Assembly (NCBI GenBank): GCA_903871775.1
Contig: CAIQIA010000002.1
Span: 1-64,000, forward strand
DNA length: 64,000 bases
Direction: 5' to 3'
Source: an uncultured cyanobacterium
GTDB taxonomy: Bacteria > Cyanobacteriota > Cyanobacteriia > PCC-6307 > Cyanobiaceae
The number at the start of each line of letters is the position of its first letter. Within the stretch, counting starts at the first letter, position 1. Below the pieces are notes generated by a model that worked only from the letters and a program-made list of their open reading frames with translations, was not told the DNA's origin and did no database searches. Shown piece after piece: positions 1 through 64,000 of the stretch. The position numbers and the translations under genes were made by a program.

Positions 1-261
1 GCTGGTGTAAGCACGGCCGACACTCACGCTGCCGCTGCTCTGCACCTTGGCGGTGTAGGTCAGCTCACGGCCACCGTCGTCGTCTCCGTCATGGAGAACG
101 ATCCCCTTGGCCGACAGCAGGGCCAGGTAGAAGTCGGTGTACTCCAGCCGTTCACGGCCGGCCTTGCTGGTGCTCACGTAGCCACAGGCCCGCACCATCT
201 CTGCCTTGGGGGCATCCCCCATCTCCTGAACCTTGGCCAGGAGGTCAGCGCCGATCAGCAT
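1..261 (-). CDS. cyAbrB-family transcriptional regulator (partial, C-terminus off the left edge)
   Basis: The visible 87 residues start MLIGADLLAKVQEMGDAPKA at 261 and contain the CGYVST and FYxALLxAKG motifs of cyanobacterial AbrB-like proteins. The family carries its AbrB-type DNA-binding domain at the C-terminus and regulates nitrogen, carbon and redox genes. By eye, a bit over half the residues match the complete paralog at 22894-23262. Cyanobacteria normally keep two such paralogs. The stop and the end of the DNA-binding part lie outside the window, so which paralog this is cannot be decided. Confidence 0.85.
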   Translation of the reverse strand, partial: MLIGADLLAKVQEMGDAPKAEMVRACGYVSTSKAGRERLEYTDFYLALLSAKGIVLHDGDDDGGRELTYTAKVQSSGSVSVGRAYTS

Positions 262-337
262 TGATCGTCAGCGAACAACCGGAGGCTACCCGGGTCCCCC
301 AGAAAACTTCCCCGTCGCCCTCCTGACCTTGAGGCAC

Positions 338-1549
338 TCACAGCGACAGCTCCAGCCACCAGCCGCTGCCGTCACCTTCCACCATCCAGCGCCGGCCCCA
401 GTTGCGCCGGGAATAGAGCTGCCCTTTGCCGCCGATGTCGCTCACATAGCCCCCAGCGGTCAGGTCGGCTTCTCCGTTGGGGTCGTGGATCCGCAGCACC
501 TGCCGTTGCGGATCCCAGCCGACCACCACACTCCAGTGGCCGCCACCACTCGGCGCCTGCACTGGGCCTTTGTGCAGCCAGCCCACGGGCACCGGAATCC
601 GCCGCTGCAGCTGCGTGATCAGATCTTCCATCCGGCCATCGGTGCGCAGCCGGGCTGTGATGCCGAGTTCCGCCAATGCCTGGATCTGGGCCTGGGCATC
701 AGTGGTGTCGCCATGGCGCTGCACGATCGCCAGGTAACGGTCATCCGGCTGACCCGGGCCGCTGGTCAGACACCCCGGCCGCAGGAATTCGGCCGCCATG
801 GCGCAGCTGGAGGAGAAACACATCCGCGGGCCCTGGCCCGTGCTGCTGTCGTTCTGGGCGTAGTACGGCACCGGCAGTTCGATGGCGGTGGTGGCCGTCA
901 GCGGCGGGAGGGGTACCGGCATCGGCGGCCCTTCGTTCTGCACGTCCTGACGGAACCGCCGCGCGAAGGCCTCCAGCTGCGCTGCGCTCAGGCTTGCCTG
1001 CAGCTCCTGCCAGGCCGTCACCTGGTGCTCCAGCTCTTGGTGGAATCGCACCGCCGCCAGCAACTCAATCGGAGCTGCCTTCTCACTGGCGCCGTCATCT
1101 TCACCGCGGCGGCTGTGGGCGAGCTCCAGCTGGCGGCGACGGATCAATCCCGCCAGCGGACCGTTGGCACCCTTCACCCAGCGGGGCAGTTCCTCAGGCA
1201 GCACCACTGCCGGATCCTCCCCCGCCAGCAACCGTCGCCGCAGGCTGCTGTCTGCCAACGCCCCGGCCCCCACGTTGAAGCAGAAGCTCACCAGCGCCTC
1301 CCGTTGCCAGCTGCTCAAGCCGCCACTGGCCACCAACTGATCCACGGCCCGTTCGGCCTCGGCGACATCCACCAGCAACCAGGCCTCGGCCTGGCCCTGG
1401 CTGATCACCAGCCCAGGCGTCACCTCAGGGCCGGTGTGGCCATAGCCGACGGTCCAGGGTTCACCACCACTGCCGGGGTCGGGATAGGCCACCAGACGGC
1501 AACCTTCCAGCTGCCGGATCAGCTCCAGTCCTTCGTTGCTCACCGCCAT
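338..1549 (-). CDS. GH24 lysozyme fused to a C39-like cysteine peptidase
   Basis: 403 residues. Residues 6-150 match a phage-type GH24 muramidase: Glu15 in QLEGCR, Asp24 in AYPDP, and WTVGYGHTGP at 32-41, in the order of the T4-lysozyme Glu-Asp-Thr triad. A helical linker follows to about residue 210. Residues 223-400 look like a papain-like C39_2 domain with Cys244 (RMCFSSSC), His338 (GGGHWSVVVGW) and Asp356 (RIHDPNG). Together these would cut the glycan and a peptide bond of the cell wall. The ATG at 1549 directly precedes the GH24 core. The frame is open to 1726, but that extension would overlap the neighbouring plus-strand gene and has no domain. No signal peptide is visible. The HTH gene and integrase nearby suggest a prophage or element origin; this is inference. 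Confidence 0.85.
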   Translation of the reverse strand: MAVSNEGLELIRQLEGCRLVAYPDPGSGGEPWTVGYGHTGPEVTPGLVISQGQAEAWLLVDVAEAERAVDQLVASGGLSSWQREALVSFCFNVGAGALADSSLRRRLLAGEDPAVVLPEELPRWVKGANGPLAGLIRRRQLELAHSRRGEDDGASEKAAPIELLAAVRFHQELEHQVTAWQELQASLSAAQLEAFARRFRQDVQNEGPPMPVPLPPLTATTAIELPVPYYAQNDSSTGQGPRMCFSSSCAMAAEFLRPGCLTSGPGQPDDRYLAIVQRHGDTTDAQAQIQALAELGITARLRTDGRMEDLITQLQRRIPVPVGWLHKGPVQAPSGGGHWSVVVGWDPQRQVLRIHDPNGEADLTAGGYVSDIGGKGQLYSRRNWGRRWMVEGDGSGWWLELSL

Positions 1550-1637
1550 CGCCAGTTCAGTCAGGGCGGCTGAGGGTTCCCGGGATGGACGCCATCGCCC
1601 CAGGCCGGAACCCTCCCCAGCGTTGCCGTTCTGCCCG

Positions 1638-1925
1638 ATGGACTCCCGCCGGCTGGTGGTCTGGATGTCGGCCTGCATCCTCGGGTTCCAGGGCGGCACC
1701 CTGCTGCTTGATCTGGGCCACTGCACCCTCCTCTCCTGGCTCTATGTCCAGCGCCATGGACTGCCCTCAGCGATTGATCCAACCCTGGTGTTCTGCGAAC
1801 GGCCCCGCAGCCGCGTTGATGCCGCCGTCGCCCAGGGCCTCAGCGTCCTCGCCGGCCTTGCCCTTGGCGGCAGTGTCGGTGGTGGGTCTGTCGGGCCCGG
1901 GCCTGGTGGCGGGCGGGGTCTGTAG
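1638..1925 (+). CDS. small membrane protein, unknown
   Basis: 95 residues from the ATG at 1638. An N-terminal hydrophobic stretch (residues 6-30) is followed by a Cys/His-containing LGHCTLLSWLYVQRHG segment, a polar middle and a glycine-rich tail (residues 68-95). The composition is protein-like in the first 70 residues, and the motif looks like a conserved cyanobacterial small protein, but I cannot assign a function. It is divergent from the lysozyme fusion, with 88 bp between the starts. The Gly-rich tail may be overcalled. Confidence 0.5.
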   Translation: MDSRRLVVWMSACILGFQGGTLLLDLGHCTLLSWLYVQRHGLPSAIDPTLVFCERPRSRVDAAVAQGLSVLAGLALGGSVGGGSVGPGPGGGRGL

Positions 1926-1967
1926 CTTCCGCCGACGCGGGTAGCCTCCCGACCCTGAGGCGATGCC

Positions 1968-2177
1968 GTGACGCACAGACGTCCTGATCCCTGGCTCGAG
2001 ACCCAGGCCATGGCGGAACATCTGCGCATCAGCCGGCAGACCCTCTGGCGACTGCGGCGCCATCGCATCCTGCGGGAAGGCCACCACTGGACCCGCAAGA
2101 CCCCCGGCTGCAGCCGCTCCGATCTGCTCTGGCACGTACCCCGCTGCGAAATAGCCCTGCGGCGCGTGGTCGCCTAA
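1968..2177 (+). CDS. small helix-turn-helix protein, excisionase-like
   Basis: 69 residues from a GTG at 1968. Residues 12-35 (AMAEHLRISRQTLWRLRRHR) form a MerR/excisionase-type helix-turn-helix. The protein is strongly basic, as expected for a recombination directionality factor or a small DNA-binding regulator. It converges on the integrase gene, with a 4 bp overlap of their stops (2174-2177). The position beside a tyrosine recombinase supports an Xis-like role, but that role is inferred from context. Confidence 0.6.
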   Translation: MTHRRPDPWLETQAMAEHLRISRQTLWRLRRHRILREGHHWTRKTPGCSRSDLLWHVPRCEIALRRVVA

Positions 2178-3646
2178 CCCAGCCCCGCCACCCGCAGCTT
2201 GCGGGCCAGCTCGATCAGTTCCGGTGTCACGCCCTCCGGCAGCCGTGTCACCTCACGGATCACCGGTTCGACCGCCTGGGTCGTCAGGGTCCGGCCTTCA
2301 TCCCGCGCCCGACGCTGGAGCAGGTTCGCCAGCTTGTGCTCCGCCTGTTCCTCAGCCAGGTAGCGGCTGGCATGCACCGCTTCGCTGTGGCCCATCGAGG
2401 CGGCCTTCACCGCCGTGGACCAGGTGGTCGTCGCCTTGGCCCGCAGGGCCCAGGCATGGCGCAGGTCATAGAGCCGGCAGCGATCCCGGCGGGCCTTGGG
2501 TTTCGGTTTGCCCGGCAGGGGCCGTGGCTGGTGATACCCGAACAGCTTCACGGGGATCTCCCGGTCCTCCCGGCCCCGGTTGCGCAACCAGTGGGCCAGC
2601 ACGATCGACAGATCCCCGTTGTTGAAGAACTGCACCGTCCCGTCCGGCCGTTCCGCTGTGCGGATCGCATGGCGTTGCCGCAGTTCGGTGAGCATCCGCC
2701 GTGAATGCTCACGGTCATCGAGCCGGTAACGGCTCACCCACTCCAGCGGCAGCGGCAGGGCAAAGCGGTGGCCGGTCTTGGTGGCACTGCCATCGCCATG
2801 GCTGTGGAAGCTGCCCACCTCGATCACTCCGGCATCGGCCTCCACCTCGCCCGGCAGTCGGTCGATGTGCCACACCTCATGCCCCCGCAGGCCATAGGTG
2901 GCGATCATCGCCATCACCCAGCCCCGCAAGGGATCGAGCAGCATCAGCCGGTCCAGCCAGTCCTGCACGTCGTCCGTGCGCGGGATGTGGCGGGGCGCCG
3001 GAGCCCTCAGACGGCCGGCCCCACGTTTGAGCTGCTCCAGCCGCTGGCGCAGGTCCGGCGTGGCGATGGCGACCCCCCGCTGGGCGAGGTAGTTCACCAT
3101 CTGCACCACCCCGTAGAACCCCTTGCTGTTGTATTCCCGGCGGATCAGCTGCTGTCGCGGATCCTCCCGATGGGCCAGCAGCGAGGCCGGGGTGTGCAGG
3201 CAGTACTGCTCCAGCTGATGGCTGGTGGCCAGCTCCTCGGCGGCGAAGGCCCGCCCGAAGTAGCCGCCATCGCGAAAGCAGACGAAGGGATTGCGGTCCC
3301 GGGCCTTGGGGCCCCCCGGGGCGATCCAGCCACCCACCAGCGCCCGCAGCTCCCCCCAGGTCTGCACCGCCGCCGGCCCCTGGACGCCACCACCGGCCAG
3401 GCAGTCCCAGTCGAGGCCCGCCTGGCCCCGCAGCAACCGCTGGTCCGCCTGCAGGAGCAGCGCCGCCAGGTCCCAGCAGTCCTGTTCGCTGTCGGCGCGG
3501 TAACCGCGGGCCGACTGCTGACGCCGGGGCGGCAGGGTCTCGTAGACCTGCACATAGGGGCTGCGGGCCACCTGCTTGATGCGATAGCGGCAGCCAGCCG
3601 CCTGCAACCGCAGCTGGGCCTGGCTGAAGAAATCGCGCGCGTGCAT
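2174..3646 (-). CDS. tyrosine recombinase / phage-type integrase
   Basis: 490 residues from the ATG at 3646. The C-terminal half carries the tyrosine-recombinase signature: box I Arg254 in ATYGLRGHEV, box II Arg396 in RLYDLRHAWALR, GHS with His420, and the expected nucleophile Tyr429 nine residues later (HASRYLAEE). The first His of HxxR in box II is Tyr here. The N-terminal 230 residues would hold the arm- and core-binding domains. The 5' end faces tRNA-Lys 187 bp away, the usual place for an integrase using a tRNA attachment site. An in-frame extension to 3715 is possible but would read through an inverted repeat, so I prefer 3646. Confidence 0.88.
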   Translation of the reverse strand: MHARDFFSQAQLRLQAAGCRYRIKQVARSPYVQVYETLPPRRQQSARGYRADSEQDCWDLAALLLQADQRLLRGQAGLDWDCLAGGGVQGPAAVQTWGELRALVGGWIAPGGPKARDRNPFVCFRDGGYFGRAFAAEELATSHQLEQYCLHTPASLLAHREDPRQQLIRREYNSKGFYGVVQMVNYLAQRGVAIATPDLRQRLEQLKRGAGRLRAPAPRHIPRTDDVQDWLDRLMLLDPLRGWVMAMIATYGLRGHEVWHIDRLPGEVEADAGVIEVGSFHSHGDGSATKTGHRFALPLPLEWVSRYRLDDREHSRRMLTELRQRHAIRTAERPDGTVQFFNNGDLSIVLAHWLRNRGREDREIPVKLFGYHQPRPLPGKPKPKARRDRCRLYDLRHAWALRAKATTTWSTAVKAASMGHSEAVHASRYLAEEQAEHKLANLLQRRARDEGRTLTTQAVEPVIREVTRLPEGVTPELIELARKLRVAGLG

Positions 3647-3694
3647 CGGCACAGGGCCTGTCTCACCACCAGTCTGGTCGCGGCCCCTGAAAGC

Positions 3695-3715
3695 TTGAGG
3701 AACTGAGTTCCTCAA
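3695..3715. repeat. perfect 9-bp inverted repeat upstream of the integrase
   Basis: TTGAGGAAC and GTTCCTCAA flank a TGA spacer (arms 3695-3703 and 3707-3715). A second shorter inverted repeat, TTGCGC/GCGCAA, lies at 3721-3738, and the 9-mer CCCCTGAAA occurs at 3684-3692 and 3775-3783. All sit between the integrase start and the tRNA, where operator or recombinase arm sites would be expected. No direct evidence of function. Confidence 0.4.
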
Positions 3716-3832
3716 AATCGTTGCGCACGGGGGCGCAAAGGGACGAACCGCTACGGCAGCAGCCGCGGAGCCGACCCCTGAAATCGCTTGCGCCGCAGGC
3801 GTTTTGCTCGGGTTCCCAGGGCTGGTCTGGAG

Positions 3833-3904
3833 TGGGTCGCCTGAGATTCGAACTCAGGACCAATCGGTTAAAAGCCGAGTGCTCTACCGCTGAGCTAGCG
3901 ACCC
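3833..3904 (-). tRNA. tRNA-Lys (anticodon TTT)
   Basis: On the minus strand a 72-nt cloverleaf can be drawn. The acceptor stem is GGGTCGC (3904-3898) with GCGACCC (3840-3834), and the discriminator A is at 3833. The D arm is AGCTCAGCGGTAGAGC, the anticodon loop CTTTTAA has anticodon TTT, and the T arm contains GTTCGAATC. CCA is not encoded. Its 3' end points to the integrase, making it the likely attachment site of the element to the left. Confidence 0.95.
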
Positions 3905-3952
3905 TTACGCCCAGTTGGGCAAAGTCGACGCTACCACGCGACCCCCAGTGCC

Positions 3953-4474
3953 ATGACCGCTTCCCCCTGGCCCAGGCCCAGCCTGGAGGCTGCCGCCTGG
4001 GTGGCGCCCAGCGCCGTGGTGATCGGCGATGTGGTGCTGGCCGCGGGGGTGAGCCTCTGGCCGACGGCGGTGCTGCGCGGTGACCTGTGCGCCATCCGGG
4101 TGGGACGCGACAGCAACGTGCAGGACGGCGCCGTGCTGCACGGTGACCCCGGCGAACCGGTGCACATCGGCGCCGAGGTGACCATCGGCCACCGGGCGGT
4201 GATCCATGGGGCCACCATCGGCGACGGGGCCCTGATCGGCATCGGTGCCGTGGTGCTCAACGGCGTCACGGTCGGCGAGGGGGCCCTGGTGGCGGCGGGG
4301 TCGGTGGTGATGAAAGACGTGCCGCCGGGGGTGCTGGTGGCCGGGGTGCCGGCGGTGATCAAACGGGAGCTGACGGGCGAAACGATCGAAGCCCAGCGGG
4401 TGCATGCCCGCCGCTACCGGCAGCTGGCCGAACGCCACGCCGCAGCCGCCGACACGACCATTTGCGTCGATTGA
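3953..4474 (+). CDS. gamma-carbonic anhydrase family protein
   Basis: 173 residues forming a left-handed beta-helix of hexapeptide repeats (residues 14-125). The three zinc-ligand histidines of the gamma-CA family can be placed at His63, His80 and His85 (HGD...GHRAVIHG). The C-terminal helix (140-165) is typical of trimeric family members. Members either hydrate CO2 or are inactive relatives (YrdA/PaaY, formerly called ferripyochelin-binding protein). It sits immediately upstream of psbY. Activity cannot be judged from sequence alone. Confidence 0.88.
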
Positions 4475-4507
4475 CGAAAGGTCCCCCATTCTCCGGGTGC
4501 GGCTCCG

Positions 4508-4513
4508 TAGGAT
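4508..4513 (+). promoter_or_regulatory. putative -10 box of psbY
   Basis: TAGGAT ends 27 nt before the psbY ATG, matching the spacing of other TAGRRT boxes in this window. No clear -35 box is seen. Confidence 0.4.
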
Positions 4514-4540
4514 CGCCGCCACATTCCTCCGCCTGCACCC

Positions 4541-4663
4541 ATGGATCTCCGGCTTGCCCTGGTCGCGTCTCCGATCCTGCTGGCAGTGGGCTGGGCCGGG
4601 TTCAACATCGGCCGTGCCGCCGTCGGTCAGCTGCAGCTGATGATCAAGCGATCCCGCGCCTGA
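4541..4663 (+). CDS. psbY: photosystem II protein PsbY
   Basis: A 40-residue protein starting [20 protein letters not shown]. It has one membrane helix (residues 5-23) followed by the conserved FNIG...GQLQ segment of PsbY. PsbY is a small peripheral subunit of photosystem II near cytochrome b559 in the thylakoid membrane. It is followed 4 nt later by trmFO, so the two may be cotranscribed. Length and motif fit the family well. Confidence 0.93.
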
Positions 4664-4667
4664 CCCC

Positions 4668-6014
4668 TTGACGGTACTGGTGATCGGCGCCGGCCTCGCC
4701 GGCAGCGAGGCCGCCTGGCAGGTGGCTTCGGCCGGTGTGCCGGTGCGACTGGTCGAGATGCGCCCGGTGCATCGCTCCCCCGCCCACCACAGCGGCGAGT
4801 TCGGCGAACTGGTGTGCAGCAACAGCTTTGGAGCCCTCAGTGCCGATCGGGCCGCCGGGCTGCTGCAGGAAGAACTGCGGCGACTGGGCTCGTTGGTGAT
4901 CGCCACCGCCGACGCCCATGCCGTCCCCGCCGGTGGTGCCCTGGCGGTCGACCGGGGCCGCTACGGCGCCGCCCTCACCGCCGCCCTCGAGCAGCATCCG
5001 CTGGTGACCGTTGAACGGCGCGAACACACCGTCCTGCCGGCCGAAGGAGAGATCGCCGTGCTGGCGACGGGGCCGCTCACGAGCGAACCGCTGGCCGAAC
5101 AGCTGCGGGCCTTCACCGGCCGGGCCGACTGCCACTTCTTTGATGCCGCCAGCCCCATCGTCGAAGGCGACAGCATCGACATGGCCGTGGCGTTCAGGGC
5201 CAGCCGTTACGACAAGGGCGACGCCGACTACATCAACTGCCCCATGGACCGGGAGCAGTACCTGGCCTTCCGCGATGCCCTGCTCACGGCCGAGCAGGCC
5301 GAGGTGAAGGACTTCGACCGCGACAGCGCCACCTTCTTCGAGGGCTGCCTGCCGATCGAAGAGCTGGCCCGCCGGGGGGAAGACACCATGCGCTATGGGC
5401 CCCTCAAGCCGATCGGCCTCTGGGATGGCCGCTGGGGCGATGTGAACGACCGCGATGTGCGCCGGGCCCGCCGCGCCTACGCCGTGGTGCAGCTGCGGCA
5501 GGAAGACCGCGACGGACGCCTGTGGAACCTGGTGGGCTTTCAGACGAACCTCCGGTGGGGCGAGCAGAAACGCGTGCTGCGGCTGATTCCGGGGCTCGCC
5601 GATGCCGAATTCGTGCGCTTCGGCGTGATGCACCGCAACACCTTTCTCGAAGCACCGCAGCTGCTTGATCCCAGCCTGCAGTTCCGCCGGCGCCCGTCGC
5701 TGCTGGCGGCAGGGCAGATCACCGGCACCGAGGGCTATGCCGCCGCCGTCGCCGGCGGCTGGCTGGCCGGCACCAACGCCGCCCGCCTCGTGCGGGGTCG
5801 GCCCCCCCTCACCCTGCCGCGCACCACCATGATCGGTGCCCTCACCCATTTCATCGCCGAAGCACCGAGCGACCGGTTCCAGCCGATGCCCCCCAACTTC
5901 GGCCTGCTGCCCGAACTGCCCGACCGCATCCGCGACAAACGCCGCCGCTACGGCGCCTACCGCGACCGGGCCCTGGCCGACCTGACGGCGACCCTGGCCG
6001 GTGCCGCCGCCTAG
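4668..6014 (+). CDS. trmFO: methylenetetrahydrofolate-tRNA-(uracil-5-)-methyltransferase TrmFO
   Basis: 448 residues. The N-terminus has the FAD-binding [12 protein letters not shown] (residues 7-18), then the family's [12 protein letters not shown] and VCSNSFGAL motifs. [11 protein letters not shown] and the C-terminal [20 protein letters not shown] follow. TrmFO forms ribothymidine-54 in the tRNA T-loop using methylene-THF and FAD. The frame begins at a TTG (4668) just before the beta-strand TVLVIGAG; no better upstream start exists after the psbY stop. Length is normal for the family. Confidence 0.95.
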
Positions 6015-6017
6015 GGT
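6012..6017 (+). promoter_or_regulatory. putative -10 box of crtH
   Basis: TAGGGT overlaps the trmFO stop codon (its TAG is the stop) and ends 23 nt before the crtH GTG start, the recurrent spacing seen elsewhere in the window. Confidence 0.35.
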
Positions 6018-6040
6018 CGCCCCAGCCCATCCGCCCGCCG

Positions 6041-7603
6041 GTGACCCGCAGCCCTGACCCCACCTGGGACGTGATCGTGATCGGCGCCGGCATCGGCGGT
6101 CTGGTCACCGCCAGCCAGCTGGCCGCCAAGGGGGCCCGCACGTTGGTGCTCGAGCGGTACCTGATCCCGGGCGGCAGCGGCGGCAGCTTCCGGCGCGAGG
6201 GCTACACCTTTGATGTGGGCGCCTCGATGATCTTCGGCTTCGGCGAGACAGGCCACACCAACCTGCTCACCCGTGCCCTCGCCGATGTGGGCCAGCACTG
6301 CCCCACGGTGCCCGATCCCGCCCAGCTCGAATACCACCTCCCCGGTGGCCTCACCGTCGCGGTCGACCGCGACTACGAACGCTTCATCGCCGATCTCACC
6401 GCCCGCTTCCCCCACGAAGCCAAGGGCATCCGCGCCTTCTACGACACCTGCTGGCAGGTGTTCCGCTGCCTCGATGCGATGCCACTGCTGTCGCTCGAAG
6501 ATCCGGCCTACCTGGCCAAGGTGTTCGTGCGGGCACCGCTGGCCTGCCTGGGCCTGGCCCGCTGGCTGCCGTTCAACGTCGGTGACGTCGCCCGCGCCCA
6601 CATCCGCGACGAGCAGCTGCTGCGCTTCATCGACATGGAGTGCTTCTGCTGGAGCGTGATGCCCGCCGACCGCACGCCGATGATCAACGCCGGCATGGTG
6701 TTCAGCGATCGCCATGCCGGTGGCATCAACTACCCCCGCGGAGGCGTGGGGGTGATCGCCGAGAAGCTGGTGGCCGGCCTCGAGGGCCATGGCGGGGCGA
6801 TCCGCTACCGGGCCCGGGTCACCGACGTGCTGATCGAGAACGGCACGGCGGTGGGGGTGAAGCTGGCCGACGGCGAAACGATCCGCGCCCGCCGCATCGT
6901 CAGCAATGCCACCCGCTGGGACACCTTCGCCGGTGCAGCCGGCAGCGCGGGGGCCGTGGCCCATCCCCTCGTCGACGCCGAGCACACGCCCGCCGCCGAA
7001 CGCACCTGGCGGCGCCGTTACCAACCCTCGCCATCGTTCCTGTCGCTGCATCTGGGCATCGACGCCGCCGTTGTTCCCGAGGGCTTCCACTGCCACCATC
7101 TGCTGCTTGACGACTGGGGGGCGATGGAGGCCGAGCAGGGGGTGGTGTTCGTGTCGATGCCCACCCTGCTCGACCCGTCCCTGGCGCCTGCGGGCCGCCA
7201 CATCCTGCACACCTTCACCCCCAGTGCGATCGAGGCGTGGCGCCACCTCTCCCCGGCCGACTACCGGGCGAAGAAACAGGCCGATGCCGATCGGCTCATC
7301 GGCCGCCTCGAGGCGATCCTGCCGGGGCTGGCCGGGGCGATTCGCCATCGGGAGGTGGGCACCCCCCGCAGCCATCGCCGCTTCCTCGGCCGGATGGGCG
7401 GCAGCTACGGCCCGATCCCGGCCCGGCGGCTTCCGGGCCTGCTGCCGATGCCGTTCAACCGCACGGGCCTGCGGGGGTTGTACTGCGTCGGTGATTCGTG
7501 CTTCCCGGGCCAGGGCCTCAATGCCGTCGCCTTCAGCGGCTTCGCCTGCGCCCACCGCATCGGCGCCGACCTGGGCCTCAACCCCTGGGCCCTGCCCGCC
7601 TGA
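6041..7603 (+). CDS. crtH: carotenoid (prolycopene) isomerase CrtH
   Basis: 520 residues from a GTG. The dinucleotide-binding motif VIGAGIGGLVTASQLA (residues 10-25) begins a phytoene-desaturase-like flavoprotein, with LVLERYLIPGGSGGSF and, near the end, CVGDSCFPGQGLNAVAFSG. CrtH converts poly-cis lycopene to all-trans lycopene before cyclisation. Length and the GDSCFPGQG motif match CrtH/CRTISO rather than CrtI or CrtP. It stands between trmFO and two small unknown genes on the same strand. Confidence 0.92.
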   Translation: MTRSPDPTWDVIVIGAGIGGLVTASQLAAKGARTLVLERYLIPGGSGGSFRREGYTFDVGASMIFGFGETGHTNLLTRALADVGQHCPTVPDPAQLEYHLPGGLTVAVDRDYERFIADLTARFPHEAKGIRAFYDTCWQVFRCLDAMPLLSLEDPAYLAKVFVRAPLACLGLARWLPFNVGDVARAHIRDEQLLRFIDMECFCWSVMPADRTPMINAGMVFSDRHAGGINYPRGGVGVIAEKLVAGLEGHGGAIRYRARVTDVLIENGTAVGVKLADGETIRARRIVSNATRWDTFAGAAGSAGAVAHPLVDAEHTPAAERTWRRRYQPSPSFLSLHLGIDAAVVPEGFHCHHLLLDDWGAMEAEQGVVFVSMPTLLDPSLAPAGRHILHTFTPSAIEAWRHLSPADYRAKKQADADRLIGRLEAILPGLAGAIRHREVGTPRSHRRFLGRMGGSYGPIPARRLPGLLPMPFNRTGLRGLYCVGDSCFPGQGLNAVAFSGFACAHRIGADLGLNPWALPA

Positions 7604-7628
7604 GCCACGGCGATCGGCCGACCCTGCA

Positions 7629-7634
7629 TAAGGT
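7629..7634 (+). promoter_or_regulatory. putative -10 box for the 7656 gene
   Basis: TAAGGT ends 21 nt before the ATG at 7656, close to the spacing of the pdxJ and recR boxes. Confidence 0.35.
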
Positions 7635-7655
7635 TGTGCGTCCCGGAGCTGCGCC

Positions 7656-7937
7656 ATGGCTGCCCCCCTGCCCGACGCCGACGACCTGGCCCGGCTGCTG
7701 CAGGCCCGCGGCCTCGAAAGCCGCCCCTGGCTCTGGCATCTGCTGCGACTCAGCCGCCTGCAGCAGGAGCGCGACAGCCTGCCCGCCGACGTCTACCTGG
7801 CCCGCGTGCAGGAGGCCCACGCCGACCTGATGCGCCTCGGGGCCTTCTGGGAAGGCCGGGAAGACGAGGTGTTCGGTGGCACCTACCGCCCCGACAGCGT
7901 GCTGGCCCCCCTGCCCGGCAGCCTGGACGACCGCTGA
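7656..7937 (+). CDS. conserved cyanobacterial hypothetical protein
   Basis: 93 residues, mostly helical, Leu/Arg/Asp-rich, with no membrane segment or signal peptide. The middle reads HLLRLSRLQQERDSLPADVY and the end FGGTYRPDSVLAPLPGS. Its stop overlaps the start of the next gene (ATGA at 7937-7940), so the two are translationally coupled. I do not recognise the family. Confidence 0.75.
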   Translation: MAAPLPDADDLARLLQARGLESRPWLWHLLRLSRLQQERDSLPADVYLARVQEAHADLMRLGAFWEGREDEVFGGTYRPDSVLAPLPGSLDDR

Positions 7938-8467
7938 TGACCACCGTCCACCCCCTCGAGCGATTGATCCGCGCCACCCTGGTGCTGCTGTACCTGGCCC
8001 TGGTGCTGCCCCTGCCGGTGCTCGCCCCCGAGGCCCTGCGGCCCTGGCTGCTGGTGCTGGTGCCCCTGGGCCTGGTGCTGCTGCTGATGGTGCTCAGCGA
8101 ACAGCTGTGGGTGAGCGACGAGGGGCTGCGGCTGGGCCATCCCGCCTGGTGCAGCTGGCTGCTGCGCCGCGGCTGGAGCCTGCGCTGGGATGAGGTCGAT
8201 GCTCTGGTGCCGGTGGGCACCAGCCAGGGGGGCCGAGTGTTCTACGTGCGGCGGCGGGGGCCCGAGGGTGGCGCGGTGCTGCTGCCCCACCGCATCGCCC
8301 GCTTCGACGCCTTCCTGGAGCAGTTCAGCCAGCGCACGGGCCTCGACACCCGTGGCGTCGGCCGCCTCACACCTCCCTGGACCTACCAGCTGCTGATGGG
8401 CTTAAGCGGGCTGATGCTGATTGCTGAGCTTGGCGCCATCGCCACCGGTCGCCTTGCCCTCGTCTGA
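7937..8467 (+). CDS. membrane protein with PH-like domain, unknown
   Basis: 176 residues. Two hydrophobic helices (about 12-30 and 36-54) are followed by a soluble beta-rich stretch (60-140) with the LWVSDEGLRL...LRWDEVDALVPV pattern of bacterial PH-like domains. A last hydrophobic helix spans about 152-172. The start overlaps the upstream stop. The final 66 bp (8402-8467) overlap the 3' end of the response-regulator gene on the other strand. Function unknown. Confidence 0.7.
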   Translation: MTTVHPLERLIRATLVLLYLALVLPLPVLAPEALRPWLLVLVPLGLVLLLMVLSEQLWVSDEGLRLGHPAWCSWLLRRGWSLRWDEVDALVPVGTSQGGRVFYVRRRGPEGGAVLLPHRIARFDAFLEQFSQRTGLDTRGVGRLTPPWTYQLLMGLSGLMLIAELGAIATGRLALV

Positions 8468-9166
8468 GCCCGCCTCGGGCAGGTTGGCCAGGCTGAAGCG
8501 GTAACCCTGCTGCCGCACGGTCTCGATGCCGCCGCCTTCCCCCAGGCCGGCCTGTTCGAGCTTGCGGCGCAGGGTCAACACCTGGGTGTCGACCGAGCGG
8601 GGGCCACCGCTGAAGGGGGGCCAGGCCATCGTCAGCAGCTCCTGGCGGCTGCGCACATGGCCCGGCGGCATCAGCAAGGCGCACAGCAGGGCAAATTCCC
8701 TGGGGCTCAGCTCGACGGGCTGATCGCGCAGGGTGACCTGCCGCAGCAACAGATGCACCTCGAGGGGGCCGACGGTCACCTTTTCATGGAGGCCGGTGCG
8801 GCGGTTGAGCAGCTTGCGGCAGCGGGCCACAAGTTCCTCGAGGCCGAAGGGTTTGCGCAGCACGTCTTCGGCGCCACCGTCGAGCAGGGCCACCACGGCT
8901 TCGGCGCCGGTGCGGGCCGTGAGCACCATTGCCGGGCAGCGCAGCTGGGCCGCCAGCTTCAGGGCCGTGGTCTCCTCCAGCAGTTCGGCCCCCACCAGCA
9001 GATCGGGCTGCTGCTCCTGGCACAGCTCCAGGGCCTCGGAAGCCGAACCGGCGGCGGCGGTGAGGTGACCGTCCTGCCGCAGACGCTGGGCCAGCACCAG
9101 CCTCAGGGTGGAGTGGGGCTCCACGACCAGAATGCGGGCGCGGTTCTGATCGGTGATCTCGACCAA
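8402..9166 (-). CDS. OmpR/PhoB-family atypical response regulator
   Basis: 254 residues. The receiver (residues 10-118) begins RILVVEPHSTLR and keeps Thr83 and Lys105 (RKPF). The phospho-acceptor Asp is replaced: PDLLVGAELL has Ala60 in that place, and the acidic pocket is Glu-Pro rather than Asp-Asp. A winged-helix DNA-binding domain follows (about 125-232; ELSPREFALLCALL, DTQVLTLRRKLE, GYRF). Such receivers usually act without phosphorylation. The low-complexity tail overlaps the convergent gene. No sensor kinase is adjacent. Confidence 0.85.
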   Translation of the reverse strand: MVEITDQNRARILVVEPHSTLRLVLAQRLRQDGHLTAAAGSASEALELCQEQQPDLLVGAELLEETTALKLAAQLRCPAMVLTARTGAEAVVALLDGGAEDVLRKPFGLEELVARCRKLLNRRTGLHEKVTVGPLEVHLLLRQVTLRDQPVELSPREFALLCALLMPPGHVRSRQELLTMAWPPFSGGPRSVDTQVLTLRRKLEQAGLGEGGGIETVRQQGYRFSLANLPEAGSDEGKATGGDGAKLSNQHQPA

Positions 9167-9188
9167 CGCAACAGAGGCGGACCGACCT

Positions 9189-9194
9189 ACCCTA
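9189..9194 (-). promoter_or_regulatory. putative -10 box of the response regulator gene
   Basis: On the minus strand TAGGGT (9194 to 9189) lies 22 nt before the ATG at 9166, the same arrangement as at pdxJ and recR. Confidence 0.4.
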
Positions 9195-9249
9195 AATGGG
9201 TTTCACGCCCGTGCTGGTAGCAGGCGATGCCTTGCCAGCCGTCCCCCCG

Positions 9250-9516
9250 ATGACCGCCCTGCAGGACCCGGAAGCCATCCGCCATTTCCAGTCGCTCTGT
9301 GACGCCTGCCAGGAGCTGGCCCTGCGGCACCACGGGCCCTCGGAGCTGCGGCTCTACGCCGACGGCTACCTGCACGCCCTGCGCCGCAACCAGACCCTCG
9401 ATCCCCTCAGCCAGCGGCGCTTCGAAGAACTGGTCGACCGCTGGATCCGCGACCCGTCCAGCTTCGTCGGCCCCGACGGCGACCCCCGCCGCCTGTTCGA
9501 GACCGAACGCTTCTGA
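9250..9516 (+). CDS. conserved cyanobacterial protein (DUF6761-like)
   Basis: 88 residues from ATG 9250 (MTALQDPEAIRHFQSLCDAC). Soluble and helical, with LRLYADGYLHALRR and FEELVDRWIRDPSSF. It resembles a small cyanobacterial family of unknown function that starts with DPxAIRHFQ. A longer start at 9196 adds 18 residues of poor composition and would lie against the divergent promoter, so I prefer 9250. Confidence 0.72.
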   Translation: MTALQDPEAIRHFQSLCDACQELALRHHGPSELRLYADGYLHALRRNQTLDPLSQRRFEELVDRWIRDPSSFVGPDGDPRRLFETERF

Positions 9517-9528
9517 CGTAGGGCGCTT

Positions 9529-9569
9529 GCTCAGGAGGCCAGAGCGATCGCTCAGGAGGCCAGGGCGAT
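9529..9569. repeat. 21-bp tandem duplication at the glutaredoxin stop codon
   Basis: The 20-mer at 9529-9548 recurs at 9550-9569 with one mismatch (period 21). The copy at 9550-9569 encodes the last glutaredoxin residues and its TGA. The other copy lies just past the stop and repeats the same codons including a second TGA. Confidence 0.8.
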
Positions 9570-9875
9570 GGTCACCTTCTCGCGCAGTTCGCCCGAGTTG
9601 TACATCTCGATGAGGATGTCGGAACCACCGAGAAACTCGCCCTTCAGGTACACCTGCGGAATCGTCGGCCAGTTCGAATACTCCTTGATGCCCTGACGGA
9701 TCTCGGGATCGGCGAGCACATCAACGGTGTCGAAGGGCACGCCGAGGGCGTTGAAGATCTGGACGGCGTTGTTCGAGAAGCCGCACTGGGGCATCAGCTT
9801 GGTGCCTTTCATGAACACCAGGACCGGGCTGCCAGCGATCAGTTGGTCGATGCGGTCCTTCAGCTGGGCGTCCAT
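9552..9875 (-). CDS. grxD: monothiol glutaredoxin, Grx4/CGFS type
   Basis: 107 residues with the CGFS active site at Cys31 (MPQCGFSNNAV), KGTK at 23-26, WPTIPQVYLKGEFLGGSD (69-86) and the GELREKV end. CGFS glutaredoxins bind a [2Fe-2S] cluster with glutathione and deliver or sense iron-sulfur clusters, normally together with a BolA protein. The BolA gene lies immediately upstream on the same strand (26-nt gap), so the pair is probably one operon. Confidence 0.95.
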   Translation of the reverse strand: MDAQLKDRIDQLIAGSPVLVFMKGTKLMPQCGFSNNAVQIFNALGVPFDTVDVLADPEIRQGIKEYSNWPTIPQVYLKGEFLGGSDILIEMYNSGELREKVTIALAS

Positions 9876-9901
9876 GGCGATGGCGGTCGTGGCTGCTGAG
9901 C

Positions 9902-10135
9902 TTAGGTCGGGCAGGTGGTGCGCAGGGCCAGGGCGTGGATGGCCTCGCTGGCCAGTTCCTCCTGCAGGGCGCCGTAGACCAGCTGGTGCTGCCGCACCCG
10001 CGACAGGTCGCGGAAGGCCTCGGAAACGACACTCACCTGCAGATGATCCCCACCGCCCGTGAGGTCTTCGACCGTCACGGCGGCATCAGGCAGCTGGCGG
10101 CGGATCGCCGCCACGACGGCATCGGGCTGAACCAT
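9902..10135 (-). CDS. BolA family protein
   Basis: 77 residues, the usual BolA length. [20 protein letters not shown] is followed by the helix-turn [20 protein letters not shown], the class II KH-like fold with the conserved HQ of BolA. BolA proteins form [2Fe-2S]-bridged dimers with CGFS glutaredoxins, whose gene follows. It ends TTCPT without extension. Confidence 0.92.
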
Positions 10136-10146
10136 CGGCGATGACC

Positions 10147-10677
10147 TCAGTTGGCGGCGGTGGGGGTGTAAGGGGTGCTGACGAAACCGATCTCCAGCAG
10201 CTGCTGGTACGCCTTGCGGCCATCCGGCGAAGCGGGGGTCATCAGCTTGACCACCTCCACCAGCAGCGGCACCGCCACCTCGGCCTGATTCTGGCGGCGG
10301 TACACGGCCGCCAGGCGCAGGTTGGCCTGCGACAGCTTCTCGATCGCCTCGCGACCCTTCTGGTCCATGTCCCGCGGGATGCGGGCATCAAGCCCCCGGA
10401 AGGCACCGCCCAGGTCGCGGTAGAAGCTCAGCAGCGAACGGGCGGCGTTGCGGGCCTTGTCGTAGCTCTTGACCGCCTCGGCCAGGGCACCGGACGACGC
10501 TTCGCGATCACCACGGGCCAGCAGGGTGTCGACGGTGCTCAGGTTGAAGCCTTCGCTGCCGCTGGCGAGCACCCGCTGCACCTCGACGCCCCCCGTCTGG
10601 GCGGTCGCCGGCTGGCCCACGGCCACCAGGGGCAGGCCCGCCAGCACCACGCCAAGGCTCAGCAGAAGTCGACGCAT
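10147..10677 (-). CDS. exported protein with helical repeats, unknown
   Basis: 176 residues. A Sec signal peptide (1-26, ending VGQPATAQ) is followed by an all-helical mature part. [20 protein letters not shown] and [20 protein letters not shown] resemble TPR helices. It lies 11 nt upstream of the BolA gene, so it may head the bolA-glutaredoxin operon. I do not recognise a specific family. Likely periplasmic or thylakoid-lumenal. Confidence 0.75.
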
Positions 10678-10706
10678 GCCGTCGTCTTGCGGTTGGAGGC
10701 GTGACT

Positions 10707-11411
10707 TTAGGTGCAGGGGAGAGGGCGGCCCACCCGCCGCCGGGCCGCTTCCTCCGCCGACCGCAGGGCCGCTGCCAGCCGCAGGCCCACGTCGGCGGCG
10801 GCGGCCTTGCCGCTGCCCTCGAGGGTCACCGGCGCACCGATCTCGACCGCCGCCACATCACCGGGCAGGGGCAGCCGGCTGCTGTAGGCCAGGCCCACGG
10901 GCAGCAGCGGCACCGTCAGCCCGCGGCTGCGGGCCAGGGTCGCCAGGCGCGGCACCCCGGGCGCCACCACGATCGGATCGTCATCACGGTTGATGCGCCC
11001 CTCGGGAAAGACCACCACCTGCTGGCCGTCGCCGAGCAGGTCGAGCACCAGCCGCAGGCTGGCGGTGCCGGGGTTGCTCTGGTCGATGGCGAAGCAGCCC
11101 AGCCGCTGCAGAAACCAGCCCTGCAGGCCGGCCATCTCGGTGGTGGTGACCATGAAGCGGCAGTCGCGGCCGGTCACCCGCCGGCCGACGGCATGGGGAA
11201 GGATCAGCGCATCCCAGCGGGCCCGATGGGTGGGGGCCAGCAGCACCGGCCCCTCGGCCGGCAGATGCTCCCGGCCGTGCACCAGCACCTCGCGGAAGAA
11301 GCAGCCCACCGCCAGGTCCTCGGTCACCACCGTCGCCAGCGGTGCCAGCCAGGGGGCGACGGCGGCGGCGGCGGGCGGACTGGCGATGGCGGCCAGGGGG
11401 AACACGGTCAT
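10707..11411 (-). CDS. lysophospholipid acyltransferase, PlsC type
   Basis: 234 residues with the acyltransferase blocks: His62-x4-Asp67 (THRARWD, motif I), [15 protein letters not shown] (motif II region) and VVVFPEGR at 133-139 (motif III). These proteins acylate lysophosphatidate or related glycerolipids at the membrane. It lies head-to-head with pdxJ. The exact substrate cannot be told from sequence. Confidence 0.85.
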
Positions 11412-11442
11412 GGGACCAACCGTATCGACGATGGCCGCTGCC

Positions 11443-11448
11443 TAGAGT
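11443..11448 (+). promoter_or_regulatory. putative -10 box of pdxJ
   Basis: TAGAGT lies between the divergent plsC and pdxJ genes and ends 22 nt before the pdxJ ATG. The identical hexamer with identical spacing precedes recR. Confidence 0.5.
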
Positions 11449-11470
11449 CACCTACTGGACAGCCGCCACG

Positions 11471-12217
11471 ATGGCCAGCCTCGGCGTCAACATCGACCAC
11501 CTGGCCACCGTGCGCCAGGCCCGCCGCACGGTCGAACCCGATCCCGTCACCCTCGCCCTGCTGGCCGAGCTGGGGGGCGCCGACGGCATCACCGTTCACC
11601 TGCGCGAAGACCGGCGCCACATCCAGGACCGCGATGTGGAGCTGCTGAAGCTGACGGTGCGCAGCCGCCTCAACCTCGAGATGGCCGCCACCGACGCCAT
11701 GGAGGCCGTGGCCCTGGCGGTGCGGCCGGCGATGGTCACCCTGGTGCCCGAACGCCGGGAAGAGGTGACCACCGAAGGGGGCCTCGACGTCGCCGGCCAG
11801 GGGGAGACACTGGCGGGGCGGGTGCAGCGGCTCCAGGCGACCGGGATTCCGGTGAGCCTGTTCATCGACCCCGACGAGCGCCAGATCGAGGCCGCCGCCG
11901 CCACGGGCAGCCGCTGGATCGAACTGCACACCGGCCCCTACGCCGATGCCGACTGGGGGGGACAGCCCGGCGAACTGGCCCGCCTCGAAAAGGCCTGCGA
12001 CCGGGCCCGGCAGCTGGGGCTGCGGGTCAACGCCGGCCATGGCCTCACCTACCAGAACGTCGAGCCGGTGGCGGCCATGGCCGGCGTTGAAGAGCTGAAC
12101 ATCGGCCACACGATCATCGCCAGGGCCCTGGCGGTGGGCCTCACCGAGGCTGTGCGGGAGATGAAGCGGCTGGTGACCAGCCCCCGGCGGGAGCCCCTCT
12201 TCGGCCTTGAGGCCTGA
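11471..12217 (+). CDS. pdxJ: pyridoxine 5'-phosphate synthase PdxJ
   Basis: 248 residues. The start [19 protein letters not shown] is the family signature. It is followed by [50 protein letters not shown] and GHGLTYQNV...[12 protein letters not shown]. PdxJ condenses 1-deoxy-xylulose 5-phosphate with 3-amino-acetone phosphate to make pyridoxine phosphate (DXP-dependent vitamin B6 route). The ATG at 11471 was chosen because it begins the conserved N-terminus; longer in-frame starts would overlap plsC. Confidence 0.96.
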
Positions 12218-12269
12218 GGGGCTGCCATCGGCGCCCGTGCGGCAGAATCCGGCCAGGACAGGGGATGGG

Positions 12270-12611
12270 ATGACCACTTACCACTTCGTGGCGGCCAGCG
12301 AACGCTTCCTGACGGTCGAGGAACCGTTGGACGAAGTGCTGCGCGAACGGCGCCGCCACTATGGCGAGACCGGTCGCGAGATTGATTTCTGGCTGCTGCG
12401 CCGGCCCTGCTTTCTCGACAGCGCCGAACTGAGCGGTCAGCTGGCCGATGTGCCCAGACCGGCGGCGGCGGTGGTGTCGACCGATCCGGGCTTCATTGAT
12501 TTCATGAAGCTGCGGCTTGAATTCGTGAGACGGGGATCGTTCGAGGCTCCGTCGCCATCCGTTCCGGATCCCCTGGCGGAAGCGCCGGCAGCATCTCCTC
12601 CAGCGCCCTGA
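12270..12611 (+). CDS. ycf54: Ycf54, Mg-protoporphyrin monomethyl ester cyclase accessory protein
   Basis: 113 residues. MTTYHFVAASERFLTVEEPL, LRERRRHYGETGREIDFWLL and VVSTDPGFIDFMKLRLEFV match Ycf54 (DUF2488) throughout its usual length of about 95 residues. Ycf54 binds and stabilises the AcsF cyclase that makes the fifth ring of chlorophyll. The last 20 residues are a Pro/Ala/Ser-rich tail beyond the usual end (GSFEAP), and this part overlaps a possible antisense gene. Confidence 0.93.
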   Translation: MTTYHFVAASERFLTVEEPLDEVLRERRRHYGETGREIDFWLLRRPCFLDSAELSGQLADVPRPAAAVVSTDPGFIDFMKLRLEFVRRGSFEAPSPSVPDPLAEAPAASPPAP

Positions 12612-12714
12612 ACTCCAGCCTCAGCTCCGGCGCCGGGGACAGGAGGGATTGAAGACGAAGGAGCTCTTCGGGGTGCAGCTCTCCATTCTCCATCCATTGC
12701 AGGACGGTGGTCAC
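12502..12714 (-). CDS. possible small protein overlapping the ycf54 3' end
   Basis: 70 residues from a GTG at 12714 (an ATG at 12693 would give 63). The helical text LHPEELLRLQSLLSPAPELR followed by EFRALEEMLPALPPGDPERM looks protein-like, with G/C at most third positions. It fills the otherwise empty gap between ycf54 and recC. About 110 bp overlap the ycf54 tail in antisense. No family is recognised and it could be chance in GC-rich DNA. Confidence 0.35.
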   Translation of the reverse strand: MTTVLQWMENGELHPEELLRLQSLLSPAPELRLEFRALEEMLPALPPGDPERMATEPRTIPVSRIQAAAS

Positions 12715-12771
12715 GGGCGGTCGATATTTCTTTCCAGAGATTGTGTCAGTTCCCGGACCCCACGGGGCGTG

Positions 12772-12794
12772 TTCAAGGGCACCAGGCCCTTGAA
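12772..12794. terminator. 9-bp perfect hairpin before recC
   Basis: TTCAAGGGC (12772-12780) and GCCCTTGAA (12786-12794) pair around an ACCAG loop, 27 bp before the recC start. There is no T-run, so it may be a terminator of the ycf54 side or a structure in the recC leader. Confidence 0.4.
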
Positions 12795-12821
12795 AGAACC
12801 TGAAGATCCGCCAGGTCTGTT

Positions 12822-15800
12822 GTGCTCCGACTGATCCGCAGCCCCAGCATCGAAGCCCTGGCCAGGGCCCTCGCCGACGACCTGGCGGCCTCACGGCCGG
12901 CGGATCCGATCCAGCCCCAGCAGGTGCTGGTGAGCACCAACGCCATGGGCCGCTGGCTCGCCCTGGCGATCAGCGAACACCTGGGCATCTGCGCCGGCAT
13001 CGACTTCGACTTCGGCGGCCGCCACCTGCGCGGGATGCTGCGGGAGCTGGCCGCCCAGCCCGACGACCCCGACCCCTGGGACCCCGAGACCCTGCGCTGG
13101 AGGCTGGCCGCCCTGCTCGATGGCCTGCCCGACATCGCCCCCTGGGGGCCCCTGCATCAGCTCTGGCACCGGCCTGACCTACCCACCGGCCAGCTGGACG
13201 GGCGGCGGTTGCAGCTGCTGCTGGCCCTGGCCGACACCCTCGACCAGTACGGCCTCTACCGGCCGGGGCCCGTGCGCCGCTGGCTGGCGGGCGACGACAG
13301 CGGCTTCGACGGGCAGCCCCTGGCCGATGACCAGCGCTGGCAACCGGCCCTGCTGCGGGCCCTGCAGGAGCGGGCGGCGGCCGCAGGCTTCGACCATCCG
13401 GCCGAACGGCTGCTGCGGCGCCCCCGGCCCGCCCCCCAGCCGCCACCACCGCTGCATGTGTTCGGCCTCACCAGCCTGCCGCCGCCGTTCCTGCAGCTGC
13501 TGGGCCGGCTGGTGAGCGAAGCCGGCCGGTCGGTGCACCTTTATGTACTAAGCGCCTGCCTCGACCCCTGGGCGGCCCTGCCCCTGCCGGCGGTGCCCCT
13601 CCATCCGGCCACCCCTGACGCGGCAGCCCCTGATGATGAGGTCAGGCGCGATGCCCTGCTGCAGCAGCTCGAGGACACGCTGCTGCAGCAGGGGCAGCGG
13701 CTGCTGATTCACCTGGGCCGCAGCCAGCGGGATTTCGCCTGGCAACTGGAACTGCTGCGCAGCGACCTGCAGGAGGCCGTCGCTGACACGGCCCTGCCGG
13801 CGCCGGCGCCGGCCGCCGATGCCGACCTGCTCAGCCTGCTGCGCGACGACCTGCTGCACGGCCGCGCCCGCTCGATCCTCAACCCGGCCGAACCACCGCT
13901 GCGCCTGACATCGGCGCAGGTGAACCTGCAGGTGATCAGCTGCAGCGGCGACCGGCGCCAGGTGGAGGAGGCCCGGGCGGCGGTGCTGGCCCTGATGGCC
14001 GCCGATCCCAGCCTCGAACCCCGCCACGTGCTGCTGATGACCAGCGATGTGCCCCGCTTCACGCCGCTGGTGCTGACGGTGTTCGAGCGGCCCCGGGGCG
14101 CGGCCGATCCTGAACACCTGCCGGTGCGGGTGACCGACCGCACCCTGCGCCAGCGCAACGGCCAGGTGAATCTGGTGTTCCAGCTGCTCGACCTGGCCGG
14201 CAGCCGCCTCGAACCCGAGCCGGTGGTCGACCTGCTGATGGCCCCCGATCTCTGCAGCCGCTTCGGCCTTGACGGGTTCGACCATCGCCGGCTGCTGGCC
14301 CTGCTCCAGGCCACGGGCCTGCGCTGGGGCCGCGACGGCGCCCATCGCCAGCGCTGGGGCTACCCCGCCGACGACCGCCACACCTGGCGCTGGGCCCTCG
14401 ACCGGCTGCTGCTGGGGCTGCATCTGCAGGATCCGTTCCCGGACGGAGACCCCGGCGCCGGCGAATGGCAGGGGCTGGCGGCGGCGCCCCGCCACGATCC
14501 GGCCGTGGTGCAGGGCCTGCTCGACGGCTGCGGAACCCTCTTCGAGGTGCTCGGGTCCCTGGAGGCGCCGGCCACCGCCGCCGGCTGGGAGCGGGCCCTC
14601 GCCGGTGGCCTGCAGCGGCTGTTGGGGGAGGGGAGCAGCGACGGCGGGCAGGCCCCCGAGGTGCACGCCCTGCTCAGCCCCCTGCGCCATCCCGACCTGG
14701 GCCCGCGGCTGCTCGACCGCCAGGCGGTGCAGACGCTGCTCGAGGAGGCCGAAGGCCAGGACCAGGGGCGCTACGGCCACGTGAGCGGTGCTGTGACCCT
14801 CAGCGCCCTGGAACCGATGCGGTCCATCCCCCACCGGGTGGTGGTGCTGCTGGGGCTCGATGCCGATCGCCTGCCCCGCCGCGACGACCCCGCCCCCTTC
14901 GACCTGATGGCCCGCCAGCCCTGGCGCGGCGACCGCAGCCGCCGCCAGGACGACCGGGGGATCCTGCTCGAGGCCCTGCTGGCCTGCCGCGATCACTGCA
15001 TCGCCACCTACACCGGCCGCGACGCCTGCAGCGGCGCCGAGCTGGAACCGGCCGGTCCCCTGGCCGATCTGCTGCGGGCCGTCGACACCGGGTTCCGCAG
15101 CAGCGACGGTGGGCCGGTGCTGCCGCTGCTGCAACGCCAGGCGCCCCCCCTGCCCCCCCGGCCCGGGGGCGCCGCTGCCGCCCCCCTCTGGCCCAGCGGC
15201 TGGGAGTGGCCGCCGCCGGCGGAGGCCGCGGCCGACCCCGGCGCACGCATCGAGGCCCTGCAGCGGTTCTTCAGCGATCCGGCGGCGGCCCTGCTGCGGG
15301 CCCATGGCATCGCCGTCGCCCGCGATCCGCGCGACCCCTGGGATCCGGAGGACCCCGACCTCGACCAGCTGGCCTGCTGGCGGCTGCTGGAGCAGCTGGG
15401 CCAGCGCCCCGCCGGCGAGCTGGAGCCGCCGGCGTGGGACACCCTCGAAGACAGCCTCCGCCGCCGTGGCGCCCTGCCGGCGGGGGCCGCCGCCGCCATC
15501 GCCGCCGAGGGTCCCCGGCGCCGCAGCCTGGCCCTGCGGCGACTGGCCGCCAGGCTGCAGCCCGACTGGCCCGGGGCGACCACCGTGATCCAGCCGGGGC
15601 GCTGGAAGCCCAACAGCCTGCTCAGGGCCTGGATCGCCCACCTGGGCCGCCAGACCGAAGAGGGCCACCCCAGCCTGCTGCTGGCCACCCACCCCAACAA
15701 GCCGAAGGACGCCCTGGAGGCACCGGTCTGGGCCCGGCTGCTGCCGCCGATCGCCGGCGCCATCGCCGCCGCGCGGCTCGACGACCTCGAGGAGCTGCGC

Positions 15801-16145
15801 CGGCAGGGCCTGCGGCGGCCCCTGCCCTTTGCCCCCGACCCCTCCTGGACCCTGCTGCAGGAGCAGGCCGCCGCCAGCGGCCTTGAGGCCACGGACCTGG
15901 ACCTGTTCGCCAGCACGTCAACGCCGGGGTCGAGCCAGGGGTCGTCATCAGCGCCGCCGGCCTCGGTGCGGCAGCTGTGGGACGGCGAGGCCCCCGACTG
16001 GGAACCGCTGCTGCAGGACCCCGAGGCCCCGGCGCTGGCCCTGCGGGTGCTGCTGCCCCTGGGCGAAGCCCTCCAGGAGGGGAAGGAGACGCTGCCGCCA
16101 GGAATCGGCGACCCCTGGCAGCCCACGGAGGAACCGACGCCATGA
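12822..16145 (+). CDS. recC: exodeoxyribonuclease V gamma subunit RecC
   Basis: 1107 residues from a GTG. The N-terminus has the RecC helicase-like features VLVSTNAMGRWLALAISEHLG and FDFGGRHLRGML. Further on come HLGRSQRDFAWQLELL, CSGDRRQVEEARAAVL, VRVTDRTLRQRNG, and MRSIPHRVVVLLGLDADRLP with a C-terminal nuclease-like fold. In RecBCD this subunit clamps unwound DNA and recognises Chi. Its stop overlaps the recB ATG (ATGA, 16142-16145). Length is close to E. coli RecC (1122). Confidence 0.95.
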   Translation: MLRLIRSPSIEALARALADDLAASRPADPIQPQQVLVSTNAMGRWLALAISEHLGICAGIDFDFGGRHLRGMLRELAAQPDDPDPWDPETLRWRLAALLDGLPDIAPWGPLHQLWHRPDLPTGQLDGRRLQLLLALADTLDQYGLYRPGPVRRWLAGDDSGFDGQPLADDQRWQPALLRALQERAAAAGFDHPAERLLRRPRPAPQPPPPLHVFGLTSLPPPFLQLLGRLVSEAGRSVHLYVLSACLDPWAALPLPAVPLHPATPDAAAPDDEVRRDALLQQLEDTLLQQGQRLLIHLGRSQRDFAWQLELLRSDLQEAVADTALPAPAPAADADLLSLLRDDLLHGRARSILNPAEPPLRLTSAQVNLQVISCSGDRRQVEEARAAVLALMAADPSLEPRHVLLMTSDVPRFTPLVLTVFERPRGAADPEHLPVRVTDRTLRQRNGQVNLVFQLLDLAGSRLEPEPVVDLLMAPDLCSRFGLDGFDHRRLLALLQATGLRWGRDGAHRQRWGYPADDRHTWRWALDRLLLGLHLQDPFPDGDPGAGEWQGLAAAPRHDPAVVQGLLDGCGTLFEVLGSLEAPATAAGWERALAGGLQRLLGEGSSDGGQAPEVHALLSPLRHPDLGPRLLDRQAVQTLLEEAEGQDQGRYGHVSGAVTLSALEPMRSIPHRVVVLLGLDADRLPRRDDPAPFDLMARQPWRGDRSRRQDDRGILLEALLACRDHCIATYTGRDACSGAELEPAGPLADLLRAVDTGFRSSDGGPVLPLLQRQAPPLPPRPGGAAAAPLWPSGWEWPPPAEAAADPGARIEALQRFFSDPAAALLRAHGIAVARDPRDPWDPEDPDLDQLACWRLLEQLGQRPAGELEPPAWDTLEDSLRRRGALPAGAAAAIAAEGPRRRSLALRRLAARLQPDWPGATTVIQPGRWKPNSLLRAWIAHLGRQTEEGHPSLLLATHPNKPKDALEAPVWARLLPPIAGAIAAARLDDLEELRRQGLRRPLPFAPDPSWTLLQEQAAASGLEATDLDLFASTSTPGSSQGSSSAPPASVRQLWDGEAPDWEPLLQDPEAPALALRVLLPLGEALQEGKETLPPGIGDPWQPTEEPTP

Positions 16146-19100
16146 CCGGCAGCTTCGATCTCAACGGCCCCCTGGGGGCGGGCACCGAGGTGCTTGAGGC
16201 CAGCGCCGGCACCGGCAAGACCTACGCCTTGGTGCACCGGCTGCTGCGGGAGGTGGCCGAACGCGATGTGCCGGTGGAACGGCTGCTGGTGGTGACCTTC
16301 ACCCGGGCGGCGGCGGCCGAGATCAGCCGGCGGGTGCGGCAGCGGCTCGACGACGCCACCCTGGGCCTGCTGCTGCGCCTGGCGGACCAGCCGCCGCCGG
16401 CGGTCGACGCCACCCTGGCCGCCCTGCTCGACGGCTGGGTCGCCGCCGGCCAGGGGCTCCAGGCCCTGGTGCGGCTGCTGCGGGCCAGCGACCGTCTCGA
16501 TCTGGCGCCGATCACCACGATCCACGGCTTCGTGCAGCGGCTGATCCGCGAGAACGCCGCCGCCCTCGGCCTCGATCCGGGGCTGCAGCTGCAGGAGAAC
16601 GGCGCCGAGCTGCAGGCGCGGCTGCTGGCCGACTGGCGCCGGGGGCACCTGGGGCCCAGCCCCGCCGGCTGGCAGGCCTGGCTGCAGGCCCACGGCGATC
16701 TGTCGGTCCCGGAGCTGGCCCGCCTGGCGGCCCTGGTCGACGACGACCGCGACATGCTGCTGCCCCCGCCTCCAGACCCCGACGCCCCCCTGCCCTGGGA
16801 CCGGTGGCAGCGGCTGCAGGGGCTTGTGCAGCCTGCCCTGGAACGCGACCCGGAGGAGCTGGGCAGGGCCCTTCAGACGTTGCTGAGCGGTGGCGCCAAC
16901 CGCGCCCCGTCGGTCTGCGGCAAGCGCGAACTGGCGGGGCTGCCCCTGCGGGTGCTGGCGGCCGCCGCCCGCTTCGCCGAAGCCCCGGCCCCGGCCACCG
17001 CCCGCCGGTACCGCGAGCGGCTGGCGGTGATCGGCACCGACACCCTGCGCGGCCTGCTCGGCGATCCAGACCAGGCCCCCGTCGGCGGGGTGCATGGCCT
17101 GGTGGACCGGCTGCTGCACGAGCCGATCGAGGCGCTGCTCGTCGATCTGGTGCATCGGCTGCGGCGGGGCCTGGCCGACGAGCGGCAGCAGCGGCAGCAG
17201 CTGTCGTTCGGGGACCTGCTCGAACGGGTCGACCCGGCGACCCTGCCGCCAGCGGCCCTGCAGGCGCTGCAGGACTGGGCCGGGCGCAACCTCGGCGCGA
17301 TCCTGATCGACGAGTTCCAGGACACCGATCCGATCCAGTGGCGCCTGTTCGAGGCCCTCGGCGACGGCCGCATGCCCCTGGTGCTGATCGGCGACCCGAA
17401 GCAGGCCATCTACCGCTTCCGCGGCGGCGACATCCGCACCTACCGGCTGGCCACCGAAGCGGCCGACCGCCGCCGGGCTGCGCTGATCACCAACCGCCGC
17501 AGCGATCCGGCCCTGCTGGAGCGCCTCAACCGCCTGTTCGCCGGGGCAGACACCTTCGCCGGGGCCGGCATCGCCTGCCCGGCGGTGCAGCCACCGACGG
17601 CCGGGATGGACAGCCTCCTGCGCCTGGCCGACGGCGGGCCGGCCCCGCCGTTGCGGCTGCGCTGGATCTGCGACGGCGCCGCAACCCAGAAGGGCTTCCG
17701 CGGCACCAGCCAGGGGGAGCTGCTCAGAAGCCTGCCCCGCCGCCTGAGCGATGATCTGCAGGCCACCCTGGCGGCGGGGCAGGAGCGCTGGGTCGACGGC
17801 ACCTGGCGGGCCATCACCCCCGGAGACCTGGCGGTGCTCGTGAGCCGCAACGCCGATGCGGTGGCCCTGCAGAAGACCCTGCTGGCCCGTGGCATTCCGG
17901 CCCGCATCGCCCGCGGCGGTGACCTGTGGGCCTCCCCCGAGGCCGCCAGCCTGGCCCTGGCCCTCGAGGCCCTCGACCAGCCCGGCCAGCGACCGGCGGC
18001 GGCGGCCCTGGCCCTCTCGGGGCTGGGGGGCCACACCATCGATGGGCTGGCCGGCTGGGACAACGGCGCCTGGGCCGCCTGGCTGGACCGGCTCGACCTG
18101 GCCCGCGACCGCTGGGCACGGCTGGGGCCCCTGGCGGCCCTCGAGGTGCTGCTCGACGACGGTCGCGCCCTCGCCCGCACCGGCGCCCTGCCGGGCGGCC
18201 AGCAGCGACTCAGCGACCTGGCCCAGATGGGGGAACTGCTGCAGCAGGCCTGGCAGGAGCAGGGCCAGCCCTCGCCGGCGCGGCTGACTCTGTGGCTGGA
18301 CCAGCGGCGCCTGGGCCGCCGCGACGACGACGACGACGGCAGCGATGGGGGCCAGCAGCAGCGGCTGGTGGCCAGCGGTGACCTGGTGACCGTCAGCACC
18401 CTGCACGCCAGCAAGGGCCTTGAGTTCCCGCTGGTGTGGTGCCCCAGCCTCTGGCGGGTGCCGAAGGATGGGGGCAGCGGGCAGCCCTTCCGGGGGTGGG
18501 ACGCCATCGCCGGCCGCCGCTGCCTCGAACTCGGCCGGGCCGACCGGGCCGAACCGCGGCAGTCCCGGTGGCGGGAGGCGCGGCGCGAAAGCTTCGAGGA
18601 GCAGCTGCGGCTGGCCTATGTGGGCCTCACCCGGGCCTGCCATCAGCTCACCATCGACTGGGGACGGATCAATGAGGCAGGGGCCAGCCCCCTGGCCTGG
18701 CTGCTCCATCCCGACGCCCGCCAGGACGGCGACACCCCCTGGGAGGGCCTGACGGACCTGCTGAAGACGGCGCCCGACCTGCTGGAGGCCCTCGAGGCGC
18801 GGGGGCGGCAGGTGGGCTTCCGCGTCGAGCGGGCCCAGGACCCGGCCCCACCGGCATCGCCCCCCGCCCCGGAGGCCGAGCCACGGATCGAGGCCCCGCT
18901 CCCATCCGTGGCCCCCCCGCCCCTGCGAGCCCTGCAACGCCCGCCGCAACGGTCTCCGTGGGGCCGCTGGAGCTACAGCCGCCTGGTGGACCACGGCACC
19001 CCGGCCACGGAACGGGAGGAGGAGGGCATCGACCGGGACCGGGGCAGCGACGGCGAAGAGGCCGGCCCCGGTGAGGATCCGGCCTGGGCCGTGCTGCCCG

Positions 19101-19771
19101 CAGGCACCGCCTTCGGCACCCTGGTGCATGCGGTGCTCGAGCGGCTCGACTACGACGCCGACCCCCGCGACGCCGACGGCCAGCGCATCCTCCAGGAGGC
19201 GGTCGCCGCCTCGGGCCTGGACCCCAAGCTGGTGGACGGCCTCGGAGCGGCCATCGCCGGCCTGCTGCAGAAGCCCCTGGGCGGGCCGCTGGGGGAGCTG
19301 CGGCTGGCCGACGTGCCCCGCGGCGACACCCTGCGGGAGCTGCCCTTCGACCGGCCGATCACCGGGTTCGACGGCGGTGCGGGCCGCGACGTGCTCGGCG
19401 AGGTGCTCAACGATCTGAGCCGCCATCCCGATGCCACGGTGAGCGCCTATGCGGCCGGGCGGCTGCAGGGCTGGCGGCCGCGGCCGTCGGCGGGCTTTCT
19501 GACCGGCGTGATCGACCTGGTGTTCCGCACCCCCCAGGGCCGCTGGGTGGTGCTCGACTGGAAGACCAACCGGCTCAACCGGCCGGTGACGGCGATCATG
19601 GCCGCCTCCGACTACTGGCTTCAGGCCGAGATCTACCGGCGGGCGGTGGAACGGTTCCTGCGCTGGCGCCTGGCCCTGCCCGCCGGCGCCCCCTGCCCCG
19701 TCGACGCCGTGATGCTGTTCACCCGCGCCGGCAGCGGCGCCTGGCTGCGGGATCCGGGGGGGGCGCCATGA
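16142..19771 (+). CDS. recB: exodeoxyribonuclease V beta subunit RecB
   Basis: 1209 residues. Walker A ASAGTGKTYAL at about 20-30, helicase motif II LIDEFQDTDPIQW near 388, DPKQAIYRFRGGDIRTY, STLHASKGLEFPLVW and LAYVGLTRAC mark a UvrD/Rep-type 3'-5' helicase. The C-terminal nuclease has GVIDLVFRT and LDWKTN (about 1138-1142) with the D-x-K catalytic pair intact. The ATG overlaps the recC stop and the stop overlaps the recD ATG. It acts in double-strand end processing. Confidence 0.96.
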   Translation: MTGSFDLNGPLGAGTEVLEASAGTGKTYALVHRLLREVAERDVPVERLLVVTFTRAAAAEISRRVRQRLDDATLGLLLRLADQPPPAVDATLAALLDGWVAAGQGLQALVRLLRASDRLDLAPITTIHGFVQRLIRENAAALGLDPGLQLQENGAELQARLLADWRRGHLGPSPAGWQAWLQAHGDLSVPELARLAALVDDDRDMLLPPPPDPDAPLPWDRWQRLQGLVQPALERDPEELGRALQTLLSGGANRAPSVCGKRELAGLPLRVLAAAARFAEAPAPATARRYRERLAVIGTDTLRGLLGDPDQAPVGGVHGLVDRLLHEPIEALLVDLVHRLRRGLADERQQRQQLSFGDLLERVDPATLPPAALQALQDWAGRNLGAILIDEFQDTDPIQWRLFEALGDGRMPLVLIGDPKQAIYRFRGGDIRTYRLATEAADRRRAALITNRRSDPALLERLNRLFAGADTFAGAGIACPAVQPPTAGMDSLLRLADGGPAPPLRLRWICDGAATQKGFRGTSQGELLRSLPRRLSDDLQATLAAGQERWVDGTWRAITPGDLAVLVSRNADAVALQKTLLARGIPARIARGGDLWASPEAASLALALEALDQPGQRPAAAALALSGLGGHTIDGLAGWDNGAWAAWLDRLDLARDRWARLGPLAALEVLLDDGRALARTGALPGGQQRLSDLAQMGELLQQAWQEQGQPSPARLTLWLDQRRLGRRDDDDDGSDGGQQQRLVASGDLVTVSTLHASKGLEFPLVWCPSLWRVPKDGGSGQPFRGWDAIAGRRCLELGRADRAEPRQSRWREARRESFEEQLRLAYVGLTRACHQLTIDWGRINEAGASPLAWLLHPDARQDGDTPWEGLTDLLKTAPDLLEALEARGRQVGFRVERAQDPAPPASPPAPEAEPRIEAPLPSVAPPPLRALQRPPQRSPWGRWSYSRLVDHGTPATEREEEGIDRDRGSDGEEAGPGEDPAWAVLPAGTAFGTLVHAVLERLDYDADPRDADGQRILQEAVAASGLDPKLVDGLGAAIAGLLQKPLGGPLGELRLADVPRGDTLRELPFDRPITGFDGGAGRDVLGEVLNDLSRHPDATVSAYAAGRLQGWRPRPSAGFLTGVIDLVFRTPQGRWVVLDWKTNRLNRPVTAIMAASDYWLQAEIYRRAVERFLRWRLALPAGAPCPVDAVMLFTRAGSGAWLRDPGGAP

Positions 19772-21237
19772 GCGGCAGCCGTCGCGCCGCCGAGCGGCTG
19801 CTGCAGCTGGCCGGCGCCGATGCCCGGGGGGCCGAGGCCCTGCTGCCCCTGCTGGAGCGGCTGCAGCAGGCCATCGCCGAGGGCAGCGAACCGCTGCCGC
19901 TGCTCCCCCACGAGCTGCCGCTGCTGCAGGGACCGGCGGACGCCCTGCTGCGGTCGTTGCCCGTGGCCGTCGAGGCAACGCCCGCCGACGGCGGACCGCC
20001 GCTGCTCTGGACCCGCGCCGCCTTCGACCGGCGCGAGCGGCTGCTGGCCGAGCTGGAGCAGCGGCTGATCGCCCACGACGGCTGCCTGGTGACGGGGGGG
20101 GCCGGCACCGGCAAGACCACCCTGGTGCGGGAGCTGCTCGCCCGCGAGGAGGGGCGCCGGGTGGCCCTGGCGGCCCCCACGGGCAAGGCGGCGGCGCGCT
20201 TGCGCCAGGCCCTGGGCGGTGCCGGCGACGGCTGGCCCTGCCAGACCCTGCACCGGCTGCTCGAGGCCCGCGGCAACGGCGTCTTCGGCCGCGACGGCCA
20301 GCGCCCCCTCCCCCTCGACACCCTGGTGGTGGACGAGGTCTCGATGGTCGACGGCCTGCTGATGGAGGCCCTGCTGCGGGCCCTGCCGGCGACGGTGCGG
20401 CTGCTGCTGGTGGGGGACCCCGGCCAGCTGCCGCCCGTGGGCGGCGGCGGCCTGCTCGATGGGCTCGAGCAGCGGCTGCAACGCTCGGCGCCAGGCCACC
20501 GGCGGCACCTGACGGTGTCCCACCGCTTCGATGGCCGCACGGCCCTGGGGCGCTTCGTGACAGCCCTGCGGGCGCCGGCGGACGCCGACAGCCTGCAGCG
20601 GCAGCTGGAGACCCTGCCGATCGACGGGAACCTGGGCTGGCACCCGCTCGGGCGCGGGTTGCCGCCGGCGCTGGTGACGCTGCTGCAGGAGCATGTGCAG
20701 ACCCTGCGCCAGGCCGTGGCCGCCGACCACGACCCCGTCGCCCTGCTGGGGCTGCTCGAACGGCTGCTGCTGCTCACCCCCCAGCGCCGGGGTCCCCTGG
20801 GGGTGGAGGGCCTCAACAGCCGGCTGCTGGGCCTCGATCCCCGCCAGCCCCGCCGCTGGCCCGCCGGGACCCCGGTGCTGGTGACGCGCAACGACCCGGG
20901 GCTCGACCTGGCCAACGGCGACCTGGGCCTGGTGCTGCCATCGGACGGTGGAGCCATGGCCGAGGTGCTGCTGCCGGGGCCCGCCGGTCCCCGGCGGCTG
21001 CCCCTGGCGCTGCTGCCCGGCCTCGAACCCGCCCTCGCCCTCACGGTGCACAAGAGCCAGGGCAGCCAGGCCGAGCGGGCGGTGGTGGTGGTGCCCCAGC
21101 CCGAGGCCCTCGACCTGCGGCTGCTCTACACCGCCCTCACCCGGGCCCGCCAGCGGGTCGACCTGGTGTGTCCCCCCCTGGGGCCACCGCCGGCGGCCAT
21201 TCCGGCAGGCGGGCCAGGGGAATGCCCTCGGCCCTGA
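19768..21237 (+). CDS. recD: exodeoxyribonuclease V alpha subunit RecD
   Basis: 489 residues. Walker A VTGGAGTGKTTLVREL (about 107-122), VVDEVSMVDGLL, GDPGQLPPVGGGGLL, LTVSHRF and the UvrD_C2 segment ALTVHKSQGSQAERAVVVV identify the 5'-3' helicase of RecBCD. It is shorter than E. coli RecD (608), mostly at the N-terminus. After the usual LYTALTRARQRVDLV it runs on for about 25 Pro/Gly-rich residues that are antisense to the mscS 3' end (101 bp overlap, 21137-21237). Confidence 0.94.
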   Translation: MSGSRRAAERLLQLAGADARGAEALLPLLERLQQAIAEGSEPLPLLPHELPLLQGPADALLRSLPVAVEATPADGGPPLLWTRAAFDRRERLLAELEQRLIAHDGCLVTGGAGTGKTTLVRELLAREEGRRVALAAPTGKAAARLRQALGGAGDGWPCQTLHRLLEARGNGVFGRDGQRPLPLDTLVVDEVSMVDGLLMEALLRALPATVRLLLVGDPGQLPPVGGGGLLDGLEQRLQRSAPGHRRHLTVSHRFDGRTALGRFVTALRAPADADSLQRQLETLPIDGNLGWHPLGRGLPPALVTLLQEHVQTLRQAVAADHDPVALLGLLERLLLLTPQRRGPLGVEGLNSRLLGLDPRQPRRWPAGTPVLVTRNDPGLDLANGDLGLVLPSDGGAMAEVLLPGPAGPRRLPLALLPGLEPALALTVHKSQGSQAERAVVVVPQPEALDLRLLYTALTRARQRVDLVCPPLGPPPAAIPAGGPGECPRP

Positions 21238-22894
21238 GCCCGTTGACCAGCCGGCGGCGCAGCTCCCGCGAGGCCGCCCACTGGCAGTTGGCCCTGGCGA
21301 CCATCAGCACGCTCAGCTCCAGCCCCTGGGGCCCCTCCGCCGTGAGGCCCCGCACCTGCGGAGCGCCGATCAGGGCGTCCTGCCACTCGGCATCGGCGGC
21401 GAAGGCATCGCAGCAGCGCCAGAGCACCGCCAGGGCCCTGTCGAGGTCGTCGACGGCATGGGAGACCAACACCCGCACCTCGGCGCCGGAGCGGATCATC
21501 GTCTCGTTGAGCAGCCGCGATTCGGCGCCGTTCTGGATGATCGCGACGCTCTGGTCGAGGCAGCGCAGCTGGGTGCTGAGCAGGCCCACATCCACCACTT
21601 CCCCTGAATAGCCCCCCAGCTGCACCCAGTCGCCGACGGCGTAGCGGTCTTCGAGCAGCACCAGCAGCCCACCGACGAAATCCCGCAGGAGGGTCTGAAA
21701 GACGATCGCCAGGCCCCCCAGGAGGGCACCGCCGGCCAGCAGCAGCTGATCCGAGGCCTGCCGCACGCCGGGCAGGTCGATCACCACCCACACCGTCAGC
21801 ACCACGATGGCGAACAGATCGATGAGGCGGTGGCTCACCTGCAGCAGGTTTCGGTAGCGCTGGCGGCGCCGGGCCCGCTGCTCGACGGGGGTGTCGACGT
21901 TGTCGACCCACTGGTGCAGGCAGAAGGCCACCACCAGCCGCACCAGCAGCACGACCACCGCCAGGGCCAGGGCCTTGCCCAGGGCCGTGAGGGGCTGGAG
22001 CATCAGGGCGATGGCGGTGGTCACCCCACCGGGCAGGGCCGAGCTGAGGGCCCCGGCGGCGAGCACGCCGCAGGCAAGCACCATCAGAAAGAGCAGCTGG
22101 CCGCCGGCCTGGTTGGTCTGCACGAGCAGATGGCGCCAGCGGCCGGGCTGGTCCTGCTCCCAGCGGGCGAGGCGATGGCTCAGGCGGCGGTTCTGGGTCC
22201 AGAGCAGCAGCAGGCCCGCGGCCAGCAGCAGCACCACCATCAGCGCCAGGGCCGTGAGCCGCCAGCGCAGCAGCAGCTGCTCGCGGGTGAACATGCTGCG
22301 GGCGTGGCGCAGGCGCCGCTCCAGGCGGGCCCGCCAGCGTTCGGCCAGCTCGTTCTGGCTCATGCCCTGATAGCGGGCGTCTTCGGGGGTGACCGTGAGC
22401 AGGGGGAGCGGGGCCGACCGGGTCGACGTGAAGGCCTCCAGCACCGGACCGCCCCCCGCCCCGACCTGCACCCGCACCTGCAGGTCGGCGGGGGTGCCGA
22501 GCATGTTCAGGGCGGCCCGCTCACAGGAGAGGTCCCGCGGGGTGGTGGCCAGCACCGCCTCGAGGATGGATTCGGTGATCGCCTCCGCCGCCGAACACTG
22601 ATTCGAGGGCGCGTAGAGCAGGGCCAGGTTGCCCTGGATCGCAGCGGCCCGCTGGCTGGCGGTGGGGGTGGTGCTGTTGCGGCCGAGGGTGGGGGCGGTG
22701 ACCACCAGGGCCGGCACCCCCAGGATCGACACCCGGGCGGTTTCGAGGCTGCCCGCCGAGGTGGCGGCCCCCTGAACCTGCTCTTGTTTGCCGAACGTTG
22801 GAATCGGGGGGGCCATGGCCGCCCGCAGGGGAGCGGCCAGCAGCACCACCAGGGCCAGCGCCAGCAGGGCCAGCCGGCGGTGGCGAAGGGGCAT
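21137..22894 (-). CDS. MscS-family mechanosensitive channel
   Basis: 585 residues. A signal peptide-like N-terminus (1-26) is followed by a periplasmic domain of about 180 residues. Several membrane segments (about 215-235, 260-285, 290-325, 350-375) lead to the MscS core: GGLAIVFQTLLRDFVGGLLV then DRYAVGDWVQLGGYSGEVVD. A cytoplasmic beta/alpha tail follows. It would relieve turgor on osmotic down-shock. The ATG at 22894 overlaps the stop of the upstream cyAbrB gene (TGATG), so the two are cotranscribed. The 3' end overlaps recD. Confidence 0.9.
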   Translation of the reverse strand: MPLRHRRLALLALALVVLLAAPLRAAMAPPIPTFGKQEQVQGAATSAGSLETARVSILGVPALVVTAPTLGRNSTTPTASQRAAAIQGNLALLYAPSNQCSAAEAITESILEAVLATTPRDLSCERAALNMLGTPADLQVRVQVGAGGGPVLEAFTSTRSAPLPLLTVTPEDARYQGMSQNELAERWRARLERRLRHARSMFTREQLLLRWRLTALALMVVLLLAAGLLLLWTQNRRLSHRLARWEQDQPGRWRHLLVQTNQAGGQLLFLMVLACGVLAAGALSSALPGGVTTAIALMLQPLTALGKALALAVVVLLVRLVVAFCLHQWVDNVDTPVEQRARRRQRYRNLLQVSHRLIDLFAIVVLTVWVVIDLPGVRQASDQLLLAGGALLGGLAIVFQTLLRDFVGGLLVLLEDRYAVGDWVQLGGYSGEVVDVGLLSTQLRCLDQSVAIIQNGAESRLLNETMIRSGAEVRVLVSHAVDDLDRALAVLWRCCDAFAADAEWQDALIGAPQVRGLTAEGPQGLELSVLMVARANCQWAASRELRRRLVNGLRAEGIPLARLPEWPPAVAPGGDTPGRPAGGPG

Positions 22895-23262
22895 CAATCC
22901 TCCGACTCGTCGTCGGCGCCGACGGGCACCAGGCGGATCTGCTTGCGACCCAGCTTGATCTCGAACTCATCGCCGGGCTCGAGGTTGAGCAGGGCGGTGT
23001 AGGCCTTGCCGATCAGCAGGTTGCCGTTGCCCTGGACCGTGGCCGTGTACGACAGCTTGCGACCCACCTTGCCGGCCCCCTGGCCACCGGCCTGGAGGTC
23101 GACCCCCTTGGCCTCGAGCAGGGCCTCGTAGAAGGCTGTGAAATTGAGGCGTTCACCACCGTCTTTCTTGGTGGAGACATAGCCACAGCCGCGGACGATC
23201 TCGGATTTGCCGAGATCACCCAGCTCCTTCACCTTGGCGAGCAGTTCCGATCCCGTGAGCAT
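22894..23262 (-). CDS. cyAbrB-family transcriptional regulator
   Basis: 122 residues from ATG 23262: MLTGSELLAKVKELGDLGKS, CGYVSTKKDGGERL, FYEALLEAKG, and the C-terminal AbrB-like part GKAYTALLNLEPGDEFEIKL. These regulators bind DNA as oligomers and modulate carbon/nitrogen and stress genes. An upstream in-frame ATG (23304) adds 14 residues without family character. It is cotranscribed with the MscS channel gene and is paralogous to the partial gene at 1-261. Confidence 0.93.
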   Translation of the reverse strand: MLTGSELLAKVKELGDLGKSEIVRGCGYVSTKKDGGERLNFTAFYEALLEAKGVDLQAGGQGAGKVGRKLSYTATVQGNGNLLIGKAYTALLNLEPGDEFEIKLGRKQIRLVPVGADDESED

Positions 23263-23369
23263 GATCGATGACGACAACATCGGCTGAATTGCAGCGCAAG
23301 ACACCCGAAGTGCAAGGGCGGGAGGCCACGGGCTGGCATGCTGGACAGATCACCAGCCGTCCCCGGGCC

Positions 23370-23624
23370 ATGGATGCCGATGTTCTGAGCGTGGCGTGGA
23401 ATCAACTGCAGGAGGCGGCCTTCCTCTGGCTGAGTGACGTGCCGATCTCCCTGGCCCTGCGCGACGAACTGCGGCAGCGCATGGCCCTCTGCAGTCCGGC
23501 CGAACTGGCGGCCTTCGGTGCACGGCTTCGGCCCCTGCTGAGCGACAGCCATCACGTGCAGACGTTCATGGATGGGCTGCTGGCCCCCCTGGGCGGATCC
23601 ACCGAGACGGCGTCACACTGCTGA
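23370..23624 (+). CDS. small hypothetical protein
   Basis: 84 residues from the ATG at 23370 (MDADVLSVAWNQLQEAAFLW). Mainly helical and acidic, with no membrane segment. An earlier in-frame start at 23268 would place 34 atypical residues across the cyAbrB promoter region. It precedes the cupin gene on the same strand, 26 bp away. No family recognised. Confidence 0.6.
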   Translation: MDADVLSVAWNQLQEAAFLWLSDVPISLALRDELRQRMALCSPAELAAFGARLRPLLSDSHHVQTFMDGLLAPLGGSTETASHC

Positions 23625-23650
23625 GGCAGTTCCGGTCGAGGCGCAGCAGC

Positions 23651-24025
23651 GTGCGGTCCTCCGTCGTTGACGATCCTTATCCCCGTCAGGAGCGTCCCTG
23701 GGGGTGGTACGAGACGGTCCTGGAAGACCGGGGCTACCTGGTCAAGCGCCTGTGGATTGCGCCGGGCCAGCGGTTGTCGCTGCAGCGCCACCGCCAGCGC
23801 GAGGAGCACTGGGTGGTGGTGGCCGGCGGCGGAGCGCTGCATCTCGATGGCCAGGAGACGCCGCTGCTGGTGGGTCAGAGCATCCACATCCCCACCGGAG
23901 CGGTGCACCGGGCCAGCGCCGCCGAGGCGGGGCTGCTGATCGTCGAGGTGCAGCGGGGCGAGCGGCTGAGCGAAGACGACATCGAACGCCTCTCCGACGA
24001 TTACGGGCGCGCCGGGACGACGTGA
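23651..24025 (+). CDS. mannose-6-phosphate isomerase type II-like cupin protein
   Basis: 124 residues from a GTG. RPWGWYETVLEDRGYLVKRL and SLQRHRQREEHWVVVAGGG are the diagnostic cupin segments of the phosphomannose isomerase domain of type II (ManC-like) enzymes, followed by IHIPTGAVHRASAAEAGLLI. It is a stand-alone cupin without the guanylyltransferase half, likely acting in GDP-mannose or polysaccharide supply. Metal-binding His and Glu residues (RHRQREEHW) are present. Confidence 0.88.
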   Translation: MRSSVVDDPYPRQERPWGWYETVLEDRGYLVKRLWIAPGQRLSLQRHRQREEHWVVVAGGGALHLDGQETPLLVGQSIHIPTGAVHRASAAEAGLLIVEVQRGERLSEDDIERLSDDYGRAGTT

Positions 24026-24153
24026 TAAGATCCAAAAGTTGAACTTCCGCCTGGTGAAGGCGAGGCAGAGCGTCACCAAGCGCGAACAACGGAGATCTGC
24101 ATCGGAGTGACCCTCCGACGTTGCTTCGCTGGCGCTCCGGTGGGCGGGACCGT
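24026..24153 (+). promoter_or_regulatory. promoter and leader of the DEAD-box helicase gene
   Basis: A -10-like TAAGAT lies at 24026-24031. The transcribed leader would be over 110 nt. It contains a 6-bp hairpin TCGGAG/CTCCGA with loop TGACC (24102-24118) and a smaller CGCCT/AGGCG stem near 24050. Long leaders upstream of cold-induced helicase genes are known in cyanobacteria (crhR); the link here is inference. Confidence 0.4.
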
Positions 24154-25914
<1,761 letters not shown>

Positions 25915-25923
25915 TCCTCACCT

Positions 25924-25947
25924 GCCCCCTGTCCCCTGACAGGGGGC
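25924..25947. terminator. 10-bp perfect hairpin after the helicase gene
   Basis: GCCCCCTGTC (25924-25933) and GACAGGGGGC (25938-25947) pair around CCCT, 10 bp past the helicase stop. It is very stable, but only a short T-containing stretch follows. Most likely a transcription terminator. Confidence 0.65.
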
Positions 25948-25988
25948 GGCCGGATTGGTTAGATCGTGGGGATCCATCACATGACCCC

Positions 25989-26282
25989 ATGCCGCCGCAC
26001 CGGGCCATGGCCGCCCTGGTTCTCCCTGTCGCCCTGCTGCTGGTCGGCGCACCTGCCCGGCCCCTGCCCTCGGGCGACGGGGAGGAACTGATCCAGCGTC
26101 TGTGCCTGGCGGGTTTTCAGCGGGCCTTCGATGAGGCCGGCGAGCGTCCGCCGGTGGGCATGGGGGCCTTCACCTGTCGCTGCCTTGTCCAGCGGATCCA
26201 GGATGGCCAGGGTCTGTCCATGGCACGGGAGCAGTGCACCACGGAAGCCAGTCGCCGGTTCCGGATGACGACGAAGGGCTGA
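25989..26282 (+). CDS. small exported protein with conserved cysteines, unknown
   Basis: 97 residues from ATG 25989. A signal peptide (about 1-27, ending GAPARPLP) precedes a mature part with four cysteines in LCLAGFQRAFD, TCRCLVQRIQDG and REQCTTEAS. The spacing suggests disulfide bonds in the periplasm. The terminator-like hairpin at 25924 separates it from the helicase. Function unknown. Confidence 0.7.
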   Translation: MPPHRAMAALVLPVALLLVGAPARPLPSGDGEELIQRLCLAGFQRAFDEAGERPPVGMGAFTCRCLVQRIQDGQGLSMAREQCTTEASRRFRMTTKG

Positions 26283-26433
26283 GGTCCTGACGCGGCACCG
26301 CTGGCGGCCCCACCAGCTGACAGGCCTTCTCCAGCGCTGGGTCGCTGAGGAGAAGGTCGAAACGGTCGTGGATCTCGAGCTCCCCATTCGCATCCCAGCT
26401 GAGCACCCACGGGAGCGGCGCACGGTCGGCCAT
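26170..26433 (-). CDS. possible small protein, convergent with the exported-protein gene
   Basis: 87 residues from ATG 26433. The first 50 (MADRAPLPWVLSWDANGELE, HDRFDLLLSDPALEKACQLV) look like a genuine soluble protein and fill the gap 26283-26433. The last 37 are antisense to the upstream plus-strand gene and look random. It could be a real gene with a run-on tail, like other convergent pairs here, or chance. No family recognised. Confidence 0.4.
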   Translation of the reverse strand: MADRAPLPWVLSWDANGELEIHDRFDLLLSDPALEKACQLVGPPAVPRQDLSPSSSSGTGDWLPWCTAPVPWTDPGHPGSAGQGSDR

Positions 26434-26527
26434 GGCGTCACCTGCAAGGTCAGAGTTTGCTGACAATCTCACACCTTCTTTGGGATCGTCGCTTTTTCAG
26501 ACTTCCTCAAGACGTGTGTGAAGTCCT

Positions 26528-26812
26528 GTGCCCTCCCCCTGCCGCCAACCCACCGCGGTCCTGCGCCGGGCAACCCTGCTCCCGGCCGGCCTGGCGCTGA
26601 CCCTGGCCCTCGCCGCCCCCCTGCGGGCCGGGTCGGTGACCGACGAATCGATCTGGGACCAGGGCAATGCCCTCGAACGGGCCCGCAGCCAGCTGCCCGC
26701 CGGCGCCCGCGAGACCGGCCACCGCTGCCAGACCCTGCAGGTGCGCAATGACCTGCGCTACCGCTGCACGGTCGAGTTCAGCACCGACAATGCGGACGGA
26801 TCCCAGCCCTGA
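26528..26812 (+). CDS. small exported protein, unknown
   Basis: 94 residues from a GTG. A signal peptide (1-35, ALTLALAAPLRAGS) precedes a mature domain with two cysteines (HRCQTLQVRNDLRYRCTVEF). Such small secreted proteins with a Cys pair recur in picocyanobacteria, but I cannot name the function. It is followed 19 nt later by the ABC exporter gene on the same strand. Confidence 0.65.
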   Translation: MPSPCRQPTAVLRRATLLPAGLALTLALAAPLRAGSVTDESIWDQGNALERARSQLPAGARETGHRCQTLQVRNDLRYRCTVEFSTDNADGSQP

Positions 26813-26831
26813 TGGCGGATCCACCGCCGCC

Positions 26832-28616
26832 ATGGCCCCCTCCCCCCTGCGCCGTCTGCTGAAGCAGCTGCACCCCTACCGCCGACGCCTGGGGCTGGCG
26901 GCCCTCTGTTCGGTGCTCAACAAGCTCTTCGACCTGGCACCGCCGGTGCTCATCGGCCTGGCCGTTGATGTGCTCGTGCGCCGTGACCAGTCATGGATCG
27001 CCCATTGGGGGCCCCAGCCCGTGCCGCAGCAGCTGCTGGGGCTCGCCGTGGTGAGCTTCGTGATCTGGAGCCTCGAATCGCTCTTTGAGTACCTGTACGG
27101 GCTGCTCTGGCGTGGCCTGGCCCAGGACGTGCAGCACGGCCTGCGGCTCGAGGCCTACCGGCATCTGCAGCAGCTCGACCTCTCGGTGGTCGAGGACCGG
27201 GGCAGCGGGCGGCTGATGGCGGTGCTCAACGACGACATCAACCAGCTCGAACGCTTCCTCGACAACGGCGCCAACGACATCCTGCAGCTGCTGACGACGG
27301 TGGTGGCGGTGGGCGGCTCGATGGTCGCCCTCTCCCCGGGCATCGCCGTCTGGGCCCTGCTGCCGATCCCCGTGATCCTGCAGGGCTCGCTGCTGTTTCA
27401 GCGCCGCCTCGCCCCGCGCTACGCCGAGGTGCGTGACCGGGCGGGTGAACTCAACGCCCTGCTGGCCAACAACCTCGGCGGCCAGGTGACCATCCGCAGC
27501 TTCACCGCCGAAGACTGGGAGGCCACGCGGCTCGAACACGAGAGCCTCGCCTACGGCCGCAGCAACCGCCGGGCCATCCGCCTGTCGTCGGCCTTCATCC
27601 CCCTGATCCGTTTCGCGATCCTCTTCGCCTTCCTGGCGATCCTGGTGGTGGGGGGCCTGCAGGCCTGGCGGGGGGCCATCGCCATCGGCACCTACAGCTA
27701 CCTGCTGTTCATCCTGCAGCGGCTGCTCTGGCCCCTCACCGGCCTGGGCCGCACCCTCGACGACTACCAGCGGGCCATGGCCTCCACCCGCCGGGTGCTC
27801 GATCTGCTCGATGAACCCGTGGGGGTGCGGTCGGGCCTGCGGCGTCTGCCCCTGACGGCGGTGCGCGGAGCGCTCAGCTTCGCGTCGGTGACGTTCACCT
27901 ACCCCGGCCGGCGGCCGCTGCTGCAGGGGCTGACCCTGGAAGTGGCCGCCGGCGAGACCGTCGGCGTCGTCGGATCCACCGGCTCGGGCAAGAGCACCCT
28001 GGTCAAGCTGCTGCTGCGCTTCCTCGATCCCCAGGGCGGCAGCCTCCGGCTCGATGGCATCGACCTGCAGGAGCTGGACCTCAGGGATCTGCGGGCCGCC
28101 ATCGGCCTCGTCAGCCAGGAGCCGTTCCTGTTCCACGGCAGCGTCGCCGAGAACATCACCTACGGCAGCTTCGACGCCACGCCGGCCGCCATCGCCCGCG
28201 CCGCCGCCCTGGCGGAGGCCGCCGGCTTCATCGAGGCCCTGCCCCGGGGCTACGACACCCTGGTGGGGGAACGGGGCATCCGGCTGTCGGGGGGCCAGCG
28301 GCAACGCATCGCCCTGGCCCGGGCGATCCTCAAGGACCCACCGGTGCTGGTGCTCGACGAGGCCACCGCCTCGGTCGACAACGAGACCGAAGCCGCGATC
28401 CAGCGGTCCCTCGATCAGATCACCGCCGGTCGCACCACCCTGGTGATCGCCCACCGGCTGAGCACCGTCCGCCACGCCCATCGCATCGTGGTGCTCGAGA
28501 ACGGCGGCATCGTCGAGCAGGGCAGCCATGATGCGCTGATCGCCGCCGATGGCGCCTACGCCAGGCTGTGGCGGGTGCAGGCCGGCCTGCGGGCCGATGA
28601 ACCCCTGCGCGCCTGA
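26832..28616 (+). CDS. ABC transporter, fused permease-ATPase (exporter type)
   Basis: 594 residues. A six-helix ABC transmembrane domain (about 15-310) is joined to an ATPase domain: Walker A GSTGSGKSTLVKLLL near 380, Q-loop SQEPFLF, signature LSGGQRQR near 487, Walker B VLVLDEATAS near 507, and switch AHRLSTVRHAH. The half-transporter would dimerise (MsbA-like lipid or drug exporter). Start ATG 26832 is chosen because residues before it belong to another frame. Substrate unknown. Confidence 0.92.
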   Translation: MAPSPLRRLLKQLHPYRRRLGLAALCSVLNKLFDLAPPVLIGLAVDVLVRRDQSWIAHWGPQPVPQQLLGLAVVSFVIWSLESLFEYLYGLLWRGLAQDVQHGLRLEAYRHLQQLDLSVVEDRGSGRLMAVLNDDINQLERFLDNGANDILQLLTTVVAVGGSMVALSPGIAVWALLPIPVILQGSLLFQRRLAPRYAEVRDRAGELNALLANNLGGQVTIRSFTAEDWEATRLEHESLAYGRSNRRAIRLSSAFIPLIRFAILFAFLAILVVGGLQAWRGAIAIGTYSYLLFILQRLLWPLTGLGRTLDDYQRAMASTRRVLDLLDEPVGVRSGLRRLPLTAVRGALSFASVTFTYPGRRPLLQGLTLEVAAGETVGVVGSTGSGKSTLVKLLLRFLDPQGGSLRLDGIDLQELDLRDLRAAIGLVSQEPFLFHGSVAENITYGSFDATPAAIARAAALAEAAGFIEALPRGYDTLVGERGIRLSGGQRQRIALARAILKDPPVLVLDEATASVDNETEAAIQRSLDQITAGRTTLVIAHRLSTVRHAHRIVVLENGGIVEQGSHDALIAADGAYARLWRVQAGLRADEPLRA

Positions 28617-28648
28617 CCCAGCGCCCACCCCGTGCCGACGCCGAGCCG

Positions 28649-29314
28649 ATGACGCTGACCCTGCCCCCCTACGACCCCCTGCCCCCCCCGCCCGACGACA
28701 GGGACGACCTGCTGGAGGTGCCGGTGGCGGCCCTTCGGCCGACCCAGCTCTGCGTCGGCCTGGCCGAGGTGCGCCATCGCATCCGCGACTTCGCCAACGA
28801 CGCCGTCGATGAGCGCCGCCGCTACCTGCGCCGCAAGCCGGTGCCGCTGGTGCGGGCGGCCGACGGGCTGCTGTGGATGGTCGACCGCCACCATCGGCTG
28901 CGGGCCCTGCTGGACCTGGACCCCAGCGCCACCGCCTGGGGCTACCCGGTGCTCGAGGTGCCGGCCGGTGGCCCCGAGGTGGTGCTGCCGCTGCTGGCCA
29001 GCCGCGGCTGGCTGTACTTGCATGACGGCCGCGGCCGCGGCCCCCTGCCACCGGCCAGCCTGCCGGCGGGGCTGAGCGGACTGCAGGACGACCCCTACCG
29101 CAGCCTGGTGTGGAAGCTCAAGCAGGAGGGGGTGATCGACGCGGCGCCGCTGATCCCCTTCCACGAATTCCGCTGGGGGGCCTGGCTGCGGCGCCGTTCC
29201 CTGCCGCCGTTCCAGTCCCATTGCCTCGAGCCGGCCCTGCCCGCCGCCCGCACCTACGCCCGCTCACCGGCTGCGGCGGTGCTGGCCGGCTGGCGGGGAA
29301 CCGCCGCCGACTGA
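28649..29314 (+). CDS. ParB-like nuclease-fold protein
   Basis: 221 residues. VAALRPTQLCVGLAEVRHRI followed by PLVRAADGLLWMVDRHHRLRAL fits the ParBc_2 type of the ParB/sulfiredoxin superfamily, with the Asp-x-His-His in VDRHHR at the nucleotide-binding turn. The C-terminal half contains DPYRSLVWKLKQEGVI and FHEFRWGAWLRR. No HTH domain, so it is not a chromosome-partition ParB. It follows the ABC exporter gene. Substrate or partner unknown. Confidence 0.75.
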   Translation: MTLTLPPYDPLPPPPDDRDDLLEVPVAALRPTQLCVGLAEVRHRIRDFANDAVDERRRYLRRKPVPLVRAADGLLWMVDRHHRLRALLDLDPSATAWGYPVLEVPAGGPEVVLPLLASRGWLYLHDGRGRGPLPPASLPAGLSGLQDDPYRSLVWKLKQEGVIDAAPLIPFHEFRWGAWLRRRSLPPFQSHCLEPALPAARTYARSPAAAVLAGWRGTAAD

Positions 29315-29390
29315 GGCGGCGATCCGTACCGCACGGCCCTCGAAGGCCACGGTCGGCCTCTATACCATGGCGGCAGATCCCGTCCACCCC

Positions 29391-29681
29391 ATGGCCGAAC
29401 GCCCCGGTTTCGACGTTCCCGATGCCATCAGCTACCAGCGCCTGCGCCGTCATCTCGCCCACGCCTCCCCCGACCCGACGCCGCCGCCGGCGACCGACCC
29501 CGCCCTCGACGAGGTCCTGCGCCGCTACGCCGAGGTGAGCAAGGAACTGCTGCAACAGCTGCAGGCCGTGCAGCAGGGAGCCGACGCCGGTCGCCGGGGC
29601 GACCGGCAGCTGATGGCCCTCGGCGCCCTGGGGGCCCATGTGCAGATGGGGCTGATGGCCCTGAGGGCCTGCCAGAGCTGA
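29391..29681 (+). CDS. small hypothetical protein
   Basis: 96 residues. MAERPGFDVPDAISYQRLRR begins it; the rest is helical, with Pro-rich residues 28-40 and a C-terminal LMALGALGAHVQMGLMALRA. An ATG at 29367 is also in frame but overlaps TATACC, a possible -10 element, so I prefer 29391. No family recognised. Confidence 0.6.
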   Translation: MAERPGFDVPDAISYQRLRRHLAHASPDPTPPPATDPALDEVLRRYAEVSKELLQQLQAVQQGADAGRRGDRQLMALGALGAHVQMGLMALRACQS

Positions 29682-29810
29682 GGCCCCGGGGCCCGGCGAC
29701 AGTCGACGAACCGCCCGTTGGTGCCTGCCGGGGGCAGGGTTGTGCGCGTAGGTGTTGACGATCACCGAGACCCTGTCGTCCCGCGGCGATACTGCCCCCC
29801 GCTTCCGGCC

Positions 29811-30692
29811 ATGGCCCGGCCCCTCTCCCCCCCTGTGTCCACCCCCGTCCGCGCCCGGAGCCGCCGGAGCCACCGCCGTTCGCTGCTGCTGCCGCTGCTG
29901 GGCACGATGGCCGTCGGCGTGGTGTTCGGCGGCTTTCTGCTCGACCCCCTGCTGCACGCCGTCAGCGGGCTGCTCCCCGGCGGAACCTCTGCCCTGATGC
30001 TTCCCTCGGCGGTGCCCCAGGAGGTGCTCGTGCTCGGCACCGATGCGTCTGGCCAGCTCACCGATGTGATGGCGATCCTGCACCTGGAGGGCAACCGGGT
30101 GCGGCTGGTGCAGATCCCCCGCGACACCTACATCGATTCGCCCACCTACGGCGTCACCAAGGCCAACGGTCTGCTGGCCCTCGGCGGTCCCGCCGCCGTC
30201 GAGGCCGAGGTCTCGCGGCTCCTCGGCCGGCCGGTGCACCACCACCTGCTGATCAACCTGGCCGCCCTGCGGCAGCTGGGGGATGCCGTCGGCGGCCTGG
30301 AGATCGATGTTCCCAAGCCCCTGTATTACGTCGACAACAGCCAGGGGCTGCACATCGATCTGCCCCAGGGTCCCCAGCGACTGAGCGGCGAGCAGCTGGA
30401 GGGCTTCCTGCGCTTCCGCCATGACGCCGAAGGAGACCTGGGACGGATGGACCGCCAGCGACTGGCGGTGGCGGCCCTGATGCGACGGCTGGGCCAGCCG
30501 GATCTGCTGCCGCGGCTGCCGGCGGTGCTGGCGGCCACCGGCAGCAACCTGTCCACCGATCTCAACCCCGTCCAGCTGGCCGGGCTGGCCGCCGCCGTCG
30601 CCGGCCGGGAGCTGGTGCCCTCACGGATCCCGGGCCATGCCGGCTACCTCGACGGCATCAGTTACTGGTTCGTGGGCCAGGAGCCCCATTGA
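29811..30692 (+). CDS. LytR-CpsA-Psr (LCP) family protein
   Basis: 293 residues. A basic N-terminus and one membrane anchor (about 24-48) precede the LCP domain: VLVLGTDASGQLTDVMAILH, RLVQIPRDTYIDSP, YGVTKANGLLALGG, LGGLEIDVP-like VGGLEIDVPKPLYY, and LEGFLRFRHDAEGDLGRMDRQ. LCP enzymes move polyprenyl-linked glycopolymers to the cell wall on the outer face of the plasma membrane. The conserved Arg/Asp set is present. Start ATG 29811; earlier starts lack conserved sequence. Confidence 0.9.
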   Translation: MARPLSPPVSTPVRARSRRSHRRSLLLPLLGTMAVGVVFGGFLLDPLLHAVSGLLPGGTSALMLPSAVPQEVLVLGTDASGQLTDVMAILHLEGNRVRLVQIPRDTYIDSPTYGVTKANGLLALGGPAAVEAEVSRLLGRPVHHHLLINLAALRQLGDAVGGLEIDVPKPLYYVDNSQGLHIDLPQGPQRLSGEQLEGFLRFRHDAEGDLGRMDRQRLAVAALMRRLGQPDLLPRLPAVLAATGSNLSTDLNPVQLAGLAAAVAGRELVPSRIPGHAGYLDGISYWFVGQEPH

Positions 30693-30773
30693 GCACCAGC
30701 CCGGCGGCCATCACCGTTTCTTAACCAGCGGAGGGCGCGAGCGGGGCAACCTGATGCCAGTGCTCCCGACGCC

Positions 30774-30959
30774 ATGACTGGATCACCACAGCAGCCCGGC
30801 CACCGGTCCGTTGTCGATGAGGCCCTCAAGCAGCGGCTGCGCAACCAGCCCCGGCGGGACGCCTTCTTCAGCGACGGTGGGCGCTCTGCGGCCCCCGACA
30901 ACCCCGACGACGGCCATCCGCTCGAGCTGCGCGGCCGCAACCTCCGGGAGGATCACTGA
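30774..30959 (+). CDS. small hypothetical protein
   Basis: 61 residues, charged and without hydrophobic stretches (VVDEALKQRLRNQPRRDAFF). It ends 6 nt before the marC start, so it is probably cotranscribed with marC. A single CTTAACCA-like motif lies upstream at about 30720. Function unknown. Confidence 0.55.
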   Translation: MTGSPQQPGHRSVVDEALKQRLRNQPRRDAFFSDGGRSAAPDNPDDGHPLELRGRNLREDH

Positions 30960-30965
30960 TCTGCG

Positions 30966-31619
30966 ATGGGGCCGCTGGGCACCGGCGAGGTCATGGACCT
31001 CACCAACACCGCCGTGGGAGTGCTGGCGGTCACCGATCCGATCGGCCTCGTGCCGGTGGTGCTCGCCGCCAGTGAGGGGGATCCGGAACGGTTGCGACGC
31101 CTCAGCCGCCCGGCCTGCCTCACGTTTCTCGTCACCCTGCTGGCCTCGTGCTGGTTCGGAGCCGCGGTCCTGCAGCTGTTCGCCATCAGCCTGGCGGCTT
31201 TCCGCATCGCCGGTGGGCTGATCCTGCTGCCCATGGGTCTGCAGATGCTCCAGGGCGAAACGGTGGGCCTGCGTGAACACCAGCCCGCCCACCGCAGCGA
31301 GAGCGATGCCTTCTATGCCGTGGTGCCCATCGGCATCCCGATCATGGCGGGCCCCGGCACCCTGTCCCTGGTCATCTCCCAGGCGCCCCAGGCGGTGCCC
31401 GGCAAGCTTGCCCTCAGCGCCGTGCTGTCGCTGATCGCCCTGGGGGTGTATGTGCTGCTGCGGGCCGCCCTGCCCCTCAGCCACTGGCTCGGCCCGCTGG
31501 CCATCGGCGTGCTCACCCGGCTGATGGGCGTCCTGCTCGCCGCCATCGCCATCGAACTGATGCTCGATGGGCTGCTGGAGAGCTTTCCGGCCCTGGCCCG
31601 GGCCGCCGCCAGCGGCTGA
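30966..31619 (+). CDS. MarC family integral membrane protein
   Basis: 217 residues with six predicted membrane helices. NTAVGVLAVTDPIGLVPVVL at the N-terminus, FRIAGGLILLPMGLQML in the middle, and VPIGIPIMAGPGTLSLVI with LTRLMGVLLAAIAIELMLDG at the end are the MarC/UPF0056 signature. The family's transport role is unsettled. An internal ATG (30993) is an alternative start. Confidence 0.9.
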   Translation: MGPLGTGEVMDLTNTAVGVLAVTDPIGLVPVVLAASEGDPERLRRLSRPACLTFLVTLLASCWFGAAVLQLFAISLAAFRIAGGLILLPMGLQMLQGETVGLREHQPAHRSESDAFYAVVPIGIPIMAGPGTLSLVISQAPQAVPGKLALSAVLSLIALGVYVLLRAALPLSHWLGPLAIGVLTRLMGVLLAAIAIELMLDGLLESFPALARAAASG

Positions 31620-31646
31620 ACCATGGCCCCCGGGCAGAATGCGGCC

Positions 31647-31862
31647 ATGGCCTCTTCCACGCCATCCCTCCGCGAGCGTCTGCGCCGCGTCCGCCGGCTC
31701 GACTGCCTCGAAGCCATGGATCGGATGGTGCTGATCCAGGCGTGGATCAACCGCGAACCGGTGTTCCTCTCGAAGCGGCTCGGCCTCTGGGACTGGTCCG
31801 TCGACGGCCTGCCGGCGTGGCTGGTGGCCGAACTTCAGGCGTCGGGTCTGCTGGAGATCTGA
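31647..31862 (+). CDS. small hypothetical protein
   Basis: 71 residues from ATG 31647 (or 79 from 31623). The basic N-terminal part SLRERLRRVRRLDCLEAMDR is followed by LIQAWINREPVFLSKRLGLW. Soluble. It follows marC closely and overlaps the 3' end of the mgtC-like gene by 28 bp. No family recognised. Confidence 0.55.
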   Translation: MASSTPSLRERLRRVRRLDCLEAMDRMVLIQAWINREPVFLSKRLGLWDWSVDGLPAWLVAELQASGLLEI

Positions 31863-32302
31863 GCCTCCCCGCCGCCGTTGCGGCGCCCCGCCGACAGGGT
31901 GATCAGGGCCACGCTCAGGGCCGAGGCGGCCAGGAAGGCCGAGCCCGCGGCCACCGTCACCCCCAGGGCGGCGGTGAACCAGACCGCCGCGGCGCTGGTG
32001 AGCCCCCGCACCACCGGCCCGTCGCGGCCCCGGCGGTCGGGATCCACCAGGATCTCGCCGGCCCCGAGGAAACCGACGCCGGTGGCCACCCCCTGGATCG
32101 CCCGGCTGGCCGCATCGGGATGGCCCCCGGCCCCTCCCGCCGCCAGGGCGAAGAGGCAGGCGCTGAGGGCCACCAGCACATGCACCCGCACCCCGCCGGG
32201 ATGGCGATGGCCGGCATGGAGGCGGTTGACCCCGACCGCATAGCCGCAGACCACGGCCAGCCCGAGCCGCAGCAGCTGTTCGGCATCCTGGGGGACCGGC
32301 AT
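31835..32302 (-). CDS. MgtC/SapB family membrane protein
   Basis: 155 residues from ATG 32302. QLLRLGLAVVCGYAVGVNRL, GVRVHVLVALSACLFAL, IQGVATGVGFLGAGEIL and VRGLTSAAAVWFTAALGVTV cover the MgtC N-terminal membrane domain with four to five helices. The soluble C-terminal domain of virulence MgtC is absent. The role (Mg2+ stress, ATP-synthase control) is known only for other members. Confidence 0.88.
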   Translation of the reverse strand: MPVPQDAEQLLRLGLAVVCGYAVGVNRLHAGHRHPGGVRVHVLVALSACLFALAAGGAGGHPDAASRAIQGVATGVGFLGAGEILVDPDRRGRDGPVVRGLTSAAAVWFTAALGVTVAAGSAFLAASALSVALITLSAGRRNGGGEAQISSRPDA

Positions 32303-32352
32303 GGCCCGGCGGCGGCTGCGCCCATGCTGCGCCACGGGCCCGGCGGCGGCCA

Positions 32353-32358
32353 TAGGCT
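32353..32358 (+). promoter_or_regulatory. putative -10 box of the FUSC operon
   Basis: TAGGCT ends 21 nt before the GTG start at 32380, in the divergent gap with the mgtC-like gene. Confidence 0.35.
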
Positions 32359-32379
32359 CGCCCCAGCCTCCCGCGGGCC

Positions 32380-33336
32380 GTGGATCCCCAGCTGCTGCGG
32401 AACAGCCTCCGGCTGGCCGTGACCATCTTCCTGACGGCGGCCCTGGCCGTGTGGAGCGAACGGATCGCCTACGTCTGGTACCCCATCACCGCGGCCGTGG
32501 TGGTGGTCGATGACAACGACGACCGCACCTTTGCTGCCGCCTCCGCCCGGGTGCTCGGCACCCTGATGGGTGGTGTGGTGACCTTTCTGGTGCACACGCT
32601 GCTGAGCGGCTGGCCCGGGGTGCTGGTGTCGCTGCTGCTGATGATCCCGATCCTGCGCCTGTTCGGCTGGCAGTCGGGCCTTGGCACCGCAGGCCTGGTG
32701 AGCGTCATGTTCCTGATGATCCCGTCCCATGTCGCCCTCGACTGGAGCTACGCCTTCAACCGGGCCCTCGACACGGCGGTGGGCTGTCTTGTGGCCATCG
32801 GCGTGGGCCTGGTGTTCTGGCCCCGCAACAGCGACGCCGAGCGGCAACAGATCGACGCCAGCCTGCGCCGTCGCCTCGAGGGGCAACTGCAGGCCTACGG
32901 CGGCTGGCTGCGGGGCGACCATCCCCAGCCGGCCCCCCTCAGCCCGGCGCCGCTGACCGCCGACCTGCTGCAGCTCGAAGACCTGATCGCCGTGCAGCGC
33001 CGCGGCCCCCTGCGGCAGCAGCGGCTGCTGCGGCCCTGGGAGCGGCGGCTGGTGGCCTGGCAGCAGGTGCTCTCCCATTGGGTGGCCTGGGAGCGGCTGC
33101 TGCAGGAGCTGCCCCCCCAGCCCCCGGGCCAGGCCAACCCCCTGCAGGCAGCCATCGACGGGCTGGCGGCCCAGCTGGCCGGCGAACGGCGGCGGCTGCC
33201 CCCCCGCGATCCCGCCGCCTGGCAGGCCCTGGCCCTCCGCTCCCGCTGGCCCCTGTTGCCCCTGCTGGCCGTGGCCGAAGAACTGCGGCCCCTGCAGGCC
33301 CATCTGGCGACCGTTGCCCGGCCCCTGCCGTGCTGA
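32380..33336 (+). CDS. FUSC-family membrane protein (first of a pair)
   Basis: 318 residues from a GTG. The N-terminal half has about six membrane helices, with the FUSC/aromatic-acid-exporter pattern (RLAVTIFLTAALAVW, AYVWYPITAAVVVV, AARVLGTLMGGVV-like ARVLGTLMGGVVTF). The C-terminal half is a soluble helical domain rich in Leu/Gln/Arg. Its stop overlaps the next start (TGATG). Related proteins export aromatic acids or other small organics; the substrate is unknown. Confidence 0.82.
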   Translation: MDPQLLRNSLRLAVTIFLTAALAVWSERIAYVWYPITAAVVVVDDNDDRTFAAASARVLGTLMGGVVTFLVHTLLSGWPGVLVSLLLMIPILRLFGWQSGLGTAGLVSVMFLMIPSHVALDWSYAFNRALDTAVGCLVAIGVGLVFWPRNSDAERQQIDASLRRRLEGQLQAYGGWLRGDHPQPAPLSPAPLTADLLQLEDLIAVQRRGPLRQQRLLRPWERRLVAWQQVLSHWVAWERLLQELPPQPPGQANPLQAAIDGLAAQLAGERRRLPPRDPAAWQALALRSRWPLLPLLAVAEELRPLQAHLATVARPLPC

Positions 33337-34364
33337 TGAACCGTCGCGAGCTGCGCCAGGCGCTCACCGCCGGCCTGGGCAATGCCTTCGCGGTGCTCAG
33401 CGGTCTGCCCTACGGCTACTACGTGCCCCTGGCGGTGCTGGCCGTCGGCGCCGACAGCTACGGCGGTTCCCTGAAGCTCGGTCGCCAGCGGTTGCTGGGC
33501 ACCCTGCTGGGGTCGGTGCTGCTGGTGGTGGGCTCGAAGGGGCTGGAGGGGGTGCCGATGCCCCTGGGTCTCGCGATCACCCTCGGGGGCCTGCGGCTGC
33601 TGGGGGGCTGCCTGGGCCTGCAGGTGGGCTACAAGGTGGGGGGGCTGGTGGTGGTGATGGGCTGGCTGGCCCACAGCGGTCAGCTCGATGCCTGGGTGCC
33701 GATGCGGCTGTTCTGGACCGCCTTCGGGGTGGTGATCAGCCTGGTGAGCGTGCGGCTGTTCTGGCCTGCGTCAGGGCTCGATCAGCTCCTCGCCGATTAC
33801 CGACTGCTGCTGGCTGACCTGCGCCGCACCTGCCGGACCCTGGCGGACCGTTCAGCGCCGGTCACCACCGCCGACCAGCGGGCCCTGCGCCGCAGGCTGC
33901 TGGCGGTGCGCAAGCGCCTGCCGACCCTGGCCGAGGAGCTGGGCACCAACCCCCGACGCCATCCCGCCTACCGGCTGATGCTGGCCCTCAACGAGGCGGC
34001 CTCACGGCTGATCAGCTGCATCGGCGGCCTCGGTCGCCAGGCCGCCGCCGTCGAGGAGGTGCGGCTGCTGGAGCGGCTGCACGGGGCCGAACGGGATCTG
34101 CTGCTCAGCCTTGAAGTCCGGCTGCAGACCTGGGAACGGTGCCTCGAGGGGCGCCGGCCGGGGGGCGGATTGCCGGACCCACCGGGGGCCCCCTTCACCA
34201 GTCCGGCCAGCTGGAACGACCTCGGCCGGGAGCTGAACGATCCCCTGCAGTCGCAGGCCTCCCTCGACACTCTTGAACGGATCGCCGGCCGGCTGGTGCT
34301 CTGCCGCCAGGCGCGCCAGGCGATGGTCGAGGCCGAACGCCAGTGGCAGGGCGTGGGGCCCTGA
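33336..34364 (+). CDS. FUSC-family membrane protein (second of a pair)
   Basis: 342 residues, same architecture as the preceding gene: membrane half (1-160: LPYGYYVPLAVLAVGADSYG, RQRLLGTLLGSVLLVVGSKG, RLFWTAFGVVISLVSVRLFW), then a long soluble helical half. The overlapping start shows coupled translation, so the two probably form one complex. No periplasmic adaptor is in the operon, though a HlyD gene lies convergent downstream. Confidence 0.82.
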   Translation: MNRRELRQALTAGLGNAFAVLSGLPYGYYVPLAVLAVGADSYGGSLKLGRQRLLGTLLGSVLLVVGSKGLEGVPMPLGLAITLGGLRLLGGCLGLQVGYKVGGLVVVMGWLAHSGQLDAWVPMRLFWTAFGVVISLVSVRLFWPASGLDQLLADYRLLLADLRRTCRTLADRSAPVTTADQRALRRRLLAVRKRLPTLAEELGTNPRRHPAYRLMLALNEAASRLISCIGGLGRQAAAVEEVRLLERLHGAERDLLLSLEVRLQTWERCLEGRRPGGGLPDPPGAPFTSPASWNDLGRELNDPLQSQASLDTLERIAGRLVLCRQARQAMVEAERQWQGVGP

Positions 34365-34381
34365 GCGACCCCTGGAACCCC

Positions 34382-34573
34382 TCAGCCCGGCGGCCGCGAT
34401 GACCACCAGCGCTCGAGCCGGTAACCAAGAATCACCAGCAGCACCACCAGCCAGAACCAGAGTTCCGGGGCGTTGGCGTTGCAGAGAATCAGCAGCAGCA
34501 CCAGTTCGGCCACCAGCCAGGGCAGCTCCTGGCGGAGCAGGGGGCCGGGGGAGGGGAGGGAAGGCCGGGCCAT
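34382..34573 (-). CDS. small membrane protein downstream of hlyD
   Basis: 63 residues: a short polar N-terminus and two close hydrophobic helices (about 18-32 and 37-50, PWLVAELVLLLILCNA and LWFWLVVLLVILGYRLERWW), with a basic end. It starts 3 nt after the hlyD stop, so it is cotranscribed. It may be an accessory of the export complex; this is inference. Confidence 0.65.
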   Translation of the reverse strand: MARPSLPSPGPLLRQELPWLVAELVLLLILCNANAPELWFWLVVLLVILGYRLERWWSSRPPG

Positions 34574-34576
34574 GGC

Positions 34577-35830
34577 TCAGGGGAAGGGGCGGTAGCCGCC
34601 GGTGAGGGAGCGCCAGCCGGGGATCACGTAGCTCAGGGGTGTGCGCCACTCCACGTAGGCGTGGGTCGTGACCGTGAGCCCCTCACGCACCGGGAAGACG
34701 GCGCTGCCGCGGGAGATGGTCCAGCGGAACCCGTCGCGGCTGGAGGGGTCATGGTCGAGGCGGACCTCGGCCCGCATCACGGGGCCGTTGCGGGTGAGTT
34801 CGCGGGCCAGCTGCGGGTTGCCGGTGGTGGTCGAGACGTCCTCCTCGGTGGCGGGGAGGCTGAGCACCTGGGTGACGCTGCCGATGATGCCCCCGAAGCG
34901 GCCCCGCTGCTTCCACTGGGGCACCACCTCCACCGGCAGTCCCAGGGGCAATCGCCGGGCGTCGGCGGGGGCGAAGTAGGCCACCGCCCTGAGGTGGCCG
35001 GTGCCGGCACCGTCATCCTCGGCACGGCCGATGGTGCCCAGCCGCTGGCCCAGGCCCACGGTCTGGCCGGGGATGACCTGCAGATCCAGCACCCGGCCGT
35101 CGCGCTCGGCCACCACCTGGCCGTCGTAGGCGATGCGGGCTTCGCTGACGCGGATCTGACGCTGCAGATCATCGATGCGGTAGCGGCGCTGCTGGGCCTC
35201 GGTCTCGATCTCGAGCCGCACCCGGGCCAGATCGGCCAGCAGCCGCCGACGGTCGATCGCCACCCCATCGAGGTTGACGCTCGTGGTGGTCAGCCCCTGC
35301 TCGGTGGTCACCACCTCGGGGGAGAGGGGGGCCACCACCTCCCGGCGGCTGAGCCATTCGAGGTTGCGCAGCTTGCCGGCGTAGGTCTGCTGCAGTTCGC
35401 GGTAGCGCCGGCCGTCATCGCTCAGCTTCGCCAGGGCGGTGGTGACCTCCTGGGTCTCGGTCTGCAGCCGTCGCCGGTCCCGCTCCGTCAGGTCGCGGTC
35501 GATGCGTTCGAGCTGGGCCAGGTTGCCCCGTTGCTGCTGCAGCTGCCGGTCGAGCACGGGCAGCCGCAGCTCCATCAGCACCTGTCCCCTGGTCACCGGC
35601 GACCCCACCTGCACCGCCAGCGAACGGATCTGGCCGGCGGCCCGGGCATTGAGCACCCCGGCGTTCCCCGGCGGCAGCAGCACGCCCTCGCCGATCACCT
35701 CGGTCGGCACCGACCAGAACAGGGCCCAGGCCGCCAGGCCGCCGGCCACCGCCAGCTGGGCGAGCCCCACCAGCCGGTGGTCCCGCCGGGTCTCGTCCCC
35801 GGGGGCAGGCAGTGACGGGGCAGACGTCAT
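34577..35830 (-). CDS. HlyD-family periplasmic adaptor (NHLP-type secretion protein)
   Basis: 417 residues. One membrane anchor (about 24-42) is followed by the biotinyl-lipoyl-like half motif LNARAAGQIRSLAVQVGSPV, a long coiled coil (about 85-235), and the second half motif DGRVLDLQVIPGQTVGLGQR. A beta-barrel domain follows. The size and the late segment resemble adaptors annotated with NHLP bacteriocin export, although no peptidase-ABC gene is near. It is divergent from a tolC gene, suggesting a tripartite pump. Confidence 0.88.
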   Translation of the reverse strand: MTSAPSLPAPGDETRRDHRLVGLAQLAVAGGLAAWALFWSVPTEVIGEGVLLPPGNAGVLNARAAGQIRSLAVQVGSPVTRGQVLMELRLPVLDRQLQQQRGNLAQLERIDRDLTERDRRRLQTETQEVTTALAKLSDDGRRYRELQQTYAGKLRNLEWLSRREVVAPLSPEVVTTEQGLTTTSVNLDGVAIDRRRLLADLARVRLEIETEAQQRRYRIDDLQRQIRVSEARIAYDGQVVAERDGRVLDLQVIPGQTVGLGQRLGTIGRAEDDGAGTGHLRAVAYFAPADARRLPLGLPVEVVPQWKQRGRFGGIIGSVTQVLSLPATEEDVSTTTGNPQLARELTRNGPVMRAEVRLDHDPSSRDGFRWTISRGSAVFPVREGLTVTTHAYVEWRTPLSYVIPGWRSLTGGYRPFP

Positions 35831-35906
35831 GGGGCCAGCGGGGCTGGGGGAAGGATGGATGGCACATCAGGCAGACTGCCGCAGATTGTCTGTCAGGGGA
35901 GGGGGC

Positions 35907-37565
35907 GTGGGCCGGAACTGGCGCATGGCCTGGGCCCTGGCCGCTGGTCTGCTGACAGCGCCGCTGGGGCCTGGGCCGGCCGCCGCCGCACCGGCCACCG
36001 GGGGCACCGCCGTGCTCGAGCGCCGCTGGCAGCGGCTGAACCAGGACCTGCAGGAGCTGGTGCGGCCGGCATCGGCGCCGGTGCCGGGCAGCGGCCAGCG
36101 GCCCCTGAGCCTGGAGCAGGCCCTGGCCGTCGCCTTTGCCGCCAACCCTGACCTGCAGGCCCAGCGCGAGCTGGTGGCGGCGGCCGAGGCCGACCTCCAG
36201 GCCGCCGAGGGGAGCTACTGGCCGCGGCTGAGCGCCGTGGCCGGCGCCGGGGCCCTGTGGGAGAAGCAGCTCAACGTCGTCCCCCTCAGCAACGACAGGC
36301 TGGGCCTGGGCCCCAACTTCTCAGCCGACGGGCTGATGGGGGCCGACGGTCAACCGACCAGCGGCGCGTTCTATGTGCCGTCGGGCGGCCGCGTGTCGCT
36401 TGACCTCACCCAGGCAGCGGCAGCGGCCGGCCTGGTCTTCGGTTACGACCTGCTCGACCTCAGCCGCACCCCGAAGGTGGCGGCGGCCCGGGCACGGCGC
36501 GACAGCCTGCGCCAGGCCTATGGCGCCCAGCTGCGCCTGCTGCAGCTGCAGGTGAGCGAGGCCTACTACCAGCTGCAGCAGGCCGACCAGACGGTGCGCA
36601 TCCAGGAGGCCGCCGTGCGCAACGACGCGGTGATCCTGGCCGATGCCCGCGATCTGAAACAGGCCGGCCTGGTGCCGCGGTTGGATGTGCTGCGCCGCCA
36701 GGCGATCGAGGCCGGCGACCGGCAGCTGCTGATCCAGGCCGAGGCCGATCGCAGCGTGGCCCGCCGGCAGCTGGCGGTGCTGCTGCGCCTCGAGCCGCAG
36801 GTCACCCCCCTGGCCAGCGATCCGATCACCCTGCTGCCCCCCTGGCCCCTCGACCTGGAGGCCAGCCTGCGGGCCGCCGTGGCCGACAACCCCGAACTGG
36901 AGGAACTGCTGGCCAGCCGCACCGCCCTGCTGCGCCAGCGGGACGCCACCCGGGCCGGCCTGCTGCCGCGGCTCGGCCTGGTGGCCGCGGCGGGGGGCGG
37001 CGGCCGCACCACACGGGCCGACGCCATCCGGCCCGAGAACGGCGGCTGCTGCGCCAGCTCGGCCGTGGTGCCGATCCAGAACACCGGCAGCGCCGACTGG
37101 TCCGTGGGCCTCAACCTCAGCTGGCTGCTGTTCGACGGCGGCACCACCGCCGCCCAGGCCCGCAGCCTCGAGCGCCAGGCGGCCGCCGTGCAGCAGCAGC
37201 TCACGGCCCGGCGGGATGCCATCCAGCTGCGGCTCGAGACGGCCTTCGTGAACCACACCGCCAGCCTCGCCCGGCTCGATGCCGCCCAGCAGGAGGTGAC
37301 CGCGGGCCTCGAGGCCTTCCGCGACGTGCGCCTGCGCTACCAGAGCGGCCTCTCGAGCGAGACCGACCTGTCGATCACCCAGGAGCGGCTGATCAGCAGC
37401 CTGCTGCGGCGGCTGAAGGCGACGGTGGGGGTGAATCTCACCTACGCGCGGCTGCTGCGCGAGCTGCTGCCGATGCCCACAAATCCCGCCACACCCCTCA
37501 CCCCCCGGCTCACCTGGCCGCCGGCAGCACCCCCAGAGCCTGCAGGGGAGCCAGGTCCCCGCTGA
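35907..37565 (+). CDS. TolC-family outer membrane efflux protein
   Basis: 552 residues from GTG 35907 (ATG 35859 or 35925 are alternatives). A signal peptide (about 7-30, ending GPAAAAPA) precedes two OEP repeats: LSLEQALAVAFAANPDLQAQ...LRLLQLQVSEAYYQLQQADQ, and LEASLRAAVADNPELEELLA...WSVGLNLSWLLFDGGTTAAQ. The latter is the typical TolC strand. An unusual Cys pair occurs in the insert ENGGCCASSAVV. It lies head-to-head with hlyD. The last 56 bp overlap the FAD-oxidoreductase gene. Confidence 0.9.
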   Translation: MGRNWRMAWALAAGLLTAPLGPGPAAAAPATGGTAVLERRWQRLNQDLQELVRPASAPVPGSGQRPLSLEQALAVAFAANPDLQAQRELVAAAEADLQAAEGSYWPRLSAVAGAGALWEKQLNVVPLSNDRLGLGPNFSADGLMGADGQPTSGAFYVPSGGRVSLDLTQAAAAAGLVFGYDLLDLSRTPKVAAARARRDSLRQAYGAQLRLLQLQVSEAYYQLQQADQTVRIQEAAVRNDAVILADARDLKQAGLVPRLDVLRRQAIEAGDRQLLIQAEADRSVARRQLAVLLRLEPQVTPLASDPITLLPPWPLDLEASLRAAVADNPELEELLASRTALLRQRDATRAGLLPRLGLVAAAGGGGRTTRADAIRPENGGCCASSAVVPIQNTGSADWSVGLNLSWLLFDGGTTAAQARSLERQAAAVQQQLTARRDAIQLRLETAFVNHTASLARLDAAQQEVTAGLEAFRDVRLRYQSGLSSETDLSITQERLISSLLRRLKATVGVNLTYARLLRELLPMPTNPATPLTPRLTWPPAAPPEPAGEPGPR

Positions 37566-38628
37566 CCACGGCCTCCGCCAGCAGCGGGGCCAGCACCGGC
37601 ACCAGGGCGAAGGGGCCGGCGAAACCACAGAAGAGGCTGACCCCAGCGGCGCCCTCCAGCGGACCCACCAGGGGGCGACCGTCGTGGCAGAAGGCGACGG
37701 GCCGCTGCTGCAGCGTCCAGCCGGCCAGGTCCAGGGCTGGGTCCAGGTCGTGGCCCGCCAGCAGCAACCGGGCGGCATCGGCGAGCAGGGCCCGGTCGGC
37801 GGCGGCGGATGGCGCCAGGGGCTGATCGAACCACGAGGTCTGGCCAAGCAGCAGCCCACCGCCGGGGGCCGGGGCCAGGCCCGCATCCAGCACGGCGGCG
37901 ACACCGGCGCCGGCCCCCTCGCGGGCGGGTCGGCGGGGCTGCAGCGGCATCACGATGCGTTCGGCCGCCAAGGACCGGTCCCGGCCGATCAGCACCCCGG
38001 CCCAGCTGTGGGCCAGCCCTGGCGGCACCGGCAGGTCCAGCTGCCGCAACAGACGATCGCCATGGGCCCCGGCACAGAGCACCGTGTGGTCATGGGCCCG
38101 GCGGGCCTGGGCCAGGGCACCTGGCTCCTGAAGCAGCCCGCAGCGGCTGACCCCCAGGGCGGGCAGGCAGCGCTCGAGCCCCGCCAGCAGAACGCCGGGA
38201 TCGAGGCGTCCGTAGGGCAGAACCAGCACCCCATGGGGGTCGGCCAGGGCCAGCAGGGGCTCCCGGCGCCGGGCCTCGGCGGCCGTCAGCCAGGTGCCGG
38301 CGGGGGCATGGGGCAGGGGCAGGGCGTCGCCGGCGGGGCGGGGGCCGTGGAGCCACAGCTCCGCCGATCGCCAGCCCAGGTCCCCATGGCGGGCCGCCAG
38401 GGCCTTCCAGGCCTGGGGCGCCCCGGACTGCAGCCGCCCGAGGGGATCGTCGGCGCCGGCCCACCAGGGCACACCGCCATAGCTGATGGCCGTGGCCCCA
38501 AGAGCCGCCGCCGGTTCGCCGGCCAGGGTGACCAGCGCCCCGCGTTCCGCCAGGGCCAGGGCCAGCAGCCCACCGGCCAACCCGGCCCCCAGCACCAGCA
38601 CCCGGGGGCCGGCCGCCAGCGGCGCCAT
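37510..38628 (-). CDS. FAD-dependent oxidoreductase, DAO (glycine oxidase-like) family
   Basis: 372 residues. The Rossmann motif VLVLGAGLAGGLLALALAER lies at residues 10-29. The mid part LTAAEARRREPLLALADPHG and the end RPVAFCHDGRPLVGPLEGAA with FCGFAGPFALVPVLAPLLAE match the DadA/ThiO/glycine-oxidase family. Substrate uncertain. Its ATG overlaps the psbP stop (TGATG), so it is translated from the psbP message. The C-terminus overlaps tolC by 56 bp. Confidence 0.85.
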   Translation of the reverse strand: MAPLAAGPRVLVLGAGLAGGLLALALAERGALVTLAGEPAAALGATAISYGGVPWWAGADDPLGRLQSGAPQAWKALAARHGDLGWRSAELWLHGPRPAGDALPLPHAPAGTWLTAAEARRREPLLALADPHGVLVLPYGRLDPGVLLAGLERCLPALGVSRCGLLQEPGALAQARRAHDHTVLCAGAHGDRLLRQLDLPVPPGLAHSWAGVLIGRDRSLAAERIVMPLQPRRPAREGAGAGVAAVLDAGLAPAPGGGLLLGQTSWFDQPLAPSAAADRALLADAARLLLAGHDLDPALDLAGWTLQQRPVAFCHDGRPLVGPLEGAAGVSLFCGFAGPFALVPVLAPLLAEAVVSGDLAPLQALGVLPAAR

Positions 38629-39185
38629 CAGTAGTTGAGGGTGAACGAGCTCACGACCTGATGGAACAGCCGCGTCACCCGCGGCCAGCGCACCTCGTTG
38701 GTGCTGGCGGCCAGGGTGTAGAGCCGGTCGCCCTCGACCACGGCGGTGGCCAGTTCATGGCGATCACGATCGGCCAGGTGGACGCTGTATTCGAGGTCGT
38801 AGAAGGTGCGTCCGTCCACCTGGCGTTCCCCGGCCTCCACCAGCTCGGCCGCCCGGCCGCTGCCGTCGGGGGCGATGACCGTGCGCCGCAGCCGCTCGCC
38901 GACGGCGATGGCGCTGCCCAGGTCTTCAAGACGGCGCGAGGGATCGACCGGGGCGATGACCAGGCTGAGGGTCTCGTCGCTGTTGATCAGGTCGTGGAAC
39001 ACCACCTGCGGCCCCTCGCTCACCGCCACCCGGGTCCAGCCGGTGGGATAGAGAAAGGCGTAGCGACCGTCGGCACTCTGGTAACGGTTGAGCCCGGCGG
39101 CGGAGGCGGCGCAACCCACCAGCAGCACGGCCAGCAGCAGGGGCAGCAGCGACCGCAGCCAGCGGATCGGGGCATGGGTGGTCAT
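38628..39185 (-). CDS. psbP: CyanoP (PsbP-like photosystem II lipoprotein)
   Basis: 185 residues. A lipoprotein signal with LLVGC (lipidated Cys25) is followed by the PsbP fold: [60 protein letters not shown] and the end [13 protein letters not shown]...VVSSFTLNY. CyanoP assists photosystem II assembly at the lumenal side. It is head-to-head with recR and overlaps the downstream oxidoreductase start. Confidence 0.94.
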
Positions 39186-39233
39186 GGCGACGGAAGGCCG
39201 ACAGCTGGGCGCATTCTCGCCCCGGGCCCTGCC

Positions 39234-39239
39234 TAGAGT
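39234..39239 (+). promoter_or_regulatory. putative -10 box of recR
   Basis: TAGAGT, identical to the pdxJ box, ends 22 nt before the CTG proposed as the recR start. The ATG at 39184 lies upstream of this box and so would not be on the transcript. Confidence 0.5.
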
Positions 39240-39261
39240 CCGGCCCAGCTTCCGCCGTCCG

Positions 39262-39864
39262 CTGACCGGTCACACCCGCCCCCTGGCCCGGCTGATCGAG
39301 CAGTTCGAACGGCTGCCCGGCATCGGCCCCCGCACCGCCCAGCGGCTGGCCCTGCATCTGCTGCGCCAGCCGGAGGAGCAGAGCCGCAGCTTTGCCGAGG
39401 CCCTGCTGGCGGCCCGGCTGCAGGTGGGCCAGTGCCGCCGCTGCGGCCACCTCTCCGCCGAAGAGCTCTGCGACATCTGCCGTCAGCCCGAACGCCGCGG
39501 TGGCCTGCTGTGCGTCGTGGCCGAGTCACGGGATCTGCTGGCCCTCGAGCGCACGCGCGAGTACCGCGGCACGTACCACGTGCTGGGCGGGCTGATCTCG
39601 CCCCTCGATGGGATCGGCCCCGAAGCCCTGAACGTGCAGGCGCTGCTGGCCCGCCTCGACCCCGAACAGGTGGAGGAGGTGATCCTGGCGCTGACGCCGA
39701 GCGTTGAGGGCGACACCACGAGCCTCTATCTGGCGCGGCTGCTGCGCCCCTTCTGCCGCGTCACCCGGATTGCCTACGGTCTGCCCATGGGCAGTGAACT
39801 CGAGTACGCCGACGATGTGACCCTGGCCCGGGCCCTGGAGGGGCGCCGGCCGATGGAGGCCTGA
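39262..39864 (+). CDS. recR: recombination mediator RecR
   Basis: 200 residues, the family length, if the CTG at 39262 is the start (then [20 protein letters not shown], the conserved N-terminus). The helix-hairpin-helix [13 protein letters not shown] is followed by a zinc finger with Cys58, Cys61, Cys70 and Cys73, and a Toprim domain ([30 protein letters not shown]). The closing segment is [20 protein letters not shown]. RecR loads RecA on gapped DNA with RecO/RecF. An ATG at 39184 is in frame but adds 26 unconserved residues and precedes the -10 box. Confidence 0.93.
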
Positions 39865-39876
39865 TCCCCGCCGCCG

Positions 39877-40806
39877 ATGCCGACCCCGACACCCCGCCCC
39901 AGCCGTTACAGCGGCATCCCTCCCACCGAGCGCCTGCCCGCCTGGCTGCAGCGGCCGGTGGGGAACGCCTCCGCCCTGCAGGGGGTGCAGATGGTGGTGC
40001 GCCAGCAGCGCCTGCACACGATCTGTGAGGAGGGCCGCTGCCCCAACCGGGCCGAGTGCTACGCCGCCGGCACCGCCACGTTTCTGCTCGCCGGGCCGAT
40101 CTGCACCCGCAGCTGCGCCTTCTGTCAGGTCGAGAAGGGACAGGCACCAGCCCCCCTCGACGGCGCCGAACCCGAGCGGGTGGCCGAGGCCGTGCAGCTG
40201 CTGGGCCTGCGCTACGTGGTGCTGACCTCGGTCGCCCGCGATGACCTCGACGACCATGGCGCCAGCCTGTTCACGGCCACCATGGCGGCCATCCGTCGCC
40301 GGGATCCGCGGGTGGCGATCGAGGTGCTCACCCCTGATTTCTGGGGAGGCCATGCCGCGATCGCCGCCGCGGAGGAAGCCCAACGCCGGCGACTGGCAAC
40401 GGTGCTGGCGGCCCAACCGGTGTGCTTCAACCACAACCTCGAGACCGTGGAACGGCTGCAGGGGGAGGTGCGCCGGGGCGCCACCTGGAGCCGTTCCCTG
40501 GGGCTGCTGCGCACCGCCCGCCAGCTGGCGCCGGCGATTCCGACGAAGTCGGGCCTGATGCTGGGGCTCGGCGAAACCCACGACGAGGTGGTGGCAGCCC
40601 TGGAGGCCCTGCGGGCCGTCGACTGCCAGCGGGTCACCCTCGGCCAGTACCTGCGACCTTCCCTTGCCCACCTGCCCGTGGCCCGCTACTGGACCCCGGC
40701 GGAATTCGAGGCCATCGGTGCCCTGGCCCGGGACCTGGGCTTCGCCGAGGTGCGCAGTGGCCCGCTGGTGCGCAGCAGCTATCACGCCGGCACGGGCGCT
40801 GGCTGA
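39877..40806 (+). CDS. lipA: lipoyl synthase LipA
   Basis: 309 residues with both iron-sulfur sets: the auxiliary cluster Cys50, Cys55, Cys61 ([12 protein letters not shown]) and the radical-SAM cluster Cys76, Cys80, Cys83 (CTRSCAFC). The closing region has TLGQYLRPS and VRSSYHAG, including the Ser that ligates the auxiliary cluster. LipA inserts two sulfurs into octanoyl groups of pyruvate dehydrogenase and glycine-cleavage proteins. It follows recR by 12 nt. Confidence 0.96.
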
Positions 40807-40909
40807 GCCGACCCTTGGAGCTTCCGCAGGAACGGATTAGATTGGGGATCTCATAAGGATCACCGCTGCCTCCGGCCGATCCAGTCCTGCGCCCTGTTGA
40901 TCCGAGCCG

Positions 40910-43900
40910 ATGGCCATTTCGCGACGCCTGCAGCCGTTCCTCTCCATGGGGCGCCTGTCGGGGCCCGATCCTGCGACCCTCGACCAGGCCGTGGTGAGCG
41001 GCAACCGGCTGTATGTCGTCGCCGGCACTGACCTGATCGACCGGCGTCTGTGGGTGTCAGACGGCACCGCGGGGGGAACCGGAGTCATCGCCGCCGGTGG
41101 CGGCCCGGCCGATCCGCGGGAACCCACCCAGTTGACGCCGTTCCAGGGTGGTGTGGCGTTCACCGCCCTCGACGGCCTGTCTGGCCGGGAACTCTGGAGC
41201 AGCGACGGCACCACCGCCGGCACCCGGCGAATCGCTGACCTCGGCAACGGGGCCCTGGGCGCCTACCCCACGGAACTGACGGCGGCAGGCTCAACGCTCT
41301 TCTTCGTGCCCTCTCCTGACTACCGCCCCCAGCTGGAGCTCTGGGCCAGCGATGGCAGCGCGGCAGGCACCCGGCTGGTGAAGGTGCTGCCGAGCCTCGA
41401 ACTGGGCACCCAGGTCGCCAACCTCACCGCAGACAGCAGCGGTTCTGGGGTCTACTTCACGGTCGACGACAGCAGCGCCAGCCAGCTGTGGCGCGGCGAC
41501 GGCACCACGACGGGAACCACGCTCGTCAGCGAGTTCTCGCCGACCCTCTACCTCTACGGCAACGCAGGCCGGGAGATGACCAGCGCCGGTGGTCGTCTGT
41601 TCTTCATCGCCCACGACCCCGTGGTCGGCCAGGAGCTCTGGGTGTCGGACGGCACCTCCCAGGGCACACGGCTGCTGAAAGACATCAACCCCGGCCTCAG
41701 CAGTGCCTACCCCGGCAGCTACCCCACCGACCTGACGGTCATGAACGGGCTGCTGTTCTTCGTGGCCCTGGATGAGGAGTCCGGCCTGGAACTCTGGAGA
41801 AGTGACGGCACCGAAGCAGGCACGGTGATCGTCAAGGACATCAACCCCGATCCCGGCTTCGGGTCCTATCCCACAGGACTCACCGTGGTTGGGCAGTCGC
41901 TGTTCTTCACCGCCGTCAGTGAAGGTCCTGCGGGCTTCAGCTTCGACATCTGGACCACGGATGGCACCGAGGGCGGCACCCACCGTGTCACCAACCTGAA
42001 CACCGACGGGACCAGCGGCTTCTACCCCAGGCCCCTGGTCGCTGCCGGCTCCAGGCTCCTGTTCGTGTCCGATTCGCCGGAGCACAACGATGAGATCTGG
42101 AGCACGGACGGCACTGCGGCGGGCACCTCGGTGCTGACGCGGGTCGTGCCCGCCTCCGAACACGATGCATCGCTCAACTCAAGCCTGATCTTCAGTGCCC
42201 AGGTGGTGAATGGACAGCTGTTCTACGAGACGCTCCTCTCGTCAGACCTGATCGCTGTACCCCTGGGTGCAGGCCCGCAGGAGACACCGCTCTCAACGGT
42301 CGGTGGCGTCGCGCTCCTCCAGGACCCCGGCAACGGCCGGTTCTGGGTCAGCCGCGATGGCGGACCAGCCTCGGCCATCACCTGGGGAGGAGCCCCGCTG
42401 GCGGGCACCACCCTGCCCGACTGGCAGCTGCTCGCCGCCGCAGGCGGTGGGGAGGGCAATTCCCTGCTCTGGCGCCACCGGACCTCCGGCGAGATCGTCA
42501 CCTGGAGCCTTGATGACAACTGGGTCTCCGTGGGAGGCAGCGCACCCATGGCGCCATCATCAGCGGAAGGTCGTAAGGCTGAACACCGTTTTCAGATCGA
42601 CCTGAACGGCGATGGGGTTGTGGGAGCACCAACCTCAACGCTCTCCAGGATCGCAGGACAGCAACTGCTGCGGCGCAGCCGCGACGGCGGCATGACGGTG
42701 GTCAGCCCCGGAGCCGACAGCCGCGATCTCCAGTGGGGCGGTCAACCCCTGAAGGTCGACGACAGCCGCCTCCGCGGCTGGACCCCCTTGGCAGCGGCAC
42801 GCGTCGCCAACACCAACCAGCTCCTCTGGAAGCAAGCCGCCACCGGCAACCTCACCACCTGGACCTTCGACGACCGCTGGAACCCCACCGGCGGCACCCC
42901 CGTCTTCAACCCCTCCTCTGACGACGCCTACGCCCTCGAATCCTCCTTCAGTTACGACGCCAACGGTGATCGTTCCGTTGGCAATCCCTACGTCCCCATC
43001 GCCTCCTCCGGCAACGCCTCCCTCCTCCGTCACGGCTCCTCTCACCAGCTCGCCTTCCGCTCCGCCGGCCTCAACCTCAACCTCTCCTGGGGCTCGGCTC
43101 CCCTCCTCGACGCCGATCCACGCCTCCCCGACTGGTCTGCCATCGCCGCCGCTCGCCTGAACGGCCTTCCCTCCCTCCTCTGGCGTCAGGCCACCACCGG
43201 CAACCTCGCCACCTGGTCCTTCGACAACTCCGGCAACGCCTCCGGCGGCACTCCTCCCGTCGCCCCCTCCTCCGCCGACGCCCTCTCCCTCGAATCCGCC
43301 TTCCGTTGTGACGCCAACGGCGATGGACGCATCGGCTCCGACGGCTCCCTCAGATCTCTCCCCATCCCCCTCCCACAGCCTCTCTCCCTCCTCCAGAACG
43401 CCAACCGCTGGTCCGTCTCCACTGGCACCTCCTCCTCCTCCCTCATCTGGGCCGGCACTCCCATCGCCGTCGGCGACTCCCGCCTCCCGGGCTGGGCTCC
43501 CGCCGCCGCCGCCATCCTCGACGGCGTCAACTCCCTCCTCTGGACCAACTCCTCCCTCTCCCTCGCCGCCGTCTGGTCCTTCGATTCCTCATGGAATGCC
43601 ACCGGCGGGGCTCCCGCCGTTCCCCTCTCCTCCAACGACGCCCGCGATCTCGAATTCCTCTTCAACACCGATCTCAACGGCGACCGCTCCATCGGCTCCC
43701 CCTTCTCCTCCCTCGCCGCCGGTTCCGACCTCTCCCTCCTGCGCCGCAACGACGACCAGTCCCTCGTCATCGCCTCCTCCCGCGGTTCCCTCTCATCCCT
43801 CTCCTGGGGTGGTGCTCCCCTCAAGGCCAACGACTCCCGTCTCCAGGGCTGGACCGCCCTCGCCGCCGCACGCGTCGCCAACACCAACCAGCTCCTCTGG

Positions 43901-44917
43901 AAGCAATCCGGCTCCGGCAACCTCACCACCTGGATCTTCGATGACCGCTGGAACCCCACCGGCGGCACTCCCATCGTCAACCCCTCCTCCAACGACGCCT
44001 ACGCCCTCGAATCCGCCTTCGCCATCGACGCCAACGGCGATCGCTCCATCGGCAACCCCTACAACACCCTCGCCGTCACTCCCTCCGCAGCCCTGCTCCG
44101 CCACGGCTCCTCCGGTCGCCTCGGCATCAGCAGCAACGGCGCATCTCCCATCCCCCTCAGCTGGGGTGGTTCCGACCTCCTTGAGGTCGACCCTCGCCTC
44201 TCCGGTTGGACTCCCCTTGCCGCCGCACGCGTCGCCAACGCCAACCAGCTCCTCTGGAAGCAAGCCAACTCCGGCAATCTCACCACCTGGACCTTCGATG
44301 ACCGCTGGAACCCCACCGGCGGCACACCCATCGTCTCCCCTTCCTCCGACGATGCCATCGCCCTCGAAGACTCCTTCGCCGTCGATGCCAACGGCGACGG
44401 CGTCATCGGCGAACCCCTCTCACCCATCGAGCGCCTCCGTTCACGCATCCTCGCCGCTGATCCCAACGCCAATGCCCGCGATCCCTTCTCCGCTGTGGTC
44501 AGCGGCGGAGCCTTCGCCGACAGCCTGATCGCTCCGGCCGGCGACAACGTTCTGATCAGCGGCTACGACCCAGTCACCGGCATCGCCCTGCCGGCAGGGG
44601 CCATCGACAACCTCGATGCCGGCCTGGCCACCTCCCTTTGCACGGTGCTGATCGCCAGCACCACCGACCAGCCCTTTGCCGACGATGGCGACAGCGGTTA
44701 CACGCTGGTGCGCAACCTCGACACGACCCGCGACGATCTGGTGCTGCCCGCCTCCGGATTCACCACAGCGGCGCGCAGCCTCAACTTTGAGGGATCCACC
44801 GTCACCGGCCTCGGCATCCACATCGACAGCAACACCAACGGCCTGTACGACAGCGGCGACAACCTCATCGCCATGCTCGCCGGGGTCACCGCCTCGCCGC
44901 GCATCGTTCAGATCTGA
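40910..44917 (+). CDS. giant ELWxxDGT / tryptophan-rich repeat protein, putative surface or secreted
   Basis: 1335 residues, no Sec signal. Residues 45-410 hold eight ELWxxDGTxxGT units ([72 protein letters not shown]), probably an eight-bladed beta-propeller. Residues 465-1170 hold six units of 115-120 residues with LLWK...TGNLxTWxFD and a calcium-loop-like DANGDRSIG, resembling the Synechocystis tryptophan-rich domain (W_rich_C). Residues 1180-1335 form a C-terminal module shared with the next gene. Such proteins are usually exported by type I systems through a C-terminal signal; that is inference. Codon usage changes near 42,900. Confidence 0.85.
41040..42140 (+). repeat. eight ELWxxDGT-encoding repeats
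   Basis: Units of about 45-60 codons, each with an aromatic-hydrophobic strand, then (E/D)(L/I)W-x-x-DGT-x-x-GT. They are diverged in DNA, in contrast to the tryptophan-rich units that follow, which suggests an older array. Confidence 0.8.
42300..44420 (+). repeat. six tryptophan-rich repeat units (344-367 bp period)
   Basis: The CTSCTCTGG motif for LLW recurs at 42464, 42831, 43175, 43535, 43892 and 44249. Units 2, 5 and 6 are nearly identical in DNA around LLWKQ and [12 protein letters not shown], while units 3 and 4 are diverged. Each unit ends in a D-x-N-G-D-x-x-(I/V)-G loop. Confidence 0.85.
44638..44917 (+). repeat. 280-bp direct repeat, copy 1 (shared C-terminal module)
   Basis: Matches 50178-50457 with 5 mismatches in 280 positions by direct comparison. 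It encodes the last 92 residues of the giant protein, from [20 protein letters not shown] to the terminal QI. Confidence 0.95.
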
Positions 44918-44977
44918 GCAGCCGCAGCAGCCCTACCGACAGAAACGATGCCCAGCACAAGAATCTGCAGGGACTGT

Positions 44978-44983
44978 TAAGAT
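44978..44983 (+). promoter_or_regulatory. putative -10 box of the second giant gene
   Basis: TAAGAT lies 41 nt before the ATG at 45025 in the 107-bp gap between the giant genes, in locally AT-richer sequence. No clear -35 box. Confidence 0.35.
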
Positions 44984-45024
44984 CCCGCCGTTTACCTCAT
45001 GCCCCCCATGGGGCCGCCTCGCGT

Positions 45025-48000
45025 ATGCCCACCTCCTCTGCTCTGCAGCGCCTGGAAACTCTGCTGCCTGATTGGTGGCAAAAGCTACAGGAATGGGCCG
45101 GCACGGGAGAACTGACGGCGGCCGCCAGCCAGGCCCTGCAACTGACCGGACTACCAACAGCCCTGGTGGATCTCAACAGCCAGCTGGCCAGTGGCGACAT
45201 GACGGGGCTGCCATCGATCGAACTGCTGTCAGGCGAAGCGATGGCAGGGGCTTGGGGTGCCTATGCCACGAGCAACGGCACGATTTACCTCAACGCAGAC
45301 TGGCTGGACTCAGCCGATGCACAGGCGGTGATCGCCGTGCTGACCGAAGAACTGGGTCATCACCTGGATGCGTTGTGCAACAGCAGCGACACCTCGGGGG
45401 ATGAAGGCGCACAGATGGCGGCACTGCTGCTGCAGCTGCCGACCAAGGTGGAACCAGAGGACGATTGGGGTGTGGTGACAACCGATCAAGGTCCCGTGAG
45501 TGTGGAACGAGCCACCTCGAGCGGCACAACACCACCGGTGATCAAGGGGCTGACCATCGAGACACCCATTTTGGATGCAAGCCAACCTGGCAGAGCATTA
45601 ATGACGTTCACGATGACAGCCACGCTGAATTCAACGAGTGGAAATTCTTTTTTATCTTCTGCCCTTACGTTCGAGAATACAAAGGGCCAAAATTATCATG
45701 TTATCGCAGGTCCCATCAGTGTTGATGGATCCACATACACCTTTCGCGGAAGCGCTTGGGTGAACCCTGCATCATCTGGCCTCTATGAATTATTAGGCAT
45801 ATCCATTAGTGACAACAATGGCAACGAGCTTTATGCTAACTCAGATGATCCAGACTGGCCCCAGTTTCTCGAACAAGCCGGCATTAACAACTCTTCTTTT
45901 ACAGTACTGAACAACAATCCAAATCTAGATGTTACACCACCCTCTCTCAAAGGGTTTGCACTCTCAAGCACCAGCTTCAACCTGAATGATCCTGGAGCAC
46001 TCATCAGCGCCACTGTCCAACTGAAAGACAGCCAGGGTGGACTTGGCTTCGCGGGTGCTCTAACGAATCAGAATTGGTATGCATCCTTTAGCAACGGCTC
46101 TCGTGATTTTACCCTCGGCGGCGGAGTCAACATCGGCAGCACATATTCAGGCACCCTGAAAGCGACCTACGGAAAGCTGAATATCTGGAATAATGAAACT
46201 TTTAACTTCGATGAGGATCCCGAAAGCTCTGCTGGTCGATACGTCTTAAGTTCCCTGGCTCTTGAGGATGCAGCGGGCAACCAATTCGGGCGTGATTCAT
46301 CACAACCTGAGTGGTCATCATTTCTTTCGCAGAGCAACATCACGCAGACATTCATTGACGTTATCAATGGCCCGAGTCCAGATCCAGCCCCGAAAGACAC
46401 CGAGGCCCCTGTCATCACAGCACTAAGCTTATCTCAATCAACACTTGACCTGTCCCAACAGGATTATAGCATTCCCTACGTGACCGCAGGGTTTAGAGAT
46501 AATGCCTCAGGAATTAAACGAATAGCCTTGCTCTATAGCTCAACAGTAGGCCGGGGGGAATTTGAGTTTTCGTCTGAAGTCAACTATAATGAGGCCTTCA
46601 TAGACGGCAGCAAGCAGACCGGTAGCATGATTGTTAGGCTAGATTCAACCACTTGGTCCGGTCCACAATCCATACGACCTGGAAAATATGAATTGGTTTC
46701 GGTTACAGCAAGAGATGATGCAAATAACTACTTTGGAGCAAATACAGCAAGTCCAGACTGGCCAGCCTTTCTTGCGTCAGCCAACGTTAAAGACACAAGC
46801 CTGACCATTATTAACCCTAACTTCATCGCAGACAATACTGCCCCCAACCTCACGAGCCTGGAGTTTCCATCAAAGGTCTTTGACCGTGGTCAGTCTAAGG
46901 GATTTATGTTCCAGGTTAAAGCTGGCTATCAAGACGATCTCTCGGGCTTAGATTATATCGGTTTAGATTTTCAAAGCCCAGACGGCAAGTCTTCTACTTC
47001 TTGGTCATCAGGCACAGACAATTTCTTCAACGCAGATGATTATTTTTTCCCAGGTAGCACTCAACTCAAAGGGTCCACCTCACTAAGTTTCGCCCGTAGT
47101 ATCGACAGAGGCATCACTGGCACCTACTCGCTTCAAAGAATCTTCATCAAAGACCATTCAGGCAATGGCTTTTCAATCAGCAAAAGCGACCCCGGATGGC
47201 AATCGTACCTTAACTCTCGCGGAATAACGCAAACAAGCTATGAATTGATTGATTCCACCCTTGCAAATCCCGCTCAAAATCAACTCACCATTGAGACCCT
47301 TACACCTTCTCTGCCAGAGGGCAACGCTGGCCTCACACCTTTTACATTCAAAATCAAACGCAGTGGCGACCTCTCCGGAAGATCATTCGTTGAATGGAAA
47401 GTATCTACGCAAAGCTCAGGGCAATCAGGGGATGGTTACGACTTCAGGAGTGGATGGTCTAGAACTGGTGACGCTGTCTTCGCCTCAGGGGAATCCGAAA
47501 AAGCCATCACAGTTGACGTCAATGGGGACACAGAAACTGAACTCGATGAAGTTTTTAGCGTTGAACTTGCAACTCCTCAAGGCGCCAGCCTTGGCATCCA
47601 GAAAAGTGCAAGTGCCACCATTCTCAATGATGACGGTGTTTTAACAACCTCAGTTCTTACAGTTTCCGCCAGCCCATCATCCGTCGCAGAAGATGGTCCC
47701 ACCAACATCATCTTCACGTTCTTTCGGACTGGTGCAACAACCAACGCATTGACGGTAAATTACACCGTCTCTGGCTCCGCCACCCTTGGTGCTGACTACA
47801 CCGGCATTGCAGCCTCACCGTCCACTAAATCCATTTCATTCGCTGCAGGATCAGCCACCACCACGCTCATCGTTGATCCCACCACCGATACCACACTCGA
47901 ACCAGAAGAAACCATTACCCTCCGCCTAGAAGCAGGCACCGGCTACATCCTCGGCTCCTCTTCTCAGGCCTCAGCCACCATCACCAACGACGACATCCTT

Positions 48001-50457
48001 GACGAGACCATCAATAGCGCATCAGGTGTTGCTCTTCTCATCGAACGGCCTTCCAATCGCTTCCTGATCCGCAGCAACAACCAGCGCTCCTTCATCTCTC
48101 GTTCTGGATCTCAGATCACCAACACCACCTATCCAGACTGGACACCCATCGCCGCCATCGCCGACGCCAAAGGCAACGCCCTCCTCTGGAAAAACTCGCG
48201 CACCGGTGATCTCCTCTCCTGGTCCATGACATCCCAGTGGGCCTACAGCAAGGACGATCTCTTCACAACACTTGGCTCCAACGCCTCCCGCGACCTTGAA
48301 CGCCGTTTCCTCCTTGATCTCGACAACAGCGGCCTGATCGGCCCCATCAGTGCCTCCACCGCCTCCACCCTCGGCATCCTCCCCTCCTCCTTCCGCTATG
48401 CCGTCGCCTCCAATGGCGCCGCACCCGTTGCCATCTCACGCTTCGGCAGCTCCGTCACCACAGCCACCTTCCCTGACTGGGCCCCCATCGCCTTTGCTTC
48501 CGATGCCAAAGGCAACGCCCTCCTCTGGAAAAACTCGCAGACCGGCGCTCTCCTCTCCTGGGCCATGAACGCCCAGTGGGCCTACACCGCTGATCTCGTC
48601 GTCGACGAATCCCGCTTCCTCTCACCAATCAGCTCCTCTTCCTCTTCCACCCTCGGCATCCTTCCCTCCTCCCTCCGCTACGCCGTCGCCTCCAACGGCA
48701 CCTCACCCGTTGCCATCTCACGCTTCGGCAGCTCTGTCACCACAGCCACCTTCCCTGACTGGGCTCCCATCGCCTCTGCTTCCGATGCCAAAGGCAACGC
48801 CCTCCTCTGGAAAAACTCGCAGACCGGCGCTCTCCTCTCCTGGGCCATGAACCCCCAGTGGGCCTACACCGCTGATCTCGTCGTCGACGAATCCCGCTTC
48901 CTCTTACCAATCAGCTCCTCTTCCTCTTCCACCCTCGGCATCCTTCCCTCTTCCCTCCGCTACGCCGTCGCCTCCAATGGCGCCGCAGCCGTTGCTCTCT
49001 CACGCTCAGGCAGTTTCCTCAACTCCTCCTCCTACACCGATTGGGCTGCCATCGCCGCCACCGCCGACGCCAAAGGCAACGCCCTCCTCTGGAAAAACTC
49101 TCGCACCGGTGATTTCCTCTCCTGGTCGATGAATGACCAATGGGCTTACACCGCTGACGACCTCTTCGCCAAACCAGGCTCGGCAGCCATCTCTTCCCTT
49201 GAGCGGCGCTACTCCACTGACCTCGACAACAATGGCCTGATCGGTCCCATCAGTTCCTACAACGACGTTTCCCTCAGCCTGCTGGCTTCCTCCAAGGTCT
49301 ACGCCATCTCCAGCATCCTCCTCAACCCCGTCCAGGCCACCCGCAACGGCAGCCCCCTCTCTCCCTCCTCCTACACCGACTGGAGCGCCATTGCCGTCGC
49401 CTCCAACCTCAGCGGCAATCGTCTCCTCTGGAAAAACTCACGCACCGGCGATCTCCTCTCCTGGTCCATGAACTCCCAGTGGGCCTACAGCGCTGATGAT
49501 CTCTTCGCCAAGCCGGGGTCCGCAGCCGTCAAGGACCTTGAAAGACGCTTTTCCATTGACTTTGATGCCGATGGTCGTGTCGGCACCCTCGCCCCTGTGG
49601 GCCCCCCAGGTTTCTGCTTCCTCGGCACACTCCCCAACTCCAACGCCTACGCCATCTCCAAAGACGGCGCAGCTCCAATCACCGTCACCCGCAACTCTGC
49701 TCCCCTCTCCTCGTCCTCCTTCACGGACTGGACTGCCATCGCCGCTGGTTTCGACGGGCTCACAAATCGGCTCCTCTGGAAAAATTCACGCACCGGTGAT
49801 CTCCTCTCCTGGTCCATGACAGCCCAGTGGGCCTACAGCAAGGACGATGTCTTCGCCAGGCCAGGCACTCCTGCCATCTCCGACCTGGAACGGCGGTTCA
49901 CCATCGACCTTGACGGTGATGGCCGCATTGCTTCCCTCAACGTCTACACGTTCAGCGTTTCCTCCGATCAACTGTTGCGCGACAAGATCCTCGCCGCCGA
50001 ACCCAACGCCAACGCCCGCGATCCCTTCTCCGCCATCCTCACTGGCAGCCCCTCCGCCGATCGTCTGTTCGCTCCAGCCGGCAGCAACATCCTGATCAGC
50101 GGCCACGACCTGATCACCGGTCTCGCCCTCCCCGCCGCTGCCGTCGACGTGCTCGACTGCGGCAATCTCTCCGACCGTTGCACGGTGCTGATCGCCAGCA
50201 CCACCGACCAGCCCTTTGCCGACGATGGCGACAGCGGTTACACGCTCGTGCGCAACCTCGACACGACCCGCGACGATCTGGTGCTGCCCGCCTCCGGATT
50301 CACCTCAGCGGCGCGCAGCCTCAGCTTTGAGGGATCCACCGTCACCGGCCTCGGCATCCACATCGACAGCAACACCAACGGCCTGTACGACAGCGGCGAC
50401 AACCTCATCGCCCTGCTCGCCGGGGTCACCGCCTCGCCGCGCATCATTCAGATCTGA
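45025..50457 (+). CDS. giant multidomain surface or secreted protein (Ig-like, Calx-beta, tryptophan-rich repeats)
   Basis: 1810 residues, no Sec signal. Residues 1-170 form a cyanobacterial head domain with VLTEELGHHLDALCNSSDT, a zincin-like helix whose first His is Glu. Residues 171-745 are four Ig-like repeats of about 145 residues, each closing with GN...SDPxW..FL. Residues 752-990 are two Calx-beta domains (calcium-binding beta sandwiches: TLEPEETITLRLEAGTGYIL). Residues 995-1640 are six tryptophan-rich units (ALLWKNSRTGDLLSWSM), two of them shortened. Residues 1640-1810 repeat the C-terminal module of the preceding gene. DNA of the Ig-like part is AT-rich. Likely a type I-secreted adhesin; function inferred. 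Confidence 0.85.
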   Translation: MPTSSALQRLETLLPDWWQKLQEWAGTGELTAAASQALQLTGLPTALVDLNSQLASGDMTGLPSIELLSGEAMAGAWGAYATSNGTIYLNADWLDSADAQAVIAVLTEELGHHLDALCNSSDTSGDEGAQMAALLLQLPTKVEPEDDWGVVTTDQGPVSVERATSSGTTPPVIKGLTIETPILDASQPGRALMTFTMTATLNSTSGNSFLSSALTFENTKGQNYHVIAGPISVDGSTYTFRGSAWVNPASSGLYELLGISISDNNGNELYANSDDPDWPQFLEQAGINNSSFTVLNNNPNLDVTPPSLKGFALSSTSFNLNDPGALISATVQLKDSQGGLGFAGALTNQNWYASFSNGSRDFTLGGGVNIGSTYSGTLKATYGKLNIWNNETFNFDEDPESSAGRYVLSSLALEDAAGNQFGRDSSQPEWSSFLSQSNITQTFIDVINGPSPDPAPKDTEAPVITALSLSQSTLDLSQQDYSIPYVTAGFRDNASGIKRIALLYSSTVGRGEFEFSSEVNYNEAFIDGSKQTGSMIVRLDSTTWSGPQSIRPGKYELVSVTARDDANNYFGANTASPDWPAFLASANVKDTSLTIINPNFIADNTAPNLTSLEFPSKVFDRGQSKGFMFQVKAGYQDDLSGLDYIGLDFQSPDGKSSTSWSSGTDNFFNADDYFFPGSTQLKGSTSLSFARSIDRGITGTYSLQRIFIKDHSGNGFSISKSDPGWQSYLNSRGITQTSYELIDSTLANPAQNQLTIETLTPSLPEGNAGLTPFTFKIKRSGDLSGRSFVEWKVSTQSSGQSGDGYDFRSGWSRTGDAVFASGESEKAITVDVNGDTETELDEVFSVELATPQGASLGIQKSASATILNDDGVLTTSVLTVSASPSSVAEDGPTNIIFTFFRTGATTNALTVNYTVSGSATLGADYTGIAASPSTKSISFAAGSATTTLIVDPTTDTTLEPEETITLRLEAGTGYILGSSSQASATITNDDILDETINSASGVALLIERPSNRFLIRSNNQRSFISRSGSQITNTTYPDWTPIAAIADAKGNALLWKNSRTGDLLSWSMTSQWAYSKDDLFTTLGSNASRDLERRFLLDLDNSGLIGPISASTASTLGILPSSFRYAVASNGAAPVAISRFGSSVTTATFPDWAPIAFASDAKGNALLWKNSQTGALLSWAMNAQWAYTADLVVDESRFLSPISSSSSSTLGILPSSLRYAVASNGTSPVAISRFGSSVTTATFPDWAPIASASDAKGNALLWKNSQTGALLSWAMNPQWAYTADLVVDESRFLLPISSSSSSTLGILPSSLRYAVASNGAAAVALSRSGSFLNSSSYTDWAAIAATADAKGNALLWKNSRTGDFLSWSMNDQWAYTADDLFAKPGSAAISSLERRYSTDLDNNGLIGPISSYNDVSLSLLASSKVYAISSILLNPVQATRNGSPLSPSSYTDWSAIAVASNLSGNRLLWKNSRTGDLLSWSMNSQWAYSADDLFAKPGSAAVKDLERRFSIDFDADGRVGTLAPVGPPGFCFLGTLPNSNAYAISKDGAAPITVTRNSAPLSSSSFTDWTAIAAGFDGLTNRLLWKNSRTGDLLSWSMTAQWAYSKDDVFARPGTPAISDLERRFTIDLDGDGRIASLNVYTFSVSSDQLLRDKILAAEPNANARDPFSAILTGSPSADRLFAPAGSNILISGHDLITGLALPAAAVDVLDCGNLSDRCTVLIASTTDQPFADDGDSGYTLVRNLDTTRDDLVLPASGFTSAARSLSFEGSTVTGLGIHIDSNTNGLYDSGDNLIALLAGVTASPRIIQI
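45527..47265 (+). repeat. four Ig-like repeat units in an AT-rich segment
   Basis: Four diverged units of about 145 codons begin TPPVIKGL, TPPSLKGF, TEAPVITALSL and NTAPNLTSLEF. Each ends with D..GN followed by a DPxW...(F/Y)L helix and a closing strand. The DNA is much poorer in GC than both flanks. Confidence 0.8.
48367..48930 (+). repeat. 282-bp exact-period tandem duplication
   Basis: 48367-48648 and 48649-48930 have the same length and differ at about 11 positions. A third, more diverged copy begins at 48931. The duplicated unit is an in-frame 94-codon tryptophan-rich unit that lacks the calcium-loop ending present in the longer units. Confidence 0.92.
50178..50457 (+). repeat. 280-bp direct repeat, copy 2 (shared C-terminal module)
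   Basis: Copy of 44638-44917 with 5 differences, ending at the same stop codon context. It is unusually conserved relative to the rest of the two genes. Confidence 0.95.
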
Positions 50458-50491
50458 CCGCTCGGCCTCTGACCCTCAGCTCTGCAGGCCT

Positions 50492-50773
50492 TCAGTACCT
50501 CGGCCCCAGCTGTCCCCGGTTGCGTCGTCCCAGGTCGGTGTCGAAGCAGATGTCGGCCTGGCCCGACTCCCGGTTGCGGCATCGATAGACCCGTTCACCA
50601 CGAACGGTCGCCGCCGGGGCCAGCCGGTCGGCGGCAGCAGCGGCAGCGCAGCGGTGACTTCCATCCAGGCACGGCCCGTCCCCGGTCGGGGCGATGGACT
50701 GGCGGCCACAGGCGGTGGCCAGGAGGCCAGACAGCAGCAGCAGCCCCAGCGACGGGCGCCCCGGCACTGCCAT
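50492..50773 (-). CDS. small putative lipoprotein
   Basis: 93 residues. Signal sequence SLGLLLLSGLLATAC with lipobox LATAC (Cys22), then a mature part with four further Cys (PCLDGSHRC...YRCRNRESGQADICFD). Its ATG overlaps the phnE stop (TGATG), so it is the last gene of the transporter operon. Whether it helps uptake is unknown. No family recognised. Confidence 0.6.
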   Translation of the reverse strand: MAVPGRPSLGLLLLSGLLATACGRQSIAPTGDGPCLDGSHRCAAAAAADRLAPAATVRGERVYRCRNRESGQADICFDTDLGRRNRGQLGPRY

Positions 50774-52302
50774 CAGCCCACCTCCCGGGCGAGCAGCAGC
50801 CGCCGCCGGCAGCCATCGGCCAGGGACTCTCCAGCCAGGGTCAGGCCCGCATAGACCAGCAGCACCGGCACCACATCCCCCCAGGCAAAAGAGCTGAGGG
50901 CCTCGAGCAGCACCACCCCCAGGCCGCCGGCCCCCACCAGCCCCACCACAACGGTTTCACGCAAGATCACGTCGCCCCGGTAGGCGCCGTAGGCGAGGTA
51001 AGTGCGGGCCACGGCAGGAAAGGCCGCCTGGAGCAGGGCCCGGCGGGGGCCGGCGCCGGCACTCCGCAGGGCCTGCTCAGGGCGCGGATCCTGGGCCGCC
51101 AGCTGCTCGAGCAACAGCCGCCCCAGCACCCCGGCGTTGTGGAACGCCAGGGCCAGGGCCGCCGGCAGCACCCCCGGTCGGCAGATGAACAGCAGCAGCA
51201 GGGCCGTGAGCGGCGGCGGCAGCAGCCGGGCCAGCAGGCCGAGGGCCTGGAGGGGCAGCAGCAGCCGGGGCCACGGACGCAGCAGCAGCACCAGCCAGGG
51301 CCCGGCGGCGACCGCCAGGGCCGTGGCCAGCAGCGTCAGCCCCACGGTGCTGCCGACCAGCGCCGGCCAGGGCTGCCGCCAGCCGGCGTTCGTCCACAGG
51401 TCGGTGGGGGCCGGCCACGACCAGGGCCCCAGCAGACATCGACCATCCAGCCCCAGCAGGTGCCCCGCAGGCAGCAGCAGCACCGCCAGCACGGCACCGG
51501 CCAGCAGCAGCTCGCGGCCCCGGCGGCCCACGCTGGCCCCCGGCAGCAGCCAGCGCCGGCGCAGGAGCGCCACCAGCGTCTCGAGCAGCAGCATCGCCAG
51601 CCCCAGCAGCCAGAGGCTGGTCCAGGCCTCGCGGAACTGCAGCGACTGCAGCGACAGGCGCAGGTCGGCGCCGATGCCGCCCAGACCGAACACCCCCAGC
51701 AGGGTGGCCGAGCGCAGGGCGCATTCGAGCCGGTAGCCGCCGTAGCTCAGCACCCCCGGCAGCAGCGGCGGGCCGAGGGCCTGCAGCAGGGCCGCCCAGG
51801 CGGGGCTGCCAGCGGTCCGCAGGGCCCGCAGGGGGCCGGGGTCGAGGGCCTCGACCTGATCCGACACAACCCGCGCCACCAGGGCCCCGTAGGGCAGGGC
51901 GATCGCCAGGATCGCCACCCCCGCCTGCAACCCCAGGCCCTGCAGCAGCAGCAGCCCCCAGAGCAGCTCGTGCAGCGACCGGGGCAGGGCCAGCAGGCGG
52001 CGCAGCACCAGGGCCGGCCAGCGTTGGCCGCACAGTTCCGCCACCACCAGCGGTGCCGACAGCAGACCGGCGGCCAGGCCCAGCACCAGGCTGAGCAGCC
52101 ACGACCAGAGGGCCACCGCCAGGGTCACCGCCAGCCCCCGACCGCTGGCGGCCAGCAGGGCAGGATCAAGGCTGGGCTGCACCGCCGCCGCCAGAAAGCC
52201 GCCGATCAGCGACCAGCCGCCGCCGTGCAGGGCCAGGGGCAGCAGCAGCAGCACCGGCAGCAGCACCAGACCGGGCAGCAGCAGCCAGGCGGCGGGATTC
52301 AT
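50773..52302 (-). CDS. phnE: phosphonate-type ABC transporter permease, double-length PhnE
   Basis: 509 residues, about twice the usual PhnE (about 260). Two complete permease domains are joined. The first ends ECALRSATLLGVFGLGGIGA (EAA-loop region about residue 190) and the second ends ILRETVVVGLVGAGGLGVVL (about 455), each with about six membrane helices. The fusion replaces the usual homodimer in the inner membrane. Start ATG 52302 overlaps the phnC stop. Confidence 0.88.
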   Translation of the reverse strand: MNPAAWLLLPGLVLLPVLLLLPLALHGGGWSLIGGFLAAAVQPSLDPALLAASGRGLAVTLAVALWSWLLSLVLGLAAGLLSAPLVVAELCGQRWPALVLRRLLALPRSLHELLWGLLLLQGLGLQAGVAILAIALPYGALVARVVSDQVEALDPGPLRALRTAGSPAWAALLQALGPPLLPGVLSYGGYRLECALRSATLLGVFGLGGIGADLRLSLQSLQFREAWTSLWLLGLAMLLLETLVALLRRRWLLPGASVGRRGRELLLAGAVLAVLLLPAGHLLGLDGRCLLGPWSWPAPTDLWTNAGWRQPWPALVGSTVGLTLLATALAVAAGPWLVLLLRPWPRLLLPLQALGLLARLLPPPLTALLLLFICRPGVLPAALALAFHNAGVLGRLLLEQLAAQDPRPEQALRSAGAGPRRALLQAAFPAVARTYLAYGAYRGDVILRETVVVGLVGAGGLGVVLLEALSSFAWGDVVPVLLVYAGLTLAGESLADGCRRRLLLAREVG

Positions 52303-53045
52303 GGGCCCGACCCGCCGGCATAGAGCGCCTCGAGCTGCTCCGCCGTGACGGCCGCCGGCACGGTGTCCCACAGCAGCTGCCCCTGCCGCAGCCCCAGCAC
52401 CCGATCGAAGCCCGCCAGCAGATCGGGCCGGTGCAGGCTCAGCAGCAGCCCCCGGGGGGCACTGCCCAGCTGCAGCAGCAGCTGCAGCAGCCGCGCCGCC
52501 AGGGGGGGATCGAGCTGGGCCAGGGGTTCGTCGGCCAGCAGCAGCCGCGCCCCCTGCCGCAGCAGCCGGCCGAGGGCCACCCGCTGCCGCTGGCCCCCCG
52601 ACAGGGCCGTCACGGGCACCGGCAAGAGGCCCGGGTCCAGCTCCACCCGGGCCAGCACCTGGCGGCAGGCATCGGTCTCGAGGGGCAGCAGCAGGTTGAG
52701 CAGCACCTGCGGCCAGCTCCAGGCCGCCAGGCGGCCGGCATTGAGGTTCTGCTGCACGCTCAGCTCCTCCACCAGCCGCAGGTCCTGCCAGAGGGTGCCG
52801 ATGGCGGCCTGCTGCCGCTGCCGCCGCCGCCCCCGACCGGCGGGCACCCCATCCCACAGCACCGATCCGGCCTGGGGGCTGAGCAGCCCGTTGGCCACCG
52901 CCAGCAGCGAGCTCTTGCCGGCACCGCTCGGCCCCAGCAGCGCCACCCGTTCCCCGGCATGCAGCTGCAGCGAGAGCTGCTGCAGCCTTGGCCGACCGTC
53001 GCGGCCGGCGAGGGCGATGTCCCGCAGCTCGAGCAGGGGCTCCAT
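52299..53045 (-). CDS. phnC: phosphonate-type ABC transporter ATP-binding protein PhnC
   Basis: 248 residues: Walker A LLGPSGAGKSSLLAVANGLL, signature ALSGGQRQRVALGRLLRQGA, Walker B LLLADEPLAQLDP and the switch SLHRPDLL (His). The family is set mainly by its neighbours phnD and phnE. It starts 14 nt after the phnD stop and its stop overlaps the phnE ATG. Confidence 0.9.
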   Translation of the reverse strand: MEPLLELRDIALAGRDGRPRLQQLSLQLHAGERVALLGPSGAGKSSLLAVANGLLSPQAGSVLWDGVPAGRGRRRQRQQAAIGTLWQDLRLVEELSVQQNLNAGRLAAWSWPQVLLNLLLPLETDACRQVLARVELDPGLLPVPVTALSGGQRQRVALGRLLRQGARLLLADEPLAQLDPPLAARLLQLLLQLGSAPRGLLLSLHRPDLLAGFDRVLGLRQGQLLWDTVPAAVTAEQLEALYAGGSGP

Positions 53046-53059
53046 CGGGCCGCCGCCGG

Positions 53060-54010
53060 TCAGCGGATCTTGCCCAGCTGGCGGCCGATGGCCTCGATCT
53101 GGCCGTACTGATCGGCAGGAGCCACCACGAACTGGCGGGCACCGAAGAGATCAAGGATCTGCACCCGCCGCTGGCTGGTGGGCTTGAGGGCCACCAGGGC
53201 CGCCTGCAGCCGGCCGGTGAAGCCCGCTCCGAAGCGTCGATCCAGGTTGCCCTGGGCCACCCAGTGGTAGTCGGGGTAGGGGGGTGTGCGCCAGAGCACC
53301 ACCACCTTCGAGCGGTCGACGGTGCCCTTGCGCAGGCCGCTGGTCCACACCTGTTCGTTGACGGCACCCGCCTCGTAGGCACCGCTCTGCACCAGGGCGA
53401 TGGTGGCGTCGTGGCTGCCGCTGAAGCCAGGGCCGCCGCCGGCGAAGTCGGTCAGCTTCACGCCCCCCTGCTGCAGGAAGTACTGGGGCATGAGCCGGCC
53501 GGAGGTGGAACTCTCCGAACCGAAGGTGAAGCGGCGACCCCGCAGCTGCTTCAGGTCGGCGGCGCTGCGGATCGGCTGCAGGCCAGCGGTGGCTTCGCGG
53601 TTGCCGATGAACAGCGTGTGGAAGGCGGCATCCACGTCCCGCTGGGCCAGCACCCTGGCACCGGGGGTCTGCAGCCGCGCCTGCACCCCGGTGAGGCCAC
53701 CGAACCAGACCAGGTCGAGGTCTCCCTTGCGGAAGGCCGTCACGGCGGCGCTGTAGTCGACCATCGGCACATAGACCACCTTGCGGCCGAGGCTCTCCGA
53801 CAGTTCATCGGCCACCAGGCCGTAAAGGCGGTTGAGCTTCTCGGGGTTCTGGTCGGGAATCGCACTGATGCGCAGCACCGGGGCGGTGGCCGCGGGGCCG
53901 GGATTGAGCTGGGCCAGCGGCACCCGGAACCGGGGCATCGCCGCCACCACAGGCTGGGACACGCCGGCCAGGGCCAGGGCGAGGGCGGCGACCAGGGCGG
54001 GCGACGGCAT
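53060..54010 (-). CDS. phnD: phosphate/phosphite/phosphonate ABC transporter substrate-binding protein PhnD
   Basis: 316 residues from ATG 54010. A signal peptide (1-24) is followed by the PhnD fold: LRISAIPDQNPEKLNRLYGL, YVPMVDYSAAVTAFRKGDLD, VWFGGLTGVQAR, FGSESSTSGRLMPQYFL and HDATIALVQSGAYEAGAVNE. It binds phosphonate, phosphite or a related anion in the periplasm; which one cannot be told. It starts 4 nt after the aminotransferase stop. No C-P lyase or phosphite dehydrogenase lies in the window. Confidence 0.92.
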   Translation of the reverse strand: MPSPALVAALALALAGVSQPVVAAMPRFRVPLAQLNPGPAATAPVLRISAIPDQNPEKLNRLYGLVADELSESLGRKVVYVPMVDYSAAVTAFRKGDLDLVWFGGLTGVQARLQTPGARVLAQRDVDAAFHTLFIGNREATAGLQPIRSAADLKQLRGRRFTFGSESSTSGRLMPQYFLQQGGVKLTDFAGGGPGFSGSHDATIALVQSGAYEAGAVNEQVWTSGLRKGTVDRSKVVVLWRTPPYPDYHWVAQGNLDRRFGAGFTGRLQAALVALKPTSQRRVQILDLFGARQFVVAPADQYGQIEAIGRQLGKIR

Positions 54011-54014
54011 GCGA

Positions 54015-55202
54015 TCAACAGGCGACGACGGGGGCTTCGAGCGACGCCAGAAAGCGGTGGAAGCGATTGAGGCCATCCTCAATGGTGGCCGTGCTGACGG
54101 CGCACGACAGCCGCACACAGCGGTCGTCGCCGAAGGCGGCCCCGGGCACCAGGGCCAGGCCCTGCTCCTCCAGCAGCCGGCGGCAGAAGGTGACCGAATC
54201 CAGCCCCCAGGCCCCCACATCGGGGAAGGCGTAGAAGGCCCCGGTGGGGGGCACCAGCACCACCCCCGGCAGGCCCTGCAGGCCTTCGCTGAGGCTGCGG
54301 CGGCGGGCACTGAAGCGCTCGGCCATGGACCACACCGCGTCGCGGGGCCCCTCCAGGGCCGCCAGGGCGCCGTACTGGGCGAAGGTGCAGACGTTGCTGG
54401 TGCTCTGGCTCTGCAGGGCGATGGCGGCCTTCACCACGGCCTGCGGACCGGCCAGATAGCCGAGACGCCAGCCGGTCATGGCCCACCCCTTGGCGAAGCC
54501 GTTGACCATGAACAGCCGGTCGGCCAGGTCTGGGGCAAGGGCCGCGAGGCTGTGGTGCCGCTGCCCCGGCGCCAGCAGGTGTTCGTAGATCTCATCGCAC
54601 ATCACCGCCACATGGGGCTGGCGCCGCAGCAGCGCGGCGATGGCTTCGAGTTCGTCCTTCTGCAGCACCACCCCCGTGGGGTTGCTGGGGGTGTTGAGCA
54701 CCAGCAGCCGGGTGCGCGGGGTGATCAGGGCCTCGAGGGCCCCGAGATCGAGGCGGAAGCCGTCGGCGGCGCTGCAGGGCAGCAGGGTCACCCGGGCGCC
54801 GGCCAGGGCCGCCATCTCCGGGTAGCTGAGCCAGTAGGGGGCCGGCAGCAGCACCTCATCGCCCGGGTCGAGCAACACCTGAAACAGGTTGTAGATCGCC
54901 TGCTTGCCTCCGTTGGTGACCAGCACCTGGTCGGCCGTCACCGCCATGCCGTTCTCGCTGCTGAGCTTGGCGGCGATGGCCTCCCGCAGCCGCGGCTCAC
55001 CGGCGGCCGGCCCGTAACGGGTGGCGCCGGCCGCCAGGGCGGCGGCGGCGGCATCACGGATGAACGCGGGCGTGTCGAAATCGGGCTCCCCCGCCGACAG
55101 GCTGCAGATGTCATGACCTTCTGCACTCAGCCGGCGGGCCTTCGCGGCGATGGCGAGGGTCAGGGAGGGCTTGAGGGCCGCGGCTCGGGCCGAGAGCTTC
55201 AT
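54015..55202 (-). CDS. class I pyridoxal-phosphate aminotransferase (aspartate type)
   Basis: 395 residues. SLSAGEPDFDTPAFIRDAAA, TRYGPAAGEPRLREAIAAKL, LNTPSNPTGVV, the DEIY pair Asp203/Tyr206 and the PLP-lysine Lys238 in NGFAKGWAMTGWRLGY identify the aspartate/prephenate aminotransferase Ib group. The usual Ser before the lysine is Ala here. It heads the phnDCE operon (4-nt gap to phnD). Confidence 0.93.
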   Translation of the reverse strand: MKLSARAAALKPSLTLAIAAKARRLSAEGHDICSLSAGEPDFDTPAFIRDAAAAALAAGATRYGPAAGEPRLREAIAAKLSSENGMAVTADQVLVTNGGKQAIYNLFQVLLDPGDEVLLPAPYWLSYPEMAALAGARVTLLPCSAADGFRLDLGALEALITPRTRLLVLNTPSNPTGVVLQKDELEAIAALLRRQPHVAVMCDEIYEHLLAPGQRHHSLAALAPDLADRLFMVNGFAKGWAMTGWRLGYLAGPQAVVKAAIALQSQSTSNVCTFAQYGALAALEGPRDAVWSMAERFSARRRSLSEGLQGLPGVVLVPPTGAFYAFPDVGAWGLDSVTFCRRLLEEQGLALVPGAAFGDDRCVRLSCAVSTATIEDGLNRFHRFLASLEAPVVAC

Positions 55203-55385
55203 CGAACTGGGCTGGACGGGAACTGGTCGGGGCGGAGACGCAGAAGAGCGGACGCACGGCCATAGGGTGATCGACCAGTGTGCCCGACCAGAACCGCCAC
55301 CTGGCCATCGCTGCTACCGAATCGTGACCTGCCTCATGCGTTGCCCCGTGACCTGCCGCCCATGACGCCGCCTATCACGCCGTCG

Positions 55386-55970
55386 ATGACCAGCCTCGAA
55401 GACCTGGCGGCGGCCTGTGCGGGCTGTGACCGCTGCGGCCTCGCCGCCGGCCGGAACCGGGTGGTGGTGAGCCGCGGCAACCCTTCGGCGCGGCTGATGC
55501 TGATCGGCGAGGGACCCGGCCAGCAGGAAGACGAGACCGGACGGCCGTTCGTGGGCCGGGCCGGCCAGCTGCTGGACCGGATCCTGGCCAGCGTCGACCT
55601 CGACAGCGACCGGGATGTCTACATCTGCAACATGGTCAAGTGCCGCCCACCGGAGAACCGGCGGCCGACCCCCGCCGAGATGGCCGCCTGCCGCCCCTGG
55701 CTCGACGCCCAGATCGCCCTGGTGGATCCACCGCTGATCGTGTTGGCGGGGGCCACCGCCGTGGAGGGGGTGCTGGGGATCCGCGGGGGCATCAGCCGCC
55801 TGCGGGGGCAATGGCAGCCCCTCGACGGCCGCTGGTGTCTGCCGGTGTTCCATCCGTCGTATCTGCTGCGCAACCCCTCCCGCCAGGAGGGCTCCCCCAA
55901 GTGGCTCACGTGGCAGGACATGCAGGATGTGAAACGACGGCTGCAGCAGCTGGAGGAACCAACACCATGA
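55386..55970 (+). CDS. uracil-DNA glycosylase, family 4 (iron-sulfur type)
   Basis: 194 residues from ATG 55386. Four cluster cysteines are visible at Cys14, Cys17, Cys86 and Cys102. The active-site motif A GEGPGQQEDETGRPFVG and motif B HPSYLLRNP are also present. The enzyme removes uracil from DNA at the start of base excision repair. ATG 55362 is also possible; the shorter start gives the Cys spacing typical of the family. Its stop overlaps the next ATG (ATGA). Confidence 0.94.
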   Translation: MTSLEDLAAACAGCDRCGLAAGRNRVVVSRGNPSARLMLIGEGPGQQEDETGRPFVGRAGQLLDRILASVDLDSDRDVYICNMVKCRPPENRRPTPAEMAACRPWLDAQIALVDPPLIVLAGATAVEGVLGIRGGISRLRGQWQPLDGRWCLPVFHPSYLLRNPSRQEGSPKWLTWQDMQDVKRRLQQLEEPTP

Positions 55971-56521
55971 GCAGTCCTGCCGAACCGACCGCCGTGCCGG
56001 AGCCGGTCATTGACGAGACCGCCGGCGAGCTGGTGGTCGACTGGAATCAGTACCACCGGCTGATCGAGCACCTGGCGGTGCAGATCCACCGCAGCGGCTG
56101 GGGCTTCGATCAGATCATCGCCCTCTCCCGCGGCGGATTGCGGGTGGGGGATCTGCTGTCGCGGGTGTTCGACCGGCCGCTGGTGGTGATGGCGGCCCAG
56201 AGCTACGGCGGCCAGGGCGACCGCCAGCGGGGGGAACTGCGGCTGGGCCATCAGCTGGCCCACACCTGTGACCGCATCGGCCCCGAGCTGCTGCTGGTCG
56301 ACGACCTGGTCGACAGCGGCGCCACCCTCGAACTGGCGCGCCACTGGCTGCAGCGGGAACTGCAGCCGACGGGCCTCCGCACGGCCGTCATCTGGCTGAA
56401 GGCCTCCAGCAACTTCCAGCCCGACCTCTGGGCCATGGAGCTGCGGGCCAGCCCCTGGATCCTGCAGCCCTTCGAACGCTGGGAACGCCACAGCCCCGAC
56501 ACCCTGCGGCCGCTCACCTGA
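55967..56521 (+). CDS. phosphoribosyltransferase family protein
   Basis: 184 residues. The PRPP-binding loop LLLVDDLVDSGATLELARHW lies at about 105-124, and IIALSRGGLRVGDLLSRVFD at 49-68 is the typical second strand-loop. It resembles the xanthine/hypoxanthine-type phosphoribosyltransferases; substrate uncertain. The ATG at 55967 overlaps the UDG stop, so the two are coupled. Confidence 0.85.
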   Translation: MSSPAEPTAVPEPVIDETAGELVVDWNQYHRLIEHLAVQIHRSGWGFDQIIALSRGGLRVGDLLSRVFDRPLVVMAAQSYGGQGDRQRGELRLGHQLAHTCDRIGPELLLVDDLVDSGATLELARHWLQRELQPTGLRTAVIWLKASSNFQPDLWAMELRASPWILQPFERWERHSPDTLRPLT

Positions 56522-56579
56522 TGCCGTCCAGGCGACGGAGCCGCTGTGACAGGCTTTGGCCACGCCACCGCAGCCAGCG

Positions 56580-57770
56580 ATGTCCGCCGATTCGCGTTAC
56601 GCCACCACCATCAGCCGTCGCCGCACCCGCAGCGTGAGGGTGGGGGATGTGTGGATCGGCAGCGACCATCCGGTGGTGGTCCAGTCGATGATCAATGAGG
56701 ACACCCTCGACATCGACGGGGCCACCGCCGGCATCCGCCGGCTCCACGAGGCCGGCTGCGAGATCGTGCGGGTCACGGTGCCCTCCCTGGCCCATGCGAA
56801 GGCCATGGGCGAGATCCGCCGGCGGCTCGAAGACAGCTACCGACCGGTGCCCCTGGTGGCCGACGTGCACCACAACGGCATGAAGATCGCCCTGGAGGTG
56901 GCCCAGCACGTCGACAAGGTGCGGATCAATCCGGGGCTGTATGTGTTCGACAAGCCCGACCCCAACCGCAGCGAATTCGGCGCCGAAGAGTTCGCCGCCA
57001 TCGGCGAGCGGATCGCCACCACCCTCGAACCGCTGGTGAGCCTGCTGCGGGAGCAGGACAAGGCCCTGCGGATCGGCGTGAACCACGGCTCCCTGGCCGA
57101 ACGGATGCTGTTCACCTATGGCGATACGCCCCTGGGCATGGTCGAGTCGGCCCTTGAGTTCATCCGCATCTGCCACCGGCTCGATTTCCACAACATCGTG
57201 GTGTCGATGAAGGCCTCCCGGGCACCGGTGATGCTGGCGGCCTACCGGATGATGGCCGACCGGCTCGATGCCGAGGGGTTCCACCATCCGCTGCATCTGG
57301 GGGTGACCGAAGCCGGTGACGGCGACTACGGCCGCATCAAGAGCACCGCCGGCATCGCCACCCTGCTGGCCGAGGGCCTCGGCGACACGATCCGCGTCTC
57401 GCTGACCGAGGCGCCGGAGAAGGAGATTCCGGTCTGCTACGCGATCCTGCAGGCCCTGGGGTTGCGCAAGACGATGGTCGAGTACGTGGCCTGCCCCAGC
57501 TGCGGCCGCACCCTGTTCAACCTCGAGGAGGTGCTGCAGCGGGTGCGGCAGGCCACGGCCCACCTCACCGGCCTCGACATCGCCGTGATGGGCTGCATCG
57601 TCAACGGGCCCGGCGAGATGGCAGATGCCGATTACGGCTATGTGGGCAAGACCCCGGGCACCATCTCCCTGTACCGGGGCCGAGACGAGATCCGCCGGGT
57701 GCCGGAGGCGGAGGGGGTCGAGGCCCTGATCGCGCTGATCCGCGAGGACGGCCGCTGGGTCGATCCCTGA
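56580..57770 (+). CDS. ispG: 4-hydroxy-3-methylbut-2-enyl-diphosphate synthase IspG
   Basis: 396 residues. [58 protein letters not shown] and the cluster cysteines Cys305, Cys308 ([11 protein letters not shown]) and Cys339 ([10 protein letters not shown]) are all present. IspG carries out the penultimate step of the MEP isoprenoid pathway with ferredoxin as donor in cyanobacteria. It is the short bacterial/cyanobacterial form without the plant insert. Start ATG 56580. Confidence 0.96.
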
Positions 57771-57814
57771 GCACGGGTCACACCGTGACACAGGCCGGAC
57801 CGGCCCCGGCCGCT

Positions 57815-57829
57815 GCGCAGGGCCTGCGC
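57815..57829. terminator. GC-rich hairpin after ispG
   Basis: GCGCA (57815-57819) and TGCGC (57825-57829) pair around GGGCC, with further GGCC segments outside. It lies 45 bp past ispG and 33 bp before the protease gene. There is no T-run; weak terminator candidate. Confidence 0.3.
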
Positions 57830-57861
57830 CGGCCTACGTTGATGGCATCTCATGACGTTCC

Positions 57862-59202
57862 ATGGTTCGCAACAGCCTTCGGCGTGTCGTCCTGCTTGCT
57901 CTCGCCGGAGCCGGAGCCTTCACCGGTGCCGTGGTGCTGGCCAGTGACCTGGTCATCGGCAGCAGCACCGCCGCCCTCCTGAGCGACAGCCCCAAGGAGG
58001 TGATGGACGAGGCCTGGCAGATCGTCTACCGCGACTACCTCGACACCACCGGCAAGTATTCCGACGACGGCTGGCGCAAGCTCAGGCGCGATGTGCTGGC
58101 CCGGTCGTACGGCAGCACCAAGGACGCCTATGAGGCGATCCGCGGGATGCTTGGCAGCCTGGATGATCCCTACACCCGTTTCCTGGACCCGCGGGAGTTC
58201 AAGGAGATGCAGATCGACACCTCCGGTGAACTCTCGGGTGTCGGCATCCAGTTGAGCCTCGACAAGGACACCAAGGAACTGGTGGTGGTTTCGCCGATCG
58301 ACGGTTCACCGGCGGCCCGGGCCGACGTGAAGCCCAAAGACGTGATCGTGCAGATCAACGGCAAGAGCACCAAGGGGATGAACACCGAAGACGCGGTCAA
58401 GCTGATCCGCGGTCCGGTGGGCACCAAGGTGTCGCTGGTGCTGCGGCGCGGCAAGAGCCAGATGGTGTCGGTGGACCTGATCCGTGACCGCATCGAGCTG
58501 CATGCGGTCGACAGCCGCATGAACACCACCCCCGACGGTCTGCGCGTCGGTTACATCCGCCTGAAGCAGTTCAATGCCAATGCGGCCAAGGACATGGCCC
58601 AGGCCATCCGCACCCTGGAGCAGCAGGGGGCCCAGGGTTATGTGCTCGACCTGCGCAGCAACCCCGGGGGCCTGCTGGTGGCCAGCATCGACATCGCCCG
58701 CCAGCTGATTGATGACGGGGTGATCGTCTCGACCAAGACCCGCGACGGCGTCCAGGACGTCAAGAAGGCCACGGGGCGGGCCCTGACCCGGGCGCCGATG
58801 GTGGTGCTGGTGAACGAGGGATCAGCAAGCGCCAGCGAGATTCTGTCGGGCGCCCTGCAGGACAACAAGCGGGCGGTGCTGGTGGGTCAGAAGACCTTCG
58901 GCAAGGGCCTGGTGCAGTCGGTGCGGGGGCTGTCGGACGGTTCGGGCATGACCGTCACCATCGCCAAGTACCTCACCCCCAGCGGCCGCGACATCCACAA
59001 GCACGGCATCCAGCCCGACGTGCCCGTGAAGATGAGCGAGGAGGAGGCCCGCACCCTCAAGTTCGATCAGCTCGGCACCCGCAGCGATTCGCAGTACCAG
59101 GCGGCCGAGACCACCCTCAGCAAGCAGCTGCGCCTGGCCGGCCAGCCCCCCGCCGTTCAGTTCGACCCGAACCAGAAGGCCCGGGCCCTGGTGGAGAACT
59201 GA
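57862..59202 (+). CDS. carboxyl-terminal processing protease, S41 family (CtpA-like)
   Basis: 446 residues. A signal or anchor (8-28) precedes a PDZ domain (about 105-195, SGVGIQLSLDKDTKELVVVS). The S41 catalytic domain has dyad Ser323 (NEGSASASEILSG) and Lys348 (GQKTFGKGLVQS), plus LDLRSNPGGLL. Ctp proteases trim lumenal or periplasmic proteins, including the D1 precursor for CtpA; which paralog this is cannot be settled here. Confidence 0.92.
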   Translation: MVRNSLRRVVLLALAGAGAFTGAVVLASDLVIGSSTAALLSDSPKEVMDEAWQIVYRDYLDTTGKYSDDGWRKLRRDVLARSYGSTKDAYEAIRGMLGSLDDPYTRFLDPREFKEMQIDTSGELSGVGIQLSLDKDTKELVVVSPIDGSPAARADVKPKDVIVQINGKSTKGMNTEDAVKLIRGPVGTKVSLVLRRGKSQMVSVDLIRDRIELHAVDSRMNTTPDGLRVGYIRLKQFNANAAKDMAQAIRTLEQQGAQGYVLDLRSNPGGLLVASIDIARQLIDDGVIVSTKTRDGVQDVKKATGRALTRAPMVVLVNEGSASASEILSGALQDNKRAVLVGQKTFGKGLVQSVRGLSDGSGMTVTIAKYLTPSGRDIHKHGIQPDVPVKMSEEEARTLKFDQLGTRSDSQYQAAETTLSKQLRLAGQPPAVQFDPNQKARALVEN

Positions 59203-59206
59203 CGGA

Positions 59207-59398
59207 TCAGGCGATGGGCTGCATCAGCCCACCGCCGGGGGTGGAGTCGTCGTCGTCGTTGCCCCCCTGACCGGGCAGCAGCACGATCATGCCGATGGCG
59301 CCCGCCGCGAGAACCCCTGCCAGGCCGATGAGGCCACTGAAGCCTCCGGCAGCACTCTGGACAAGACCAAGGCCGGGGGCCAAATCGACGATCTCCAT
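59207..59398 (-). CDS. small membrane protein, unknown
   Basis: 63 residues from ATG 59398 (82 from 59455). One hydrophobic helix (SGLIGLAGVLAAGAIGMIVL) is followed by an acidic NDDDDS stretch and a glycine-rich end. It converges on the protease gene (4-bp gap). The longer start would overlap the start of the divergent glycosyltransferase gene. No family recognised. Confidence 0.55.
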   Translation of the reverse strand: MEIVDLAPGLGLVQSAAGGFSGLIGLAGVLAAGAIGMIVLLPGQGGNDDDDSTPGGGLMQPIA

Positions 59399-59453
59399 CA
59401 GCGGGGTTTTCAGATGGCTGGATTCTAAAGAACTGTTGCGCTGCTGAGAACCC

Positions 59454-60683
59454 ATGCAGGTGCTTTTCGTTCATCAGAATTTCCCCGGCCAGTACCCCCA
59501 CCTCGCCCGGGCCCTGCTGGACCGGGGGGACCAGGTGGCGGCCATCGGTGGTCCCACGGCCCGGCCCCTGCCCGGGGTGACCCTCCACCGCTATGACCCC
59601 CGGCCGGCGGCCGGCATCCCCGCCTGCCACCCCTGGGTGGCCGACCTGCAGACCAAGAGCCTGCGGGCCGAGGCCGTGGGGACGCTGCTACAGGGGCTGC
59701 TGGACCAGGGCCTGCAGCCCGATGTGGTGATCGGCCATCCGGGCTGGGGGGAACTGCTGGCGGTGAAGGATCTGCTGCCCACCGTGCCGGTGCTGCACCA
59801 GGTGGAGTTCGTGTACCAGCTCAGCGGCGGCGACACCGATTTCGACCCCGAATTCGCCCAGGCCGACTGGGTCAGCCAGACCCGCCTGCGCCTGCGGCGG
59901 GCGCCGCAGCTGCTGGCCCTCCACGACCTCGACTGGGGGGTTGCCCCCACCCCCTGGCAGGCCAGCACCGTGCCCGCCGAATACCGCCATCGGGTCAGCG
60001 TGATCCACGAAGGCATCGACACCACCGCCATCGCCCCCCGCCAGGGCAGCCACATCGCCCTTGAAAAAGCCGGTCTGCGCTTCGAACCCGGCGATCCGCT
60101 GGTGACCTTCGTGGCCCGGTCGCTGGAGCCCTACCGCGGGGTGCACACCTTTCTGCGGGCCCTGCCGCAGCTGCAGGCCCTGCGGCCCGATGCCCACGTG
60201 ATCGTGGTCGGCGACGAGGGGGTGAGCTACGGACCGCCGCCCGCGGCTGGCGGCAGCTGGAAACAGGTGCTGCTGCGAGAGCTCGAGGGCCGCCTCGACC
60301 TCTCGCGCCTGCACTTCGTCGGGCGGGTGCCCCATCCGGTGCTGCACGACCTGTTCCGGGTCAGCGCCTGCCACGTCTACCTCACCTATCCCTTCGTGCT
60401 CAGCTGGAGCCTGCTCGAGGCGATGAGCTGCGGCGCCACGGTGGTGGCCTCAGCCACCCCACCGGTGCAGGACGTGATCCGCCATGGCGAGAACGGCCTG
60501 CTGGTCGATTTCTTCGACGGCGATGCCCTGGCCACGACCGTGGCCGGCGTGCTGACCGATCCCGCCACCCACCGGCCCCTCGGAACCGCCGCCCGACAGA
60601 GCGTCATCGACCGCTTCGATCTGCACTCGGTCTGCCTGCCGCAGCTGCTGCAACTGGTGGACCGCGTGGCCGCCGGCGCCTAG
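59454..60683 (+). CDS. family GT4 glycosyltransferase
   Basis: 409 residues. [20 protein letters not shown] at the start, [20 protein letters not shown] in the acceptor half. The donor half has [20 protein letters not shown] and [20 protein letters not shown], then [20 protein letters not shown] with the conserved Glu. GT-B fold retaining enzyme; sugar and acceptor unknown. Its TAG stop shares CTAG with the convergent mfd stop. Confidence 0.9.
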
Positions 60684-63600
60684 ACGGTCAGCACCGGTGG
60701 CGGGGCCGCCACCTGCTGCCCGGCCATCGCCTCGAGCCAGCCCATCAGCTCCTCGAGCTGCTTCTCGGCCGGCAGCCCCCCCAGCCCCCGCGCCAGCACC
60801 CGGGCGGTGCTGCCGGCCCCCGCCTGATACACCAGGCGGCCATGCAGATGCTGGGGAAGCCCCTGGCGCAGGCGCCGGAAGGCCGGCTCTTCCATCGGCG
60901 TTTCGAGCACGATGTTGGGCTTGTCGGGGCGGATGCGCACGAAGCCGCAACGGCGGGCCAGCAGCTTCAGTTCCATCACCCGCAGCAGGCTCACCACCGG
61001 CGCCGGCAGAGGCCCATAACGCTCGGCCCAGCCGCTGGCCAGCTGCAGCAGTTCGTCGCGGCCGCCGCAATCGGCGGCGGCACGGTAGGCCGCCATCTTC
61101 TCGTCGGCTTCGGTGATCCAGTCGGCCGGGATGAAGGCCGTCACGCTCAGGTCGATCTGCGTGTCGTCCACCGTCGGGATGTCCTGGCCGCGGATCTCGG
61201 CCAGTTCTTCCTGCAGCATCTCCATGTACAGATCAAAGCCGATGGTCTCCATCTGGCCGCTCTGCTCGACCCCCAGCAGATTGCCCACCCCGCGGATCTC
61301 CATGTCGCGCATCGCCAGCTGGTAACCGCTGCCCAGCTGGGCGAACTCCTGAATCGCCCGCAGCCGCTGCCGCGCCGCCTCGCTCAGGGAGGCATCACCG
61401 GGATAGAACAGCCAGGCGTGGGCCTGCACGCCGCTGCGGCCCACCCGGCCCCGCAGCTGGTACAGCTGGGCCAGGCCGAAACGGTGGGCGTCTTCCACCA
61501 AAATCGTGTTGACGCGGGGGATGTCGAGGCCGCTCTCGATGATCGTGGTGCAGAGCATCAGATCGGCCTCGCCGGCGTTGAAGGCCACCATCGCGCTCTC
61601 GAGTTCACCTTCGGCCATCTGGCCGTGGGCCACCAGCAGCCGCAGCTCGGGCAGCATCTGCCGCAGCTGCCCCGCCACCTCCTCGATGCCCTCCACCCGC
61701 GGCACCACGTAGAACACCTGGCCCCCCCGGTCCAGCTCCTGGCGGATGGCACTGCGCACCGCCTCCTCATCGAGGGAGGCGAGGTGGGTCTTGATCGGGC
61801 GCCGCAGCGGCGGCGGCGTCGTGATCAGGCTCATCTCCCGCACCCCCGACAGGCTCATGTAGAGGGTGCGGGGGATCGGCGTGGCGCTCAGCGTCAGCAC
61901 ATCGACGTCCTTGCGCAGCACCTTGATCTTTTCCTTCTGGTTGACCCCGAAGCGCTGCTCTTCGTCGACCACCAGCAGCCCCAGCTGCTGGAAGCGGGTG
62001 CCCTTGCCCAGCAGCTGATGGGTGCCCACCACCACATCGATGGCCCCCTGCATCAGCCCCTCCAGAATCTCCCGCCGTTCGGCGGCGGTGCGGAAGCGGT
62101 TGAGCAGGGCCACCTTCAGCGGATAGGGGGCAAAGCGTTCGCTGAGGGTGCGCCAGTGCTGCTGGGCGAGCACCGTCGTGGGGGCCAGCAGGGCGCACTG
62201 GCGACCGGCGGTCACCGCCTTGAAGATCGCCCGGATGGCCACCTCGGTCTTGCCGAAGCCCACATCACCGCAGACCAGCCGGTCCATCGGCCGCGACGCC
62301 TCCATGTCGCGCTTGACCTCCGCGATGGCCTTCACCTGGTCGGGGGTGGGGTCATAGGGGAACGAATCCTCCAGTTCCCCCTGCCAGGGCCCATCCGGGG
62401 GAAAGGCGAATCCCGGTGATTCGTGCCGTTCGGCGTACAGCCGCACCAGGTCGAGGGCCACCTTGCGCACGGCCTTGCGGGCACGCTCCTTGGCCTTGGT
62501 CCAGGCCGTGCCGCCCATGCGGTTCAGCTCGGGCGGGGTGTCGCTGCTGGCGCGGTAGCGGCCGAGGCTGCCCAGCTGGTCAGCGGCCACCCGCAGCAGG
62601 CCATCGGCGTACTGCACCACCAGGTAGTCGCGGGCCTCACCGCCGAGGGCCAGCTTCTCGAGCCGCAGGAACCGGCCGATGCCGTGGTTGCGATGCACCA
62701 CGAAGTCACCGGGTTGCAGGCGGTTGGGATCGACCGTGCGGCTGGCGGCCCGGCGGCGGCGGCGCACCCAGCCGCTGGCGGCCAGGCTCTGCTGGCCGAA
62801 GAACTCCCGGTCGGTGATCAGCACCAGCTTCCAGGCCGGCAGGTGCAGCCCCTCGAGGTCACTGCTGCCCCGCACCTTCAGGGCCACGGGCGTCTCCTGC
62901 TCCAGCAATCGCTCGATCGCCGGGAAGTCGTGGGGATTGGGCACGAAACGGCACACACCGTCGTGCTCCTCCAGCAGGGCCACGGCCCGCGACGGCTGGG
63001 CCGACAGCACCCACACCCGGGCCTTCTCCTGGCGATGGCCGCGGATCAGGGCCGCCAGCTTGCCGAACTGGTTCGGCAGGCTGGGCACGGGCCGGCAGGC
63101 CAGGTCGATGCTGTTCGGATGCCGGTCGGTCTCGGCCAGCTCCGCCAGGTCAAAGCCGGCAAAGGCCTCGGCTTCGGCCAGGGCCTCGGCGATGGGCCGG
63201 TGCAGGCTGGCGGGCAGCAGCGGCGCCTCGTCGCGCCGGTGCTGGTCGACATGGTCGAACCACTGCTGGCCGTGGGCCAGGCACTGGCGGCGCTCGTCGA
63301 CCACCACCAGGGTGTCGGGGGGCAGACAGTCGAGCAGGCTCGCCGGCCGCTCCCAGGCCAGCCCCATCAGCCGGCGCATGCCTTCGGGGGTGCCGCCCTC
63401 CAGCAGCTGATCCAGGGCGGCCGCACTGAGCAGGCTCTCCAGCCCTGCGGGCGGATCGTGGCGCAGGGCCTCCGCCACCAGGGGGGCATAGCTGGTGGGC
63501 GTGAGCCGCACCCGCTCGACCGCATCGAGGGAGCGCTGGCTGGCCGGGTCAAACTCCCGCAGCTTCTCCAGCTCCTCCCCGAAGAACTCGAGCCGCACGG

Positions 63601-64000
63601 GCAGTTCGGCGCTGACCGGAAACAGGTCGACGATGTCGCCCCGGCGGCTCCAGGTGCCCTCCTGCTCGATCGTGCTCACCCGTTCGTAGCCCAGGCGGCT
63701 GAGGGTGTCGGCGAGCTGCTCGAGGTCGATGGTGCTGCCGCGCTCGAGGCAGAGGCACTGGCGGGCCAGGGCCTGGGGCGGCGGCAGATGGGGCTGCAGG
63801 GCCCGTTCGGTGGCCACGATCGCTCCCCGCCAGGGGGCGCTGGCCGTCGCGCCGGCGACGCCGTCGAGCAGGTCAGCCAGCACCTGCAGCTGCCCCCAGA
63901 GAATCTCGCTGGTGGGATCAAACGCTTCGTAGGGCGAGCCTTCGCTGGTGGGGTAGAGCTGCGCCGACGGCCAGCCCATCAGCTCCAGCAGGGCGGTCCA
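60680..64000 (-). CDS. mfd: transcription-repair coupling factor Mfd (N-terminus off the right edge)
   Basis: 1107 codons are visible and the frame stays open to the window end ([20 protein letters not shown]), so the start lies beyond 64000. Visible parts are the UvrB-like region, the RNA polymerase-interacting domain ([20 protein letters not shown]) and the translocase: Walker [78 protein letters not shown]-terminal TRCF domain follows. Mfd removes stalled polymerase and recruits UvrA. Confidence 0.96.

Follow-up and report, generated by a model that had tools for sequence, protein, structure and literature searches.

Near-identical ends in two tandem repeat-protein genes of an uncultured cyanobacterium: a probable gene-conversion tract within a putative export domain

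Two large genes that follow each other in the genome of an uncultured cyanobacterium of the Cyanobiaceae raise the question of how proteins that begin so differently can end almost identically. The genes lie in tandem on the forward strand of the window (the whole stretch of 64,000 nucleotides that was analysed), with 107 bp between their frames; gene A (40910-44917) codes for 1335 amino acids and gene B (45025-50457) for 1810. A preliminary description of the locus had reported unrelated N-terminal halves, six tryptophan-rich units in each gene and five differing sites between the last 280 nt of both (44638-44917 and 50178-50457). It had proposed that this pattern points to gene conversion or recent exchange and to a C-terminal domain under strong constraint, plausibly a sorting or secretion signal. 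The observations hold, as exactly five sites differ, but the proposals fare unequally. Our main reading, to which we give a probability of about 0.7, is that A and B are modular, probably secreted proteins with a common C-terminal cassette, that the tail of this cassette is a recent conversion tract, and that both proteins would be exported by a type I system and folded by calcium.

The front ends do differ in kind, with ELWxxDGT repeats in gene A against Ig-like repeats and two Calx-beta domains in gene B. The ELWxxDGT region (41045-42160, limits approximate and taken from the translation) comprises eight stretches that match TIGR04534 with 278.6 bits (cut-off 65), a model with no match in gene B. 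The tryptophan-rich units are those of Pfam W_rich_C (PF07483), which scores 285.7 bits in gene A and 207.8 bits in gene B (cut-off 26.2). Six of them are found in gene A (42332-44410), each with an EF-hand-like D-x-N-G-D loop at its end, and a terminal domain of 161 residues follows (44432-44914). Gene B opens with a module that carries an EELGHHLD motif (45025-45540) and continues with Ig-like repeats (45541-47241), a label given from the sequence, as they lack a Pfam match; these repeats are common to a paralog elsewhere in the genome, gene C, with 29% identity. Next come a first Calx-beta domain (47344-47634) and a second one, to about 47990 (PF03160, 55.3 bits), six W_rich_C units, two of them short (48049-49929), and a terminal domain of 160 residues (49975-50454).

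Gene B is also a compositional mosaic, with a G+C content of about 46% in the middle and 66% at the end, in a window of 70%. The Ig-like repeat region lies mostly at 45-50%, and the same range prevails over the middle of the gene (45400-47700), where third-position G+C is 0.41-0.52. This low G+C suggests a foreign origin for the Ig-like and Calx-beta part. The opening module has a metallopeptidase-like look, without a Pfam match over the cut-off, and a similar one, judged by eye, opens a protein of another genus (genome G558); EELGHHLD and GDEG motifs are common to both modules (L097:1876-2100 in G558).

All 19 W_rich_C units above the cut-off in this genome belong to three genes (A with six, B with six and C with seven), and a survey of 300 genomes in the family detected such units in 40. 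Most of them close with an EF-hand-like loop (DANGDG and variants), which suggests that they may bind calcium. The predicted fold of a unit is of moderate confidence (pLDDT 79) and consists of beta strands and one helix; it had no match in the PDB at E <= 0.001, and a sequence search of solved structures with a unit returned chance-level matches only. In another genome, one array (L062, G009:C1:1011160-1013883) holds eight units with an exact spacing of 345 bp, six of them with equal score, and is probably the product of a very recent tandem expansion.

The near-identity of A and B is confined to part of the terminal domain. The homologous domain spans about 160 residues and is longer than the near-identical part, which covers the last 91 codons and the stop. 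When the ungapped 480-nt tails are compared, 58 differences fall in the first 203 nt and five in the last 277, a spread with a hypergeometric P of about 8e-19 and a segment score that was reached by none of 20000 shuffles. The boundary is sharp: dS is 0.014 and dN 0.020 over the distal 91 codons, against 0.49 and 0.31 over the 69 codons just upstream, still within the terminal domain. Beyond the stop codons the likeness ends, with 26 of 100 nt identical. One of the five changes in the tract is synonymous (one in about 71 synonymous sites) and four are non-synonymous. As the genome is a draft of 27 contigs, it might be asked whether the assembler copied one tail onto the other gene. However, such a collapse would yield identical copies, while the two tails differ at five sites and the longest stretch without a difference measures 88 nt, which a usual short read would span; additionally, the flanks of both copies are unique. 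We give almost no credence to an artefact of this kind.

The preliminary description had favoured strong constraint on the C-terminal domain, and exceptional purifying selection could in principle keep two C-termini alike; in fact, the seven proteins that carry the domain (see below) are all identical at 41 of its columns, so that some positions are constrained. The claim of strong constraint found no support in the comparison with the congener (genome G032, the sole other genome of the genus compared, 76% complete), where gene A has an ortholog at the corresponding position, immediately downstream of lipA. Over the distal 91 codons, gene A and this ortholog differ with dS 0.64, dN 0.24 and a dN/dS of 0.37, values to be set against dS 0.85, dN 0.20 and a ratio of 0.23 in the N-terminal ELWxxDGT region and dS 0.88, dN 0.31 and a ratio of 0.35 over the whole gene. 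Consequently, the distal tail is under no more constraint than the remainder of gene A. Protein selection cannot explain, moreover, why synonymous sites of the tract are near-identical too, and most of the few changes in it alter the protein. Exceptional selection is thus a highly improbable explanation for the pair.

By contrast, the suggestion of conversion or recent exchange is borne out by synonymous near-identity inside the tract, strong divergence just outside it and a pair that is closer than the true ortholog: within the tract, the dS of 0.014 between A and B compares with 0.64-0.68 to the ortholog of the congener. Since this ortholog has diverged over the same 91 codons like the rest of gene A, the near-identical end of A and B (their last 91 codons and the stop) is best read as a recent gene-conversion tract between tandem paralogs of the same strand, an interpretation that we regard as well supported by the sequence comparisons. 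As the two tracts are far closer to each other than A is to its ortholog, A and B were homogenised long after the split of the two species.

Conversion probably ran from A onto B, although trees of the two short parts of the domain leave the direction unsettled. A is favoured as the donor because the distal tail of B is as near to the A ortholog of the congener as that of A itself (dN 0.228 for B and 0.236 for A), whereas the proximal part of B is farther (0.397 for B and 0.201 for A). Of the four non-synonymous differences in the tract, three look derived in A and not in B; with A as the donor, these would be later changes. An ortholog of gene B was not found in the congener, whose genome is 76% complete.

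It could also be imagined that domain shuffling recently gave B the entire C-terminal cassette of A, with no conversion between existing homologs. The compositional mosaic of gene B fits such a history, and module swapping does seem to occur in the family. For instance, the W_rich_C array of gene A in this genome is collinear (70%) with that of a different protein of the congener, type D, which suggests a further module exchange in the past of the family. Nevertheless, A and B are also homologous, though strongly diverged, on the upstream side of the tract, both in the 69 codons that open the terminal domain and in the W_rich_C array, so B possessed a tail before its last part was overwritten. 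We therefore consider wholesale shuffling quite unlikely and retain conversion within existing homologs. A different and older tract is seen in the congener between A and D, where the last W_rich_C unit has a dS of 0.22 and the tract runs into the first residues of the terminal domain; the distal tails of these two genes have diverged normally (dS 0.88).

The preliminary description had suggested a search for the terminal domain at the end of otherwise unrelated large proteins. The search was positive: seven proteins carry the domain behind five kinds of front end, namely ELWxxDGT repeats (A and its ortholog), Ig-like repeats with Calx-beta domains (B), Ig-like repeats only (C), an FKBP-type isomerase domain with RTX repeats (D) and Calx-beta with RCC1 (the G558 protein). 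Gene C (G000:C4, L013:8886-13577), in the same genome, ends in a terminal domain with 50% identity, and its ortholog in the congener (L012) has the same neighbourhood. In type D (L011:2894-6460, G032:C26), W_rich_C units and the terminal domain follow the RTX repeats; a signal peptide is not evident in this protein. In the G558 protein, the terminal domain is preceded by Calx-beta, RCC1 and two W_rich_C units. A search of 400 genomes in the family found the domain in its close form only in this genome, in the congener and in G558; the other 41 genomes of the genus of G558 were without it. In all closed frames recovered, the match ends 0-22 residues before the stop. The lone internal case seen is a weak relative (L067, G018:C62; E 7e-5) inside a long repeat protein, with Ig-like repeats after it. 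A pattern-based search of the genome contigs with one tail returned nothing, as did a search of plasmid records, and a literature search on the family names yielded nothing useful.

Scans of the terminal domain alone against Pfam and NCBIfam gave nothing relevant, a sequence search of solved structures found nothing for it, and a structure prediction from two sequences was unusable (mean pLDDT 32). A profile of the domain, on the other hand, matches domains at the C-termini of other proteins from cyanobacteria, with E-values between 1e-8 and 1e-4 per genome; several of these proteins have RTX repeats. In hhalign, this profile aligned with six RTX C-terminal domains with a probability of 97.6 and a score of 76, while the best of 60 column-shuffled profiles reached 21.7 and the reversed profile 14; the comparison set had been gathered with the same profile, which makes the E-value optimistic, and the shuffles control for composition only. 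These matches point to the terminal domain as a divergent relative of cyanobacterial RTX C-terminal domains. The canonical GGxGxDxUx nonapeptides (PF00353) have no match in genes A, B and C and are present in their relative D. Two other genes with an RTX-type end may be mentioned here: a frame of 181 residues (L005, G070:C22) that holds little besides such a domain and lies between type IV pilin-like genes, and, in the same genome as A and B, a canonical RTX protein that consists of a subtilase with Calx-beta domains, a P-domain and an RTX end (L056:524-4561, G000:C23).

Kinship with RTX proteins bears on export. In RTX proteins, about 60 residues at the C-terminus form a secretion signal that is not cleaved and that type I exporters recognise; such proteins are abundant in cyanobacteria, and some of them take part in motility or form surface layers (PMC3034196). 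The genome has 36 RTX-repeat matches elsewhere, TolC-like channels above the Pfam cut-off and three pairs of ABC-transporter and HlyD-like genes. In the best pair (L053:2878-7604), the HlyB-type model TIGR01846 scores 725.2 bits against a cut-off of 725.55, and the adjoining HlyD-like gene is below its cut-off. No dedicated exporter adjoins genes A and B; the channel and adaptor genes in their vicinity (34.6-37.6 kb) lie beside a FUSC-type transporter. This group, formed by the FUSC-type transporter, a HlyD-like adaptor on the reverse strand and a TolC-like channel (33078-37562), lies 3-8 kb upstream of gene A and is probably a set for the efflux of small molecules. The proteins are acidic (pI 4.4-4.7 overall and 4.4-4.5 for A and B) and nearly free of cysteine, with two residues in A and four in B, and they showed no strongly hydrophobic N-terminal stretch in a simple hydropathy scan, as expected for type I substrates.

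A sorting or secretion signal, as first suggested, thus remains plausible, and to the terminal position in every closed frame we can add profile homology to RTX C-termini. We infer the secretion route, the partner exporter, the calcium folding and the surface function of A and B as follows. A type I exporter made of a HlyB-like ABC protein, a HlyD-like adaptor and a TolC-like channel would recognise the uncleaved C-terminal domain and pass the protein unfolded across both membranes; outside, calcium would fold the acidic repeats and produce a stiff surface or matrix protein. More tentatively, and at somewhat less than even odds, the domain of about 160 residues may be a type I export signal that is restricted to this clade, is absent from the catalogues and has lost its RTX repeats; together with the W_rich_C array it would move as a cassette from one unrelated front end to another, with recurrent conversion among members of the family. 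The domain could instead serve in cell-surface anchoring or assembly, with export by another route or signal. Separate modules for anchoring are known from some secreted proteins, the conserved core of the domain extends beyond the last 60 residues or so, and canonical RTX repeats have been lost from it, all of which speak for such a role. However, RTX C-termini are its nearest homologs, its position is terminal, and the simple scan offered no N-terminal stretch of the Sec type for the alternative route. We therefore hold anchoring to be unlikely and prefer the type I export signal.

What has been found is a further case of known kinds, that is, of RTX-type C-terminal domains, of W_rich_C proteins and of conversion between tandem paralogs. 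Its interest lies in a well-bounded gene conversion between giant repeat genes that can be dated relative to the split from a congener, and in the reminder that near-identical ends need not imply constraint. Additionally, the terminal domain is absent from family libraries and could aid the annotation of secreted proteins in this cyanobacterial family.

Concerted evolution of paralogs through gene conversion is known in prokaryotes, for instance in the cyanobacterial psbA and psbD genes (PMC6053082). As in those genes, paralogs of the same genome are here closer than orthologs, synonymous sites included; psbA and psbD evolve in this manner as whole genes, whereas in A and B only a tract of 280 bp within large modular genes is affected. 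Proteins with PF07483 (Tryptophan-rich Synechocystis species C-terminal domain) show other ends after the array in several other genomes inspected, while the extra terminal domain always follows it here. Gene A resembles ELWxxDGT proteins in its eight repeats and differs from them in that these are joined to a W_rich_C array and a terminal domain. Compared with RTX C-termini (those of cyanobacterial proteins with PF00353 and, distantly, of the serralysin type), the terminal domain has eroded glycine-aspartate nonapeptides and is without a Pfam or NCBIfam model of its own, but it has the same terminal position and the same order of motifs: G-x(4)-D-x-L followed by N-x-L-x-x-G, then I-D-x-L-x-x-G, a DYAxITDF-type segment, which corresponds to a stretch of 16 residues in the present domain, and D-x-N-x-N-G followed by D-x-L-I-A near the end.
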